NCBI GenBank assembly: GCA_010672585.1
Contig: JAAHGF010000040.1
Coordinates: 1-53,994 of the forward strand
Origin: Okeania sp. SIO1I7
GTDB taxonomy: Bacteria; Cyanobacteriota; Cyanobacteriia; Cyanobacteriales; Microcoleaceae
Direction: 5' to 3'
Length of the DNA: 53,994 nt
Position 1 is the stretch's first letter. Each line of letters opens with the position of its first letter. The notes below the pieces were generated by a model, which worked only from the letters and a program-made list of their open reading frames with translations, was not told the origin of the DNA and made no database searches. This document shows positions 1 through 53,994 of the stretch, piece by piece. The translations under genes were made by a program, and so were the position numbers.

Positions 1-350
1 AGGAGAGTGGCGATATCTTGGAAATGCTGCGAGCTAGACTAGACCTAGATGAGGCAATTCATTCTTTAGTGTATGTACCACCAGTAGAGCGTTACTCTTG
101 GTGGGGTCAGTTGCAAAAGAAATGCCGCGATACACTAGCTGTGATAAGTACTCGCGCTAAAAAAGCTGGTCATCAAGTCAAAATTCGTCCTTTATGGGGG
201 TCTTATGCTGATATTCTCAGTCGTTCCAAGGATGATTTAGAACTTGATAGCGGGGGGACTCCAGGGGAAGTTTTGGCTTGTTTGCGAGTATATGCAAAGA
301 TTCAAGAGGAAGTATTGCCAGGTAGAGTTTTATTTAGAGGTCAGAGGTAG
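1..350 (+). CDS. 3' end of an unidentified gene (5' truncated by window edge)
   Basis: The frame is open from the first complete codon at position 3, so the true start lies outside the window; a TTG at 18 is not a convincing start. About 115 C-terminal residues are visible. They are soluble, with no membrane segment and no repeat; a charged, helical N-terminal part leads to the segment VKIRPLWGSYADIL and an acidic helix. I do not recognise the family. It stops at 350 and is followed by a 200-bp spacer holding an imperfect inverted repeat. It is read convergently with the next gene. Confidence 0.6.
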   Translation, partial: ESGDILEMLRARLDLDEAIHSLVYVPPVERYSWWGQLQKKCRDTLAVISTRAKKAGHQVKIRPLWGSYADILSRSKDDLELDSGGTPGEVLACLRVYAKIQEEVLPGRVLFRGQR

Positions 351-388
351 TGCTATACATTTTGTTGTGCATAATGTGAGTTAAAACA

Positions 389-491
389 CAATACAGTTCA
401 GATAAGACTAAAACTCATAAGGTATGGAACCATTAGATGAGGTTTTCAGATTACAGAACTGCAAAAAAAAATCCTGAACTGAACCGTATTG
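389..491. repeat. Small inverted-repeat element between convergent genes
   Basis: AATACAGTTCAG (from about 389) and CTGAACTGAACCGTATT (to about 491) form imperfect terminal inverted repeats around about 75 bp of AT-rich sequence. The shape is that of a miniature element. Only one copy is seen in this window, so the family assignment is open. Confidence 0.35.
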
Positions 492-562
492 GATTAAAAG
501 ATACCCAGCCTCACACATTTATCAAAAGAGGCCGGGTTTTACACATTCGCTAATAAGGCCAG

Positions 563-1612
563 CTACAGGAGTGATTCTATGATTTCAATAATCTCATCTA
601 TATCCTTCATCTCCTTCATCCTCTTCTTCTCCTTCATCTCCTCCATCTTCTTCATCTTCTTCTTATTGCTAATCATCTTCTTCTTCCCTTCTAATAAGTC
701 CAAAATTTCAAATTCAGAACCATCGGCGTATCTTTTTTTGCTTGATTGATGACGACCGTGATCTGCTTCAATAGAATGCCGCCACCTCTCTGCGTGAGTT
801 TTCCACATCACCGTGTTAACGAGCTTGGGTGCTGTGAACCAGAGGTTCCAAGTCAGTACGTTGCCTGCCAGTAGCATATTGCCAGAACCAAAATTGAAAA
901 TATCTATGATTTTTTGGTTGAAGGCATCGACAATTGGATGATTGTGCGTTACGACTTCGCCAATTTCCACTTCTATATGCCCAACTGTCCATGCTCTTTT
1001 TGGGTGTCTAGCAAACCAAGGAGCCTGAAATAGTTCACTTTCGCCATTCCGAATTGTAAATATGGGCTGATCGGGGTTTCCGACCTTATGGGTAGAGACC
1101 TGAATCGCGTTTGCTTTGTCTGAGGGAAAGGGAAGAGATGCTTCTTCAAAAAGCTCCCATGCTTGCTTTACAATCCCATTTTGGATCGCACTCGGACTAA
1201 ACCAAATCTTACCTTCGACGGTCATATCCGCTGCTAGCTCTTTAGTTGTCTCGTTGACCCAACCTCTCTGTCCGGTAACAGTAACTTCTACATTCAGGCA
1301 ACCGATCTCATGAGCACAAAGACCTTGCTGGGGACAGATGATGGACCATATTCTCCCACTATCATCGTAACCAATGCTGGAAATGTTGTGCGCAAACCTC
1401 TGAAAACATCTGGATTCAGGGTTGTCTTTAATAGTTTGCCAACTGAACTCAGGCCAATAGACACGTTGCTGGCGTTTGATTCTCTCGATGTTGTCCATGT
1501 TACACAACATTGGCAACGAACTCAGGTCTGGATCTGGATAGGCAAATGCGGGTTTTGATTCGGCGAACCCACCTAACCATCCCGGTGGGACATTTGAATT
1601 CTGATTAGACAT
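563..1612 (-). CDS. Hypothetical protein with a lysine/glutamate-rich tail
   Basis: A 349-residue protein of unknown function. I place the start at the second ATG (minus strand, 1612) because a purine-rich GAAGGGAAG lies about 10 nt upstream of it; the ATG six codons earlier overlaps that site. The body is rich in Trp, His and beta-prone residues, with no signal peptide or membrane segment. The last 40 or so residues change abruptly to Lys/Glu/Met-rich sequence (KKKMKKMEEMKEKKRMKEM), predicted as a charged coiled coil and encoded by a nearly pure purine tract. The tail may be a repeat expansion added to an older protein. No functional motif is recognised. Confidence 0.65.
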   Translation of the reverse strand: MSNQNSNVPPGWLGGFAESKPAFAYPDPDLSSLPMLCNMDNIERIKRQQRVYWPEFSWQTIKDNPESRCFQRFAHNISSIGYDDSGRIWSIICPQQGLCAHEIGCLNVEVTVTGQRGWVNETTKELAADMTVEGKIWFSPSAIQNGIVKQAWELFEEASLPFPSDKANAIQVSTHKVGNPDQPIFTIRNGESELFQAPWFARHPKRAWTVGHIEVEIGEVVTHNHPIVDAFNQKIIDIFNFGSGNMLLAGNVLTWNLWFTAPKLVNTVMWKTHAERWRHSIEADHGRHQSSKKRYADGSEFEILDLLEGKKKMISNKKKMKKMEEMKEKKRMKEMKDIDEIIEIIESLL

Positions 1613-1908
1613 TATAAAACTTCCCTTCATTTAGTTAGTTATCGAATTGCGATCTATCCAGTTCGCGACAAGACAGATAGATCGTGCGTTGAACTTTGCA
1701 ACTTCGCGGGCAAACACAATGTCGCTGCAAGGGGATGTGTCAGTTTAATAGTTCACATCGTCCCGTGGCAAGGTAATGGTAGGCAAATCGCATCTTAGCC
1801 AGCCAATACTTCGAGCAGGTACAGCATTTATCAGTTTAGCGAAGTATATTAACATCCTCCCACAAAAACGTGAAATTACTGTCTGAAAAAAAATAATATC
1901 CTTACTAA

Positions 1909-3081
1909 TTACCCATAAACTCTACCTCTCCATTTTTTAGGAGTTTTCATAGCAGATAAAAATATCCGCAAAACTGCCAAAGGATCTGCTAAAGGAGATA
2001 ACCAAAATAACCAACCAACTTTAGCTTTACTCAAATCATAAGCAGGAGCGATCGCTAATAACAAGGCAAATCTAATTAATAGTAAAAATAAATTTAATCC
2101 AAATAACAAAAACCTGGAAGACAAAGAAACATCAACAGGCAAATTAAACAATAAATAACTCAAAACTATCAACAAAGGCAAACCCTGGGTAGCTGACAAT
2201 AACCACAGGTCACTCCAAACTTGAGCAGTAGGGGAAGCATCCTTCAGGTCAAGCGATCGCCCCCACTCCTGCCAAGTTTCTGCCATACCCTCATACATCC
2301 TGACCTGCAAAACCTCCGCCCCATCCAAAAACCCCACTTTAAAACCTTGGGCAGCAATATTTCTAGCCAGAGTTACATCATCACAAAAAGAACCCTTAGC
2401 ACTGCTATAACCTCCCACCTCTGACAACACCGAGCGCCGACACAGAAAACACTGACCATTGGCCATAACTCGTTCCGGTGTTTGTGCCCCCGTGCCCGTA
2501 GGTCCAAATCTATAGACCAACGTGATGAGTAAAGCAGGTTGTAGCCACAGTTCTCCTGGATATTTCAGAATAAACTGTGGCGACAACGAAATGAGGTCAT
2601 AGTTTTCAGCTTCTGCCTTTTTGACCAAACTAGCGACCAACCCAGGGTTTGGTTGAATATCTGCATCTACCCCGAGAAACCATTCACTCTCTGGAGAGCT
2701 TCTCAAAAAGCCTGTATGCAAAGCCCACGGACGACCTACCCATCCAGAGGGCAAAGGGTCATCCGTAATTAAGCGAAATCTTGGGTCTGTTTCTGCCTTA
2801 GTTTTGACTATATATTGAGTATCATCTACCGAGTTACTATCAACAATGATAAATTCCCGCACTTCGTAACTTTGCCGACTCAACCCAAGCAAACAGGGAG
2901 TAATACGAGTGGCCTCATTGAGAGTTGGTATGACAACAGTTACTTTACCTACTAATTCTGGTGTGGGCGAATCAGGTTTTAATGGCGGTTGGCGAGTAGG
3001 ACCTTTAATGAGACGCGATAGTAGGATAGCTGTTGCTGGTAGTTGCAACAGTAAAATGATAAAAAAAAAGGCTTCAGGCAT
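1909..3081 (-). CDS. cruG: Glycosyltransferase family 2, CruG-like (myxol 2'-O-glycosyltransferase)
   Basis: A 390-residue GT2 glycosyltransferase, expected to transfer a sugar to the 2'-hydroxyl of myxol to make myxoxanthophyll at the membrane. An N-terminal hydrophobic anchor (about residues 4-24) precedes the nucleotide-sugar fold with VVIPTLNEATRI and the DxD-type motif GVDADIQ; the acceptor-side CDDVTLARN and WQEWGRSLDLKD follow. The C-terminal third has three or four membrane helices. Length and layout fit CruG. It lies downstream of cruF on the same strand, the usual cyanobacterial pairing, but about 700 bp of transposon debris and repeat now separates the two, so co-transcription is uncertain. 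The pathway role is from family knowledge and neighbourhood. Confidence 0.8.
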   Translation of the reverse strand: MPEAFFFIILLLQLPATAILLSRLIKGPTRQPPLKPDSPTPELVGKVTVVIPTLNEATRITPCLLGLSRQSYEVREFIIVDSNSVDDTQYIVKTKAETDPRFRLITDDPLPSGWVGRPWALHTGFLRSSPESEWFLGVDADIQPNPGLVASLVKKAEAENYDLISLSPQFILKYPGELWLQPALLITLVYRFGPTGTGAQTPERVMANGQCFLCRRSVLSEVGGYSSAKGSFCDDVTLARNIAAQGFKVGFLDGAEVLQVRMYEGMAETWQEWGRSLDLKDASPTAQVWSDLWLLSATQGLPLLIVLSYLLFNLPVDVSLSSRFLLFGLNLFLLLIRFALLLAIAPAYDLSKAKVGWLFWLSPLADPLAVLRIFLSAMKTPKKWRGRVYG

Positions 3082-3179
3082 GATTTGGTATTCTATTGGG
3101 CAATATTTTAGACTTTATATTATCTCTCAAACAAAGCCAAGAATTTATTTTTTCAAATACCTTTGCCCCTGGTGTTCTG

Positions 3180-3410
3180 CTTCATAAAACTGATACAAAG
3201 CGTCACATAACGTTACAAATTGATGTTTACTTCCTGCTTCTACTGAGGCCGTCGGCGGTTACTCATCCACAGACATTGACGGTCAAGCCAACCGCATATC
3301 TAAACTCTATACCTACATTTAAATCTTTGTCAATCAACATCAGAAAAAAGTCCTCAAACCCTGATTGCGTCGTTCCTAGTAGGGAGCGGGATTTCTTCTG
3401 AGGTCTATGT
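3180..3410 (-). pseudogene. Possible remnant of an IS200/IS605 tnpB 3' end
   Basis: Minus-strand translation gives an interrupted stretch (EFRYAVGLTVNVCG, stop, VTADGLSRSRK, stop) resembling the variable C-terminal tail of cyanobacterial TnpB proteins. Nearby, a hairpin-like CGTTCCTAGTAGGGAGCG (about 3370-3390) resembles transposon right-end hairpins. No catalytic motif survives. It sits between cruF and cruG, which are normally adjacent, so it probably marks an old insertion. The assignment rests on similarity recalled by eye and is weak. Confidence 0.3.
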
Positions 3411-3616
3411 CTATATAGATAGACTGCCAGAAATGTTTCAGCCGCGATTAGTGCAGAATATACAAATTTCACCCTCGTTACTACTTGCCTGTGATAACTA
3501 GCGTATTATATCTCTAAGTTACGCAAATTATTAACTAAGTCGAAACTCTCTCAAACTTAAAACTGATATAACTTTTGAGTTATTTTGTAAGCATTTCCTG
3601 TGGAATGCTGCGCAAA

Positions 3617-3779
3617 CAGCTATTAGCTGTCAGCTCTCAGCTCTCAAGGGGGTTTTAACGAATATAGACTTTACAGCCAGCTTTTAGGCGTAAGTATAAA
3701 TTCTGACTCAATTAGTAAAGCTTTTATCTAAAACTAAAAGCAATAGCTGATGGCTGATAGCTGACGGCTGAATGCTTAT
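3617..3779 (+). repeat. Half copy of the GTAAGCATTCAGC palindromic repeat (family A)
   Basis: This stretch matches the second half of the 312-bp element at 22469-22780: it shares AATATAGACTTTA, TAAAGCTTTTATCTAAAA and the terminus GCTGAATGCTTA. It lies just downstream of cruF exon 2. Confidence 0.7.
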
Positions 3780-3780
3780 G

Positions 3781-4374
3781 TTATTTAATAGCCATTTTTA
3801 CCTGCGTCGCAGGTACTTTTACCTCATCATCACTCATCGCATTATCGAGGGACATATCCACCTCACTCAATTGATTAGCTGGAGATATCCACCACAGGGC
3901 GATCGCTGGAATTACCCCTAGAACTACACTCAAACAAGTGGGTAATAAGAATCTAGAATCTAAGGCAACTACAGTAATTGTTGCTCCAAAAGCAAAGTTA
4001 ACTAAATAGGTAATGAGTGGCAGATTTAACTCTTGACGGGACAATGAAATTGTTTTCTTGCGCCAAAACCAAGCAGCTACAGATATATATATTGCACCTG
4101 TACCTACCCATCCTACTAAGTTGCGGTAAGGCATACCAAAGAAAGAGCCTTCCTCTTGAAATGTCCAAAACGGAAATGGTGCCTGACTCATGGCTGGGTC
4201 AAGGACTAAGTCCCAAGCTGTTAGAAGCACTGCTCCTGTAGCGATCGCTCCTACATGACGTATCCAAGAACTAGAGCTATTGACTTGTAAACCACAACGA
4301 GCTAGTAAATAACAAACCAATCCCATATAAAACCAAGATAAGGGAATAGTAAAAGGTACTAAACCTGCAATTTT
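3781..4374 (-). CDS. cruF: Carotenoid 1',2'-hydratase CruF, exon 2 (C-terminal part)
   Basis: The C-terminal 197 residues of CruF, which hydrates the 1',2' double bond of the psi end of gamma-carotene-type carotenoids in myxoxanthophyll synthesis. Several membrane helices are visible (for example WVGTGAIYISVAAWFW and CLSVVLGVIPAIALWW), and the conserved acidic segment AWDLVLDPAM lies between helices. The exon begins directly after the intron 3' end with AAA ATT GCA GGT, giving KIAGLVPFTIPLSWFYMG before the first Met. Joined to exon 1 (ending GGA TAC) it reads GYKIAG in frame, a 312-residue protein. No start codon precedes the exon, so expression of full CruF needs intron splicing. Confidence 0.85.
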   Translation of the reverse strand, partial: KIAGLVPFTIPLSWFYMGLVCYLLARCGLQVNSSSSWIRHVGAIATGAVLLTAWDLVLDPAMSQAPFPFWTFQEEGSFFGMPYRNLVGWVGTGAIYISVAAWFWRKKTISLSRQELNLPLITYLVNFAFGATITVVALDSRFLLPTCLSVVLGVIPAIALWWISPANQLSEVDMSLDNAMSDDEVKVPATQVKMAIK

Positions 4375-6925
4375 GTTAAACTAAGCCAGGCAAGTTACCT
4401 TACCCGACTCGTCTTCAGAACCGGACGTGAGACTTTCATCTCATCACGGCTCCTCTCCTAAACGTCCCTTTTCATGGGTACACCCCTGCCTTAATATCAA
4501 CATATCATCAACCCATAAATAACCTTCAGGTAAGTCCTGTAACTTCGGTTGTATGTATGTGTTTTTATCTAAGGCAGTTTTAGTATCGTGGCAATGTCGG
4601 TGCAACAATTGTTTATTCTTATATGTGTTGTCACCACCTTTAGACCTTGGAATTATATGGTCAACTTCAATTAGGTCGGTTGGTCTAAAGTGTAATCCAC
4701 AAGATGCGCATTTACCTTTTTGTCGCTTAAGTAGCGTTGTTACTTCCTTCCTTACGGCTGGATGTTTGCCAATTCTGCTACCCCAATAAGTCCAGTCACC
4801 GTCAAAGGGTGATTTATTACCTTTCACTTTGATGTGTCGTACAATAGGCACATCTGAGTGTCGGTTTAGTATATAGTCGCCGTCGTTAAATTCCCAGTTT
4901 CTGGTTTTGCTAACTTTGGGGAAATACTTTTTCTTAACCCAAGTAACGGACTTATTTGGATGCCTTCTACTTGCCCATCTCCATAATCTCTTCCATAGGA
5001 GATGGTCTGTTTTACTGAATATCTCTTTGCTAACTACGGTTGAAAAGTAGTTAGCCCATCCTCTTATTATCGGGTTTAATTTGGTTATTAAAGCTTTTAC
5101 AGAGGCAGTTTTATTAGAATTAAGTATTTCTGCCAATTTTCGATAATGAGTTTTTATACTCTTAGGGGACGGTTTAATCAGCGTCTTAAATCCTTGTTTG
5201 GCTGTATTTACTTTCCATTGCCTGATAGTGAAACCTAAGAAGTCAAATCCTGGTTTATTCCCTTCATATTCTTCCAAGGTGTGGGCAATTCTGGTTTTTT
5301 CTGGCTTTAGTTCTAATCCTGCCTGGTTTAACCATTCCTGTATAACGGTTTTTGCTTCTAACACTACTTTGATGTCTTCATGTAGGATTACAAAGTCATC
5401 AGCATAGCGTATTAGATTGAGACTTTTTACTTTATCTTGCCAGCCTTTTTGACGACCTTTTGCATTTCTAAAGTCTATGGTTTTGGCAAATTCTTTTAGT
5501 CTTTCTTCCATACCGTGCAGGGCGATGTTTGCTAGCAGGGGACTTATTACCCCTCCCTGTGGTGTTCCTTCCACAGATTCTAGGAATTGATTATTGTCAA
5601 ACACTCCAGACTTTAACCATTGTTTGATTAATCGTCTGTAAGGAGATTGACCTATCTTTCCTAGAAGTGCATCATGGTTAATTCGGTCGAAACACTTAGA
5701 TATGTCAGCATCTAATACATATTTAGGTTTCATGTGGACACTGAGATAGATTGCATCAATAGCATCATGTGTTGACCGTCCTGGCCTAAAACCATAGCTA
5801 TTAGGTTCAAAACGTGCCTCCCACTCTGGTTCCATACCTAACTTAACCAAGGCTTGTAACGCTCTATCATACACAGTAGGTATGCCTAACGGGCGTTTTT
5901 CATCTTTCCCTGGTTTTGGTATATAGACTCTGCGGGTCGGGCTTGCCTTGAGGTGGCGTGATGAGAGTAGGTTCACCAAGTTGAATCTTTGTATGGGTGT
6001 CAGGTTTTTGATTCCATCTACCCCGGAAGTTTTCTTTCCCTGGTTATCCTGTGTCACGCGCCTAACAGCTAGCAACCTAGCGTAATAACTTTTTAAAAGA
6101 AGTTTTTGGTATCTGTGCATCTTGCGGAGTTCGCCACGGCTGGATGCTCTGTAAATCAATTTTTGTAATTTGAATACAGATTTCTCTACCTTCTTCCAAT
6201 TGATATCCTTCCATTTTTGGACCGGATTGATTGAAATTTGTGAAGGTATGTCGCCTATATCCCTTGCTACGCTTAAAAATGGCTTAGGATTCCCTAACTT
6301 TCTTTTCAGTGTCTGAGCTTTATTCATTACTATTCATTGCCTTACATTACGTCTAACAGTGAGGTACGTCTGCAAATTAATGCTTCTTACCCAATCCTAC
6401 TCTCCCTAAAACCTACGTCCAAAGCGTAGATTGACCTTGAATGGCTTCCTAAGTTCTCGACCTATATTCTTAGGATGTCTTAGAGAGGTTTCCTCGTTCC
6501 CTTATTCCTTTAATTACGACTGATTTAGTGGGGTAAAATCTCCCGGAGGGTTCAGCATGGTTGTCGATAATCCCGGATACATAAGATTATCCAATGACCC
6601 TCTGACTTTCGTCCTACATTCCTTAGCTACCTTTGGAATGGTTTAGCTTGACGGGAGTTTGATTACCTTTCTGTTCGTCCACTTGTCAATCTTTGCTCGC
6701 GGTATCGTTCCTCGGTAACTGGTATTGTCCCGCTTTTAGACCAGCTTCATCAGTTTGATGTTCAGTCTCCCCAATGTGGCCTATGCTGTCAACCTAACAA
6801 CAAGGCGGATGGAATTTCACCACCAAGGTAATAAGAGTTATTCACAAGTCGAGGTTGTCCTCATGTGGTGACTTTGAATGGCCATTTATACCTAGTCACC
6901 TAGTTTAGTGGCCAACGAGTCGCAC
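4375..6925 (-). mobile_element. Group II intron (2551 bp) inside cruF
   Basis: A complete group II intron on the same strand as its host gene. The 5' end reads GTGCGAC (minus strand from 6925), matching the GUGYG consensus; the 3' end reads TTTAAC (ending 4375), matching the AY end. A domain V-like hairpin (GAGCCGTGATGAG ... CCGGTTCTGAAG) lies at about 4415-4452, followed by a short domain VI. An intact reverse transcriptase ORF occupies domain IV. The EBS1 loop GTATCC (plus-strand 6575-6580) pairs with the last six exon bases GGATAC (6926-6931). A close relative lies at 36806-39326. Excision restores the cruF frame exactly. Confidence 0.92.
4444..6327 (-). CDS. ltrA: Group II intron-encoded reverse transcriptase/maturase with HNH endonuclease
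   Basis: A 627-residue multifunctional intron protein expected to assist splicing and carry out retrohoming. The N-terminal RT-0 region is followed by the fingers/palm with motifs FRPGRSTHDAI, EGTPQGGVISPLLANI and the catalytic IRYADDFVIL (YADD at about 308-311). The thumb/maturase domain X (LNPIIRGWANYF) follows, then a C-terminal HNH endonuclease at about 540-581 (CASC, DHI, HRHCHD). All key residues look intact, so the intron may still be mobile. It is 13 residues longer than its relative at 37401-39245, mostly in an RT loop before YADD (about 283-302). Confidence 0.95.
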   Translation of the reverse strand: MNKAQTLKRKLGNPKPFLSVARDIGDIPSQISINPVQKWKDINWKKVEKSVFKLQKLIYRASSRGELRKMHRYQKLLLKSYYARLLAVRRVTQDNQGKKTSGVDGIKNLTPIQRFNLVNLLSSRHLKASPTRRVYIPKPGKDEKRPLGIPTVYDRALQALVKLGMEPEWEARFEPNSYGFRPGRSTHDAIDAIYLSVHMKPKYVLDADISKCFDRINHDALLGKIGQSPYRRLIKQWLKSGVFDNNQFLESVEGTPQGGVISPLLANIALHGMEERLKEFAKTIDFRNAKGRQKGWQDKVKSLNLIRYADDFVILHEDIKVVLEAKTVIQEWLNQAGLELKPEKTRIAHTLEEYEGNKPGFDFLGFTIRQWKVNTAKQGFKTLIKPSPKSIKTHYRKLAEILNSNKTASVKALITKLNPIIRGWANYFSTVVSKEIFSKTDHLLWKRLWRWASRRHPNKSVTWVKKKYFPKVSKTRNWEFNDGDYILNRHSDVPIVRHIKVKGNKSPFDGDWTYWGSRIGKHPAVRKEVTTLLKRQKGKCASCGLHFRPTDLIEVDHIIPRSKGGDNTYKNKQLLHRHCHDTKTALDKNTYIQPKLQDLPEGYLWVDDMLILRQGCTHEKGRLGEEP

Positions 6926-7270
6926 GTATCCTAAGCCACTCAGGTAAGCATAATTCCCGAAAGGAAAACCCGTGCTAGTGCCCAATAGTTCGCTACTCAA
7001 AGATAGAAACATAGAAGGCAGCATAAAAGCCAGAGTTGTACCTATTCCTAAGTTCCTCATGCTATATAAGGCAACTGCTAATGCTCCAAAGATAATATAA
7101 GTTGCTCCTCCTCCTGCCATGCTCCATTGGAACGCAGTTTGTCCTACTGGGGGTAAGCTGACAATAATTTCAGGATTAGGTAGAACTATTAACAGACCTG
7201 CTAGTCCAAAAACTGTTGACAAAATGTGTACGAGTAATAGATAGCGTTCGGCAATCATAAGTTGCTTCAT
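6926..7270 (-). CDS. cruF: Carotenoid 1',2'-hydratase CruF, exon 1 (N-terminal part)
   Basis: The first 115 codons of CruF, ending exactly on a codon boundary (GGA TAC) at the intron. I choose the ATG at 7270 (MKQLMIAERYLLLVHIL): it has AGGAC about 6 nt upstream and starts at the first membrane helix. The frame is open further upstream to 7420, but that extra 50-residue stretch is hydrophilic and unlike the family. Membrane helices include LLLVHILSTVFGLAGLLIVL and YIIFGALAVALYSM. Without splicing, translation would run five codons into the intron (VRLVGH) and stop. Together with exon 2 the product is the expected 312 residues. Confidence 0.85.
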
Positions 7271-7758
7271 AGAAGTCCTATTTCTGAGTTCAAAAATCAG
7301 TAAATTTCTAGTTTTGTGTTCTTGCGAAAATACTCCAAATCTATTCTGTACATCAGCAGCAGAAAGTTGGAAGTATTTTTGCTGAGTGGGACTAATTTTT
7401 TCGAGAAACCAATCCTGCAAAACACTACCTATTAGTTTACAAATCTTTACAAGAAAAAGAACCAGAATAACTTATATCTTTTGTTTTACTTTGTATTTTT
7501 AAAATTCGTTTTAAGAAATTATCATAAATAAAATTATTAATATTATCATACTTAATTGAAAATGTCAATATCTGTGATGAGCATAATCGTCTAAATCAAC
7601 ATAGTGCAACGCAGTGGAAATAATCCAGTAGCTAAAAAATAATAAAAGCCTTACCAATCAAGACTTTTGAATTTTGAATTCCGCTTAGTGGCACTAGCTT
7701 CTGCAAAAAGTATTCTGCAAAATAAGCTGATTTTTCAAATAAGATTAAGGAAATTATA

Positions 7759-7935
7759 TTGACATACTCCCGACGTTGCGCAATTGCGACAACGGGGGAT
7801 TCTTCAACCCGCAAAGGAGTTGCAGTTTATACAGAGGTGATGTCCTCCCCCTGTGTCCTTAAGCATACCATGTTCTGGCTTTCATCCCCTGCCTAAAGGC
7901 GAGGAGCTTTCAACCTTGTTCCTTCTGTATAAACT
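7759..7935 (-). mobile_element. Orphan IS200/IS605 right end with omega-RNA-like sequence
   Basis: There is no transposase gene here. On the minus strand a hairpin starting GAATCCCCCG and ending CGGGAGTATGTCAA (7759-7802) has the same layout as the right end beside the tnpB at 15957-17256 (GAATCCACG ... CGTGGAGTGTCAA). Next to it, 7826-7935 is bounded by TTTATACAGA and TCTGTATAAA and holds GCTCCTCGCCTTTAGGC, typical of the transcribed 3' end of cyanobacterial tnpB elements. It may be a remnant or a non-autonomous element mobilised in trans. It lies just upstream of the CofE-like gene. Confidence 0.5.
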
Positions 7936-7970
7936 TAGTTCAAATAAAATAAATATTAACAGGAGATTAA

Positions 7971-9146
7971 GTGATTATAGAAATTTTCACAACAGGAATT
8001 ATAGTCTTAACTATAGTTCTAGGTTTAGGCTATTTAGCACTAGAATTACAATACCGTAGTCGTCCAGGAAATGCTTTAGAACTAACCTCTGGAGAATGGC
8101 ATTTAGCAGTTGCAGAACCAGAAAATTACCTATTAGTAGGTGAAATGGAATTATGCAACCGTACCAAAAGCTTAGAAATTATGGTGCCAGAAATACAAGC
8201 AGAAGTAAAACTGCTGTCTGGTGCAAGTTTAGAAAAAGTAAATTATCAAACTCGAATTATTCCTTTCCATGAAGATGCCTCAGCTAGACCCGATGACTAT
8301 TGGTTTGCTTATATCGTTAAAGTAGGAAAAAAGACAAAACTGAAAATATCAATTGATATTCGCGGGGAAAATCTAGACCAACTCAAGTCAGCTTGGATTA
8401 AAGTCAATTATATTACCTATGGACCTCAAGGTCGCATTCTCAAAGTTCGTCATATTGTAGTGCCTCTCAAATTTCCCGACCCTAAAGCTATTCCAAATCA
8501 GCGAGAAGCGCAGAATGCAACAGTATTTCCCATTCGCACTCACTTATTAACAGAATTAGACGATCCGATAGAAATTGTCAAACGTTATGTAGTTCCTCAT
8601 GCTCAACCAGGGGACATAGTGACTATTGGTGAAACACCCCTGGCCCTAATACAAGGTCGTTTTCGTCACCCCACTGACGTTAAACCTGGATGGGTAGCCA
8701 AACGTATATGTTACTTCTTTCTGCCCACTTCAAGTCTGGCAACAGCTTGTGGGATGCAAACTCTGGTAGATATTGTTGGACCAGTAAAAGTCTTGATGGC
8801 CTTTTTGGGAGGAGCTATAGCCAAATTATTAGGTAAACCCGGTATGTTCTATCAATTTGCAGGAGAACAAGCCAGACTAATAGATGATGTTACCGGAACT
8901 TTACCTCCTTATGACCAATTTATAGTTTTAGGCCCAGAAAATCCTCAACAATTAGTAGAACAAATCCAAAAAGCAACTGGCCTGGGTGCGGCGATCGTAG
9001 ATGTTAACGATTTGAAAGCAGTTAAAATATTAGCAGCAACCTCTAATGTGTCTACCTCTTTATTAGAGGAAGCTTTAAGAAGTAATCCTGCAGGAAACGC
9101 GGATGAACAAACCCCAGTAGTTTTGATCAGGCCATCATCATCTTGA
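7971..9146 (+). CDS. CofE-like protein (coenzyme F420:L-glutamate ligase family homologue)
   Basis: A 391-residue protein starting at GTG, chosen because AGGAGA lies 7 nt upstream. A membrane helix (about 4-26) is followed by a cyanobacteria-specific soluble domain (about 35-185) and then a CofE/F420-0 gamma-glutamyl ligase-like domain with FPIRTHLLTELDDPIEIV, GDIVTIGETPLALIQGR and the C-terminal GAAIVDVNDL. CofE adds glutamate to F420-0, but cyanobacteria with such homologues generally lack the rest of the F420 pathway, so the true substrate is unknown. It stands alone between two repeat-filled spacers. Confidence 0.7.
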   Translation: MIIEIFTTGIIVLTIVLGLGYLALELQYRSRPGNALELTSGEWHLAVAEPENYLLVGEMELCNRTKSLEIMVPEIQAEVKLLSGASLEKVNYQTRIIPFHEDASARPDDYWFAYIVKVGKKTKLKISIDIRGENLDQLKSAWIKVNYITYGPQGRILKVRHIVVPLKFPDPKAIPNQREAQNATVFPIRTHLLTELDDPIEIVKRYVVPHAQPGDIVTIGETPLALIQGRFRHPTDVKPGWVAKRICYFFLPTSSLATACGMQTLVDIVGPVKVLMAFLGGAIAKLLGKPGMFYQFAGEQARLIDDVTGTLPPYDQFIVLGPENPQQLVEQIQKATGLGAAIVDVNDLKAVKILAATSNVSTSLLEEALRSNPAGNADEQTPVVLIRPSSS

Positions 9147-9147
9147 G

Positions 9148-9285
9148 GAAGGCAGAAGGCAGGAGGCAGAAGGCAGAAGGCAGAGGGGAAAATTACTTAT
9201 GGATAGTCTTCTACACGCCATTCTGTGTCTTATAACCCCAAGCAATTTTAAGTACCACAAGTGACGGTGGGATTAAACCCGCAAA
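9148..9285 (+). repeat. Heptamer repeats plus family B repeat copy
   Basis: GGCAGAA-type 7-bp tandem repeats (about 9150-9185) run directly into a copy of the roughly 100-bp family B repeat (9188-9285), whose marks are ACCCCAAGCAATTTTAAGTA and GACGGTGGGATTAAACCCGC. Related copies lie at about 15089, 17528, 19843 and 45129. A second heptamer run (TGTTGCC type, about 9410-9455) follows. The rest of the 9147-9650 spacer is AT-rich and holds nothing else I can name. Confidence 0.7.
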
Positions 9286-9650
9286 AGAAAAGATAAAACA
9301 AGAAGTTGATGGAAATGAAAGCAAAAAAAGTGAAGATGACTAATAGACATCTCCAATAATCAAAAATAAAATCAATTCTTATCTATAAATTATCAATTAT
9401 TTCTCCCTGTTGCCTGTTGTCTGTTGCCTGTTGCCTGTGGCCTGTGGCCTCTTTTCTGGAGATGACTAATGACAAGATATAAAGTATTAATAATGCTTAT
9501 ATAACTAATCTGAAACAACTATAAACTCACACCTATTTTAGTCATTCAAAATTATCTGGATGACTAAAACCTGGTTTAGCCAAATTTTCAGTTCCACAAA
9601 AATCAAAACTTTATTTGAGATAAGCACCTAAAAATCTAGAAGAAAAAATA

Positions 9651-10940
9651 ATGAAACCTTTAACCCGCCAAAACAAAAGTCAGGTGGTCATCCGTCCCCT
9701 AGAGTACCGCGACCTAGAAGCGATCAAGAACCTATGTAGGGAAACTCCAGAGGTACAACACAACCATCGAGATGTTACTTTTAACCTCTCTCCTATTAGC
9801 CTAAGCCAAAAATTACCACAAATTAGTCGTTGGTACTGGCCCATAAAATTCTTGAGCCTTTTCCCTAATCCCTGCAAATATTTGCTAACTTCCTATGTTG
9901 CAGAAGTAGATGGACAAATTAAAGGGGCAATCCAGGTATCTCCTAGCAACCGCACTCGCAGCAGTTGGCGAGTAGAAGGGATAGTTACGGAAGAAACAGG
10001 GACGAACAGAGGAATAGGTTCTCAACTATTACGATACTGCTTTGAGAAAATTTGGGAAGCACGGACATGGTTATTGGAAGTTAATGTTAATGATCAGGAG
10101 ACAATGGCCCTTTATCGCCAAAATGGTTTTCAGCCATTAGCCCAAATTACTTACTGGACAATTACTCCTCAACAATTACAAGAGTTAGCCCTTTCTCAGC
10201 CCAATTTACCAAACTTACTACCTATTAGTAATGCTGATGCTCAGTTGCTCTATCAATTGGACACAGCATCTATGCCTCCTCTAGTACGGCAAGTATTTGA
10301 CCGCCATATCCCAGATTTTAAAACTGGTTTTATTAGTAGTTTAATGGAGGGAGTAAGGCAATGGCTAAATCATACTGAATTGGTTAGTGGGTATGTGTTT
10401 GAACCTCAACGTAAAGCAGCGATCGGCTACTTTCAAGTACAATTATGTCGTGATGGTACACAACCACATATAGCTCAATTAACTGTACATCCAGCTTATA
10501 CTTGGTTGTATCCAGAGTTATTATCTCAAATGGCAACACTTGCTCAAGATTTTCCCCATCAATCTCTACAACTTGCTTCTATTGATTATCAACCTGAACG
10601 TGAAGCATATTTAGAAAATATAAAAGCTCAACAAATTGAACATTCTTTGTTGATGTCTCGCTCTGTTTGGCATAAACTTCGAGAGTCTAAGTCTGTCATT
10701 TCTGACCTCCAGTTTTCGGAAGTTCTTCAAGGTCTGCAACCAGTTCGTAAACCAGTTCCTAGTCGTAGTTCTTTGTTAAAAATCATGCAAAATAACCATG
10801 GTAAAAGTAGTAATTCTCAGATCAAGACTAATAATAATTATTATTGGGAAGCTACAAGCGAACAGGTAAATTCTGCATCAGAATCGTCTATATCTCCGAA
10901 TTCAAAAAGTGGAGATGAAGATGATAATGGAAAAATCTAG
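9651..10940 (+). CDS. GNAT-family N-acetyltransferase, cyanobacterial two-part type
   Basis: A 429-residue protein. Residues about 12-175 form a GNAT acetyltransferase domain: VIRPLEYRDLEAIKNLC, a central beta strand YVAEVDGQIKGAIQV, the acetyl-CoA loop GTNRGIGSQLLRY and LYRQNGFQPLAQITYW. Residues about 190-330 look like a second, degenerate GNAT-like half without a clear CoA loop. The last 60 residues are Ser/Asn-rich and disordered. The substrate cannot be read from sequence. It precedes ruvX by 330 bp on the same strand; that gap has AATTGTTAT 9-bp repeats (about 11145-11171) and nothing else evident. Confidence 0.8.
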   Translation: MKPLTRQNKSQVVIRPLEYRDLEAIKNLCRETPEVQHNHRDVTFNLSPISLSQKLPQISRWYWPIKFLSLFPNPCKYLLTSYVAEVDGQIKGAIQVSPSNRTRSSWRVEGIVTEETGTNRGIGSQLLRYCFEKIWEARTWLLEVNVNDQETMALYRQNGFQPLAQITYWTITPQQLQELALSQPNLPNLLPISNADAQLLYQLDTASMPPLVRQVFDRHIPDFKTGFISSLMEGVRQWLNHTELVSGYVFEPQRKAAIGYFQVQLCRDGTQPHIAQLTVHPAYTWLYPELLSQMATLAQDFPHQSLQLASIDYQPEREAYLENIKAQQIEHSLLMSRSVWHKLRESKSVISDLQFSEVLQGLQPVRKPVPSRSSLLKIMQNNHGKSSNSQIKTNNNYYWEATSEQVNSASESSISPNSKSGDEDDNGKI

Positions 10941-11272
10941 AGATGAGGAATTATTTGTGTCTAATTGAAGAAGTTTGTAGGTGGTAAGTTGAATAAGCAG
11001 TCAGATGACAACAATACTTTGTTATTTGCGAGATTTGATCAAGGGTAAGCTTGTTAATACCGCGGGTTAAGGTTGGGGGGGAAACAGAAGCTGAAATCCT
11101 CCCTAAATTATACTCAAACCTACTTTTTTTAGAGGAGAAGAGGTAATTGTTATAATTGTTATAATTGTTATTTATTAATTGTTAAACATCTCCAATCGAT
11201 CACGAACAGGAGTGAGATATTTGTCACAAATCCTAAGAAGTATAATATGTAGATTAAGGAGTTGAATGTTCA

Positions 11273-11761
11273 ATGTCTCAATCTCGAATTTCAGCACTGG
11301 GTTTAGATGTAGGTAGAAAACGTATGGGGGTCGCAGGATGTGATGGTACTGGTTTAATTGCTACTGGTATTACTACTATTAGACGTACCTCTTTTCAAGA
11401 AGATATAGCTAAGTTAAAAGTTATTATCCAAGAACGTCAAGTACAAGTCCTGATCGTAGGTTTACCATACTCTATGAATGGTTCTATAGGTTTTCAAGCT
11501 AAACAAATACAAAAATATTCTCAAAGATTGTCACAGGCTCTAGATCTACCTATAGAATATGTTGATGAACGTTTGACTTCAGTTCAAGCTGAGGAAATGT
11601 TGAAAGCTGCGAATATTTCTCCTTCTCAGAATAAACATTTAATTGATAGAAAAGCGGCAGCTTTGATTTTACAGCAATGGCTGGATGAACGTAGAAAAAA
11701 CAAAAACAATGTTAGTTCACAAGTAAATAATTCAATAGATATAGAAAAACCTATTACATAG
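11273..11761 (+). CDS. ruvX: RuvX/YqgF family putative pre-16S rRNA nuclease
   Basis: A 162-residue RNase H-fold nuclease. The family processes the 5' end of 16S rRNA and was earlier called a putative Holliday junction resolvase. The conserved motifs are present: ALGLDVGRKRMGVA with the first catalytic Asp (about residue 12), VLIVGLPYSMNG, EYVDERLTSVQAE with the catalytic Glu, and LIDRKAAALILQQWL with the last Asp. The length is a little above the usual 140 owing to a Ser/Asn-rich tail. Its place upstream of the DUF3727 gene and mltG is a conserved cyanobacterial arrangement. Confidence 0.93.
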   Translation: MSQSRISALGLDVGRKRMGVAGCDGTGLIATGITTIRRTSFQEDIAKLKVIIQERQVQVLIVGLPYSMNGSIGFQAKQIQKYSQRLSQALDLPIEYVDERLTSVQAEEMLKAANISPSQNKHLIDRKAAALILQQWLDERRKNKNNVSSQVNNSIDIEKPIT

Positions 11762-12300
11762 AAGAGAAATAAATTTATTTCAATTAATGTATAAAAAATT
11801 ATGATATCTATAAAATATAGTATTATGTAAAGTACATTTTACCAATTATCAATTTTGCAGGCATGATTTAAGATGACTATACTTATTCAATAATCAACAT
11901 AATACTATAGAGAAAAAACTTCACAAATTAAAATTCCAAGTAATCTTAATATCTTGAAAAATAGCCAATAAATACTAAATATAAAAGTAGAGTTATAATC
12001 AGGTTAGTTAAATTTTACTGTGCTCAAGTATAACTCTGATAAATGATAGTTAATTGTTAATTGTTAATTGTTAATTTTCTAGAAAAAGATCTATGATATT
12101 TGAGAATCTGATAGGAAAACTGTTGAGTATTGAAATACATAATACCTACAGTTATCTAGCAGAATCTAAAAATCGGCCTAATGGTCATTAACAAAAACTC
12201 GATCTATTAGACCTTGTTTGAACCTTGATGAACATAATTTATCTATATTTATCTATACTTAGAGCACTACTAAAGTGAAAAAATCATCCAAATACCCAAA
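11762..12300. other. AT-rich spacer between ruvX and the DUF3727 gene
   Basis: This 539-bp stretch has no open frame of note. It contains a TTAATTG heptamer run at about 12050-12076. No convincing promoter or terminator was picked out, and its size suggests the two flanking genes are transcribed separately. Confidence 0.5.
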
Positions 12301-12873
12301 ATGTTTTCATCCCCAGAATCACAAGAAAATGGACAATTTCCAGAAACTTATGTCACTTTAACTGATGAGGCAGAGCGATCGCTATGTTGTACTGTAGAGT
12401 ATTCTCTGGAGTTAGATAACCAAGAGTATGTAATGTTACTACCAATAGACTTACCGATAGAAATATTTACTTGGGCACAAGGAGATTCAGACCAGGCAAG
12501 TATTCCTGTAGGTGATGAAATGGAAATCGATCGAATTTTTGATACTGCCAAAGTTGTACTTGAAGAACAAAACCTTACACTTCAAAGAACAGCTATAATT
12601 TTAACTGTTACTGGGGAGTTACCAGAATGGGATGAAGATGAACTAGATGAAGTAGATGAAAATGATGAAGAAGGTGAATATTACGAAGAATTGGCCACTT
12701 TTTTATATAAAGACCAGAAATACGCAATATATACACCATTAGATCCATTTTTAATTCCAGCTCGTAAAAGTGATGATGGAAAACTAGAATTGCTTTCAGA
12801 AGAAGAGTTTCAGCAAATTCAGCCCATGGTTCAATCAATGCTAGAAGATCAACTTTTCAATGATATGGAATAA
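12301..12873 (+). CDS. DUF3727 domain protein, cyanobacterial
   Basis: A 190-residue acidic, soluble protein. The N-terminal part (about 16-110) matches the DUF3727 layout (YVTLTDEAERSLCCTVEY, LPIDLPIEIFTW). A run of Asp/Glu (about 112-130, DEDELDEVDENDEEGEYYE) leads to the C-terminal DUF1292-like segment FLYKDQKYAIYTPLDP. Function is unknown, but the gene commonly sits between ruvX and mltG in cyanobacteria, suggesting a housekeeping link to RNA processing or cell wall. There is no signal peptide. Confidence 0.8.
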   Translation: MFSSPESQENGQFPETYVTLTDEAERSLCCTVEYSLELDNQEYVMLLPIDLPIEIFTWAQGDSDQASIPVGDEMEIDRIFDTAKVVLEEQNLTLQRTAIILTVTGELPEWDEDELDEVDENDEEGEYYEELATFLYKDQKYAIYTPLDPFLIPARKSDDGKLELLSEEEFQQIQPMVQSMLEDQLFNDME

Positions 12874-12906
12874 ACTATTTAGGGTGTGCTGAATAAAGTT
12901 TTTTTG

Positions 12907-12957
12907 TAGGGGTAGGAGACAGGAGACAGGAGAAAGGAGACAGGAGACAGGAGAAAT
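12907..12957. repeat. GGAGACA heptamer tandem repeats
   Basis: About seven imperfect copies of GGAGACA/GGAGAAA in a row. The remaining spacer between the DUF3727 gene and mltG (12874-13267) shows nothing else. Confidence 0.8.
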
Positions 12958-13267
12958 GGGAATGAGTAAGGAGGTAGGAGTAATAATTGTCCCAAGATTG
13001 TTCTGCTCAACTATGCACCTAAAATACTAGCTTTTTGAGCCAAATCAACTGAAACAGGCGCACTGCAATTCGACCCTCACAGTACTCAAAGCTTTATATA
13101 TCAATATTTTTATCATTAATCAGCAAGCCCTATTTAAAACTTTGATCAAATCAGGGTTATTTAGTCAACGATTTAGACCTACAATTATGCTCTAGAATAA
13201 CCTAAATAATCATCTTCGCTACAAACTCAGCTAAGAGAACCTTGAGGATAAAGTATTAACTAATCAA

Positions 13268-14356
13268 ATGAAAAATAGTATTAAACTAATTTCCAATCGT
13301 GCCCTATTCTATTTGGCCATCTTGCCTGTAAGCTGTGGTATTTTTGCTTGGCAGGGTTGGGCCTGGTGGAGTTGGGTTAGTGGCCCTCTAGTAACGAACA
13401 CATCATCTACTCAGTCTCCAGAAGAAAATGCTGTAACCATTAAAATTCCAGTGGGAACTTATGGTCAACAAATAGGTGAAGATTTAGAAGCTGCTGGTAT
13501 TATTCGTTCTGCAACAGCTTGGAATTTCTGGGTCAAATGGTTGGGAATGCAAAATTCTGATTTAGAGTTTAAAGCAGGAACTTATAAATTATCGCCGACA
13601 GAACCACTCAGCGCGATCGCAGATAAAATTCTAGACGGAGATGTAGTTAAACTCAGCTACACCATTCGTGAAGGATGGTCAATTCAACAAATGGCTGAAT
13701 ATTTAGAAGCTCAAGGATTTTTTCCTGCTGCTGATTTTATTGCTGCTACTAAAAATATTCCTTATGACAAATTTCCCTGGTTACCAAGTAATATACCTCA
13801 CTTAGAGGGTTATTTATTCCCAGATACCTATAAGATAGAAGCGGAACAAAACACTGCTGAAGCTATTATTAATCAAATGTTAGGGCAGTTTGAAAAAATA
13901 GCATTGCCTGTATATCAGAAAAATCAGAATAATGCCGAAAATTTTAACCTCCATGAGTGGGTGACATTGGCGAGTATTGTAGAAAAGGAATCTGTAGTTG
14001 CTGAGGAACGAGGTGTAATTTCCGGTGTATTTAACAATCGCTTGAAGAAAGGTATGAGGTTAGCTGCAGACCCAACAGTGGAATATGGCCTTGGTATTCG
14101 TCAAACAAAAGAGAAACCTCTTACCTATCGTCAGGTTGAAACTCCTTCTCCTTATAATACTTATCTGAATATTGGTTTACCACCAACAGCAATTGCTAGT
14201 CCTGGTTTAGCTTCTTTAGAAGCAACTCTTAATCCAGATGATACTGAATATTTATATTTTATGGCCAGGTATGATGGTACTCATATTTTCAGTCGTACTG
14301 CGGCAGAACATGAGGCTGCTATTGCAGAGGTAGAAAGAATGTTATCATCTCAGTAG
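13268..14356 (+). CDS. mltG: Endolytic murein transglycosylase MltG
   Basis: A 362-residue inner-membrane lytic transglycosylase that cleaves nascent peptidoglycan strands and helps set glycan chain length. A membrane helix (about 12-36) anchors it, a LysM-like module follows (about 56-125, KIPVGTYGQQIGEDLEAAG), then the YceG catalytic domain with EGYLFPDTY and the catalytic Glu in ASIVEKES (about 235-242). GVFNNRLKKGMRLAADPTV and SPYNTYLNIGLPPTAIASPG complete the family signature. Length and order are normal. It lies 150 bp upstream of the YqeG-type phosphatase gene. Confidence 0.95.
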   Translation: MKNSIKLISNRALFYLAILPVSCGIFAWQGWAWWSWVSGPLVTNTSSTQSPEENAVTIKIPVGTYGQQIGEDLEAAGIIRSATAWNFWVKWLGMQNSDLEFKAGTYKLSPTEPLSAIADKILDGDVVKLSYTIREGWSIQQMAEYLEAQGFFPAADFIAATKNIPYDKFPWLPSNIPHLEGYLFPDTYKIEAEQNTAEAIINQMLGQFEKIALPVYQKNQNNAENFNLHEWVTLASIVEKESVVAEERGVISGVFNNRLKKGMRLAADPTVEYGLGIRQTKEKPLTYRQVETPSPYNTYLNIGLPPTAIASPGLASLEATLNPDDTEYLYFMARYDGTHIFSRTAAEHEAAIAEVERMLSSQ

Positions 14357-14505
14357 CTAGTAGTTTTTTTTGTTTTTTTTGATGAGTAAGAAAGTCAAAA
14401 TTAGCAGTTTATGAATAATATTTAGACTGCACTAATATTTTACTTTTGACTTTTAACTTATTTCATGGAAAATTATTGTGATTATTTATAATAAATATTA
14501 ATTTT

Positions 14506-15057
14506 ATGTCTTGGGGTAAACTTTTACAGCCAGATTTAGTTTTGGGAAACTCAATTTTAAGTCTAACATTGGGAATTATTCAAAAAAATCAAATTAAAGG
14601 GTTAGTTTTAGATGTAGATGACACTCTTGTACCAATTCGTGACAGTAATACTTCTCCAGAATTAAGTGAATGGGTAGAAGAAATTAGAGCTATCACAAGT
14701 CTATGGTTAGTAAGTAATAATCTGAGCCAATATAGAATAGCTCGTATTGCCGAGTCTCTTAATATACCTTATATTGCTGGAGCTGGTAAACCTTCTCGCC
14801 GTAAATTAAAAAAAGCTGTTGATGCGATGAATTTACCAGTAGAACAAGTTGCAATGGTAGGCGATCGCTTATTTACTGATGTTTTAGCAGGAAATCGTTT
14901 AGGAATGTTTACTATTCTTGTTGAACCTATATCTAATAATATGGATTCAGAATTTCCTAATTATGGAGTTCGCTCTTTTGAGATCTGGTTTTCTCAACTT
15001 CTAGGAGCATCTTTAAGTATGAGTCCCTACAGTTTAATGCCTGGAAATAAGAAATAA
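14506..15057 (+). CDS. YqeG family HAD IIIA-type phosphatase
   Basis: A 183-residue soluble HAD-superfamily phosphatase. Motif I is VLDVDDTLVP (nucleophile Asp36, general acid Asp38); motif II is the Ser in LWLVSNN; the Lys motif is GKPSRRKLKKA; motif IV is MVGDRLFTDVLAGNRLG. The substrate is not established for this family. It is the last gene of the ruvX-mltG cluster in this window. Only repeats follow until a terminator-like hairpin at 15277. Confidence 0.88.
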   Translation: MSWGKLLQPDLVLGNSILSLTLGIIQKNQIKGLVLDVDDTLVPIRDSNTSPELSEWVEEIRAITSLWLVSNNLSQYRIARIAESLNIPYIAGAGKPSRRKLKKAVDAMNLPVEQVAMVGDRLFTDVLAGNRLGMFTILVEPISNNMDSEFPNYGVRSFEIWFSQLLGASLSMSPYSLMPGNKK

Positions 15058-15088
15058 TTGTTCATTGAAGAAGGCAGAAGGTAGAAGG

Positions 15089-15188
15089 GAAAATTGCTGA
15101 TTGATAGTCAACGACTGGCCATTTCGTGTCTTATTAACCCCAAACAATTTTAAGTACTCTGTAGACGGTGGGTTATTAAATCTGCCAC
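15089..15188 (+). repeat. Family B repeat copy
   Basis: About 100 bp with the marks ACCCCAAACAATTTTAAGTA and GACGGTGGGTTATTAAA, preceded by a short GGCAGAA heptamer run (about 15070-15086). It is homologous to the copies near 9188, 17528, 19843 and 45129. Confidence 0.7.
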
Positions 15189-15276
15189 AGAAAAGATAGA
15201 TAATTAATATATAGATTAAGGGTGATAATTTGAAGATTATTAATATTATTTGAGGTAGAACTTATTTCTTGTTCAA

Positions 15277-15300
15277 AGCCGTTATTAACGGCTATATTTT
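15277..15300 (+). terminator. Terminator-like hairpin between convergent genes
   Basis: AGCCGTT-ATT-AACGGCT is a perfect 7-bp stem with a 3-nt loop followed by ATATTTTT. It would end plus-strand transcripts coming from the YqeG gene; on the minus strand the trailing T-tract is poor. Confidence 0.55.
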
Positions 15301-15902
15301 TAGTTTTTGACTTCAGCTATTTCTATTATTCGACCATTCCAGTCTTTAACTAATAAATTTAGGGGTCTCTCACTTCTAATTTTGTATTTAATACCTCGCA
15401 TTTGTACGCGCATTAATATTTGTTCTAAACAATCTTTATCAAAGCAAACATGACGTTGATTATTTCTTGTACCTAGACTTGCTCCACTAATAATATGTAC
15501 CTGAGTATTTTTCATCAATTGATACCATAAACCATCTGAAACTGCTGTTCCTTGATTAGTAGTACTTGGTCTGGAATAATCGCTTGATAGATAAAGTGGA
15601 TCTATACCTGTTGCACCTAATGTTTGTTCATAATTATAGTAGTAATGTAAAGGTACTTCTGCTACTGGTAAATCCAACATTCCTTCATAAAATTGTTGAG
15701 CAATGGCTAAGTCTGAAACCATGATTGTGTAAACTTTCGGGGCGCTAGTAAGAAACATCCACATAGCTACAGCATAAGCTGCTAGTAGCATGACCATTAT
15801 TCCTTGGGTAGAAAATAAACTATCAAGTGGTAACTCTGGTAAAAAAGCTCCTAAAGGTAACTGGGGGAGTAGAAAAGCCATCATATTTACTACTAACATC
15901 AT
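15300..15902 (-). CDS. VOC/glyoxalase-like domain membrane protein
   Basis: A 200-residue protein. The N-terminal 55 residues hold two hydrophobic segments (MMAFLLPQLPLGAFLPELPL and MVMLLAAYAVAMWMFLT). Residues about 58-198 form a glyoxalase/bleomycin-resistance (VOC) fold: YTIMVSDLAIAQQFYEGML, RHVCFDKDCLEQILMRV and KDWNGRIIEIAEV. This pattern fits a small cyanobacterial VOC family of unknown substrate; metal ligands are not all evident. It is convergent with the YqeG gene and lies just beyond the right end of the tnpB element on the same strand. Confidence 0.65.
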   Translation of the reverse strand: MMLVVNMMAFLLPQLPLGAFLPELPLDSLFSTQGIMVMLLAAYAVAMWMFLTSAPKVYTIMVSDLAIAQQFYEGMLDLPVAEVPLHYYYNYEQTLGATGIDPLYLSSDYSRPSTTNQGTAVSDGLWYQLMKNTQVHIISGASLGTRNNQRHVCFDKDCLEQILMRVQMRGIKYKIRSERPLNLLVKDWNGRIIEIAEVKN

Positions 15903-15923
15903 TTAATCAAATATTTAAGAATT

Positions 15924-15956
15924 TTGACACTCCACGGGATAAATCCGCGTGGATTC
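15924..15956 (-). repeat. IS200/IS605 right-end hairpin
   Basis: Minus strand GAATCCACG-CGGATTTATCC-CGTGGAGTGTCAA forms a stem-loop ending in TCAA, the usual position of TnpA cleavage at the right end. It follows the tnpB stop by a few bases. A partial second copy of the stem motif (GGGATAAATCCACGTCAAA) lies inside the tnpB 3' end at about 15977-15996. Confidence 0.6.
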
Positions 15957-17256
15957 TTAAGCGGAACAAATTTGCCGGGATAAATCCACGTCAAATTTTA
16001 CCCTTAATGGCATAGCCAAAGATGCCTCTAGTCTGTCCGGGGTAAACCCATTCAGGTTGCTTTTGACTCCAATATTTGCAGCTCCGTTACAATCTGCATT
16101 TATCAATTTATTCTGCTTAGTTTTGTACAAACCGCGTTTGACTCGCTTGCCACTAAAACTGTATTCATTCGGGTTATTAGCATTGTAAACAGGTATCCGA
16201 TCACCGTCTAAAAAACTAGCCTTAGAGGTATAAGACTCCTCCTGTTCTATATAGGTTAATCCATACCTATCACACATAGCTTTTAGTTTAAACCTGAAAC
16301 TATGGTGTGGTATTTGTACAAATTTTTGGTACCCACCCCTCTTGCTCCCCTCCCTGGAGGGGATGGGGGTGGGTGATACTTTGTTTTATTCGGTGATTTA
16401 CGCCAACAACAATAGTAAATATCTTGTTTTCACTACACCAGTTGATTAAATATCTAGCTGCTTTATTCAGGTAATCTCTAACTTTATTGTTCCGATTTAC
16501 TGTTATGCTGACTTGCTTTTTGGTTAAATCTTTGATGCCTTGTTTATCCTTTATAGACTGTATTCTAGAATGTTCCTTGTTGTACCATTGGTTGATTGAT
16601 TTAAGCTTTCTACCGTCTAAAATAAACGATGACCCAGTATTCGATACACAAGTTGCTAGATTGTCTAGACCAAGGTCTATTGCTAAAGCATTGTCAGATT
16701 TTACTATCTGCTGCGATTCAACTTCAGTAATAAATTCTACCTCAAAAAACCTAGCATCATATCTAGAAATTATTCTAACTTCCTTGAGATTTTTACCTAC
16801 TAATCTTTCTGGAAATGGAATTTTAACTGCACCATATTCAGCCTTAAATTTCCGCGACATAGGAATATTGAAATATCCATTTCTCACCTTAATTCGAGGT
16901 ATTATTAAAGGAAAATATCCTTCTTTGTTGAGGTATCTAGGCAATCGTATTTGTTCAAAACTATAATTACCTTCTTTAGCTTTTTGGATTAAGTTAAAAA
17001 ACGACTTAAAAGACCTATCTACCACTTTTAATGTTTGCTGTGCAATATCGGTTTGAAGGAGTTGATAATTTTCGTTATCTTTGCAGTAATGGTAATTTGA
17101 CTCATATCTTAGATATCCGCCTTCAGCAAAATAGAACTGTCTCACAGAGTAAAGGCCCACATTGTACATATTTTTGGATAATCTGCACAATTGTCTTAAG
17201 GCTTTAAACTCCTGGCTTGACAGGTTTCTAATTTTGTTCTTTTGGGTAAGATACAT
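15957..17256 (-). pseudogene. tnpB: IS200/IS605 (IS1341-type) TnpB, broken by a palindromic insert
   Basis: Two minus-strand frames (17256-16300 and 16277-15957) together make one TnpB RNA-guided nuclease. The N-terminal helical part and the RuvC-I Asp (ALAIDLGLDNLATC) are intact. The RuvC-II position reads IVVGVN, with no Glu. The C-terminal part has QEESYTSKASFLDGD in place of the usual CxxC zinc ribbon, and keeps the last RuvC motif NADCNGAANIG. A GC-rich palindrome at 16330-16376 replaces the segment after GVNHRIKQ and shifts the frame. No tnpA is present. As written, the full protein cannot be made. Confidence 0.85.
16330..16376. repeat. GC-rich palindromic repeat inserted in tnpB
   Basis: TACCCACCCCTCTTGCTCCC and its near-complement GGGGATGGGGGTGGGTGA form a long imperfect hairpin around CTCCCTGGAG. 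It is far more GC-rich than its surroundings. A related palindrome (CCCCTCCTGGGAGGGG) lies at about 53913-53930. Such ACCCACCCC...GGGGTGGGT palindromes are widespread interspersed repeats in cyanobacteria. Confidence 0.75.
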
Positions 17257-17527
17257 AGTGAATTTTTGCGCTTATAATACACATTTAGGCGATAATATTC
17301 AAATACTGCAATTTTTGACTACGGATTAAAATCCGCGCCCGTCGTTTCCATCCACCGCTTAAAAGACGGTGGTTTCACACTTACCGATTTTTTATGATGA
17401 TTAATTTTTGTGGTCTTAGCACAAACTTTATTTAATTAAGTTTAACCTTACTATTATATTATAGAGTAGTTCTGAAGTACTCAACAGCAAAGGTAATTCC
17501 TTAAGAAGTAATTATCTTTATTTGTTT

Positions 17528-17622
17528 GTGGCGGGTTTAATACCCAACCGTGTATACGGTGCTAAAAATTGTTTGAGCTTATGATACAGGGAGTGGCCAA
17601 TCGCTGACTATCCATGAGCAAT
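17528..17622 (-). repeat. Family B repeat copy, minus orientation
   Basis: GGCGGGTTTAATACCCAACCGT at the left and GACTATCCATGAGCAATT at the right are the reverse complement of the copies at 9188 and 15089. It runs into a TGCCTTC heptamer tract that forms the 5' end of the next reading frame. Positions 17257-17527 upstream hold the tnpB left-end region, with an inverted repeat around 17315-17380, and nothing else. Confidence 0.7.
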
Positions 17623-17658
17623 TCTGCCTTCTGCCTTCTGCCTTCTGACTTCTTCAAA

Positions 17659-18060
17659 GTGAAATATCTTCAAGTATTTGTCTACGGTACTCTTAAACCA
17701 GGAGAGGCAAACTACAAATTCTATTGTGCTGAATATGTTGTGGATGCTTTTCCGGCAATGACTAATGGTCTGTTGTATGAGCTGCCTTTTGGCTATCCAG
17801 CTATGACTAGAGGAGATATGAATGTACATGGATTTGTATTATCATTCAGAAATCCAGAGGTTTTGTTAGATTTGGACTTATTAGAAGATTATCATCCTAA
17901 ACGCCTTCCAGAAGAAAACGAGTACCAGAGACAAAAAATTGATACCTTTGGACTTAATGGAGAATATTTATGCACTGTCTGGAGCTACCTAATGTTACCA
18001 GAAAAGGTTCAGTTATTTGGTGGTAAATTATTACCTAGTGGATTTTGGACAAACCATTGA
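17659..18060 (+). CDS. Gamma-glutamylcyclotransferase-like (GGCT/AIG2 fold) protein
   Basis: A small GGCT-fold protein, 134 residues from the GTG at 17659. The substrate loop VFVYGTLKPGEANY and the presumptive catalytic Glu in DLDLLEDYHP are present, followed by a typical TVWSYLM strand. GGCT enzymes release 5-oxoproline from gamma-glutamyl compounds, but small bacterial members are largely uncharacterised. An in-frame ATG at 17614 would add 15 residues, but these (MSNSAFCLLPSDFFK) are encoded by a TGCCTTC heptamer tract, so I prefer the GTG directly before the conserved YLQVFVYGTL. Neither start has a good ribosome-binding site. Confidence 0.75.
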   Translation: MKYLQVFVYGTLKPGEANYKFYCAEYVVDAFPAMTNGLLYELPFGYPAMTRGDMNVHGFVLSFRNPEVLLDLDLLEDYHPKRLPEENEYQRQKIDTFGLNGEYLCTVWSYLMLPEKVQLFGGKLLPSGFWTNH

Positions 18061-18228
18061 CGAAGTTAGAAGTTATTTTTGTCACGGGAATTTTGAGTAA
18101 CCCTCCAAAAATATTTGGTCTTAAAAAGCGTGGTTAAAGACCCAATTATTTTGATAAACCCTTCTAATTCCAAGATATTAAAGGAATATAATTTGCACGC
18201 TACTTTAATTTGGCAATCTTATTGTTGC

Positions 18229-18705
18229 TTATTGATTTTTTAGTGGTGCAATTGGAGGTTGAGGAATTTGAAGTACTGGATCATTTATAGTTAACATCAC
18301 ATTATTAGGATTCACTATTTCTATTACAGGTTCATTTAAAGCAATTTGTACAGTTTCAGAATTAGAATGTTCAGCTAGCTGCAGAATATTGGTCCGACTA
18401 TTTGAGATTATTCCCGATATAAATGCAATACATAGAGCAGCAATAGCACTACCACCTAAAACAAAATTTCGTTTCGATCTACGATCAATTTTATCAAATA
18501 CTCGATCGACCATTATCTCCACAGGTTCTACTTTTGGAGGTACTGGCATTCTTTGAAATTCAGAATGTAGTTGTAGTAGTCTTTGATAGAGGTGTTTGGC
18601 AACTGGATCTGTAGCAAGTAGAAGTTCTACTTCTCTACGTTGTGATGGAGTTACTTCACCATCTAAATATGCACTTACTAATTCAAACCTTTCTTGTTCC
18701 ATCAT
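18229..18705 (-). CDS. Membrane anti-sigma factor partner of SigG
   Basis: A 158-residue single-pass membrane protein. An N-terminal anti-sigma domain (about 1-70, FELVSAYLDGEVTPSQRREVE) binds the sigma factor in the cytoplasm; a membrane helix lies at about 80-100; the C-terminal part is short, beta-rich and outside the cytoplasm. The zinc-binding HxxxCxxC of many anti-sigma factors is absent, so it is an RseA-like, zinc-free type. It is on the same strand as the sigma gene, 200 bp downstream, the usual order. Release by regulated proteolysis is an inference from family behaviour. Confidence 0.82.
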   Translation of the reverse strand: MMEQERFELVSAYLDGEVTPSQRREVELLLATDPVAKHLYQRLLQLHSEFQRMPVPPKVEPVEIMVDRVFDKIDRRSKRNFVLGGSAIAALCIAFISGIISNSRTNILQLAEHSNSETVQIALNEPVIEIVNPNNVMLTINDPVLQIPQPPIAPLKNQ

Positions 18706-18908
18706 TTTTTTTCACCCTGAAATTGATTATCTAAGTTATTTGAATTAACATTTTTATTCATAGTTCACATTACAGAAAATTTTGATATTTTATCAGAAAA
18801 GTTAATTGAATTATTTTTGTTTTATTCTATTAAATTTGATTAATATTTAGAGATTTTTCTTGACTAAATTTTTACTCAAAATTCAATTACTTATTATATG
18901 TATATCAT

Positions 18909-19565
18909 TCAAATATCTAGATATTTTTGGAGCTGTAATTGTAATCTTTGCCTAGCTCTAGCAATTCTTGATTTGACAGTACCTAGAGAAACTCCAGTAA
19001 TTTCTGCAATTTCTTCATAAGATAAACCTTCTATTTCTCTCAGTACAATTGTCACCCTAAATACTTCTGGTAGTTGAGAGATTGCATCCCTCAGATAATC
19101 ATAAAATTCTTGTGTACTTAACTCTTCTTCTGGCCCTGGAGCATTTGTAGCAATCTCCCAATCTATAATACCATCATCTAAAGCCAAAGGAGCGTCTAAC
19201 GATAGAGGAGGGGTAACTCGTTTTCTCTTCCGTAACTCATCATAAAACAGATTAGTTGTGATACGACTCAGCCAACTCTTAAACTTTACTGGCTCTTGTA
19301 ATCTTTTAATGTTACGGTATACACGAATCCAAACCTCTTGAGCCAAATCTGAGCGGTCTTGCCATTCAGGGGCTAAATGATACAAAATTTTATCTACATG
19401 GAGTTGGTATCGATGTAGAAGTTCTGCAAAGATTGCACGATCTGGGCGCTGACCTTGTTGGCAACGCAGTACTAGATCGTAGTTAGAGAGTTTTTCAGGT
19501 GGCAATTCCACTTGCGAAAGGGTTTGTTCAACCTTAGACCAGGGTACAGATATATATTGATTCAT
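18909..19565 (-). CDS. sigG: ECF (group 3) RNA polymerase sigma factor, SigG-type
   Basis: A 218-residue alternative sigma factor for envelope or stress response. Region 2 (about 45-115) includes DLAQEVWIRVYRNIKRL and FKSWLSRITTNLFYDELRKR for -10 recognition; region 4 (about 160-215) has the helix-turn-helix LSYEEIAEITGVSLGTVKSR for -35 recognition. There is no region 1.1 or 3, as expected for an ECF factor. The paired anti-sigma gene and overall length match cyanobacterial SigG. Upstream 19566-20141 is a repeat-filled spacer, so its promoter is not obvious. Confidence 0.9.
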   Translation of the reverse strand: MNQYISVPWSKVEQTLSQVELPPEKLSNYDLVLRCQQGQRPDRAIFAELLHRYQLHVDKILYHLAPEWQDRSDLAQEVWIRVYRNIKRLQEPVKFKSWLSRITTNLFYDELRKRKRVTPPLSLDAPLALDDGIIDWEIATNAPGPEEELSTQEFYDYLRDAISQLPEVFRVTIVLREIEGLSYEEIAEITGVSLGTVKSRIARARQRLQLQLQKYLDI

Positions 19566-20141
19566 CAGCGGAACTGGCTCAATAATTTTGTTATTTAGCT
19601 CTAATTCCAGTTAGACGAGAAATCTTTTCTAGAGTTCCCAATTCTCCACTTTCGGTGGAAGAGAGTGGCGATCAGAAAATTTGTTATGGCGCTACTTGAA
19701 TAGGGAATAGGGAATAGCTAACTTTAAAAGGGTTTTCGGTACGGAAACGCTCCGCTAATAAGATTGAAAAATGTCTTAACCAATTCTTGTAGTGCTATAA
19801 ATAACTTTTTCCCGACTTCCCTTTTTTCCTTGATCTTTTCTTTTGAGGGTTTAATACCCCACCGTCAACGGGGGTGCTGAAAATTGTTTGGAGTTATTAA
19901 GAGACGGAGTGGCCAATTGTTGACTATCCATAAGCAATTTTACCGAATAATTAAGGTGAAATGCCTCTCCTTTAAAGGAGAAATAAGCGGTCGTTAGCGC
20001 AGCTTCCCGAAGGGTGGGATGGCGAGGTCTCCTCGCCATATCCAATCGACCAAGAGAGAAAAAATTTTCATAATTAGTTAATCCTCTTCTTTATTAAGGA
20101 AAGGTAATTATTAATTATTAATTATTAATTATTAATTATAT
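19566..20141. repeat. Repeat-filled spacer: family B, family C and heptamers
   Basis: No gene here. It contains a GAATAGG heptamer pair (about 19698), a minus-oriented family B copy (about 19843-19942, GGTTTAATACCCCACCGT), a family C copy (about 19943-20066, with GCCTCTCCTTTAAAGGAG and CCATATCCAATCGACCAAGA) and an AATTATT heptamer run (about 20105-20138). Confidence 0.7.
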
Positions 20142-20624
20142 CTATTGCTCTTCACAAGCTCCAATACTGACCCAACTACTTGACCCATCGGCCCAATGTT
20201 CTTTTTTCCATATAGGAGCTGTATGTTTCAAAGTATCAATGCCATAACGGCAAGCTTCAAAAGCTTCTGAACGGTGTGGACAACCAATGGCCACTAAAAC
20301 ACTTATTTCACCAATTTTTAAACGTCCCACTCGATGATGAATGACCACGGTCTCGACTTCTGGCCATTGACTACGAATTTCTGTAGAGATTTGCTCAAAA
20401 ACTTTTATGGCCATAGGTTGATAGGCTTGATATTCTAAGGACACTACAGATTTACCGTCTGTTTGATTGCGAACCATTCCACTCATTACTACTACAGCAC
20501 CATTGGCAGGATTATCGGCTAATGTGTAGATTTCAGCAATAGACAAAGGAGCTATGGTAATAGCAAAATGATTTTGTTCTGGTTTTAGTTTGGTAGATAA
20601 AGGTACTTTTAAACTAGAATTCAT
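20142..20624 (-). CDS. moaE: Molybdopterin synthase catalytic subunit MoaE
   Basis: A 160-residue subunit that, with thiocarboxylated MoaD, inserts the dithiolene sulfurs into precursor Z during molybdenum cofactor synthesis. The family motifs are GAVVVMSGMVRNQTDGKSV, VVIHHRVGRLKIGEISVLVA, HRSEAFEACRYGIDTLKH and the catalytic-site KKEHWADGSSSWV. The N-terminus is extended by about 15 residues. moaD is not adjacent. Upstream 20625-21138 is non-coding: AT-rich, with a family C-like piece (about 20998-21062) and an ACTGATA-type heptamer run (about 21066-21108). Confidence 0.92.
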   Translation of the reverse strand: MNSSLKVPLSTKLKPEQNHFAITIAPLSIAEIYTLADNPANGAVVVMSGMVRNQTDGKSVVSLEYQAYQPMAIKVFEQISTEIRSQWPEVETVVIHHRVGRLKIGEISVLVAIGCPHRSEAFEACRYGIDTLKHTAPIWKKEHWADGSSSWVSIGACEEQ

Positions 20625-21138
20625 AGTATTATTAATAATTGGTTTCCACTCATGTTAAAGATTATATCGAACGTAGCAAAGTTTATATATTTTTAGGGAA
20701 AATCAGGAGTTATTTACTGCTTCATTTTTTATTTTTTTATATATTTTTGCTTGGTTTAAATAAAGTAGTTGGATTGAAAATTATTTAAGTATAATTGTTT
20801 ATATTCAGCAGTCTATATTGGTATTTATCAACTGAAGTATAACTCAAAATATCTATAAAATGTCTGTCTACAGAAAGAAAATATTATTGCTATTATATTA
20901 TGGCATTTTTTAGAGAACAGTACACATTTATTTCTCCTTTTTATGTTACTTTTTCCTTATTCTCTAAAATCTGTAATTTTTTACAGAAAAATTCTGGTCG
21001 AAAGCCCCTTTTAAGGGGATAAAAAAATAGAATATTCCTTATGTCAAACCTCCTTATTGTAGAGATACTGATGAATGATGACTGATAACTGATGACTGAT
21101 AACTGAAATGACCTCACTAATATCATACTTAACTATGT

Positions 21139-22140
21139 TCAAGATTCTGTTTTGCTTCCACCTAAAAGATATAGTAAAGCCATTCGTACAGCAATACCAC
21201 TGGTGACTTGTTGAGAAATTAAACTTAATTGAGGGTCATCCATTAAGTCAGAACTAATTTCTACTCCTCGGTTAACAGGTCCAGGGTGTAATAATTTGAC
21301 TCCTGGTTGACAAAGTTTGAGGCGATCGCGTGTAATACCAAATAATTGATGATATTCTCGTAAACTAGGCAATAAAGATTCGCTCATTCTTTCTTTTTGG
21401 AGGCGTAGGGTCATTACAAAGTCAGCTTTTTCTAGAGCTGGTTTAATATCCCAATGTACAAATAGTTTACTCGGTCTATTTTTGCCAAATTCGGCGAAAT
21501 ATTTAGGTAGTAAAGTAGGTGTTCCAGCTAAATGTACTTCGGCACCGGAAGCCGTCAAACTCCAAATATTAGACCGTGCTACTCTAGAGTGGAGGATATC
21601 TCCCACGATAGCAATTTTTTTTCCTTCTAAAAGTTCTATTCTAGGTTGAGTTGAGTCTAACAACATACAGATAGTAAATAGGTCAAGTAAAGCTTGAGAA
21701 GGATGTTCATGTTGACCATCTCCAGCATTCAGAATTCGTACTCCATAACCCTTGCGATCCATTTCCGAAGCGATCGCTGCGGGAACTCCTGCATCACGAT
21801 GTCGAATGACCATCATATCTGTTCCCATTGCTAGATAGGTCATTGCTGTATCCAGGATAGTTTCTCCTTTGCTCAGAGAAGAAGTACCAGGGGCAAAATT
21901 TAGAGTATCTGCTGACAAACGTTTCGCAGCTAGTTCAAAACTATTGCGGGTGCGTGTGGAGGGTTCAAAGAATAAGTTTGCTACTACTAGACCTTGTAAT
22001 GCTGGTACTTTCTTCATCCGGCGACCTAAAACTTCTTGAAAACTAGCTGCTGTGTGTAGTACAATATTGTATTCATTGGGTGTAAATTCTGCTAGAGATA
22101 AAATATGACGACGAGTCCAGAGGTTTGTAGACATTTTCAA
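21139..22140 (-). CDS. pyrB: Aspartate carbamoyltransferase catalytic subunit
   Basis: A 333-residue enzyme of pyrimidine synthesis that joins carbamoyl phosphate to aspartate. The carbamoyl-phosphate loop [15 protein letters not shown], the [12 protein letters not shown] motif, the [12 protein letters not shown] loop and the C-terminal [11 protein letters not shown] are all present, with the conserved LYLLG near the end. Length is normal. No pyrI-type regulatory gene is adjacent. Both flanks are repeat-rich spacers, so it is probably transcribed alone. Confidence 0.95.
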
Positions 22141-22225
22141 TTCAACTTTTGTGAGATGATTATCAGTTAATTAATTGGTTTCGATTAATATTATAGGGGT
22201 TATAGAGATAGTTTTATTCATTAAT

Positions 22226-22460
22226 TTATAATTGATAATGGATAATTAATAATTACCTCTGCTTAAAACCTTTTTTGATTGAATATCAGGAAATATTATT
22301 TATTTTTTTATCTCCTTAAAAGAGGGAGATTTTAAACCAGAACTATTTAATTATTAATTATTAATGATTAGGCAAAAAAATCTGATAAAAAATAATAAAA
22401 AAGTAGTTTTCACCGAATAATTAAGATTTAAAGCCTCTCCTTTCAAGGAGAAACAAGAAA
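22226..22460. repeat. Family C repeat pieces
   Basis: 22226-22370 carries TAATAATTACCTCTGC, TTGATTGAATATCAGGAAAT and AAGAGGGAGATTTTAAACCAGAA, matching the longer copy at 46203-46400. 22415-22456 (ACCGAATAATTAAG, GCCTCTCCTTTCAAGGAGAA) matches the copy at 19943. AT-rich linkers separate them. Confidence 0.6.
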
Positions 22461-22468
22461 AAAAATCC

Positions 22469-22780
22469 GTAAGCATTCAGCCGTCAGCTATCAGCACTTT
22501 AGCTATTACTTTTAGTTTTAGATAAAAGCTTTACTAATTGAGGTAGAATTGATATTTACTACCAAAGTCTGCTTTAAAGTCTATATTCATTTAAACCCTC
22601 TTATGAAAGCTAAAAGCTGACAGCTAATAGCAACAAGACTCTCTTATACAGGATAGTGTTTAAATTAATATAGACTTTAAGGGCAAGGGAGCCAACTTTT
22701 GTACTAATAGAATTAATAAAGCTTTTATCTAAAATTAAAGGTAATAGCTGATGGCTGATAGCTGACGGCTGAATGCTTAC
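22469..22780. repeat. 312-bp palindromic MITE-like element (family A, full copy)
   Basis: It begins GTAAGCATTCAGCCGTCAGC and ends with the complement GCTGACGGCTGAATGCTTAC. The two halves are imperfect inverted copies of each other: TTTTAGATAAAAGCTTTA on the left matches TAAAGCTTTTATCTAAAA on the right, and both arms carry AAAGTCTATATT or its complement. It would fold as a long hairpin. Partial relatives lie at 3617-3779, about 51840 and 53529-53706. Confidence 0.75.
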
Positions 22781-22839
22781 ATTATTAATTATTAATTATT
22801 GAAGGAGCGTAGCGGCAGCTATATCGCCTAATTTTTTTT

Positions 22840-25800
22840 ATGAATAATTACCAATATCATTTAGGTGGATGTTTACCCAATGATGCTCCTAGTTATGTTA
22901 AACGAAAAGCTGACGAAGAGCTTTATCAAGCAATTAAAGCAGGTGAGTTTTGTTTTGTACTGAACTCCCGACAAATGGGTAAATCAAGTTTGCGAGTTAG
23001 AACAATTCAAAGATTACAAGCAGAAGGTATTCTTTGTGCTAGCATAGATTTGACAGGAATTGGTACTTTGGAAATTACTAATGAACAATGGTATGCCGGA
23101 ATAATTGATAGTATTGTTAGTAGTTTAGAGCTAAATAATATTTTTAATCTCGATCGTTGGTGGGAAACTCATAATCAATTCTCTCATACCAACAAATTTG
23201 ATAAGTTTATCGATAATTTCCTCTTAAATAAAGTTTCCCAAAAAATAGTAATTTTTGTTGATGAAGTTGATAGCATATTAAATTTACCTTTTAGTGCTGA
23301 CGATTTTTTTGCTGTTATTAGAAATTTCAAGAATAGACGAGCCAATCAACCTAAATATGAACGGATAACATTTGTAATGATGGGAGTTGCTACCCCTTCA
23401 GATTTAATTAGGGATAAACAACGTACTCCTTTTAATATTGGTCGAGCAATTGAATTAACAGGTTTTCAAATAGATGAAACTCAACCATTAACTTTAGGCT
23501 TAATAGGAAAAGTTAATGATTCTGAGGCAGTAATATCAGCAGTTTTGGATTGGACTGGAGGACAGCCATTTTTAACTCAAAAAGTTTGTCGATTGATTCA
23601 GTTATATTCACCTCAATCTTCACTAGAAAGAAAAGATATAGAGTTAATTGAACATAATTATCAAGGATTAAATACAGACAAAAAAAATACTGGAACATCT
23701 TTGAATAAGATAGTAGAAAAAAACATAAATTATTCTGAGACTGCTTTTGTAGAAAATTTAGTCAGACAAAAAATAATTGAAAATTGGCAATCAATTGATG
23801 AACCACAACATTTAAGAACAATTAGCGATCGCCTCCTGAACAACAAACAAACAGCTAATAGATTATTAGGACTTTATCAACAAATTTTAAATAAGGGAGA
23901 AATTGATACTGACTCTAGCCTCGAACAAACCCAATTATGCTTATCAGGATTAGTAGTAAAAAGAGGTAATAAATTAAGAGTTTATAATCGCATCTATCAA
24001 GAAGTATTTAACTTAGAATGGATAGAAAAAGAACTTGAAAAATTACGCCCCTATTCCGAAGCAATCACAGCTTGGTTGAGTTCTAACTATCAAGATAAAT
24101 CTCGATTATTAAGAGGTCAAGCATTAGAAGATGCTCAACTATGGGCAACAAATAAAAGTTTAAGTAACAAAGACTATAAATTCTTAACTGCTAGCCAAGA
24201 AAATGAACTTAAAGAAGAAAAACAGCGTTCCCAGTTAAAAATAAATAAAGTTTTGCGTCAACGACTAAGAATAGCTATTTTTAGTAGTATTGCCATGGCT
24301 ATTCTTGTTATTTTAACAGGTATATTTTTAATTAAATCACTAATTAGTGAGAGAAAAATTCAACTAGACTTACTCAGTATTTCATCAGAAACATTATTTG
24401 AATCAGACCGTGGTTTAGATGCTTTAATAGCAGAAATAAAAGCCGGAAAAAAACTCCAAAAATCATGGGGTGTTGGTGCAGATACTAGAATGCGAGTAAT
24501 AATGGCTTTGCATCAAGGAATTTACTTATCAAAAGAGCGTAACCGTCTTCATGGACATGAAAGCACAGTAATTAGCGTCACTTTCAACCCTACTGGTACA
24601 CTCATTGCTTCTGCTAGTGACGATAACACAGTCAGACTATGGAATACTCAAGGAAAATTATTGCAAACATTTACAGACCATGATGCTGAAGTTCGTAGTA
24701 TTAGCTTCCATCCCCATAAACCATTACTTGCTTCTGCTAGCCATGATCAAACAATTAAACTGTGGAGTCTTGAGGGTAAATTACTAAAAACTCTGGTCGG
24801 ACATCAACACAAAGTCAGAGATATCAGCTTTAGCCCAGATGGTAAAACATTAGCATCAGCAAGTGCAGATGGTAGCGTAATTGTTTGGAGTGAAGATGGT
24901 CAAAGACTACAAACTCTGGGCGGACATCGTGGTTGGGTTGAAAGTGTCAGTTTTAGTCCTGATGGTCAACTATTAGCTTCTGGTGGAACCGACAAAACTA
25001 TCAAACTTTGGCATCTAGAAACCGGCGAGTTACTTCAAACACTAAAAAACAATAACGCTTCAGTTAAAAGCCTCAATTTCAGTTCAGATGGGCAACTATT
25101 AGCATCTACAAGTGGTAAAGCGATCGCTCTTTGGAGTCTTCAAAACAAAAAATTTGAACTACTCAACATCATAGAAGGGGATAATGGTCTAATTCAGAGT
25201 ATCAGTTTTAGCCCTGATGATCGAACTATTGCCTCTGCTGGTTATGACAAGACTGTGAAACTTTGGAGTCTAGATGGTAAATTGCTACAGGTTTTTAAGG
25301 GACATAATGCTCCCGTTTATGGTGTCAATTTTAGCCCTACTGAAAACATCCTTGCCTCAACTGGTGCTGACGAAGCTGTAATTTTATGGAACTTTGACAA
25401 TAGGTTGAAACCATTAATAGGGCATAATTCTCCGGTCTACAAAATTGAGTTTAGCAAAGATGGCAAAAAGCTTTATTCAGCGAGTAAAGATCGAAATATC
25501 AAAATTTGGCAAACCGAAAACGGCAAATTATTGGACACTCAAAAGGGAAAGCTGCCAAAATTATCAGCTTTGAGTTCGGATGGCAAAATGATAGCTATTG
25601 CTAATCACAACACAGTAAAAATTCTCAGCGATGAAGGAAAATTGCTTTTGACTCTAGAAGGTCACGGTTCGGAAATTCGAGACATTAAGTTGAGCAACGA
25701 TCGCCAGAGAATAGCTACTGCGAGTAGTGATGGCACTGTCAAAATTTGGCTAACCAATGGAAAACTCCTACATACTTTCATACACACAGGGCAAGTAAAT

Positions 25801-26100
25801 AGTATTGACTTCAGTCCAGATGGTCAGATATTAGTTTCTGGTAGTACAGATGGGATATTGAGAATTTGGCATTTTGAAGGTACTTTGCTCAAAAGTTTGA
25901 ATACTCATCAGGTTAATGTTTTGAGTGTGAGTTTTAGTCCGGACGGTCAAATGTTAGCTTCTGCTGCTGCTGATGGCAAGATTATTTTATGGAATTTGAA
26001 TCTGGATAATTTGTTGATAGAAGCTTGTCAACAGGTATATGATTATTTGCAAACTAATCCTAATCTCAGTGAGAGCGATCGACTTATCTGTGATTATTGA
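22840..26100 (+). CDS. AAA-like ATPase fused to a 12-repeat WD40 propeller
   Basis: A 1086-residue cyanobacterial signalling or scaffold protein. Residues about 1-400 form an AAA_35-like NTPase domain: Walker A in [13 protein letters not shown], Walker B in [11 protein letters not shown], and the FDTPFN-like [13 protein letters not shown] helical linker and one membrane helix (about 478-500) follow, then a short [13 protein letters not shown] segment. Residues about 565-1055 contain 12 WD40 repeats, enough for about two propellers, most ending in the KLW/IW strand. The C-terminal [17 protein letters not shown] is typical of this family. Role unknown; it stands alone. Confidence 0.88.
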
Positions 26101-26121
26101 AGAAGGCTAAGTCCTGATGTG

Positions 26122-26205
26122 GTAAGTAATATGTCGTAACTGATATATCGTAAGTAATGTGTCGTAACTGATATATCGTAAGTAATATGTCGTAAGTAAT
26201 ATGTC
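26122..26205. repeat. Six tandem 14-bp repeats
   Basis: GTAAGTAATATGTC and GTAACTGATATATC alternate over six units, a doubled heptamer. The rest of 26101-26499 is AT-rich upstream sequence of the PEP-CTERM gene with no clear promoter. Confidence 0.8.
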
Positions 26206-26499
26206 GTAGGTAAAAAAAATAGTGCTCTTGCATCTGTTGCCTGGAATACTTGTCTACTACTTTTGCAGTATATGAAAAAGAAGTCGGGACTCAGGAGTTA
26301 GTAGCTAGATACAGTTCTTTATTCATAACTATTCCATAAATTTTTGATATTTGAGCTGGTTCCCAATACTAATTGCTTGCGTTCACAAATATACTAAGTA
26401 AATATCACCACCTCTTCAAGATCAGAATCACACTAAAAGTCCGAAAAATTACTGATAGTAAGAATATGTTGAGGAATAAACAAATAACTCAACTATGTA

Positions 26500-27663
26500 A
26501 TGTCAACATCTTACTTTTTCAGGGTTAATCTAGCTATGACTATTTCACAATTCATCAAAAAACTTTCAACGACCTTTGCTGGAACAGCTTTCGTTGCTCT
26601 CAGTGGCATCACAGCAGCTCAGGCTATTTCTATAACTCCTACCAGTAATGGCAATGATTTAGTTAATGAAATCCTAGGCAGTGGTATTACCATTCCACCA
26701 GATTCTATCAACTATATAGGTACAGGAGGTGCTTCAGGAATTTTCACCGATGGATTATTATCTGGTATTGGCATCGATAGCGGTATTATTCTGACTACAG
26801 GTACAGCTACCGATGCTAAAGGTCCGAATAGTTCAGATAAGAAAACTACCGACAATAAATTGCCTGGAGATTCAGATTTGGATGGGTTGATTCTTGAAGA
26901 ACAAACAACTTTTGATGCAACGATTCTGGAATTTGACTTTGAAAGTGAAGGGGGAGACCTTTACTTCAATTATGTATTTGCTTCTGAAGAATATGTAGAA
27001 TGGACAAACTCTAAATTCAATGATGTCTTCGGTTTCTTCCTAAATGGAACCAATATTGCTCTAATTCCTGGTACATCTACTCCAGTTGCCATTAATACAG
27101 TTAATGGGGGTAAGCCACTAGGAACTGATGCTAGTAACCCAGAATTTTTCAATAACAATGACCCTAGTGAGGGTGGACCATTTTTTGACATAGAATATGA
27201 TGGCTTCACTAATCTATTTACTGCACAAGCACTAGGACTTAGTGCTGGAACTCATCATATTAGATTAGCGATCGCTGATGCTGGTGATGCTTTTCTCGAT
27301 TCTGCTGTATTTATCCAGGCAAATAGTTTTTCAGATATGCCTACAAATACCCCTACAGGTATGCCTACAGATACCCCTACAGGTATGCTTACAGATACCC
27401 CTACAGGTATGCTTACAGATACCCCTACAGGTATGCTTACAGATACCCCTACAGGTATGCTTACAGATATGGCTACAGATATGGCTACAGATATGCCTAC
27501 AGGTATACTTACAGATATGGCTACAGATATGCCTACAGATATGCCTACAGGTATTCTTGGTTCTCAATCACCTGAAGATGTTCCTGAACCTTCTGTATTA
27601 ATTGGGTTGTTCATAGTTGGTTTTGCTGGTTCCTTGCTCAAGAGAAAAATCAACAAAGTTTAA
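26500..27663 (+). CDS. Choice-of-anchor L domain PEP-CTERM secreted protein
   Basis: A secreted, exosortase-type surface protein of 387 residues, or 375 from the second ATG at 26536 (MTISQFIKKL), which better fits a signal peptide start. The signal peptide runs to about ITAAQA. Residues about 40-275 match the choice-of-anchor L domain (GIILTTGTATDAKGPN, YVFASEEYVEWTNSKFNDVFG). Residues about 280-350 are a Thr/Pro/Met/Asp repeat region (TDTPTGML) encoded by tandem 24-bp and 12-bp DNA repeats. The C-terminus has VPEPSVLIGLFIVGFAGSLL then KRK, the PEP-CTERM sorting signal. It is probably processed and displayed outside the cell; the exosortase lies elsewhere. Confidence 0.88.
   Translation: MSTSYFFRVNLAMTISQFIKKLSTTFAGTAFVALSGITAAQAISITPTSNGNDLVNEILGSGITIPPDSINYIGTGGASGIFTDGLLSGIGIDSGIILTTGTATDAKGPNSSDKKTTDNKLPGDSDLDGLILEEQTTFDATILEFDFESEGGDLYFNYVFASEEYVEWTNSKFNDVFGFFLNGTNIALIPGTSTPVAINTVNGGKPLGTDASNPEFFNNNDPSEGGPFFDIEYDGFTNLFTAQALGLSAGTHHIRLAIADAGDAFLDSAVFIQANSFSDMPTNTPTGMPTDTPTGMLTDTPTGMLTDTPTGMLTDTPTGMLTDMATDMATDMPTGILTDMATDMPTDMPTGILGSQSPEDVPEPSVLIGLFIVGFAGSLLKRKINKV
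27340..27552 (+). repeat. In-gene tandem repeat encoding the TDTPTGML region
   Basis: 24-bp units (ACAGATACCCCT plus ACAGGTATGCTT) are repeated about five times, then 12-bp variants (ACAGATATGGCT, ACAGATATGCCT). Because the unit is a multiple of three without stops, a second plus frame and one minus frame stay open across it as well. Length change by slippage would keep the reading frame. Confidence 0.85.
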
Positions 27664-27774
27664 GATTGTATTAAATCCGTTTAATTAGGTATCAAAACAT
27701 TCCCATCTTCACCATTTCCAAATTTTTATAACTGCTTTCCTTCCTGTACGTCGCCAATTTGATGGCTCCCCTAC

Positions 27775-27818
27775 CTGACTCCTGACTCCTAGCTCCTGAC
27801 TCCTGACTCCTACCTTTC
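27775..27818. repeat. CTGACTC heptamer tandem repeats
   Basis: About six imperfect copies of a CTGACTC/CTAGCTC heptamer lie between the convergent PEP-CTERM and ZorB-like genes. Confidence 0.75.
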
Positions 27819-28655
27819 AACCGCACTAGGAGTAAATCTAACTTCTATTCGACGCCGACTCTGGTTTGGATTACGATTTACCCCCGCAAAATTTCCACCA
27901 GGATTATATAATTGTGCTGCAGAATAAGCCCGAAATTTTAACCCTAATTCTTTCAAACGAGGATTTTTTTGAAGTTCTTGTACGACAGATAAAGCACGCA
28001 TCAAACCTAAATCTGCATTTGAACCTGGTGTCAGAATATTAACAGATTCATTACCCTTAGCAACTTGTTCTAACTGAGTATCTAAATTACTTCCACTTCT
28101 CTGATTTACTTGACCATCAGTATGACCTATTACTTCAACAACATAACCTTTATATTCTTTAGCAAAATCTTCTATTTGTTTGATTAAATCTCCCTCAATA
28201 AAACTTCTTAAATCTCCCGATATTTCCGCACTTCCTGATTCAAATCTTCGAGACTGAGAATCTCTAATTACTATCACAGGTGGAGACTTCAATTTTTCAA
28301 TTTCTGTTTCTAGTTGTGTGACTCTATTTGACTTTTGCTCTAGTTCATCTTTAGATGTAGTTACTAATCCTTGTAATTTTGTTACTTGATTTTGTAAATT
28401 ACCAATTTGTCCTTGTAATCCTGTTACTTCACCAGTCTTTTGTTGAATTTGATTTTGTAAATTAGTGATTTTTTGTTGCAGTTGTAGGGCACGATTTTCG
28501 TTAGCATCAGAAATTGACTCTATAAACAGAGATTTAATAATAGCTAATAGCAATAATAAACTTAATATCATAAAAGAGTTAGACATTAAGTCTGTAAACG
28601 CTGGCCAAACTTCCAGGTCTCGATTATCTTCAACAAGTCGTGAACGATGACGCAT
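27810..28655 (-). CDS. ZorB/MotB-like protein with OmpA-type peptidoglycan-binding domain
   Basis: A 281-residue stator-type protein. I start it at the ATG at 28655 (MRHRSRLVEDNRDLEVW); the open frame upstream is encoded by low-complexity sequence. One membrane helix (about 22-44) follows the conserved WPAFTDLMSNSF with an Asp in the position used for ion binding in MotB/ZorB. A coiled coil (about 50-115, heptad-rich in Gln/Leu) leads to an OmpA/MotB domain (about 125-275) with VIGHTDGQ and NPNQSRRRIEVR. With the MotA-like gene upstream it should form an ion-driven membrane complex. No flagellar genes are nearby. Confidence 0.8.
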   Translation of the reverse strand: MRHRSRLVEDNRDLEVWPAFTDLMSNSFMILSLLLLLAIIKSLFIESISDANENRALQLQQKITNLQNQIQQKTGEVTGLQGQIGNLQNQVTKLQGLVTTSKDELEQKSNRVTQLETEIEKLKSPPVIVIRDSQSRRFESGSAEISGDLRSFIEGDLIKQIEDFAKEYKGYVVEVIGHTDGQVNQRSGSNLDTQLEQVAKGNESVNILTPGSNADLGLMRALSVVQELQKNPRLKELGLKFRAYSAAQLYNPGGNFAGVNRNPNQSRRRIEVRFTPSAVER

Positions 28656-28953
28656 AATTATTTTAATTCCTAAAAAGAGGGAGTGGGGGAGTGGCTCACA
28701 CGGATTATGGCACGGATACACGGATACGGAAGGGAGTAAGTAGGGACGTTGCATAAGGGCGTCCGTACAGGGAGTGGGGGAGAGTGAATATTGAAGTAAT
28801 TATAGAATTATAAAGATATATTGTATCACCAAAAAGTTTGGGTCTGAAGCCTCATCTTTTAAGAGGATAAAAAAAGAGGATTCTGTATTTCAAGCCTCTT
28901 TATTGCAGAGGTACTGATAACTGATAACTGTTAACTGTTAACTGAGATTACAC

Positions 28954-30414
28954 CTACTTATTTGCTAATCTATCAATAATATGTGTCAGCCGATAAATTT
29001 CATTTTTGGTTTCTTTCATTTGACTGATATATTCCTGTAAATTTGTGGCAATGACGCTTAAATGGGAGTTATTTAGATTGGCTTGGTTACTCATACCTTT
29101 CCCTATTTGCTCTCCTAAAGATTTAATGCTCTGACTAATACCATCTGTGGAGTTATTCAAGGCATTTGCTAAAGTTTTGAGTTGAATTTGTACTTCATCT
29201 AAATTATCTGCTTTGGATACTACTCTTCTTTGTAAAGTATCCAGGGTTCCCACCGCTAATTGAAAACCTTGTGATGCTTCTTGTAATTGTCGAATCATCT
29301 CAGCTAAAGATTTTTGATTACTTTGATGAGATTCTAATAGTCTTAATGAAGTTTGGTTATTACTGGTAATTTGTTCTCCAAATTTTGCTAATCTCTTACT
29401 ATATCCCTGTAGTTCAATTACTACTATTTCTATTGCTTGAACAGCAGTAGCTAGAGTGGAAGTTGATTGAGAAAAATTACTTTGAATATTGGCTAATTCT
29501 GCTGTTGAATTAGCTAACTTTTGCGGAAATTGACTATGTTCAAATATCTGTGCTACTTCTAGAAACTTATCAGAAGCTATCTGAAAATCTTTAGAACTTT
29601 TTGCCACTGTAGCAGCAGCTTCTCCTAATCGCACAAAGGTCTGTTCTGCTAATTTACTGGTAGTAGTATTAGCATTATGAATTTCTTGAATTTTATCTTG
29701 TAGGGCTGACTCTACTCCTACTCTGACTGTTTGACCAAATCTGGTTAAAAATCCTTCAAAAGAATAAGCAACAGCTTTTACTACTTTATCAAGCTGAGTT
29801 TGACCTTCTATGGTTTGTAAGTAAATATTATCTAAATAGTCTTCTATTAAACTGATTAATCTAGTCTTGGCAAGGCTAGTATTAAAAATAAAATTAACTG
29901 ATGTAACTACTGCACTAAATAATATTGCTACTAAACTGCTAGTAAAGGCAATTCCCATTCCTTGTAATGGTACTTGTAATTCCCGGAGCAAACTACTAAC
30001 ATCAGTAGCATTAGTATCACTAACTGTTTGACTTAAAGAAGTCAAGTTAATGGTAATCCCGATAAAAGTACCTAATAATCCAAAAGACACAAGTAGATTA
30101 GGTAAAATTCGACAGAAATATTCTATTTGTTCATAAGATATTAATCCAAATAATCTTTGTCTACTATAAACTTGGTCTATTAATGCTCCTGTATTAACTT
30201 GCTCTAGCTTACTACTTGCATCTGTAAATCTGTCCTCTAAATATTCGATAAATCTTGGCTTGTTTACTGACTGCTGATTAATTAGTCTTCTAACTTTATT
30301 TCCTTGATTTACTAAGTCAAAATGAAGTAAAATTCTTAATAATATAGCAACTACAGATGGTACAATTACTAAAACAATTACTAGAGGGATTAAATAAGAT
30401 GGTATTGGTGGCAT
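28954..30414 (-). CDS. ZorA/MotA/ExbB-type proton-channel protein with long helical tail
   Basis: A 486-residue membrane protein. Three hydrophobic segments are visible: about 6-30, about 103-128 (ILPNLLVSFGLLGTFIGITI, the MotA/TolQ/ExbB signature) and about 150-180 (GIAFTSSLVAILFSAVVTSV). The remaining 290 or so residues are a long cytoplasmic helical or coiled-coil tail rich in Gln, Ser, Thr and Leu. This is the ZorA layout rather than plain MotA. The ZorB-like gene follows by about 300 bp on the same strand; that gap holds a family C-like piece (28836-28912) and TAACTGA heptamers. No ZorC, D or E is nearby. Defence function is inference. Confidence 0.78.
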   Translation of the reverse strand: MPPIPSYLIPLVIVLVIVPSVVAILLRILLHFDLVNQGNKVRRLINQQSVNKPRFIEYLEDRFTDASSKLEQVNTGALIDQVYSRQRLFGLISYEQIEYFCRILPNLLVSFGLLGTFIGITINLTSLSQTVSDTNATDVSSLLRELQVPLQGMGIAFTSSLVAILFSAVVTSVNFIFNTSLAKTRLISLIEDYLDNIYLQTIEGQTQLDKVVKAVAYSFEGFLTRFGQTVRVGVESALQDKIQEIHNANTTTSKLAEQTFVRLGEAAATVAKSSKDFQIASDKFLEVAQIFEHSQFPQKLANSTAELANIQSNFSQSTSTLATAVQAIEIVVIELQGYSKRLAKFGEQITSNNQTSLRLLESHQSNQKSLAEMIRQLQEASQGFQLAVGTLDTLQRRVVSKADNLDEVQIQLKTLANALNNSTDGISQSIKSLGEQIGKGMSNQANLNNSHLSVIATNLQEYISQMKETKNEIYRLTHIIDRLANK

Positions 30415-30709
30415 AGTAACATCTCTGATGTTTCAATAGTTAATTAATTGATAATTATAATAATTCTGCTTATCTCTCGATATCAGTCAGTTCTAAAGAA
30501 AGCTAGTGTAGGAGCAATATAGTCTTCAATAATTACTAATAGATAAATAGAGCAGGCAAAAAAAAGACGTTGCATTTTTAATCAAAAAACTCCTAAAAGC
30601 AATTAATATAAACTTTTAAGCTAATTTACAATTTGATACATAGCGCCCAAAAATTACCATGTTCTACTTAATGAATAATTGGTAAAAGTATTACTTACAA
30701 TTGCTCAAA

Positions 30710-31603
30710 TTAAGACAACCATTTTGACAAATCTCGGTCTATTAGTTCTTGTAATTTTATGATATCAGGTTTATACATTTCCAATATGACTTTTCTCGTT
30801 TCTGGAGGTAGAGAAGGGCGAGATAAATTTCGACTTATTAGATTCGTCCACAATACTCTTCTTTTTTCACGGTTAGGAAATAAAGTTCTCATCATTGGAC
30901 GTAAAGCTTTTCTAAGGAAATTATCTTTATAAATAAAATTATAAATAGTCTGATTTTTTGGGATTCCTGAAGAAGCATCTTTGGCTCCAACAACAGGTAC
31001 AAAGCTACTGTCTACATTTAAAAATGTAAATATATCCTTGACAACCTTTAGAGGAGCTGAGGTAAAATCTTCAAATAAAAAAAGTTTAATATTTTGACGG
31101 TCAAATATATCAAAATATTTTTTTAGGTAATAGTAGTACAACCCTTTTTCAAAATATTGCTCGGGAGATCCTTGCTTTTGGTCAGCTTCTATTACTTTTA
31201 ACAAAGATTTTTCACCTTCGTGTTTATTGTTTCTTTGATTAAATAAATAATGAGAATAGACACGAGACACAGGATCGCGTAATAAAGCAATTAATTTAAC
31301 ATCTGGTAATCTTGATTTAATTCTAATAGGAGCTTGTTCATTAGCTATGTAAGATACAGAAGCTTCTCCAATAGCTTTTTCTTGTGCTTTTTTAAACCAA
31401 TACTTGTACCAATCTATAGTATAAACTGTAGTCTTTCCTTTTTGATTAGTTATAATGCTACCTTCATCATACAAGAAAAAATTAGGTTCTTTCTTTTTAC
31501 TAATAAAAATATCTGGATGCTGAACAAGATAATTACAAAGCGAAGTAGAGCCTGATTTAGTAGAGCCAAAAATAATAAAATTAGGTAATTTAGATTGAGA
31601 CAT
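30710..31603 (-). CDS. PAPS-dependent sulfotransferase family protein
   Basis: A 297-residue cytosolic sulfotransferase. The 5'-phosphosulfate loop NFIIFGSTKSGSTSLCNYL is at about 8-26 and the 3'-phosphate motif LIALLRDPVSRVYSHYLFN at about 104-122, with a later LFLFEDFTSAPLKVV segment. It transfers sulfate from PAPS to an unknown acceptor, perhaps a polysaccharide or secondary metabolite. It lies 300 bp upstream of the ZorA-like gene on the same strand, but the AT-rich gap argues against an operon. A second, divergent sulfotransferase is at 46681. Confidence 0.88.
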   Translation of the reverse strand: MSQSKLPNFIIFGSTKSGSTSLCNYLVQHPDIFISKKKEPNFFLYDEGSIITNQKGKTTVYTIDWYKYWFKKAQEKAIGEASVSYIANEQAPIRIKSRLPDVKLIALLRDPVSRVYSHYLFNQRNNKHEGEKSLLKVIEADQKQGSPEQYFEKGLYYYYLKKYFDIFDRQNIKLFLFEDFTSAPLKVVKDIFTFLNVDSSFVPVVGAKDASSGIPKNQTIYNFIYKDNFLRKALRPMMRTLFPNREKRRVLWTNLISRNLSRPSLPPETRKVILEMYKPDIIKLQELIDRDLSKWLS

Positions 31604-31642
31604 AATAACTAATTTCTTATAAATAATAATTACATACTAACA

Positions 31643-31755
31643 TATAGCGTTTCTCAAGTTACTGAGGTACAGTTGTTTTTCTATTCCCTACTCTCTACTT
31701 CCTACTCCCTAAAACACACGAATTTTGTACCTCACGCTTCTTGGGAATTGCTATA
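31643..31755. repeat. TATAGCAAT-bounded element with heptamer core (family D)
   Basis: It begins TATAGCGTTTC and ends GGGAATTGCTATA, with TGAGGTACA and TGTACCTCA as inner inverted repeats. The core is a CTACTCCC/CTACTTCC heptamer run. It is the reverse complement of the copy at 43006. The rest of the spacer 31604-31909 shows nothing more. Confidence 0.65.
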
Positions 31756-31909
31756 GCTCTTTTTGTTATTGTTGAAAATAGAGTTTATTAGTAAAAATTA
31801 AGACTTTTGTTTGATCTTCTAGAGTAACTTTAATACCAGATATTAGAACAATAATTACTAAAAAATTGAGAGAGGGGACAGTCATTAGTCCCTGGTATTT
31901 AAGCAATGA

Positions 31910-32215
31910 CTAATCTCCCTCACCATTACCTGCAATTTGATTGGCTTCCCAAGGCCCGAATTTAGATTGATAATAGGCCAATATTTGGTCTACTTTTTGG
32001 CGGACAGTATCTTCAGCATCTTCTGCATACTCCAAGCACAGATTTCCTATTTGGCTTTTTTCATAGTCAAATGGTTCTGAGGCAGGATGAAAAAATAAGT
32101 CCACTTTTACTTTGCCGACTTGACGCAAATGAGCTGCTACTTCTCGATATACTGCTAGTGGTAATCCTTGACAGCTAATTTGATAACGTTGTTGTTTTTG
32201 TTTCGCAGTCTGCAT
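31910..32215 (-). CDS. Conserved small cyanobacterial protein downstream of pedR-like gene
   Basis: A 101-residue soluble protein of unknown function (RYQISCQGLPLAVYREVAAH, then a KVDLFFHPASEPFDYEKSQIG strand and an amphipathic helix VRQKVDQILAYYQSKFGPW). It starts 8 bp after the stop of the LuxR-type regulator on the same strand, so the two are almost surely co-transcribed. The small alpha/beta pattern suggests a ligand- or protein-binding partner; no catalytic motif is visible. Confidence 0.75.
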   Translation of the reverse strand: MQTAKQKQQRYQISCQGLPLAVYREVAAHLRQVGKVKVDLFFHPASEPFDYEKSQIGNLCLEYAEDAEDTVRQKVDQILAYYQSKFGPWEANQIAGNGEGD

Positions 32216-32223
32216 CTTGATAT

Positions 32224-32529
32224 TTACCTTCCCAATATATCGCCCTCTAAGCTATGATTTACCAATTGTTCCGTTGTATCTGGTAAATTACAACAGTTGA
32301 TACTATCCAAACATACTTTGCCCCACTGCAAAGCCCAACGAACCAGTTCTACTCGATTATGGGTTGAAGTTTTACTCAGAATATTACTGATATGATTATC
32401 TACTGTTCGCTTGCTAATTTCTAGCTTCTCGGCGATTTTTTCATTAGTCAACCCATCTGCCACTAGCTCCACAACTTGAAGTTCCCTTTCTGAAAGGGAT
32501 ATTTTGGTTTGAGACTCGCAACCAGTCAT
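32224..32529 (-). CDS. pedR: Small LuxR-type HTH regulator, PedR-like
   Basis: A 101-residue stand-alone LuxR/FixJ-type DNA-binding protein without a receiver domain. The HTH is LSERELQVVELVADGLTNEK and IAEKLEISKRTVDNHISNIL (about 12-55). The C-terminal extension VRWALQWGKVCLDSINCCNL carries three cysteines. Size and sequence match cyanobacterial PedR, a redox-responsive regulator that acts on photosynthetic electron transport-dependent genes through thioredoxin; the cysteines fit that role. It is the first gene of a two-gene operon. The promoter region (32530-32776) is shared with the divergent PfkB kinase gene. Confidence 0.7.
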   Translation of the reverse strand: MTGCESQTKISLSERELQVVELVADGLTNEKIAEKLEISKRTVDNHISNILSKTSTHNRVELVRWALQWGKVCLDSINCCNLPDTTEQLVNHSLEGDILGR

Positions 32530-32776
32530 AACTTTTGCCTATATATGTATATCTGCCTAATTATAATTTTAGAGACATCTTGACAAAATTCACCTTAATG
32601 ACAATCTATAAGTGGGAAAAGTATAAAAAAGCTGAGGGAGGATAAAATTAGTTAATTATGTTTTAAAAAAAAATAAAAAATTATTGATTTTAAATATACC
32701 TTAGATTTTAATCACCACTAAAATATCCCTAATTTCCCTACCTAACCTATATATAACTTGAGATACTCTAATCAAT

Positions 32777-33754
32777 ATGACCCATCTTCATGTTCTCTGT
32801 CTCGGTGAAATTTTATTTGATTGTTTGGCCGATCGACCTGGAATACCTCTAAATCAAGTTCAGTCTTGGACAATCTACCCTGGTGGTGCCCTTGCCAATG
32901 TTGCTTGTGGTTTAGTCAAACTAGGGACTCCTACCGCTTTAATTAGTGCAGTAGGTCAAGATACAGAAGGCAAAACACTGGTAAAACTTTTGCAAGAAGT
33001 GGGAGTAGACACTACTGGTATCCAGCACAATTCTGATGCACCAACACGAAAGGTCTATGTATTACACTCTACAACAGGGGAGCGTGAATTTGTTGGTTTT
33101 GGCGATCGCCAGACAACGGAATTTGCTGATACCCATTTACAAGCTGGACTTTTGCCAGAATCTTTATTTTTGCATAGTGAGTTTTTAATCTTAGGAACCC
33201 TAGGACTAGCTTATCCTGAAACTAGACAAGCAATTGACCAAGCTCTTGAATTGGCTGACCAATACCATCTCAAAATCATGGTAGATGTCAACTGGCGTCC
33301 TTCATTTTGGCCGAATCCAGATGAAGCTAAGGAGCTTATATATTCTTTACTAAAAAGAGTGGATTTTGTCAAACTCTCTATAGAAGAAGCTGAGTGGCTA
33401 TTTGAATCTACCGAACCTGCTGCAATTACTTACCAATTAGATTCAGTAGAAGGCACGTTAATAACTGCTGGAGATCGAGGTTGTGCTTACTACTTGTCAG
33501 AAAATGAAGGGAAAGTACCAGCTTTTTCCATAGATGTGGTAGATACTACTGGTGCTGGCGATAGCTTTGTCGCTGGTTTTGTGCATCAGTTGCGCCAATA
33601 TGGTATTCGTCAACTACAGCAACCAGAGGTAGCAAAAAAAATTGTTACTTATGCTAGTGCGGTGGGTGCTTTAAGTGCTACTAAAAAAGGAGCAATGTCT
33701 GCTCAACCTACTTTAGATGAAGTTGAGGCATTTTTAAGTAGCTATTTGGGGTAA
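32777..33754 (+). CDS. PfkB-family carbohydrate kinase (fructokinase-like)
   Basis: A 325-residue ribokinase-fold sugar kinase. The N-terminal HVLCLGEILFDCLADRPG and the GG-containing YPGGALANVACGLVKLG bind the sugar; the C-terminal signature VVDTTGAGDSFVAGFVHQL carries the catalytic Asp and anion hole. Sequence style suggests fructose as substrate, but close relatives differ, so the sugar is not certain. It is divergent from the pedR-like operon and followed by a tnpB remnant on the same strand. Confidence 0.88.
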   Translation: MTHLHVLCLGEILFDCLADRPGIPLNQVQSWTIYPGGALANVACGLVKLGTPTALISAVGQDTEGKTLVKLLQEVGVDTTGIQHNSDAPTRKVYVLHSTTGEREFVGFGDRQTTEFADTHLQAGLLPESLFLHSEFLILGTLGLAYPETRQAIDQALELADQYHLKIMVDVNWRPSFWPNPDEAKELIYSLLKRVDFVKLSIEEAEWLFESTEPAAITYQLDSVEGTLITAGDRGCAYYLSENEGKVPAFSIDVVDTTGAGDSFVAGFVHQLRQYGIRQLQQPEVAKKIVTYASAVGALSATKKGAMSAQPTLDEVEAFLSSYLG

Positions 33755-33874
33755 ATACAAGTAGAAACTTGTCTAAAGTTTATCAAACTGACTCATAACT
33801 ATAGCTATCAAACTAAAATGAGAAGTTTATTCAGTTGTCTATCCATTGAGTCACTATCAGCTACAATATAAGAT

Positions 33875-35123
33875 ATGAAGCTAGTTGAACGTCATGTTAT
33901 TACTAAATCGCATTATTTGTGGTCAGCTTGTTACCACAAGGCTTTTTTGTCGAAAAATCTGTTCAATTTAGCCAATTACCATTATTGCCAACATTTCTTT
34001 TCCTATCAAAAGAAATTAAATTTTAATGAACTTTATCAGAATGTATCTAAAAGTGATGATTATCAAGCTTTACCTACCAAAGTAAGTAAGCAGATAATCA
34101 GGAGATTAGATTCAGCTTGGAGTAGTTATTTTTCAGCCTTAAGAGAGTGGAAAAAACAGCCAAATAAATTTTTAGGTAAACCAAAAATCCCCAATTACAA
34201 ACATAAGACAAAATGCCCAAATATTCTGCCCTATCCAGATGAATCAATTTATCAGAAAGCCTTAAAAAAAGGGATTTTTCATCTGTCGATGAGTGAAATA
34301 AAAATACCCACTTCACAGACAGAAATAATAGAAGCCAGAATCATCCCCAAAAGTAGTTGTTACATAATAGAAATAGTCTATGAAAAACAGGAGGAAATAA
34401 CAAATAATCAACAAGTAGCAGGAGTAGATTTAGGAGTAAATAATTTAATAGCTGTAACTACAAATCAAACAGGAAATTCACCTCTATTGATTAAAGGCAG
34501 ACCATTAAAAGCAATTAACACCTTTTATAATAAACAACGCTCTTGTTGACAATCTCAATTAAAAACCAACCACAATAAAACTAATTATCATCGGTTAAAA
34601 AAATTAACTCACAAACGAAATTGTCGAGTAGAAAACTATCTTCATACAGCAAGTAAAAGAGTAATAGACTGGTGTGTAAACCATGAAATAGGAATCTTAA
34701 TCATTGGGCAGAATCCAAATTGGAAACAAGAAAGAAAGTTAGGTAAAAAGAACAATCAACAATTTGTGAATATCCCTCACTATAGGTTAATAGAGATGTT
34801 AACGTATAAAGCCCAACTAAGAGGAATAAAAGTAATAATTACCGAAGAATCTTATACATCTCAATCAAGCTGCTTAGATGGGGATGATTTACCAAAATAT
34901 GGAGAACAAAAACCGAAATTTAGTGGAAAAAGAGTAACAAAAGGACTGTATAAAACCAAGGAAAATAAATTATTAAATGCATATTTCATTAATGAATAAT
35001 GAAAATTATCTCTAATTATCAATTATCAATTATCCATTATCCATTGGTAAAGATGTCTTAGACCAAGGAATAAAGGGTTTGCCGTTTAACCCTGTAGTGG
35101 TCGATCCACTTGCGTTCAACTAA
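33875..35123 (+). pseudogene. tnpB: IS200/IS605 (IS1341-type) TnpB with nonsense codon and C-terminal insert
   Basis: A second TnpB. The frame runs from ATG 33875 to an in-frame TGA at 34547 and continues without shift (QSQLKTNHNK) through IGILIIGQNPNWKQ and TEESYTSQSSCLDGDDLP to LLNA (about 34980). There about 65 bp of AT-rich heptamers (ATTATCA/ATTATCC) interrupts it. The original tail resumes at 35046 as GKDVLDQGIKGLPFNPVV and stops at 35121. The RuvC-I Asp (AGVDLGVNNL) is present, RuvC-II is GQN without Glu, and the last RuvC Asp region is lost. It is inactive as a protein. Confidence 0.85.
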
Positions 35124-35248
35124 ACTTTCAGATTTTTGAGTAAGTTTAGTTGAGCGGTAACAAAGATAGATAATTAAAGACGACTTCGGTAGAAGTTATT
35201 GGCCTTTATAAAGCTCGTTGTCAACTAAGTAATCACAATTTAAAAATA

Positions 35249-35770
35249 ATGGGACTTTTCGATCAAATTGTTGGTGCTATTAATAACCCTAATCAAGAAG
35301 CTAGCACAAATCAATTGAGTAGTATTCTTGGTACAGTGCAGCAACTAAGTGGCAATCTCGGAGGAGATTCTGGTGCAACTCAAGTTGCTATGTCAATTTT
35401 AGGTGGTCATGTACGTTCAGCTTTACAGCAGAAGCGAGAAGAGTCTGGTAATGGAGCAGTTCAAGCAATTATTAATCAGTTTGCAGGTACAGATCCTAAT
35501 CCCCAAGCTGTTGCATCTCTATTTTCAGCTAATCAAATAACTGAAATTGTTCAGAGTATATCTGAAAAAACAGGTTTTGACCTCTCACAAATCCAGAATT
35601 TATTGCCTACTTTAGTGCCACTAATTCTGAATTTATTGAAAACTGGTAATGATACTCAAAATCCTAATCAGGCATCTAATAATGTTTTAAATAGCTTTTT
35701 GGATGCTGATGGAGATGGGGATGTTGATATTTCAGATATGATGGGAATGGCAAGTCGTTTTTTGAAGTAA
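35249..35770 (+). CDS. DUF937 family protein
   Basis: A 173-residue soluble protein starting MGLFDQIVGAINNPNQE, the usual opening of DUF937 proteins. It is rich in Gln, Asn, Ser and helical Leu (LLPTLVPLILNLLKTG). Near the C-terminus DADGDGDVDISDMMGMA resembles an EF-hand or dockerin calcium loop. Function is unknown. It lies 125 bp after the tnpB remnant. The following spacer 35771-36189 has a GGCAGAA heptamer trace (about 35805), a repeated CATAAAATTGGTAT (about 35898 and 35954) and nothing else evident. Confidence 0.8.
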   Translation: MGLFDQIVGAINNPNQEASTNQLSSILGTVQQLSGNLGGDSGATQVAMSILGGHVRSALQQKREESGNGAVQAIINQFAGTDPNPQAVASLFSANQITEIVQSISEKTGFDLSQIQNLLPTLVPLILNLLKTGNDTQNPNQASNNVLNSFLDADGDGDVDISDMMGMASRFLK

Positions 35771-36189
35771 AGGAAAAGTTTTAGGTTTTAGGTGATTTGA
35801 AGAAGGCAGAAGGCAGCTATGCTGAAGGCAAAATTGCAGTTGACTGTAGATCGAGATAGATAAGTTAATAAATTTCATAATTGTATGCCACTTCACATAA
35901 AATTGGTATAAAACCCAACACCTACGACCTAACACCTCATTCTGTGCAGTCTTACATAAAATTGGTATTAGAAATTAAAGGTTAGGGATAAATGAGTGGC
36001 AAAAAGACTTTAAAGCTTTTTCCATTAGGGAGAAGAAAAGTAAATATTTGAAGGGAGAATTATTACGCAAATATTCAAACAATTTTGCTCTCTAAATACC
36101 TTTTTTTAGATGGTTTTCTATATATTTGAATTCCATATTCTCTATCTCCTGTCCTTCTCCCAGTTGACTACCTATAATAAAGAAAATTT

Positions 36190-36675
36190 CTACAAACTAT
36201 TCCTAATAGAATTGATAATATATTTGGGAGATTTTACAGCATCTATATCTATTATTATTGCTTCTTCTGGTTCTTCAAGCTCGTCAATTTGACTTCTTAA
36301 CATTTCGACTTTCAGAAAATGATTTTCTCGTTCCTTTAGTCTTTGAGTTAACAAATCAAAAGACCCTTTCAAGTAGACAAGTTTAATATTTTGTGAGTCT
36401 TTTATCAGTAGATGACGATAAGCTTTTTTCAGAGCAGAACAGGCTAATATAATATTTTTATTATTCTCTAACCATTGCTCAATTGCATTTCTCATTTCTA
36501 CTAACCAAGGAATCCGGTCTGCATCATTTAAGGGATTACCACTACTCATTTTTTCAATATTAGCTTGGGAGTGAAAAGAATCGGCATCATAAAATTCATA
36601 ATCTAGAGATTTTGCTAATAATTTTCCAATAGTAGATTTACCAGAACCAGAAACTCCCATTATGATAATAATCAT
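36190..36675 (-). CDS. gntK: Gluconokinase (GntK-type P-loop kinase)
   Basis: A 161-residue kinase that makes 6-phosphogluconate from gluconate. The P-loop is IIIMGVSGSGKSTIGKLLA; the substrate region DADSFHSQANIEKMSSGNPL and DADRIPWLVEM is typical; ACSALKKAYRHLL and the SQIDELEEPE segment follow. I start it at the ATG at 36675, directly before the P-loop strand; an ATG five codons upstream is possible. It is divergent from the CYTH gene with about 33 bp between start codons, so their promoters must overlap the neighbouring coding sequence. Confidence 0.88.
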   Translation of the reverse strand: MIIIIMGVSGSGKSTIGKLLAKSLDYEFYDADSFHSQANIEKMSSGNPLNDADRIPWLVEMRNAIEQWLENNKNIILACSALKKAYRHLLIKDSQNIKLVYLKGSFDLLTQRLKERENHFLKVEMLRSQIDELEEPEEAIIIDIDAVKSPKYIINSIRNSL

Positions 36676-36708
36676 TGTATTAATTCTCAAAAGTTCTTAA
36701 ATATTAAA

Positions 36709-36805
36709 ATGGCAATAGAAATAGAACGCAAATTTTTAGTTAAAGGTAACGGGTGGCGCAATCAAGCTGTTGGAAAAGTTTATCGTCAAGGTTATATGTC
36801 TACAG
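36709..36805 (+). CDS. CYTH-domain phosphohydrolase, exon 1
   Basis: The first 32 codons plus one base of a CYTH (triphosphate tunnel metalloenzyme) protein. MAIEIERKFLV carries the ExExK signature that binds the triphosphate metal, and VYRQGYMST is the next tunnel strand. The exon stops at ACA G, where GTGCG begins the group II intron. Spliced to 39327 it gives ACA GAA GAT GGC (TEDG), in frame. The complete protein has 155 residues, normal for bacterial CYTH proteins, which hydrolyse tripolyphosphate or thiamine triphosphate. Confidence 0.85.
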
Positions 36806-39326
36806 GTGCGACTCGTTGGCCACTAAACCAGTACATCTGGGTATAAATGGCCGTTCCAAGTCACCACATGAGGACAACCTCGACTTGTGAATAACTCTTA
36901 TTACCTTGGTGGTGAAATTCCATCCGCCTTGTTGTTGGGTTGACAGCATAGACCACACTGGTGAGACTGAATATCAAACTGGTGAAGCTGGTCTAAAAGC
37001 GGGACAATACCAGTTACCAGGGACAATACCGCAAGCAAAGGTTGACAAGTGGACGAACAGGAAGGTAATCAAACTCTCGTAAATATTATCCATCCCAAAG
37101 GTAGCTATGGGATGTGGGGCGAAAGTCAGAGGATCTATGGATAACCCTATCTGTAGAAGGTTATTAGCAACCATACTGAATCCTCCGGGAGATTTTACCT
37201 CACTAAATCAGCCGTAATAAAGGAATAAGGGAACGAGGAAACCTCTCTAAAACACCTAAGAATATAGGTCGATAACTTAGGAAGCCATTCAAGGTCAATC
37301 TGCACAGAGGTTGCAGGTTTTAGGGAGAGTAGGATTAGATAAGAAGCATTAATTTGCAGACGTATCTACTGTTAGACGTAATGTAAGGCAATCAATAGTA
37401 ATGAATAAAGCTCAGACACTAAAAAGAAGATTAGGAAACCCTAAACCATTTTTAAGTGTAGCAGGGGATACAGAGGACATACCTTCACAAGTCTCAATCA
37501 ATCCTAACCCTCGATGGAAGGATATTGACTGGAAGAAGGTAGAGAAGTCTGTGTTCAAATTACAAAAATTGATTTACAGAGCATCCATGAGTGGCGAACT
37601 CCGCAAGATGCACAGATACCAAAAACTTCTTTTAAAAAGCTATTATGCCAGGTTGCTAGCTGTTAGGCGCGTGACACAGGATAACCAAGGAAAGAAAACT
37701 GCCGGGGTAGATGGAATCAAAAACCTGACACCCATACAAAGACTCCACTTGGTGAACCTACTCCCATCACGACACCTTAAGGCAAGCCCGACCCGCAGGA
37801 TCTATATACCAAAACCAGGTAAAGATGAAAAACGTCCATTAGGCATCCCTACGATGTACGACAGAGCGTTACAAGCCTTGGTTAAGTTGGGAATGGAACC
37901 AGAGTGGGAGGCACACTTTGAACCTAACAGTTATGGTTTTAGACCAGGACGGTCAACGCATGATGCTGTCGAGGCCATCTATAAAAGCATCAATCAAAAA
38001 CCTAAATATGTTCTTGATGCTGACATATCAAAATGTTTTGACCGAATTAACCATGATGCACTGTTGAGAAAAGTAGGTCAAACACCCTACAGACGATTAA
38101 TCAAGCAATGGTTAAAGGCCGGAGTGTTTGACAACAAACAATTCTCAAAAACTGTGGAAGGTACACCACAGGGAGGGGTAATATCACCTTTACTAGCAAA
38201 CATCGCCCTACACGGCATGGAAGAATGTCTAAATAAATTTGCCGAAACTTTACCAGGAGATAAACGAGGCAATAAAAGGGCATTATCCTTAATACGCTAT
38301 GCTGATGACTTTGTAATCCTACATAAAGATATTAAAGTAGTCCTGCAAGCAAAAGCCGTAATACAGGAATGGTTAAACCAAGTAGGATTAGAACTAAAAC
38401 CAGAAAAAACCAAAATTGCCCACACCTTGGAAGAGTATGAAGGTAATAAACCCGGATTTGACTTCTTAGGTTTCACAATCAGGCAACATCAGGTAAAGAC
38501 AGTCAAACAAGGATTTAAGACGCTGATTAAACCATCCCCCAAGAGTCTTAAGACTCACTATCGGAAATTGGCTGATATATGTGACTCTCACAAGAATGCT
38601 TCTACCAAAGCTCTAATAGCTAAATTAAATCCGGTAATAAGAGGATGGGCTAACTACTTTTCCACTGTAGTCAGTAAGGAAGTGTACAACAAAGTTGATG
38701 ACCTCCTATGGACAAGAATATGGAGATGGGTAAGTAGAAGGCATCCTAATAAGTCGGCCAAATGGGTAAAGAAAAAGTATTTTCCCAAAGTTAAAAACAC
38801 CAGAAATTGGCTACTTAACGACTGTGAATATGTACTAAACCGACACTCAGATGTTCCCATTGTAAGGCACATCAAGGTAAAAGGTAATAAATCCCCTTAT
38901 GACGGTGACTGGACTTATTGGAGCAATAGAATCGGCAAATACCCAGGCGTAAGGAAAGAAGTCACAACGCTGTTAAAACGGCAAAAGAATAAATGCGCAT
39001 CTTGTGGACTAACCTTTAGACCAAATGACCTTATGGAAGTAGACCATATAAAACCAAGGTCTGAAGGCGGTGACAACACATATAAGAATAAACAACTGTT
39101 GCACCGACATTGTCACGATACTAAAACTGCATCAGACAAAAAGACATATCCAAAATTTAAACCCCAGGATTTACCTGATAACTATATATGGATTGACGAT
39201 ATGTTAATTCTGAAACAGGATGTACCCATGAAAAGGGACGTTTAAGAGAGGAGCCGTGATGAGGTGAAAGTCTCACGTCCGGTTCTGAAGACGAGTCGGT
39301 TTGGTAACAAACTGGCTTAGTTTAAC
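36806..39326 (+). mobile_element. Group II intron (2521 bp) inside the CYTH gene
   Basis: A second copy of the intron family seen in cruF. The 5' end is GTGCGACTCGTTGGCC (36806), identical over the first 20 or so bases to the cruF intron; the 3' end is GGCTTAGTTTAAC (39326). A domain V-like hairpin lies at about 39252-39290, and the RT/HNH ORF is intact. Its EBS1 loop CTGTAGA (37151-37157) pairs with the exon end TCTACAG (36799-36805). Both introns lie in the sense direction of their host genes, so splicing could restore function. Confidence 0.92.
37401..39245 (+). CDS. ltrA: Group II intron-encoded reverse transcriptase/maturase with HNH endonuclease
   Basis: A 614-residue relative of the protein at 4444-6327, nearly collinear with it. 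RT motifs FRPGRSTHDAV, EGTPQGGVISPLLANI and IRYADDFVIL (YADD at about 300-303), domain X (LNPVIRGWANYF) and HNH (CASC at about 532, DHI, HRHCHD to about 573) are all intact. The RT loop before YADD is short (LPGDKRGNKRA) where the other copy has a longer, different sequence. The C-terminus also differs, ending at MKRDV. It should serve its own intron and could act on the other in trans. Confidence 0.95.
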   Translation: MNKAQTLKRRLGNPKPFLSVAGDTEDIPSQVSINPNPRWKDIDWKKVEKSVFKLQKLIYRASMSGELRKMHRYQKLLLKSYYARLLAVRRVTQDNQGKKTAGVDGIKNLTPIQRLHLVNLLPSRHLKASPTRRIYIPKPGKDEKRPLGIPTMYDRALQALVKLGMEPEWEAHFEPNSYGFRPGRSTHDAVEAIYKSINQKPKYVLDADISKCFDRINHDALLRKVGQTPYRRLIKQWLKAGVFDNKQFSKTVEGTPQGGVISPLLANIALHGMEECLNKFAETLPGDKRGNKRALSLIRYADDFVILHKDIKVVLQAKAVIQEWLNQVGLELKPEKTKIAHTLEEYEGNKPGFDFLGFTIRQHQVKTVKQGFKTLIKPSPKSLKTHYRKLADICDSHKNASTKALIAKLNPVIRGWANYFSTVVSKEVYNKVDDLLWTRIWRWVSRRHPNKSAKWVKKKYFPKVKNTRNWLLNDCEYVLNRHSDVPIVRHIKVKGNKSPYDGDWTYWSNRIGKYPGVRKEVTTLLKRQKNKCASCGLTFRPNDLMEVDHIKPRSEGGDNTYKNKQLLHRHCHDTKTASDKKTYPKFKPQDLPDNYIWIDDMLILKQDVPMKRDV

Positions 39327-39697
39327 AAGATGGCATAACATTAAGGGCAAGAATTGCGGGAGACCAAGGCTATTTAACTATTAAAGGACCTTCTGTGGGT
39401 AATTCACGGTTAGAATATGAGTATTCTATCCCAGTTGAAGATGCTCAAGAGATGTTGAATACTTTGTGTGGTTCGCCCTTAATTGAAAAGGTTAGATATA
39501 AGGTTTCTCATGATAATTTTATTTGGGAAGTTGATGAGTTTGCTGGAGATAATCAAGGTTTAATTGTGGCTGAAGTTGAACTTGATAATGAAAATCAAGA
39601 AGTTGAATTGCCAGACTGGATCGGAGAAGAAGTATCTCACGATAAAAGATATACTAATTCTAATTTATCGAAAAATCCTTGGAAAAATTGGCATTAA
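39327..39697 (+). CDS. CYTH-domain phosphohydrolase, exon 2
   Basis: The C-terminal 123 residues. After the junction the protein reads EDGITLRARIAGDQGYLTIK with the alternating basic and acidic tunnel residues of CYTH (TLRARI, YLTIKG, LEYEYSIP, VRYKVSHDNFIWEVDEF, LIVAEVEL). There is no start codon for the first 20 residues; a GTG at 39395 opens an internal frame that would lack the first tunnel strands, so function depends on splicing. The stop at 39695 is followed at once by AATAATT heptamers. Confidence 0.85.
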
Positions 39698-39760
39698 ATA
39701 ATTAATAATTAATAATTAATAATTAATAATTAATAATTAATAATTAATAATTAATAATTA
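39693..39760. repeat. AATAATT heptamer tandem repeats
   Basis: About nine copies of a 7-bp AATAATT unit abut the CYTH stop codon. Confidence 0.85.
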
Positions 39761-40010
39761 GGGCTTGCGCTCATAAAGCTAAAAATCAGGATATACAAGG
39801 TAATGAAGCTTTTTATATTCAATTTATCTCCTAAGTTATTGGCTACTTTGGTATCAATTTACTGAAATTTTCTGCTGAAATTCAAGAAAATTTCTTCACA
39901 TAAAATGGCCGAAACCATTGCCTGTTCACCACAAATCGACCCGTCCCCGCGTCTGGTGCGTCCCTGTGTCCTACCCCACCAACCAATTTATTCAGCAGAC
40001 CCTAATTAAT

Positions 40011-40102
40011 CAGGACTTACGCAAAGGCACTACATATAGTAGATAAAAACTATAGCACTATGGTATATATGGCGTTTTTGTCGGAAAAATGCGTAAGTTC
40101 TG
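40011..40102. mobile_element. 92-bp MITE with CAGGACTTACGCA ends
   Basis: CAGGACTTACGCA at the left and TGCGTAAGTTCTG at the right are 13-bp terminal inverted repeats with one mismatch. The flanks AATTAAT and TTAATAAT suggest a short TTAAT target duplication. There is no gene inside. This terminus is common among cyanobacterial IS and MITE families. Confidence 0.6.
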
Positions 40103-40161
40103 TTAATAATTGCCTCTCCTTGAAAACGGATAGGGTTGACTAATAATGAAAATTTTTTCTT

Positions 40162-40945
40162 CTATAGCGCCTGGGTTATTAGATTTTAGATAGATTTTCT
40201 GTGTAGCGATCGCTCTGATGTAGATGGTAGATTGATGATTTTTCAACTATAGCGCCTGGGTTATTAGATTTTAGATAGATTTTCTGTGTAGCGATCGCTC
40301 TGATGTAGATGGTAGATTGATGATTTTTCAACTATAGCGCCTGGGTTATTAGATTGTAGATAAGTTTTTTGTGGGGTTCGCTCTGATGTAGATGGTAGAT
40401 TGATGATTTTTCAACTATAGCGCCTGGGTTATTAGATTTTAGATAGATTTTCTGTGTAGCGATCGCTCTGATGTAGATGGTAGATTAATGATTTTTTCAA
40501 CTATAGCGCCTGGGTTATTAGATTTTAGATAGATTTTCTGTGTAGCGATCGCTCTGATGTAGATGGTAGATTGATGATTTTTCAACTATAGCGCCTGGGT
40601 TATTAGATTGTAGATAAGTTTTTTGTGGGGTTCGCTCTGATGTAGATGGTAGATTGATGATTTTTCAACTATAGCGCCTGGGTTATTAGATTGTAGATAA
40701 GTTTTTTGTGGGGTTCGCTCTGATGTAGATGGTAGATTGATGATTTTTCAACTATAGCGCCTGGGTTATTAGATTTTAGATAGGTTTTTTTGTATAGCGA
40801 TCGCTCTAGTATGAATGGTAGATTGATGATTTTTCAACTATAGCGCCTGGGTTATTAGATTTTAGATAGGTTTTTTTGTGGGGTTCGCTCTGATGTAAAT
40901 GGTAGATTGATGATTTTTTTAACTATAGCGCCTTAGTTATGAGAT
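40162..40945. repeat. 85-bp tandem repeat array, nine units plus a partial
   Basis: Units begin CTATAGCGCCTGGGTTATTA at 40162, 40247, 40332, 40415, 40501, 40586, 40669, 40752 and 40838, with a partial at 40923; periods are 83-86 bp. Two forms occur: A with GTAGCGATCGCTCTGATG (a HIP1 site) and B with GTGGGGTTCGCTCTGATG. The order is A A B A A B B A' B'. There is no spacer sequence and no long open frame. It lies between the CYTH gene and leuC. Confidence 0.92.
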
Positions 40946-41159
40946 TAAAGTATCATAAACTTTTGCGATCTTAGCAATATGAAAGTAGTCAGGAGTCAAA
41001 ATTAATTAATGCTGTAGTTGGTAAATTTCCACTAATCAAATATCAATCAATATTAGATTTACTGGAAAAATTTAAACAATATATTCATTTATTTCTACAT
41101 ACATAATTCAATTATGACTCCTGACTCCTAAATTCTTTATTGATAAACTGGCAACAAAT

Positions 41160-42479
41160 TTACATAAATTCTCGTGGGTCGGTAACATATCCAGTCAGTG
41201 CTGAAGCTGCTGCTGTATAGGGAGAAGCTAAATAAACTTGTGCCTGTTTATTCCCCATTCGACCAGGGAAATTACGATTAGTTGTAGACACACAAATTTC
41301 TGGTTCATTTAATCGCCCAAATGTATCTTTTGGTCCGCCTAAACAAGCAGCACAAGAAGGAGCAGCAGGTTCAATACAACCAGCATCTAAAAATATTTCT
41401 GAGAGGGTTTTTCCATCATGTTTTAAGTTAAATAAATCCTCATAAACTTTCTGAGTTGCTGGTACTAAATAAGTAGGAACTTTCACCTGATGACCTTTAA
41501 TAAGTTTAGCTGCATGAAGAAAGTCAGAAGTTTTTCCACCTGTACAAGAACCAATATAAACTCGGTCAATTTTGACATCTTTACAGTTACGAGCAAGTTC
41601 CTTATTATCTGGAGAATGAGGTTTAGCTACGACTGGTTCTAATTTTGTCACATCGTAGGAGCGGTCGCTATAAAATGTCGCATTTTCATCTGTCTGAAAT
41701 GACTCAAATGTTTTATCTGTTCGACCTTGCAAATATTTAAAAGTAGTTTCATCCGCAGCGATAACTCCATTTTTACCACCTGCTTCAATGACCATATTGC
41801 AAAGGGTCATTCGTTCTTCCATTGTCATCTGTTTCACCGTCTCTCCAGCAAATTCCATTGTTCTATAAGTAGCGCCGGAAACAGAAATATCTCCAATAAT
41901 TTGCAGTATTAAATCTTTTGCTAATAAATAGTCCGGCATTTCTCCGTTCAAGACAAACCGCATAGTTGCTGGCACTTTTACCAACAGTTTGCCAGTACCC
42001 AAGATAAAAGCAGCATCGGTATTGCCGATACCTGTGGCAAATTGTCCAAAAGCACCTGCATTACAAGTATGGGAGTCTGTGCCAAATAATACTTCCCCTG
42101 GACGGGTGTGCCCTTCTTGGGCGAGAGCAACGTGGCAAACTCCTTTGTAGTCTGGGTTCGCTTTGAAGTTTGAGCGATCGATAATGTCGTAAAAGTATTT
42201 GATGTTTTGTTCTTGGGCAAAGTCTCGCAGAATATCTACGTTACGGTTAGCTCGTTTGTCGGTGGTGAAAATATAGTGGTCTGGGATAAGAACGATTTTT
42301 TCCCGGTCCCAAACTTGGGCTTTTTCGCCAAATTCTTTTTTAAAGATGCCAATAGTACCAGGACCACACACATCATGGGTCATTAGTACGTCTACGTTAA
42401 TCCAAATATTTTCTCCTGGGGTAACGGTAGATTTTCCTGATGCTTTGGCCAGGATTTTTTCAACCATAGTCATTGCCAT
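41160..42479 (-). CDS. leuC: 3-isopropylmalate dehydratase large subunit
   Basis: A 440-residue aconitase-family Fe-S enzyme of leucine synthesis, isomerising 2- to 3-isopropylmalate with a LeuD partner. The start at 42479 (MAMTMVEKILAKASG) has AGGAAG about 6 nt upstream; the open frame continues 25 codons further but without family sequence. Motifs include MTHDVCGPGTIGIF, FGTDSHTCNAGAFGQFATG, and the cluster cysteines in YIGSCTGGKTSDF and PSCAACLGG. It is the shorter HacA/LeuC form, so a homoaconitase-like substrate cannot be excluded. leuD is not adjacent. Confidence 0.9.
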   Translation of the reverse strand: MAMTMVEKILAKASGKSTVTPGENIWINVDVLMTHDVCGPGTIGIFKKEFGEKAQVWDREKIVLIPDHYIFTTDKRANRNVDILRDFAQEQNIKYFYDIIDRSNFKANPDYKGVCHVALAQEGHTRPGEVLFGTDSHTCNAGAFGQFATGIGNTDAAFILGTGKLLVKVPATMRFVLNGEMPDYLLAKDLILQIIGDISVSGATYRTMEFAGETVKQMTMEERMTLCNMVIEAGGKNGVIAADETTFKYLQGRTDKTFESFQTDENATFYSDRSYDVTKLEPVVAKPHSPDNKELARNCKDVKIDRVYIGSCTGGKTSDFLHAAKLIKGHQVKVPTYLVPATQKVYEDLFNLKHDGKTLSEIFLDAGCIEPAAPSCAACLGGPKDTFGRLNEPEICVSTTNRNFPGRMGNKQAQVYLASPYTAAASALTGYVTDPREFM

Positions 42480-42632
42480 AAATGCTTCCTCTACTGGTGA
42501 TAATTTAAGTAGTTTACAAGTGTATTTTAGACAACCTAATATTGTTTCGGGCAAGTCATTTCAGTTATCAGTTATCAGTTATCAGCACCTCATGGAATAG
42601 GGAGGCTACGAAAATACTGAAGTTTATTTTCT

Positions 42633-42740
42633 CTTGGTCGATGGTCGGACAGCGCAGGTTTGGGAGCCATCCCACCCTCCGGGAAGCTCCGAAGATTCAC
42701 CGCTTTTTTATCCCCTTAAAAGGGGAGGCTATTGACCTTA
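42633..42740. repeat. Family C repeat copy
   Basis: TCTCTTGGTCGATGG, GGGAGCCATCCCACCCTCCG and CCCCTTAAAAGGGGAGGC match the copies at 19943 and 46203. It is preceded by a TCAGTTA heptamer run (about 42560-42582) next to leuC. Confidence 0.65.
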
Positions 42741-43005
42741 CTTTTTGGTCAAGGGTGAGGAGGTAATTCTGAGAGTGCCTCAAAATGTTAGAAACACTCT
42801 AGAAAGTAAGCAAAAAATCAAAAATTAAAAGTTACAACATTCTACTCTTGACTTCTGATTTTAAAATTGCTTTATTTTTGTGATTTTGAAAGCTAAAGGT
42901 GATACAAAAACAATAACAATCAAATAAGTTATTTTAGCGATCGCTTAATCATCAAAATATATTAAAGGGTAGTTTTTGGGAGTTAATATAATTATGTTCA
43001 AAACA

Positions 43006-43131
43006 TATAGCAATTCCCAAAAAGCGTTTCTGTACAAAATTCCTTGGTTTTAGGGAGTAGTAATTCTGGTTCTGTAGGAATTGATAAATGAAGATCGACA
43101 AATGTACCTTATTACCTTGGGAAACGCTTCA
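43006..43131. repeat. Family D repeat copy
   Basis: TATAGCAATTCCCAAAAAGC at the left and CCTTGGGAAACGCTTC at the right, with TTTAGGGAGTAG inside, match the reverse complement of 31643-31755. The rest of 42741-43362 is AT-rich; a lone GGCGTTGCTGA at about 43299 resembles the MITE end at 44527. Confidence 0.6.
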
Positions 43132-43362
43132 ATACTTTTGACTGAAATGAAGTGTGTCTTACATTCTGAGGAAACCTCAGAATTACACACTCGCTTTTAA
43201 ATGCATGACTTTTAACTTCCCCATAGTGCCACTAGAACGAGCAATATTTGAAAAAAATTTACGGGTAGATTTATTAATAATAAGCACCATTAAAAGGGCG
43301 TTGCTGAGTAGTAATGATTTTTAGATTAAGTATCAACGCAAAATATAAGTTTTTCTATTTTA

Positions 43363-43462
43363 GTTGAATAAAAAGTCATGCGCAGGTACGAGTAGAACCC
43401 AATAATTACATACTACTATGATTTTTTTGAGGATGCAAGGAGAAATACCTTGCCGTTTTTTT
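43363..43462 (+). ncRNA. First array unit, promoter not evident
   Basis: It carries the conserved body and a terminator hairpin GCAAGG-AGAAATA-CCTTGC followed by CGTTTTTTT (43435-43462). The sequence upstream of 43363 differs from the other units and has no TTGATT/TATATG pair, so it may be silent or read from another promoter. Confidence 0.3.
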
Positions 43463-43680
43463 GGTGCTTCACAAGATGATGTCTTGTATTTGTGAAGATA
43501 GCGTTGGCGGAGCCTAGCGTTAGCTACATCGCTTCTGCATGAGTCAATGTATGGATGTGTTGATGGGGTGAAAATTTTTCGGTGTCACTACTTCTTGTCA
43601 CTTCTTTATTATTGAAGTGCTTCACCGGATGATAGTTTTCTCTGCTTTGATTGCGTGAGTATGCCTTCTATATGTATTCA

Positions 43681-43801
43681 GTCACGATATGCTGTTTTTG
43701 GGTTGAATAAAAAGTCATGCGTAGGTACGAGTAGCACCCAATAATTACATACTACTATGATTTTTTTGAGGATGCAAGGGGAAAATCCTTGCAGTTTTTT
43801 T
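43681..43801 (+). ncRNA. Candidate small RNA, array unit 2
   Basis: TTGATT (43647-43652) and TATATG (43669-43674), 16 bp apart, form a promoter-like pair; a start near 43681 is estimated. The transcript would end at a hairpin GCAAGG ... CCTTGC followed by AGTTTTTTT (43774-43801), about 121 nt. Start and expression are predictions. Confidence 0.4.
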
Positions 43802-43995
43802 GGTGCTTCACAAGATGATGTATTGCATTTGTGAAGATAGTGATCGCTTCTGCATGAGTCAATGTATGGATGTGTTGATGGGGTGAAAATTTTTCGGTGT
43901 CACTACTTCTTGTCACTTCTTTATTATTGAAGTGCTTCACCGGATGATAGTTTTCTCTGCTTTGATTGCGTGAGTATGCCTTCTATATGTATTCA

Positions 43996-44117
43996 GTCAC
44001 GATATGCTGTTTTTGGGTTGAATAAAAAGTCATGCGTAGGTACGAGTAGCACCCAATAATTACATACTACTATGATTTTTTTGAGGATGCAAGGGGAAAA
44101 TCCTTGCAGTTTTTTTT
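43996..44117 (+). ncRNA. Candidate small RNA, array unit 3
   Basis: This has the same layout as unit 2: TTGATT at 43962-43967, a predicted start near 43996, and the hairpin GCAAGG ... CCTTGC with an eight-T run ending at 44117. The body is almost identical to unit 2, with length variation in the T-run. Confidence 0.4.
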
Positions 44118-44311
44118 GGTGCTTCACAAGATGATGTATTGCATTTGTGAAGATAGTGATCGCTTCTGCATGAGTCAATGTATGGATTTGTTGATGGGGT
44201 GAAAATTTTTCGGTGTCGCTACTTCTTGTCATTTCTTTATTATTGAAGTGCTTCACCGGATGATAGTTTTCTCTGCTTTGATTGCGTGAGTATGCCTTCT
44301 ATATGTATTCA

Positions 44312-44432
44312 GTCACGATATGCTGTTTTTGGGTTGAATAAAAAGTCATGCGCAGGTACGAGTAGCACCCAATAATTACATACTACTATGATTTTTTTGA
44401 GGATACAAGGGGAAATACCTTGCCGTTTTTTT
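44312..44432 (+). ncRNA. Candidate small RNA, array unit 4
   Basis: TTGATT at 44278-44283 with TATATG 16 bp on; the hairpin is CAAGG-GGAAATA-CCTTG (44406-44422) with a seven-T run to 44432. One outer stem base differs from the other units. Sequence after the hairpin diverges from the array. Confidence 0.4.
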
Positions 44433-44526
44433 GGAGCTTCACAGGATGATAATTTTCTGGATTTGTGAATATTGCGTTGGCAGAGCAACTATGGTAGCTA
44501 CATCGCTTCTAGATGAGTAAATATAT

Positions 44527-44640
44527 GGCGTTGCATAGAGTGGGGGATGAATTTTAGGCTCTCAAACACGGGAAGTATAAAAAACACGCGCATGGGATGT
44601 ACCTTCTCCCAAAAGTTTCATCCCGCCCCTCAGCAACGCC
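44527..44640. mobile_element. 114-bp MITE with GGCGTTGC ends
   Basis: GGCGTTGCATAGAGTGGGGG at the left and its imperfect complement ending CAGCAACGCC at the right, with GGGATGAA and TTCATCCC further in, make long terminal inverted repeats. It has no coding capacity and lies directly after the tandem RNA-like array. Confidence 0.6.
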
Positions 44641-44736
44641 TATTATTGATGTGTTGGCCTATGGGGAGGTAAACAAGGATTAGATATTTCACCTCAATAG
44701 TCTATAAATGTATTAGTAATTTGAGCATTAATTACA

Positions 44737-45024
44737 ATGGCTTTAACTAATTTAGAAATTTTTGAGCAATTAGATGAAGTGGTAAAAGGTTTGCTATGGA
44801 TGAGTGAATCTGATTATCCTTTTGAAGTTTTTATTTGGGAATTTGGAGAGGGAATTTCATTAAATAATGAAATTGTTTTGAAAATTACTAAACATTCTTT
44901 AGAGACTACAGTTAGGGAAATATTTTTACCACTTTTGCTTATTTCCTCTTCTCTTCTCTTATCTTCTCTAGTTTCACAACTTATCTGGAAACTATATATA
45001 TGTACTCGAAAATTTTCAACTTAA
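44737..45024 (+). pseudogene. Truncated NuiA-like (nuclease A inhibitor family) gene
   Basis: The first 65 or so residues match the N-terminus of the NuiA family, whose Anabaena founder inhibits the sugar-nonspecific nuclease NucA: IFEQLDEVVKGLLWMSESDY, then PFEVFIWEFG and NEIVLKITKH. After about residue 65 the sequence turns into a hydrophobic, low-complexity run (LLLISSSLLLSSLVSQ) encoded by TCTTCTC-type repeats and stops at 95, against about 130-140 for the family. The C-terminal half is therefore lost or replaced. No nuclease gene is adjacent. A shortened product cannot be excluded. Confidence 0.55.
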
Positions 45025-45128
45025 AACCTAAAACCTACCACCGCATTCAAGTCAATTTTGAACCTATTAATTTTAACTTATCTACTGATTATCAACTCTG
45101 CTTTCAATTACATCTTGAATTTCTTATA

Positions 45129-45242
45129 GTCAACGACCGACTACTTCGTGTCTACAAACCCCAAACAATTTTAAACTTCCCCGTTGATAACTGATAACTG
45201 ATAACTGATAACTGAAATAACGGTGGGGTATTAAACCCGCCA
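45129..45242 (+). repeat. Family B repeat copy with internal heptamers
   Basis: ACCCCAAACAATTTTAAACT and ACGGTGGGGTATTAAACCCG mark the family; between them lies a TGATAAC heptamer run of four to five copies (about 45184-45214), so here the heptamers sit inside the element. Confidence 0.7.
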
Positions 45243-45278
45243 CATAAAATATAAATTAATTAATCCATACAAAAAATC

Positions 45279-46010
45279 CTAATTAATAAATTCCGCCATA
45301 CCTAAATAGCGAATTTCTTGGGGAGTAACTTCAAATCTACAGGGCAAAATTTCAACTCCTTCTTTAACAGCTTCTCTCAAGATTTCACCATAATCAGGGT
45401 CAGCAATATCTCCAGGGGCAAACTGATAACAATCGCCACGATTTATAAAAAATAAACATACTGCCCTTTCCCCTTCTTTTACTACTTCAATTAATTCTCG
45501 CAAATGCTTTTGTCCTCTTTCTGTAACCGTGTCTGGAAATAAAGCAAGTCTTTGATTTGCCCAAGTCGTATTTTTTACCTCAAGATAAATATTTTGACTA
45601 TTGCTAATTAACTTAAAATCTACCCTACTTTTTTTATCTTTTCCATAAACAACTTCTGGTTTAACTTCACAATAATCTCCCAATTCAGGAAATAAATATT
45701 CTGCCAAAGCTAACTTAATAATTCGATTAGGTAAAGCTGTATTAATTCCCACCCAAGTCGGTTCATTATCTGTTACTTGAATTAATTCCCAAGTATAAGT
45801 CAACTTTCGTTTAGGATTATTACTATGAGAAACCATCACAGGACTACCAGAAGCACAAACTCCTTTCATCTGACCTGTATTTGCACAGTGAGCAGTAATA
45901 ATTTCCCCAGACTTTAACTCTATATCTGCCAGAAACCTTTTATAACGTTTAATCAAAATTCCAGACTCAAGAGTTGGATATTTATAAGAGAATTTAGGAG
46001 GATTATTCAT
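45279..46010 (-). CDS. sfsA: SfsA family DNA-binding/nuclease-fold protein
   Basis: A 243-residue protein of the SfsA (sugar fermentation stimulation) family. The N-terminal OB-like part has FLADIELKSGEIITAHCANT and GQMKG; the C-terminal part has a PD-(D/E)XK-type core (KKSRVDFKL then IYLEVKNTTWA) and ALFPDTVTERGQKHLREL. The name comes from E. coli maltose metabolism; the biochemical role is a DNA-binding or nuclease activity that is poorly defined. Length is normal. It stands alone, flanked by families B and D. Confidence 0.92.
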   Translation of the reverse strand: MNNPPKFSYKYPTLESGILIKRYKRFLADIELKSGEIITAHCANTGQMKGVCASGSPVMVSHSNNPKRKLTYTWELIQVTDNEPTWVGINTALPNRIIKLALAEYLFPELGDYCEVKPEVVYGKDKKSRVDFKLISNSQNIYLEVKNTTWANQRLALFPDTVTERGQKHLRELIEVVKEGERAVCLFFINRGDCYQFAPGDIADPDYGEILREAVKEGVEILPCRFEVTPQEIRYLGMAEFIN

Positions 46011-46028
46011 AATTATTTTACAAGAAAC

Positions 46029-46199
46029 TATAGCAATCAGGAATCAGTTGTGAGAATTGAAGTGTTCCTTAAAAGTATAGAATATAGCAATTATTATATT
46101 CATATGATACGTTTTTTATTCTTCTTTGTTCCCTGTTCCCTGTTCCCTAAAAGTTTCCAATATCTCACAACTAAAATCATATTGCTATATTTCATTAAT
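46029..46199. repeat. Family D element, 171 bp
   Basis: Outer inverted repeats: TATAGCAAT plus GTTGTGAGA at the left, TCTCACAAC plus ATTGCTATA at the right, with a second TATAGCAAT at 46083. The core is a GTTCCCT heptamer run (about 46128-46150). Confidence 0.7.
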
Positions 46200-46202
46200 T
46201 GA

Positions 46203-46400
46203 TAATTGATCATGGATAATTGATAATTACCTCTGGTTAAAACCGTCCTTGATTGAATATCAGGAAATATTATTTCTTCTCTTGGTCGATTGGATATGGC
46301 TCCGAGACCTCGCCATCTCTCGACCGCTTTTTTCCCCTTAAAAGGGGAGGCTTTAAACCATAATTATTTAATTATTAATAATTAATAATTAATAATTCGG
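46203..46400. repeat. Family C repeat, longest copy
   Basis: TTGATTGAATATCAGGAAAT, TCTTGGTCGATTGGATATGG, CCGAGACCTCGCCATC and CCCCTTAAAAGGGGAGGC in order, bounded on both sides by AATTGAT/AATTAAT heptamer-like runs. Confidence 0.65.
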
Positions 46401-46515
46401 TAACTTTTAAATTAGTTGAAAAAAAATTGATTAAAATCGAACTGTCAAATTACTTTGAAAAGAAAACCAATAGGTTATTGACAATTTTTATTAGACTTAA
46501 GTAAAATAATAATTA

Positions 46516-46652
46516 TATAGCAATCCTAAATTGGTTGTCACAAATCAAAAAGTAGATAAAAAAACTGAAACTATTACCTGTTCCCTATTCCCTGTTCCCT
46601 GTTCCCTAAAAACAGTAAGATTTTTATACACAAATAAAATAGGATTGCTATA
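46516..46652. mobile_element. Family D element with perfect 13-bp ends
   Basis: TATAGCAATCCTA (46516-46528) and TAGGATTGCTATA (46640-46652) are exact inverse complements around a GTTCCCT/ATTCCCT heptamer core. This is the cleanest copy of the family and shows its element-like shape. Confidence 0.7.
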
Positions 46653-46680
46653 GACTTTGATAATTTTTTATGAATTTAAC

Positions 46681-47523
46681 ATGACTTTAACACAAACAAT
46701 TGGTCAATTGCTAAAAAATCCTACTCGCCTACCTAAAAATATTATCTGGCGTTTTCCTAAATCAAAATCTCATCAAAGACATATATTTGTTTTTGGTGCT
46801 CCTAGAACTGGAACTACTCTGATGAAATTAATACTAGGAGTACATCCAAACTTAACCGGTCCTGGTTATGAAACAGGTATATTTATGTATAAAGAATTAT
46901 TTAGTATACCATTTTCTGAAATTACTAAATCAGAAATAGAAGATATTCAGAAACAATCACAAGATATTGTAGATTATTTTGACAGATTGGCTGAATGTAC
47001 CTTAAAAAAAGTTGGCGGCACAAGATTTATTGAAAAAACACCACCCCATGTATTGAGAATAGATTTTTTAGCAAAATATTTTCCTAATGCACAGTTCATA
47101 AATATGTATCGGGATGGTCGAGATTGTTATTGTTCAGCTCGTAATCATGTAAATGTAGTTCAAGGAAAAAGTATTGAAAGATATGCTAAGTATTGGAAAA
47201 AATGTGTAGATGCTAGGCTAAATCAAGGAAATAATCCAAATATTTTAGATATTAAATATGAAGAATTAACCTTAGACCCAGAAGCAGTAGTTAAGCAAGT
47301 GATGAATTTTCTCGAAGAAGATTATCATCCTATCCAATTAGATCCAAATCAATATTCTCAAAATACAATTACTAACAGCAAAAGACCAGAATTTGCTCAA
47401 TTATCTAAACCAATTAATAGTTCCAGAATAAATAGATATAAACAAGAATTAACTCCAGAAAAAATAAATAAGTTTAATCAAATTGCCGGAAATCAACTAA
47501 AAGAAATTGGATATGAAGTTTAA
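46681..47523 (+). CDS. PAPS-dependent sulfotransferase family protein
   Basis: A 280-residue sulfotransferase; the ATG at 46681 is used because the frame upstream runs into repeat sequence. The 5'-phosphosulfate loop is IFVFGAPRTGTTLMKLILG and the 3'-phosphate motif QFINMYRDGRDCYCSARNHV. ILDIKYEELTLDPEAVVKQV follows. It belongs to a different subfamily from the one at 30710, with the longer GAPRTGTT loop. The acceptor is unknown. Downstream 47524-48178 is AT-rich spacer in which I see no gene or clear repeat. Confidence 0.88.
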   Translation: MTLTQTIGQLLKNPTRLPKNIIWRFPKSKSHQRHIFVFGAPRTGTTLMKLILGVHPNLTGPGYETGIFMYKELFSIPFSEITKSEIEDIQKQSQDIVDYFDRLAECTLKKVGGTRFIEKTPPHVLRIDFLAKYFPNAQFINMYRDGRDCYCSARNHVNVVQGKSIERYAKYWKKCVDARLNQGNNPNILDIKYEELTLDPEAVVKQVMNFLEEDYHPIQLDPNQYSQNTITNSKRPEFAQLSKPINSSRINRYKQELTPEKINKFNQIAGNQLKEIGYEV

Positions 47524-48178
47524 TTTAAATAAAATCAAACTAATGCAGGAACAATATTTTTTCCAAAAAATCTGTTCCTTTTCTAATTAAAATTTTCAAG
47601 ATATGATTTAGTCAACTGTTATCCACTAAAACATTAGTCAAGTTAGCCTTAAAAATAATATTTTTTCCAATTAACTGTAATACCTAAGATTAACTGTTTG
47701 CTAAACCATATCCAAATGAAAAGAAAAAAAATTACAAACCTCCAGATATCATTTTTAGCATTTCTGTATATGTAGTGATTTATTGTGGAGATAAAAAATA
47801 AGGAATAGGGAATAAATAACAGAAAAAAACCGAATTTTAAGTTTTTACAGGAATAGTATTTATACCTATAGTTAACTTTTTTTATAAAATCAATACTTCT
47901 ACACCACTAACTGATTTTCAATACCAAAAATCAACCAGAAACTAAATAGGTAGTTAGAGAAGAAAAAACCATATTTATATAAGGAAAAGAAAAATCCTTC
48001 AAAAACTTCTTCACTTCTACCTTTTGCCCTCAGCATAATTTCCTTGTTATCAAAATTTCGACAACAGCCAAACAAATAGGGGAATATAATTTATACACAT
48101 AATCTATTCTCCGGTTTCCTATCACTCAATACCGAATCGTGATTAAACTTATTTTAATCAACATCACTATTTGTCGTC

Positions 48179-49792
48179 GTGCCTGAATCACAAAAATCTT
48201 CTCGTTCCCTAGCAGGAATAGCTGGAATCGTAGCAGTCGCCACATTAATTAGCAAAATATTTGGCCTAGTACGTCAACAAGCGATCGCCGCCGCCTTCGG
48301 AGTAGGTCCTGCGGTGGACGCCTATAACTACGCTTATGTCATCCCTGGTTTTTTATTAGTCCTATTAGGAGGAATTAACGGACCCTTTCATAGTGCCATA
48401 GTAAGTGTCTTGGCAAAGCGAGACAAATCAGAAGCAGCACCACTAATAGAAACCATCACAACCTTAGTCGGTGGAGTCCTATTATTCGTCACAGTTGGTC
48501 TGATTATTTTTGCCCATCCATTAATAGACCTAGTAGCACCAGGTTTAAATCAAACAACAACAGGTCTAGAAATTCGAGCGATCGCCATCCAACAATTCCA
48601 GATTATGGCCCCAATGGCTTTACTAGCAGGATTAATAGGTATTGGTTTTGGCGCGCTTAATGCTGCGGATATGTATTGGTTGCCTTCTATTAGTCCGTTA
48701 TTTTCTAGTGTGGCTTTAATAGGAGGACTTTTTATTTTAGCCTTACAGCTAGGGGAAAAAATTATTCAACCAGAAAATGCCATGATAGGAGGCTTAATTT
48801 TAGCTTGGGGTACCCTCATCGGAGCAATATTACAATGGTTAATTCAAGTTCCCGCTTTGTGGCGAAATGGTTTAGGAAAATTACGTTTAAGATTTAATTT
48901 TCGACACCCAGGAGTACAAGAAATTACCAAAGTAATGATACCTGCAACCTTATCTTCTGGAATGTTACATATTAATGTTTATACAGACTTATTTTTTGCT
49001 TCTTATATTCCCCAAGCTGCTGCTTCATTAGCTTATTCTGGTTTATTAGTACAAACACCTTTGGGAATTATTTCTAATGTTATTTTAGTTCCATTTTTAC
49101 CAATATTTTCTCGATTAGCTGCACCGGAAAATTGGCAAGATTTAAAATACCGAATTCGGCAAGCTTTGGTATTAACAGGAATTACAATGTTGCCTTTAAG
49201 TGCAATTATGGTGACGTTAGCTTTGCCTATTGTTAGGGTAGTTTATGAACGTTATGCTTTTGATTTATCGGCTTCAAAATTTGTCGCTTCTGTATTGATG
49301 GCTTATGCAGTAGGAATGTTTGTTTACTTGGGAAGGGATGTTTTAGTCAGGGTTTTTTATGCTTTGGGAGATGGAGAGACTCCTTTTAAGATTAGTGTGA
49401 TTAATATTTTTCTGAATGTGGTGTTGGATTATTTGTTAGTTAATGCTTTTGGTGCTCCTGGTTTGGTTTTGGCGACGGTAGGGGTAAATTTAATTTCAAT
49501 GATAATTTTTCTCTGGTTATTAGATAGGAAACTTGATGGGTTGCCTTGGGGTGAATGGTTGATGCCTTTTACTGGTTTAATTGGTGGAGCTTTGGCGACA
49601 GGTTTTGTTTGTTGGAGTGTGCTTTGGGGTAGTCAGTTACTGTTGGGAAGTGAGGGATTTTTTGTGCAGTTATTGGAACTTGGTTTGGCAAGTTTTTCGG
49701 GGTTAGGTATTTTTGGCTTGATAGTAATGAAAATGAATTTGCCGGAGGTTGATATTTTTGTTGGTCGAATTAGACAGAAATTGGGAATTTGA
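48179..49792 (+). CDS. murJ: Lipid II flippase MurJ
   Basis: A 537-residue MOP-superfamily integral membrane protein with about 14 helices that moves lipid II across the cytoplasmic membrane for peptidoglycan synthesis. It starts at GTG 48179 (PESQKSSRSLAGIAGIVAVA); the next residues SKIFGLVRQQAIAAAFGVG are the family opening, and ATLSSGMLHINVYTDLFFAS and LVRVFYALGDGETPFKISV are further signatures. No ribosome-binding site is obvious. It is monocistronic; the wall gene mltG lies far off at 13.3 kb. Confidence 0.93.
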   Translation: MPESQKSSRSLAGIAGIVAVATLISKIFGLVRQQAIAAAFGVGPAVDAYNYAYVIPGFLLVLLGGINGPFHSAIVSVLAKRDKSEAAPLIETITTLVGGVLLFVTVGLIIFAHPLIDLVAPGLNQTTTGLEIRAIAIQQFQIMAPMALLAGLIGIGFGALNAADMYWLPSISPLFSSVALIGGLFILALQLGEKIIQPENAMIGGLILAWGTLIGAILQWLIQVPALWRNGLGKLRLRFNFRHPGVQEITKVMIPATLSSGMLHINVYTDLFFASYIPQAAASLAYSGLLVQTPLGIISNVILVPFLPIFSRLAAPENWQDLKYRIRQALVLTGITMLPLSAIMVTLALPIVRVVYERYAFDLSASKFVASVLMAYAVGMFVYLGRDVLVRVFYALGDGETPFKISVINIFLNVVLDYLLVNAFGAPGLVLATVGVNLISMIIFLWLLDRKLDGLPWGEWLMPFTGLIGGALATGFVCWSVLWGSQLLLGSEGFFVQLLELGLASFSGLGIFGLIVMKMNLPEVDIFVGRIRQKLGI

Positions 49793-49914
49793 CTTGATAT
49801 ATTCGTAGCTTTTATCTTTTTTCTCAACTAACAAAGCGATCGTCAGTTCAACTATTACCCATAAGTCAAAAGTTAAAAGTTAAAGGTATTTTTAACTAAG
49901 TCTTTCTGACAGAA

Positions 49915-50690
49915 ACCTTTCCTTCAGAAAATGAAATTACTATTTCTCTATAGGCAATAGTCAGAAATTTCACAACTCATCTCCGGAGTACTTCAGAGAA
50001 TGAAACTACTATTTCTCTATAGGCAATAGTCAGAAATTTCACAACTCATCTCCGGAGTGCTTCAGAGAATGAAACTACTATTTCCCTATAGGCAATAGTC
50101 AGAAATTTCACAACTCATCTCACAGTCGGAGTTCTCTATAAAATGAAGTTACTATTTCTCTACCCGCAATAGTCAGAAATTTACAACTACTCTCTGAGTC
50201 GGAATTTTTCATTTCCTGAAGCTTCTACTTCCCCATAGGCAATAGTCAGAAATTTCACAACTCATCTCCGGAGTGCTTCAGAAAATGAAACTACTATTTC
50301 CCTATACGCAATAGTCAGAAATTTCACAACTCACCTCTGAAATGGAGTGCTTCAGAAAATGAAACTACTATTTCTCTATACGCAATAGTCGGAAATTTCA
50401 CAACTCACCTCTGAAATGGAGTGCTTCAGAAAATGAAACTACTATTTCTCTATACGCAATAGTCGGAAATTTCACAACTCATCTCTGAAATGAGTGCTTC
50501 AGAAAATGAAACTACTATTTCTATATCCGCAATAGTCAGAAATTTCACAACTACTCCCTGAGTGGGAATTTTTTATTCCCTGAAGCTACTATTTCCCTAT
50601 ACGCAATAGTCGGAAATTTCACAACTCACCTCTGAAATGGAGTGCTTCAGAGAATGAAACCACTATTTCTCTATACGCAATAGTAGAAAA
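49915..50690. repeat. 69-74-bp tandem hairpin array, about 11 units
   Basis: The core AATAGTCAGAAATTTCACAA starts at 49956, 50025, 50094, 50168, 50241, 50310, 50384, 50458, 50531, 50605 and 50679 (last partial). The conserved part contains ACTATT ... AATAGT inverted repeats. The intervening 20-30 bp fall into a few recurring classes (CTCCGGAGTGCTTCAGAG, CTGAAATGGAGTGCTTCAG, CCCTGAGTGGGAATTTTTT), each itself a small inverted repeat. No cas genes, no unique spacers and no ORF. The rest of 49793-51102 is AT-rich. Confidence 0.9.
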
Positions 50691-51102
50691 GGTTGAGAAC
50701 CAGAAGACAGAAAAACCTTAAACTATCCTTTTTCATTCAAGAGGAACTAAGAAAGATACCAAAATATCCTCAACACAATATTTTGCAGTGACCTAGAACG
50801 AGTATATATGAGCGCACCTTTTCCATTATATAATTAATACCATATAAAACTTTTTTTGTCAAGTAACTTCTATGTATCAGCCGTCATAAGAAGCAGGGAG
50901 TAGTGAGTCAGTGTTCAACTCTACTTCCGACACCCCTGTTCAAATTTAACTTACTATCCCATCCAGAAAAATCAACAACTCAGCCAAAAATCACCAAAGA
51001 AATTAAATAAAATCACATAACTATTTCTCTTCCTAAATACCGACTCCTAGAATTTAGGATTTGTTATGATGTCAATAGTTAAATATCAAATCAAAAGTAG
51101 AT

Positions 51103-51825
51103 ATGAACACACAACTTCGTGGATATTTAGAAAACATTACTTTAGGGATAATTGCTGGAATTTTAACTAATCTTATTACAGTTTCAATAGTTAACTATTT
51201 TCAACCAGGTGTAGTAGAAATTAAACAATATAAAACCATTAGTACAGCAATTTTTATATTAATTACTCCAATAATTTTCAACTATTTATTGCAGAAACTG
51301 GATATTGATTGGAGTAAAATAGCATTAGTAGGTTTGATATCTATAATGTTATTAGAAAGCATTTTATTTAGTGCTTTTCCCACTAAAGAAATCAATATTA
51401 ACCAATATGTAACACTCTATCCAGAATACTCAGAATACTTTGAGGGAGTTGATTTAAAGAGAACCGATCATAATAAGGTTTGGACACATGATGCCAAAAT
51501 TGGAGTTTTGAAGAATCAATTGCACATATTACTCCAAGTAGAATGGAAAAAAGAGGAAAAAATGAAAGGTCTAAGAAGAAACTATGGAGGGTATATCTAT
51601 TATCAAATGGATGTATCTGATAGTTTGCTTAGAGGAAGAACTGAAACGACAACAAAAATAATTAATTATTCTTTTCGGCCAGCTAGAGGAGTTTTATCTT
51701 ACATCATAGGATTCATTGATACAGGATATCTCATCAAAAGAACAAATATAAGTGATTTGACCTCGAAAGTAGAAGAGATAGTTAAGGAAAATAGAATTTT
51801 AGAGAAGATAAGAGAGGGTAGATAG
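51103..51825 (+). CDS. Hypothetical membrane protein
   Basis: A 240-residue protein I do not recognise. Three hydrophobic segments lie at about 12-32 (LGIIAGILTNLITVSIVNYF), 46-64 and 74-91. The rest (about 95-240) is a charged soluble domain with VWTHDAKIGVLKNQLHILLQ, a possible further hydrophobic stretch (SYIIGFIDTGYLI) and a C-terminal helix. The topology suggests a membrane anchor with one large soluble domain. It is followed by a good terminator at 51927, so it is its own transcription unit. Confidence 0.65.
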   Translation: MNTQLRGYLENITLGIIAGILTNLITVSIVNYFQPGVVEIKQYKTISTAIFILITPIIFNYLLQKLDIDWSKIALVGLISIMLLESILFSAFPTKEININQYVTLYPEYSEYFEGVDLKRTDHNKVWTHDAKIGVLKNQLHILLQVEWKKEEKMKGLRRNYGGYIYYQMDVSDSLLRGRTETTTKIINYSFRPARGVLSYIIGFIDTGYLIKRTNISDLTSKVEEIVKENRILEKIREGR

Positions 51826-51926
51826 AGATAAAAGTTTAGGTAAACATTCAGCAGTCAACTCTCAGCAATAAGCTATTAATTTATTAATTTTGCCAAAAGA
51901 ACTAATATAGATTTTTTGACTTTTAT

Positions 51927-51960
51927 AGTGTATCTCGTTAATATGAGATACACTATTTTT
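51927..51960 (+). terminator. Rho-independent terminator after the membrane protein gene
   Basis: AGTGTATCTC-GTTAATAT-GAGATACACT is a perfect 10-bp stem followed by ATTTTTT. It lies between the convergent genes ending at 51825 and 51974 and serves the plus strand. Upstream, at about 51840-51870, is a single end of the family A repeat (GTAAACATTCAGCAGTCA). Confidence 0.8.
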
Positions 51961-51973
51961 TCTTTCCTACTCT

Positions 51974-53482
51974 CTACTCCCTATCCTCTAAATTTAAAAT
52001 AGCAGCCATATTTCCATCTGCTAATAAAACAAGAAAAATATCATTATTTGTCACAACAACCTTTTCAACTTCAATTTTTTTAACTTCAATATTTGCATCA
52101 ATTTCAGGAGGCAACTTTATCTGCTGAATATATTTATTAGCTTCATCTTTAGCTCGATTCAATTCTTTGTCTAAAGGAAAAGAAAGACGTTCTTCAATTT
52201 GCTGAAGCAAAACAGGTTTCAAAAGCGAATCTGCTGTTGATAATAAAGCATTTTTTGTATCAACATCATAATCCAGTTCAACCACTTTCAGATTATTAGA
52301 CTCTTGATCATAAAAAATCTTACCCCAAAGATATAATATTCCTTTTGCTCCCTGAAGCAAACTGCCTTTATCAGTCTTAAAATCAACCTTAACAAGAATT
52401 TTTTCACCCAATGGCGATAAATTAATTTCATTAACAATAACCTTCAAATTTTCATCAACAGACAAAGATTTACCCCTAACCTCAGATTGAAGAGTATTAT
52501 TCAATTCATCAACAGAAACTTGCACAGGCAAATTTATTAAAAACTTATCTATTATCTGGTCTTGAATAATAAGATTAGGCAACGGCTTAAAATTAACAAC
52601 AGGAGCTTCTTTACATATACAAGTATCGACAAACATCTTAATAGCAATTCCAGACTGAACATTTTCACCATCGCTCAAATCAAACTCTTTAAAGCTAACA
52701 CTTTGCGGTTCAGTTTTAATCCAAATTGAAGGGTCTTGATTTACCCTTTCTGACAAATGCAAATTATTCCATTGTTTTGTTACTTCTGTCTTTAAATTTA
52801 ACTTTTCAACAAGTTCTGCAATTAATTTAGGTTTCTCTTTATTGATAGCTTTATCCACCTGTTTTTTCAGAATACTACGAATACTAATCGTGCCAACATT
52901 TTTTATTGGTACATCTGCTTTAGTTAAATTAGTCGATACATTTAGATTCGGTTGAATATTCCATTCATTATCTATTCCTAAAGAAAGATCGCCAAAAATT
53001 GTACCTGCAATATTTGTCCGCGCACTAACTGGAATCTTAGTAAAACCTAAATTAACTTTACCTTTTATTCTTGCAGTTCCTGATATTGGTACTGAAAAAG
53101 TTATCAGATTATTTTGAGTGCCAATACTCAAATCTTTGCGATTAATTTCGTAGGTAAGAGTATCATTAGAAAGCAAATCTGTAGGGTCAGCCTCTGTGCC
53201 AGAAAATTTCTTGGAAATATTCAAATTTAATGCTTTTTGAATATTAGTCAAAGGAATTTTCACAGGTAGATTTAATATACTTTCACTACGTTCAGGTTGT
53301 AATGTATTAGCTGATATCAACTCCGGCATTTTAGGTTCAATATCTATTCCCTTAAAAGCTGCTCTCGAAGAAAAAATAATCATCATAATTAGCACAAATA
53401 TCATTAAAATAGAAAATTTTAGTATTCGCGGAATAGAGAATATTTTCATTGATTTTATTTGGATAAACTTTAAATATTTCAA
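51974..53482 (-). CDS. DUF4403 family membrane-anchored protein
   Basis: A 502-residue protein with one N-terminal membrane helix (about 19-42) and a large extracytoplasmic beta-rich region, the layout of DUF4403. Visible family traits are two repeated lipid-binding-like modules: LNLPVKIPLTNIQKALNLNI, the INRKDLSIG and FSVPISGTARIKGKVNL strands, then FLINLPVQVSVDELNNTLQS in the second half. A Cys pair (DTCICKE) lies near the middle. Function is unknown; relatives are proposed to bind lipid in the envelope. A second ATG 11 codons in (MKIFSIPRI) is a possible start. Confidence 0.75.
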   Translation of the reverse strand: MKYLKFIQIKSMKIFSIPRILKFSILMIFVLIMMIIFSSRAAFKGIDIEPKMPELISANTLQPERSESILNLPVKIPLTNIQKALNLNISKKFSGTEADPTDLLSNDTLTYEINRKDLSIGTQNNLITFSVPISGTARIKGKVNLGFTKIPVSARTNIAGTIFGDLSLGIDNEWNIQPNLNVSTNLTKADVPIKNVGTISIRSILKKQVDKAINKEKPKLIAELVEKLNLKTEVTKQWNNLHLSERVNQDPSIWIKTEPQSVSFKEFDLSDGENVQSGIAIKMFVDTCICKEAPVVNFKPLPNLIIQDQIIDKFLINLPVQVSVDELNNTLQSEVRGKSLSVDENLKVIVNEINLSPLGEKILVKVDFKTDKGSLLQGAKGILYLWGKIFYDQESNNLKVVELDYDVDTKNALLSTADSLLKPVLLQQIEERLSFPLDKELNRAKDEANKYIQQIKLPPEIDANIEVKKIEVEKVVVTNNDIFLVLLADGNMAAILNLEDRE

Positions 53483-53528
53483 CTATGCTTTCTCCTATCA
53501 ACTAATACCAAGTGTGAAAAAATAATGC

Positions 53529-53706
53529 GTAAGCATTCAGCTATTAGCATTTAGCATTCAGATGGATGAATATAATAAGTTACTAAAATTAGTTAGTTTA
53601 ACAATTTCATCCATAACTTTTAATTCTACTGGAAAGACTACTTCCTCCTTCCCTGGGAGTTAATAACTAAAAGCTGATAGCTGATAGCTGACTGCTGAAT
53701 GTTTAC
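53529..53706. repeat. Family A repeat copy, 178 bp
   Basis: GTAAGCATTCAGCTATTAGC at the left and GATAGCTGACTGCTGAATGT at the right are the family A termini; the centre differs from the 22469 copy. The arms are short AGCTGAT-type heptamers. Confidence 0.7.
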
Positions 53707-53829
53707 AAGAATGCTATGCTTAGGTGAGACTTCAATTATTAGGTGACACTTCAATTATTAAGTAATTAACACAGTCTTTTTAAACTTTTTGATAATTATT
53801 AGTCAGGAGCGCCTTAATTTTTATTATGT

Positions 53830-53940
53830 TTACTTCTCCCCCACTCCCCTACTCCCCTACTCCCCCACTCCCCTACTCCCCCCCCCCCCCACCCCCCCAC
53901 CCCCCCCCTCCCCTCCTGGGAGGGGAACGACTCTCAACTC
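53830..53940. repeat. C-rich heptamer and homopolymer tract near the window end
   Basis: CTCCCCTA-type repeats degrade into long C runs, followed by a CCCCTCCTGGGAGGGG palindrome related to the one at 16330. The window ends in a poly-A run. Homopolymers of this kind are prone to sequencing and assembly error, so exact bases here are doubtful. Confidence 0.6.
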
Positions 53941-53994
53941 CAGTCCCCATTCGATCCCGACACCGTATTCCGTTTTCTGCTTTAAAAAAAAAAA

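Follow-up and report, generated by a model that had tools for sequence, protein, structure and literature searches.

In Escherichia coli, the Sib/Ibs and Ldr/Rdl repeats are made of an antisense RNA paired with a toxin-peptide gene. The array described here resembles them in being composed of near-identical small transcription units, predicted ones in our case, that stand in tandem and at many loci. However, both E. coli families have their toxin-peptide gene, whereas inspection by eye reveals no evident conserved reading frame in the present units. In the sections of PMC9045159 and PMC6133370 that concern it, NsiR1 of Nostoc sp. PCC 7120 is presented as a tandem array of small RNA genes in which each copy has its own promoter and the copies diverge slightly from one another; according to the former, the copies, which differ a little, act on different targets (PMC9045159). 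The NsiR1 promoters are assigned to the DIF+ class, with the DIF1 motif TCCGGA at −35 (PMC6133370), and a 57-nt NsiR1-like RNA has been reported in Limnospira indica (PMC8400943).

Here we analysed a stretch of 53,994 nucleotides of Okeania sp. SIO1I7 (contig JAAHGF010000040.1), called the window below. The array that it contains is like NsiR1 in that a short cyanobacterial non-coding RNA would be encoded in tandem by slightly divergent copies, each with its own, predicted, promoter. Nevertheless, the original prediction had held the array to be unlike NsiR1, and this is borne out by promoter class and location. The NsiR1 array lies upstream of hetF, whereas the window array stands between two genes that we read as leuC and sfsA. 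At −35, NsiR1 is reported to carry TCCGGA (PMC6133370), whereas the units of the window have TTGCAT or TTGTAT and those of their relatives TTGACA. The present family moreover comprises at least 40 clusters in one genome; it is by promoter and location that we set it apart from NsiR1. Inside many units a GTAG precedes a GGGG...CCCC palindrome, as in the GTAG-tagged REP palindromes described in PMC3733652. Unlike the latter, as far as they are characterised in that source, the unit is about 125 bp long and has a promoter, the GTAG is not fixed, and the palindrome is absent from relatives of the g10 type. In the literature searched, six sequence strings of the family were absent and nothing was recognised as the family, which is not proof of unpublished status.

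Results

Anatomy and orientation of the units

The array exists, although the first reading placed it on the wrong strand. Four direct repeats start at 43363, 43702, 44017 and 44333, with spacings of 339, 315 and 316 bp, in line with the four repeats about 315-339 bp apart that had been claimed. On the minus strand they form units 1 to 4, at 43363-43479, 43702-43818, 44017-44134 and 44333-44449. The frames on either side, at 41160-42554 and 45279-46010 (both minus), are presumably leuC and sfsA, names that we give by sequence resemblance. A further, short frame, at 44737-45024, matches NuiA (nuclease A inhibitor) over positions 2-56 of the 130 of the Pfam model, which is under half, and looks truncated. 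The window also holds two group II introns, at 4375-6327 and 37401-39326, seen as long frames beside Rfam matches.

In unit 1, the fixed 3′ end (43363-43379) is followed, with rising coordinates, by the leader (43380-43403), then by the promoter and an upstream motif. The putative −35 box of this unit, TTGCAT at 43433-43438, is homologous to the TTGACA of the relatives, and 17 nt separate it from the −10 box TAGTAT at 43410-43415, in which columns 48 and 52 of the alignment are at 100%. The same two hexamers are read on the minus strand at 43772-43777 and 43749-43754 in unit 2 and at 44087-44092 and 44064-44069 in unit 3; unit 4 has TTGTAT at 44403-44408, again 17 nt from TAGTAT (44380-44385). 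The fixed upstream motif, TCATCTTGTGAAGC in the minus reading, lies at about −69 in unit 1 (43466-43479), and at 43805-43818, 44121-44134 and 44436-44449 in the three others. Judging from the position of the promoter, the RNA of unit 1 would have its 5′ end near 43403 and reach at least 43363; the corresponding predicted RNAs of units 2, 3 and 4, all on the minus strand, start near 43742, 44057 and 44373 and span 43702-43742, 44017-44057 and 44333-44373. A plus-strand RNA of about 120 nt had been proposed in their place; the predicted RNA is on the minus strand, starts near plus position 41 of the unit and is about 41 nt long or longer.

Several of the elements that underlay the plus-strand proposal do exist. 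GCAAGG/CCTTGC-type hairpins and T-runs are found in the units (with ACAAGG in unit 4), TTGATT and TATATG are seen 16 nt apart 5′ of units 2-4 on the plus strand, and the minus-strand frames, said to be disrupted across the array, differ from copy to copy. A plus-strand small RNA of about 120 nt ending at the hairpin and T-run would make use of both of these in the window units, but we consider it very improbable. No plus-strand promoter is shared: among 337 units with 114 independent upstream contexts, −10-like hexamers between positions −100 and −13 reach a maximum of 8, against a mean shuffled maximum of 8.9, so that there is no positional enrichment and TTGATT/TATATG is local to one sub-type. 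Conservation continues beyond the T-run into the fixed motif GCTTCACARRATGA, which is more than a plain terminator would require. The hairpin itself overlaps the minus-strand −35 box and is absent from several other subfamilies, and the consensus promoters of the relatives are on the opposite strand.

On the minus strand, the distant relatives display TTGACA, separated by 17-18 nt from a box that reads TATAAT or nearly so, and then a short leader and TTGA-N8-TCAA. An exact TTGACA is present in 51 of the 59 distinct candidate sequences from distant genera, the 8 others lacking it, and a spacer of 17-18 nt to a TATAAT-like box in 56; some of the 59 are chance matches, the shuffled control having given 8 at the same score cut-off. 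In the units of the Okeania clade, columns 48 and 52 (plus numbering) alone reach 100% between head and tail; column 53 is at 89% and columns 74-76 are at 95-97%. By their place in the alignment, columns 48/52/53 and 74-76 are the putative −10 and −35 positions homologous to those of the relatives, 17 nt apart. At fixed offsets, raw with respect to indels, 227 of the 337 units have TAnnnT, 244 have TTG and 212 have the TG of an extended −10. A generic promoter score barely distinguishes the Okeania units from shuffled sequences at a threshold of 8.5 (67/114 versus 54/114), nor does it at a threshold of 9 (14 versus 21 of 114), so the case for the promoter rests on position and homology. The whole arrangement fits a minus-strand promoter belonging to each copy, which in the relatives would be a near-perfect sigma70 promoter; of the traits of tandem multi-copy bacterial small RNA genes, one promoter per copy is found here at the level of sequence. 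The fixed motif about 69 nt upstream appears to be a feature of the Okeania clade, and belongs to what we regard as the best-supported anatomy of the unit.

Copies and clusters in the genome

The unit of about 125 bp is present in about 120 copies in the genome of Okeania sp. SIO1I7 (9.48 Mb, 109 contigs). Its recurrence is not due to chance, because the 24-nt head, with at most 3 mismatches, occurs at 121 places and the reversed pattern used as a control at none. Searching this genome at the DNA level with one unit gave 46 matches, and an iterated profile gave 59, partial ones counted, in 15 loci. The loci that we examined contain 117 heads. The number of mismatches is 2 or fewer in 115, while the two heads with 3 mismatches (window 53629; L179 2916) are probably chance or decayed. 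The 115 fall into at least 40 clusters, a lower bound since 100 of the 121 places were located, and two or more copies are present in 32 of the 40. The window array is one of these clusters.

Simple ORF calls place the clusters between genes, except for L021, L178 and L182, which are overlapped by an ORF of 104-297 aa. We saw no firm rule in gene orientation around the clusters, and no gene is common to the downstream neighbourhoods of the loci compared. A shared neighbour gene was considered and dropped: the arrays L021, L023, L025 and L033 are convergent to paralogous genes that we take, from their sequence, to be serine/threonine kinase-like, but only these 4 of 15 loci abut such paralogues.

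Extra lone copies of the upstream motif GCTTCACARRATGA occur between or beside the units in the spacers of L026, L027, L161, L167, L178 and L182. A separate repeat, GGCGTTGCTGAGTGGTAATGATTTTT, is found at the edges of several arrays (window 43297-43322 and 44629-44640; L026 7649 and 9480), is inverted at the two ends in L026 and has 22 places in the genome with at most 3 mismatches; it is possibly a small mobile element.

Distribution among cyanobacterial genomes

In the following tallies the genome of Okeania sp. SIO1I7 is itself counted each time. The unit used as a DNA query found matches in 14 of 59 genomes, and the head pattern was found in 4 of 291 genomes of the order, at 115 places in SIO1I7 and at 109, 106 and 16 in the three others. 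Among the matches listed, the unit is common to Okeania, Hydrocoleum sp. CS-953 and one Trichodesmium MAG. A sequence-only profile built from 61 units extended the family to 27 of 61 genomes and 8 of 11 genera of the taxonomic family; several of these have just 1-4 matches at the profile cut-off, and a laxer search of 14 of the genomes gave up to 16. A second profile, on the other strand, found matches in 16 of the 291 genomes of the order and 7 of 121 genera, including one (G084) that has no dyad and is probably chance. There was no match to the window unit in a phage collection, nor to the units of two relatives in a plasmid collection.

In two genomes of the g3 group, related units bracket Dnd-like genes (L233, 6529 and 13283; L235, 6417 and 13010). 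The bracketed genes, compared with Pfam in L233 only, match DndB, an HNH nuclease, a PAPS-reductase (DndC-like) and an AAA protein (DndD-like). In a g10 genome, a long degenerate tandem-repeat run with spurious frames (L226, 6781-15420) lies between related units.

Persistence of the arrays

About 120 dispersed copies, with 114 upstream contexts among 337 units, are what one could expect of a MITE-like DNA repeat, mobile now or formerly, which would carry an outward promoter only incidentally, multiply by transposition and tandem duplication and yield a functionless transcript; another repeat at the edges of several arrays points the same way. Three observations speak against this explanation, which we hold to be unlikely. 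The first is synteny: many arrays have counterparts at corresponding positions on other Okeania contigs, and that of the window is syntenic with contigs of SIO2C9 and SIO3B5, in a set that was chosen for containing heads and so cannot reveal empty sites. The second comes from searching four genomes with the joined flanks of six single units; both flanks were on one contig in 5 of 24 comparisons, the other 19 being unresolvable, often since the flanks are themselves repeats. The insert was kept in all five (L176 in G002, L172 in G002 and G004, L170 in G002 and G001). It measures about 126-129 nt in four of them and about 229 nt in the remaining one; among the matches listed none crosses the joined-flank junction by more than 15 nt. 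The third is that units with differing flanks remain almost identical in the final 17 nt of the predicted RNA.

Rates of change along the unit

We estimated rates from 79 nearest unit pairs with a flank divergence of no more than 12% (816 substitutions in 13845 flanking sites). The leader changes faster than the flanks (247/1888; ratio 2.22, bootstrap 95% interval 1.85-2.63), and change is far slower in the final 17 nt of the predicted RNA (8/1343; ratio 0.10), the units having been collected at no more than 2-3 head mismatches, which inflates the invariance of the head. The −35 box is also slow (15/473; ratio 0.54, 0.28-0.83), as is the spacer between the boxes (0.70), and the stretch from −35 to the upstream motif is somewhat fast (1.31, 1.03-1.61). 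The −10 box does not differ from the flanks (25/474; 0.89, 0.58-1.27), nor can a slower rate than theirs be clearly made out for the upstream motif (0.82, 0.60-1.04). In the 18 pairs with a flank divergence of at most 3%, differences are found at 38 of 429 leader sites and at 31 of 3238 flank sites, a flank figure that is depressed by the picking of such pairs; the other inner parts are there at about 1-5%. The same trend is seen in 20 pairs from other genera (leader 52/597, flanks 148/2757, dyad 5/320), which were selected for TTGACA and the dyad, so that the conservation of both is partly due to selection of the pairs.

Instead of selection for diversity, the fast leader could be due to hypermutation confined to the first transcribed bases, or to short tracts of gene conversion there. 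Its changes toggle between few states and include many transitions, as such a process would produce, but their transition/transversion make-up resembles that of the flanks and a leader consensus remains recognisable across genera; we regard this explanation as quite possible, though on balance doubtful.

Structure, coding capacity and the conserved dyad

No excess folding was detected: over 50 units the mean fold z is −0.21 on the plus and −0.36 on the minus strand, compared with −0.37 for the downstream flanks. Consensus folding of the units predicts no pairs, and pair counts for the leader stem and the dyad are the same as in shuffles. With shuffles, consensus folding and pair counts all null, a structured RNA was dropped, and the strong single-strand hairpin of integron attC sites is not seen in the fold z of these 50 units either. 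No terminator was recognised 3′ of the dyad. Rfam release 15, at the gathering score, has no match at the window units, and at four loci of relatives its matches fall outside the units.

Coding on the plus strand was rejected, as stops are visible by eye within copies, in the window units the ATG is closely followed by a TAG, and head-to-tail distances vary by single bases. On the minus strand the peptide MTFYST was rejected too, since third codon positions are also fixed and, by eye, several relatives have TAG or TAA in frame. Retron, attC and CRISPR-like readings were weighed against known motifs and dropped.

The dyad itself persists in the relatives compared, one of which has it in perfect form, TTGACTAATTAGTCAA, and it displays no compensatory change on the RNA side. 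This would suit a control site acting at the DNA level, where the promoter and a palindromic operator TTGA-N8-TCAA bind or titrate a regulator and the RNA is a by-product. Against such a site, no downstream gene is common to the loci compared, and the fast leader is left without explanation; we find it improbable.

Discussion

Sequence comparison establishes the family and its copy number here, together with a promoter layout specific to one strand and the rates of change along the unit. The window array is best read as one cluster, with four short minus-strand transcription units, of a family that counts about 120 copies in this genome and probably encodes sibling small RNAs, and we consider this reading rather likely to be correct. 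Of the multi-copy, possibly undescribed regulatory RNA locus first proposed, a multi-copy and probably undescribed RNA locus thus stands as the best reading, while the strand and the parts had been misassigned.

In each unit, a fixed upstream motif would be followed by a promoter of the sigma70 type, by a start about 7 nt beyond it, by a fast-changing leader of about 24 nt and finally by a fixed 17-nt end carrying the TGA-N8-TCA dyad. Each unit would be transcribed into a short RNA, and the resulting siblings, slightly different from one another, may find their targets by way of the variable 5′ part; the constant end could serve stability, a partner protein or control by a repressor. The arrays presumably grow by tandem duplication, which would raise both dose and diversity. 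NsiR1 is the closest working model for such a system, since different targets are described for its diverging copies (PMC9045159).

A bolder form of the sibling RNA reading, speculative and in our opinion rather improbable, is that these are guide-like small RNAs in a hundred copies, whose fast 5′ segment, attached to a frozen 3′ handle, would be under diversifying selection toward changing targets. In Okeania, Hydrocoleum and Trichodesmium, these RNAs would be aimed at mobile elements, phage or host messages, and relatives of lower copy number would be spread over the family.

A leader that changes fast, set against an end that is frozen, constitutes a clear and testable signature in otherwise dark intergenic DNA. 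If the units are transcribed, they would represent a very large family of near-identical small RNA genes in a single bacterial genome. The Trichodesmium lineage is described as having a large non-coding fraction (PMC4649490), and the units, if transcribed, would provide a concrete product for part of it.
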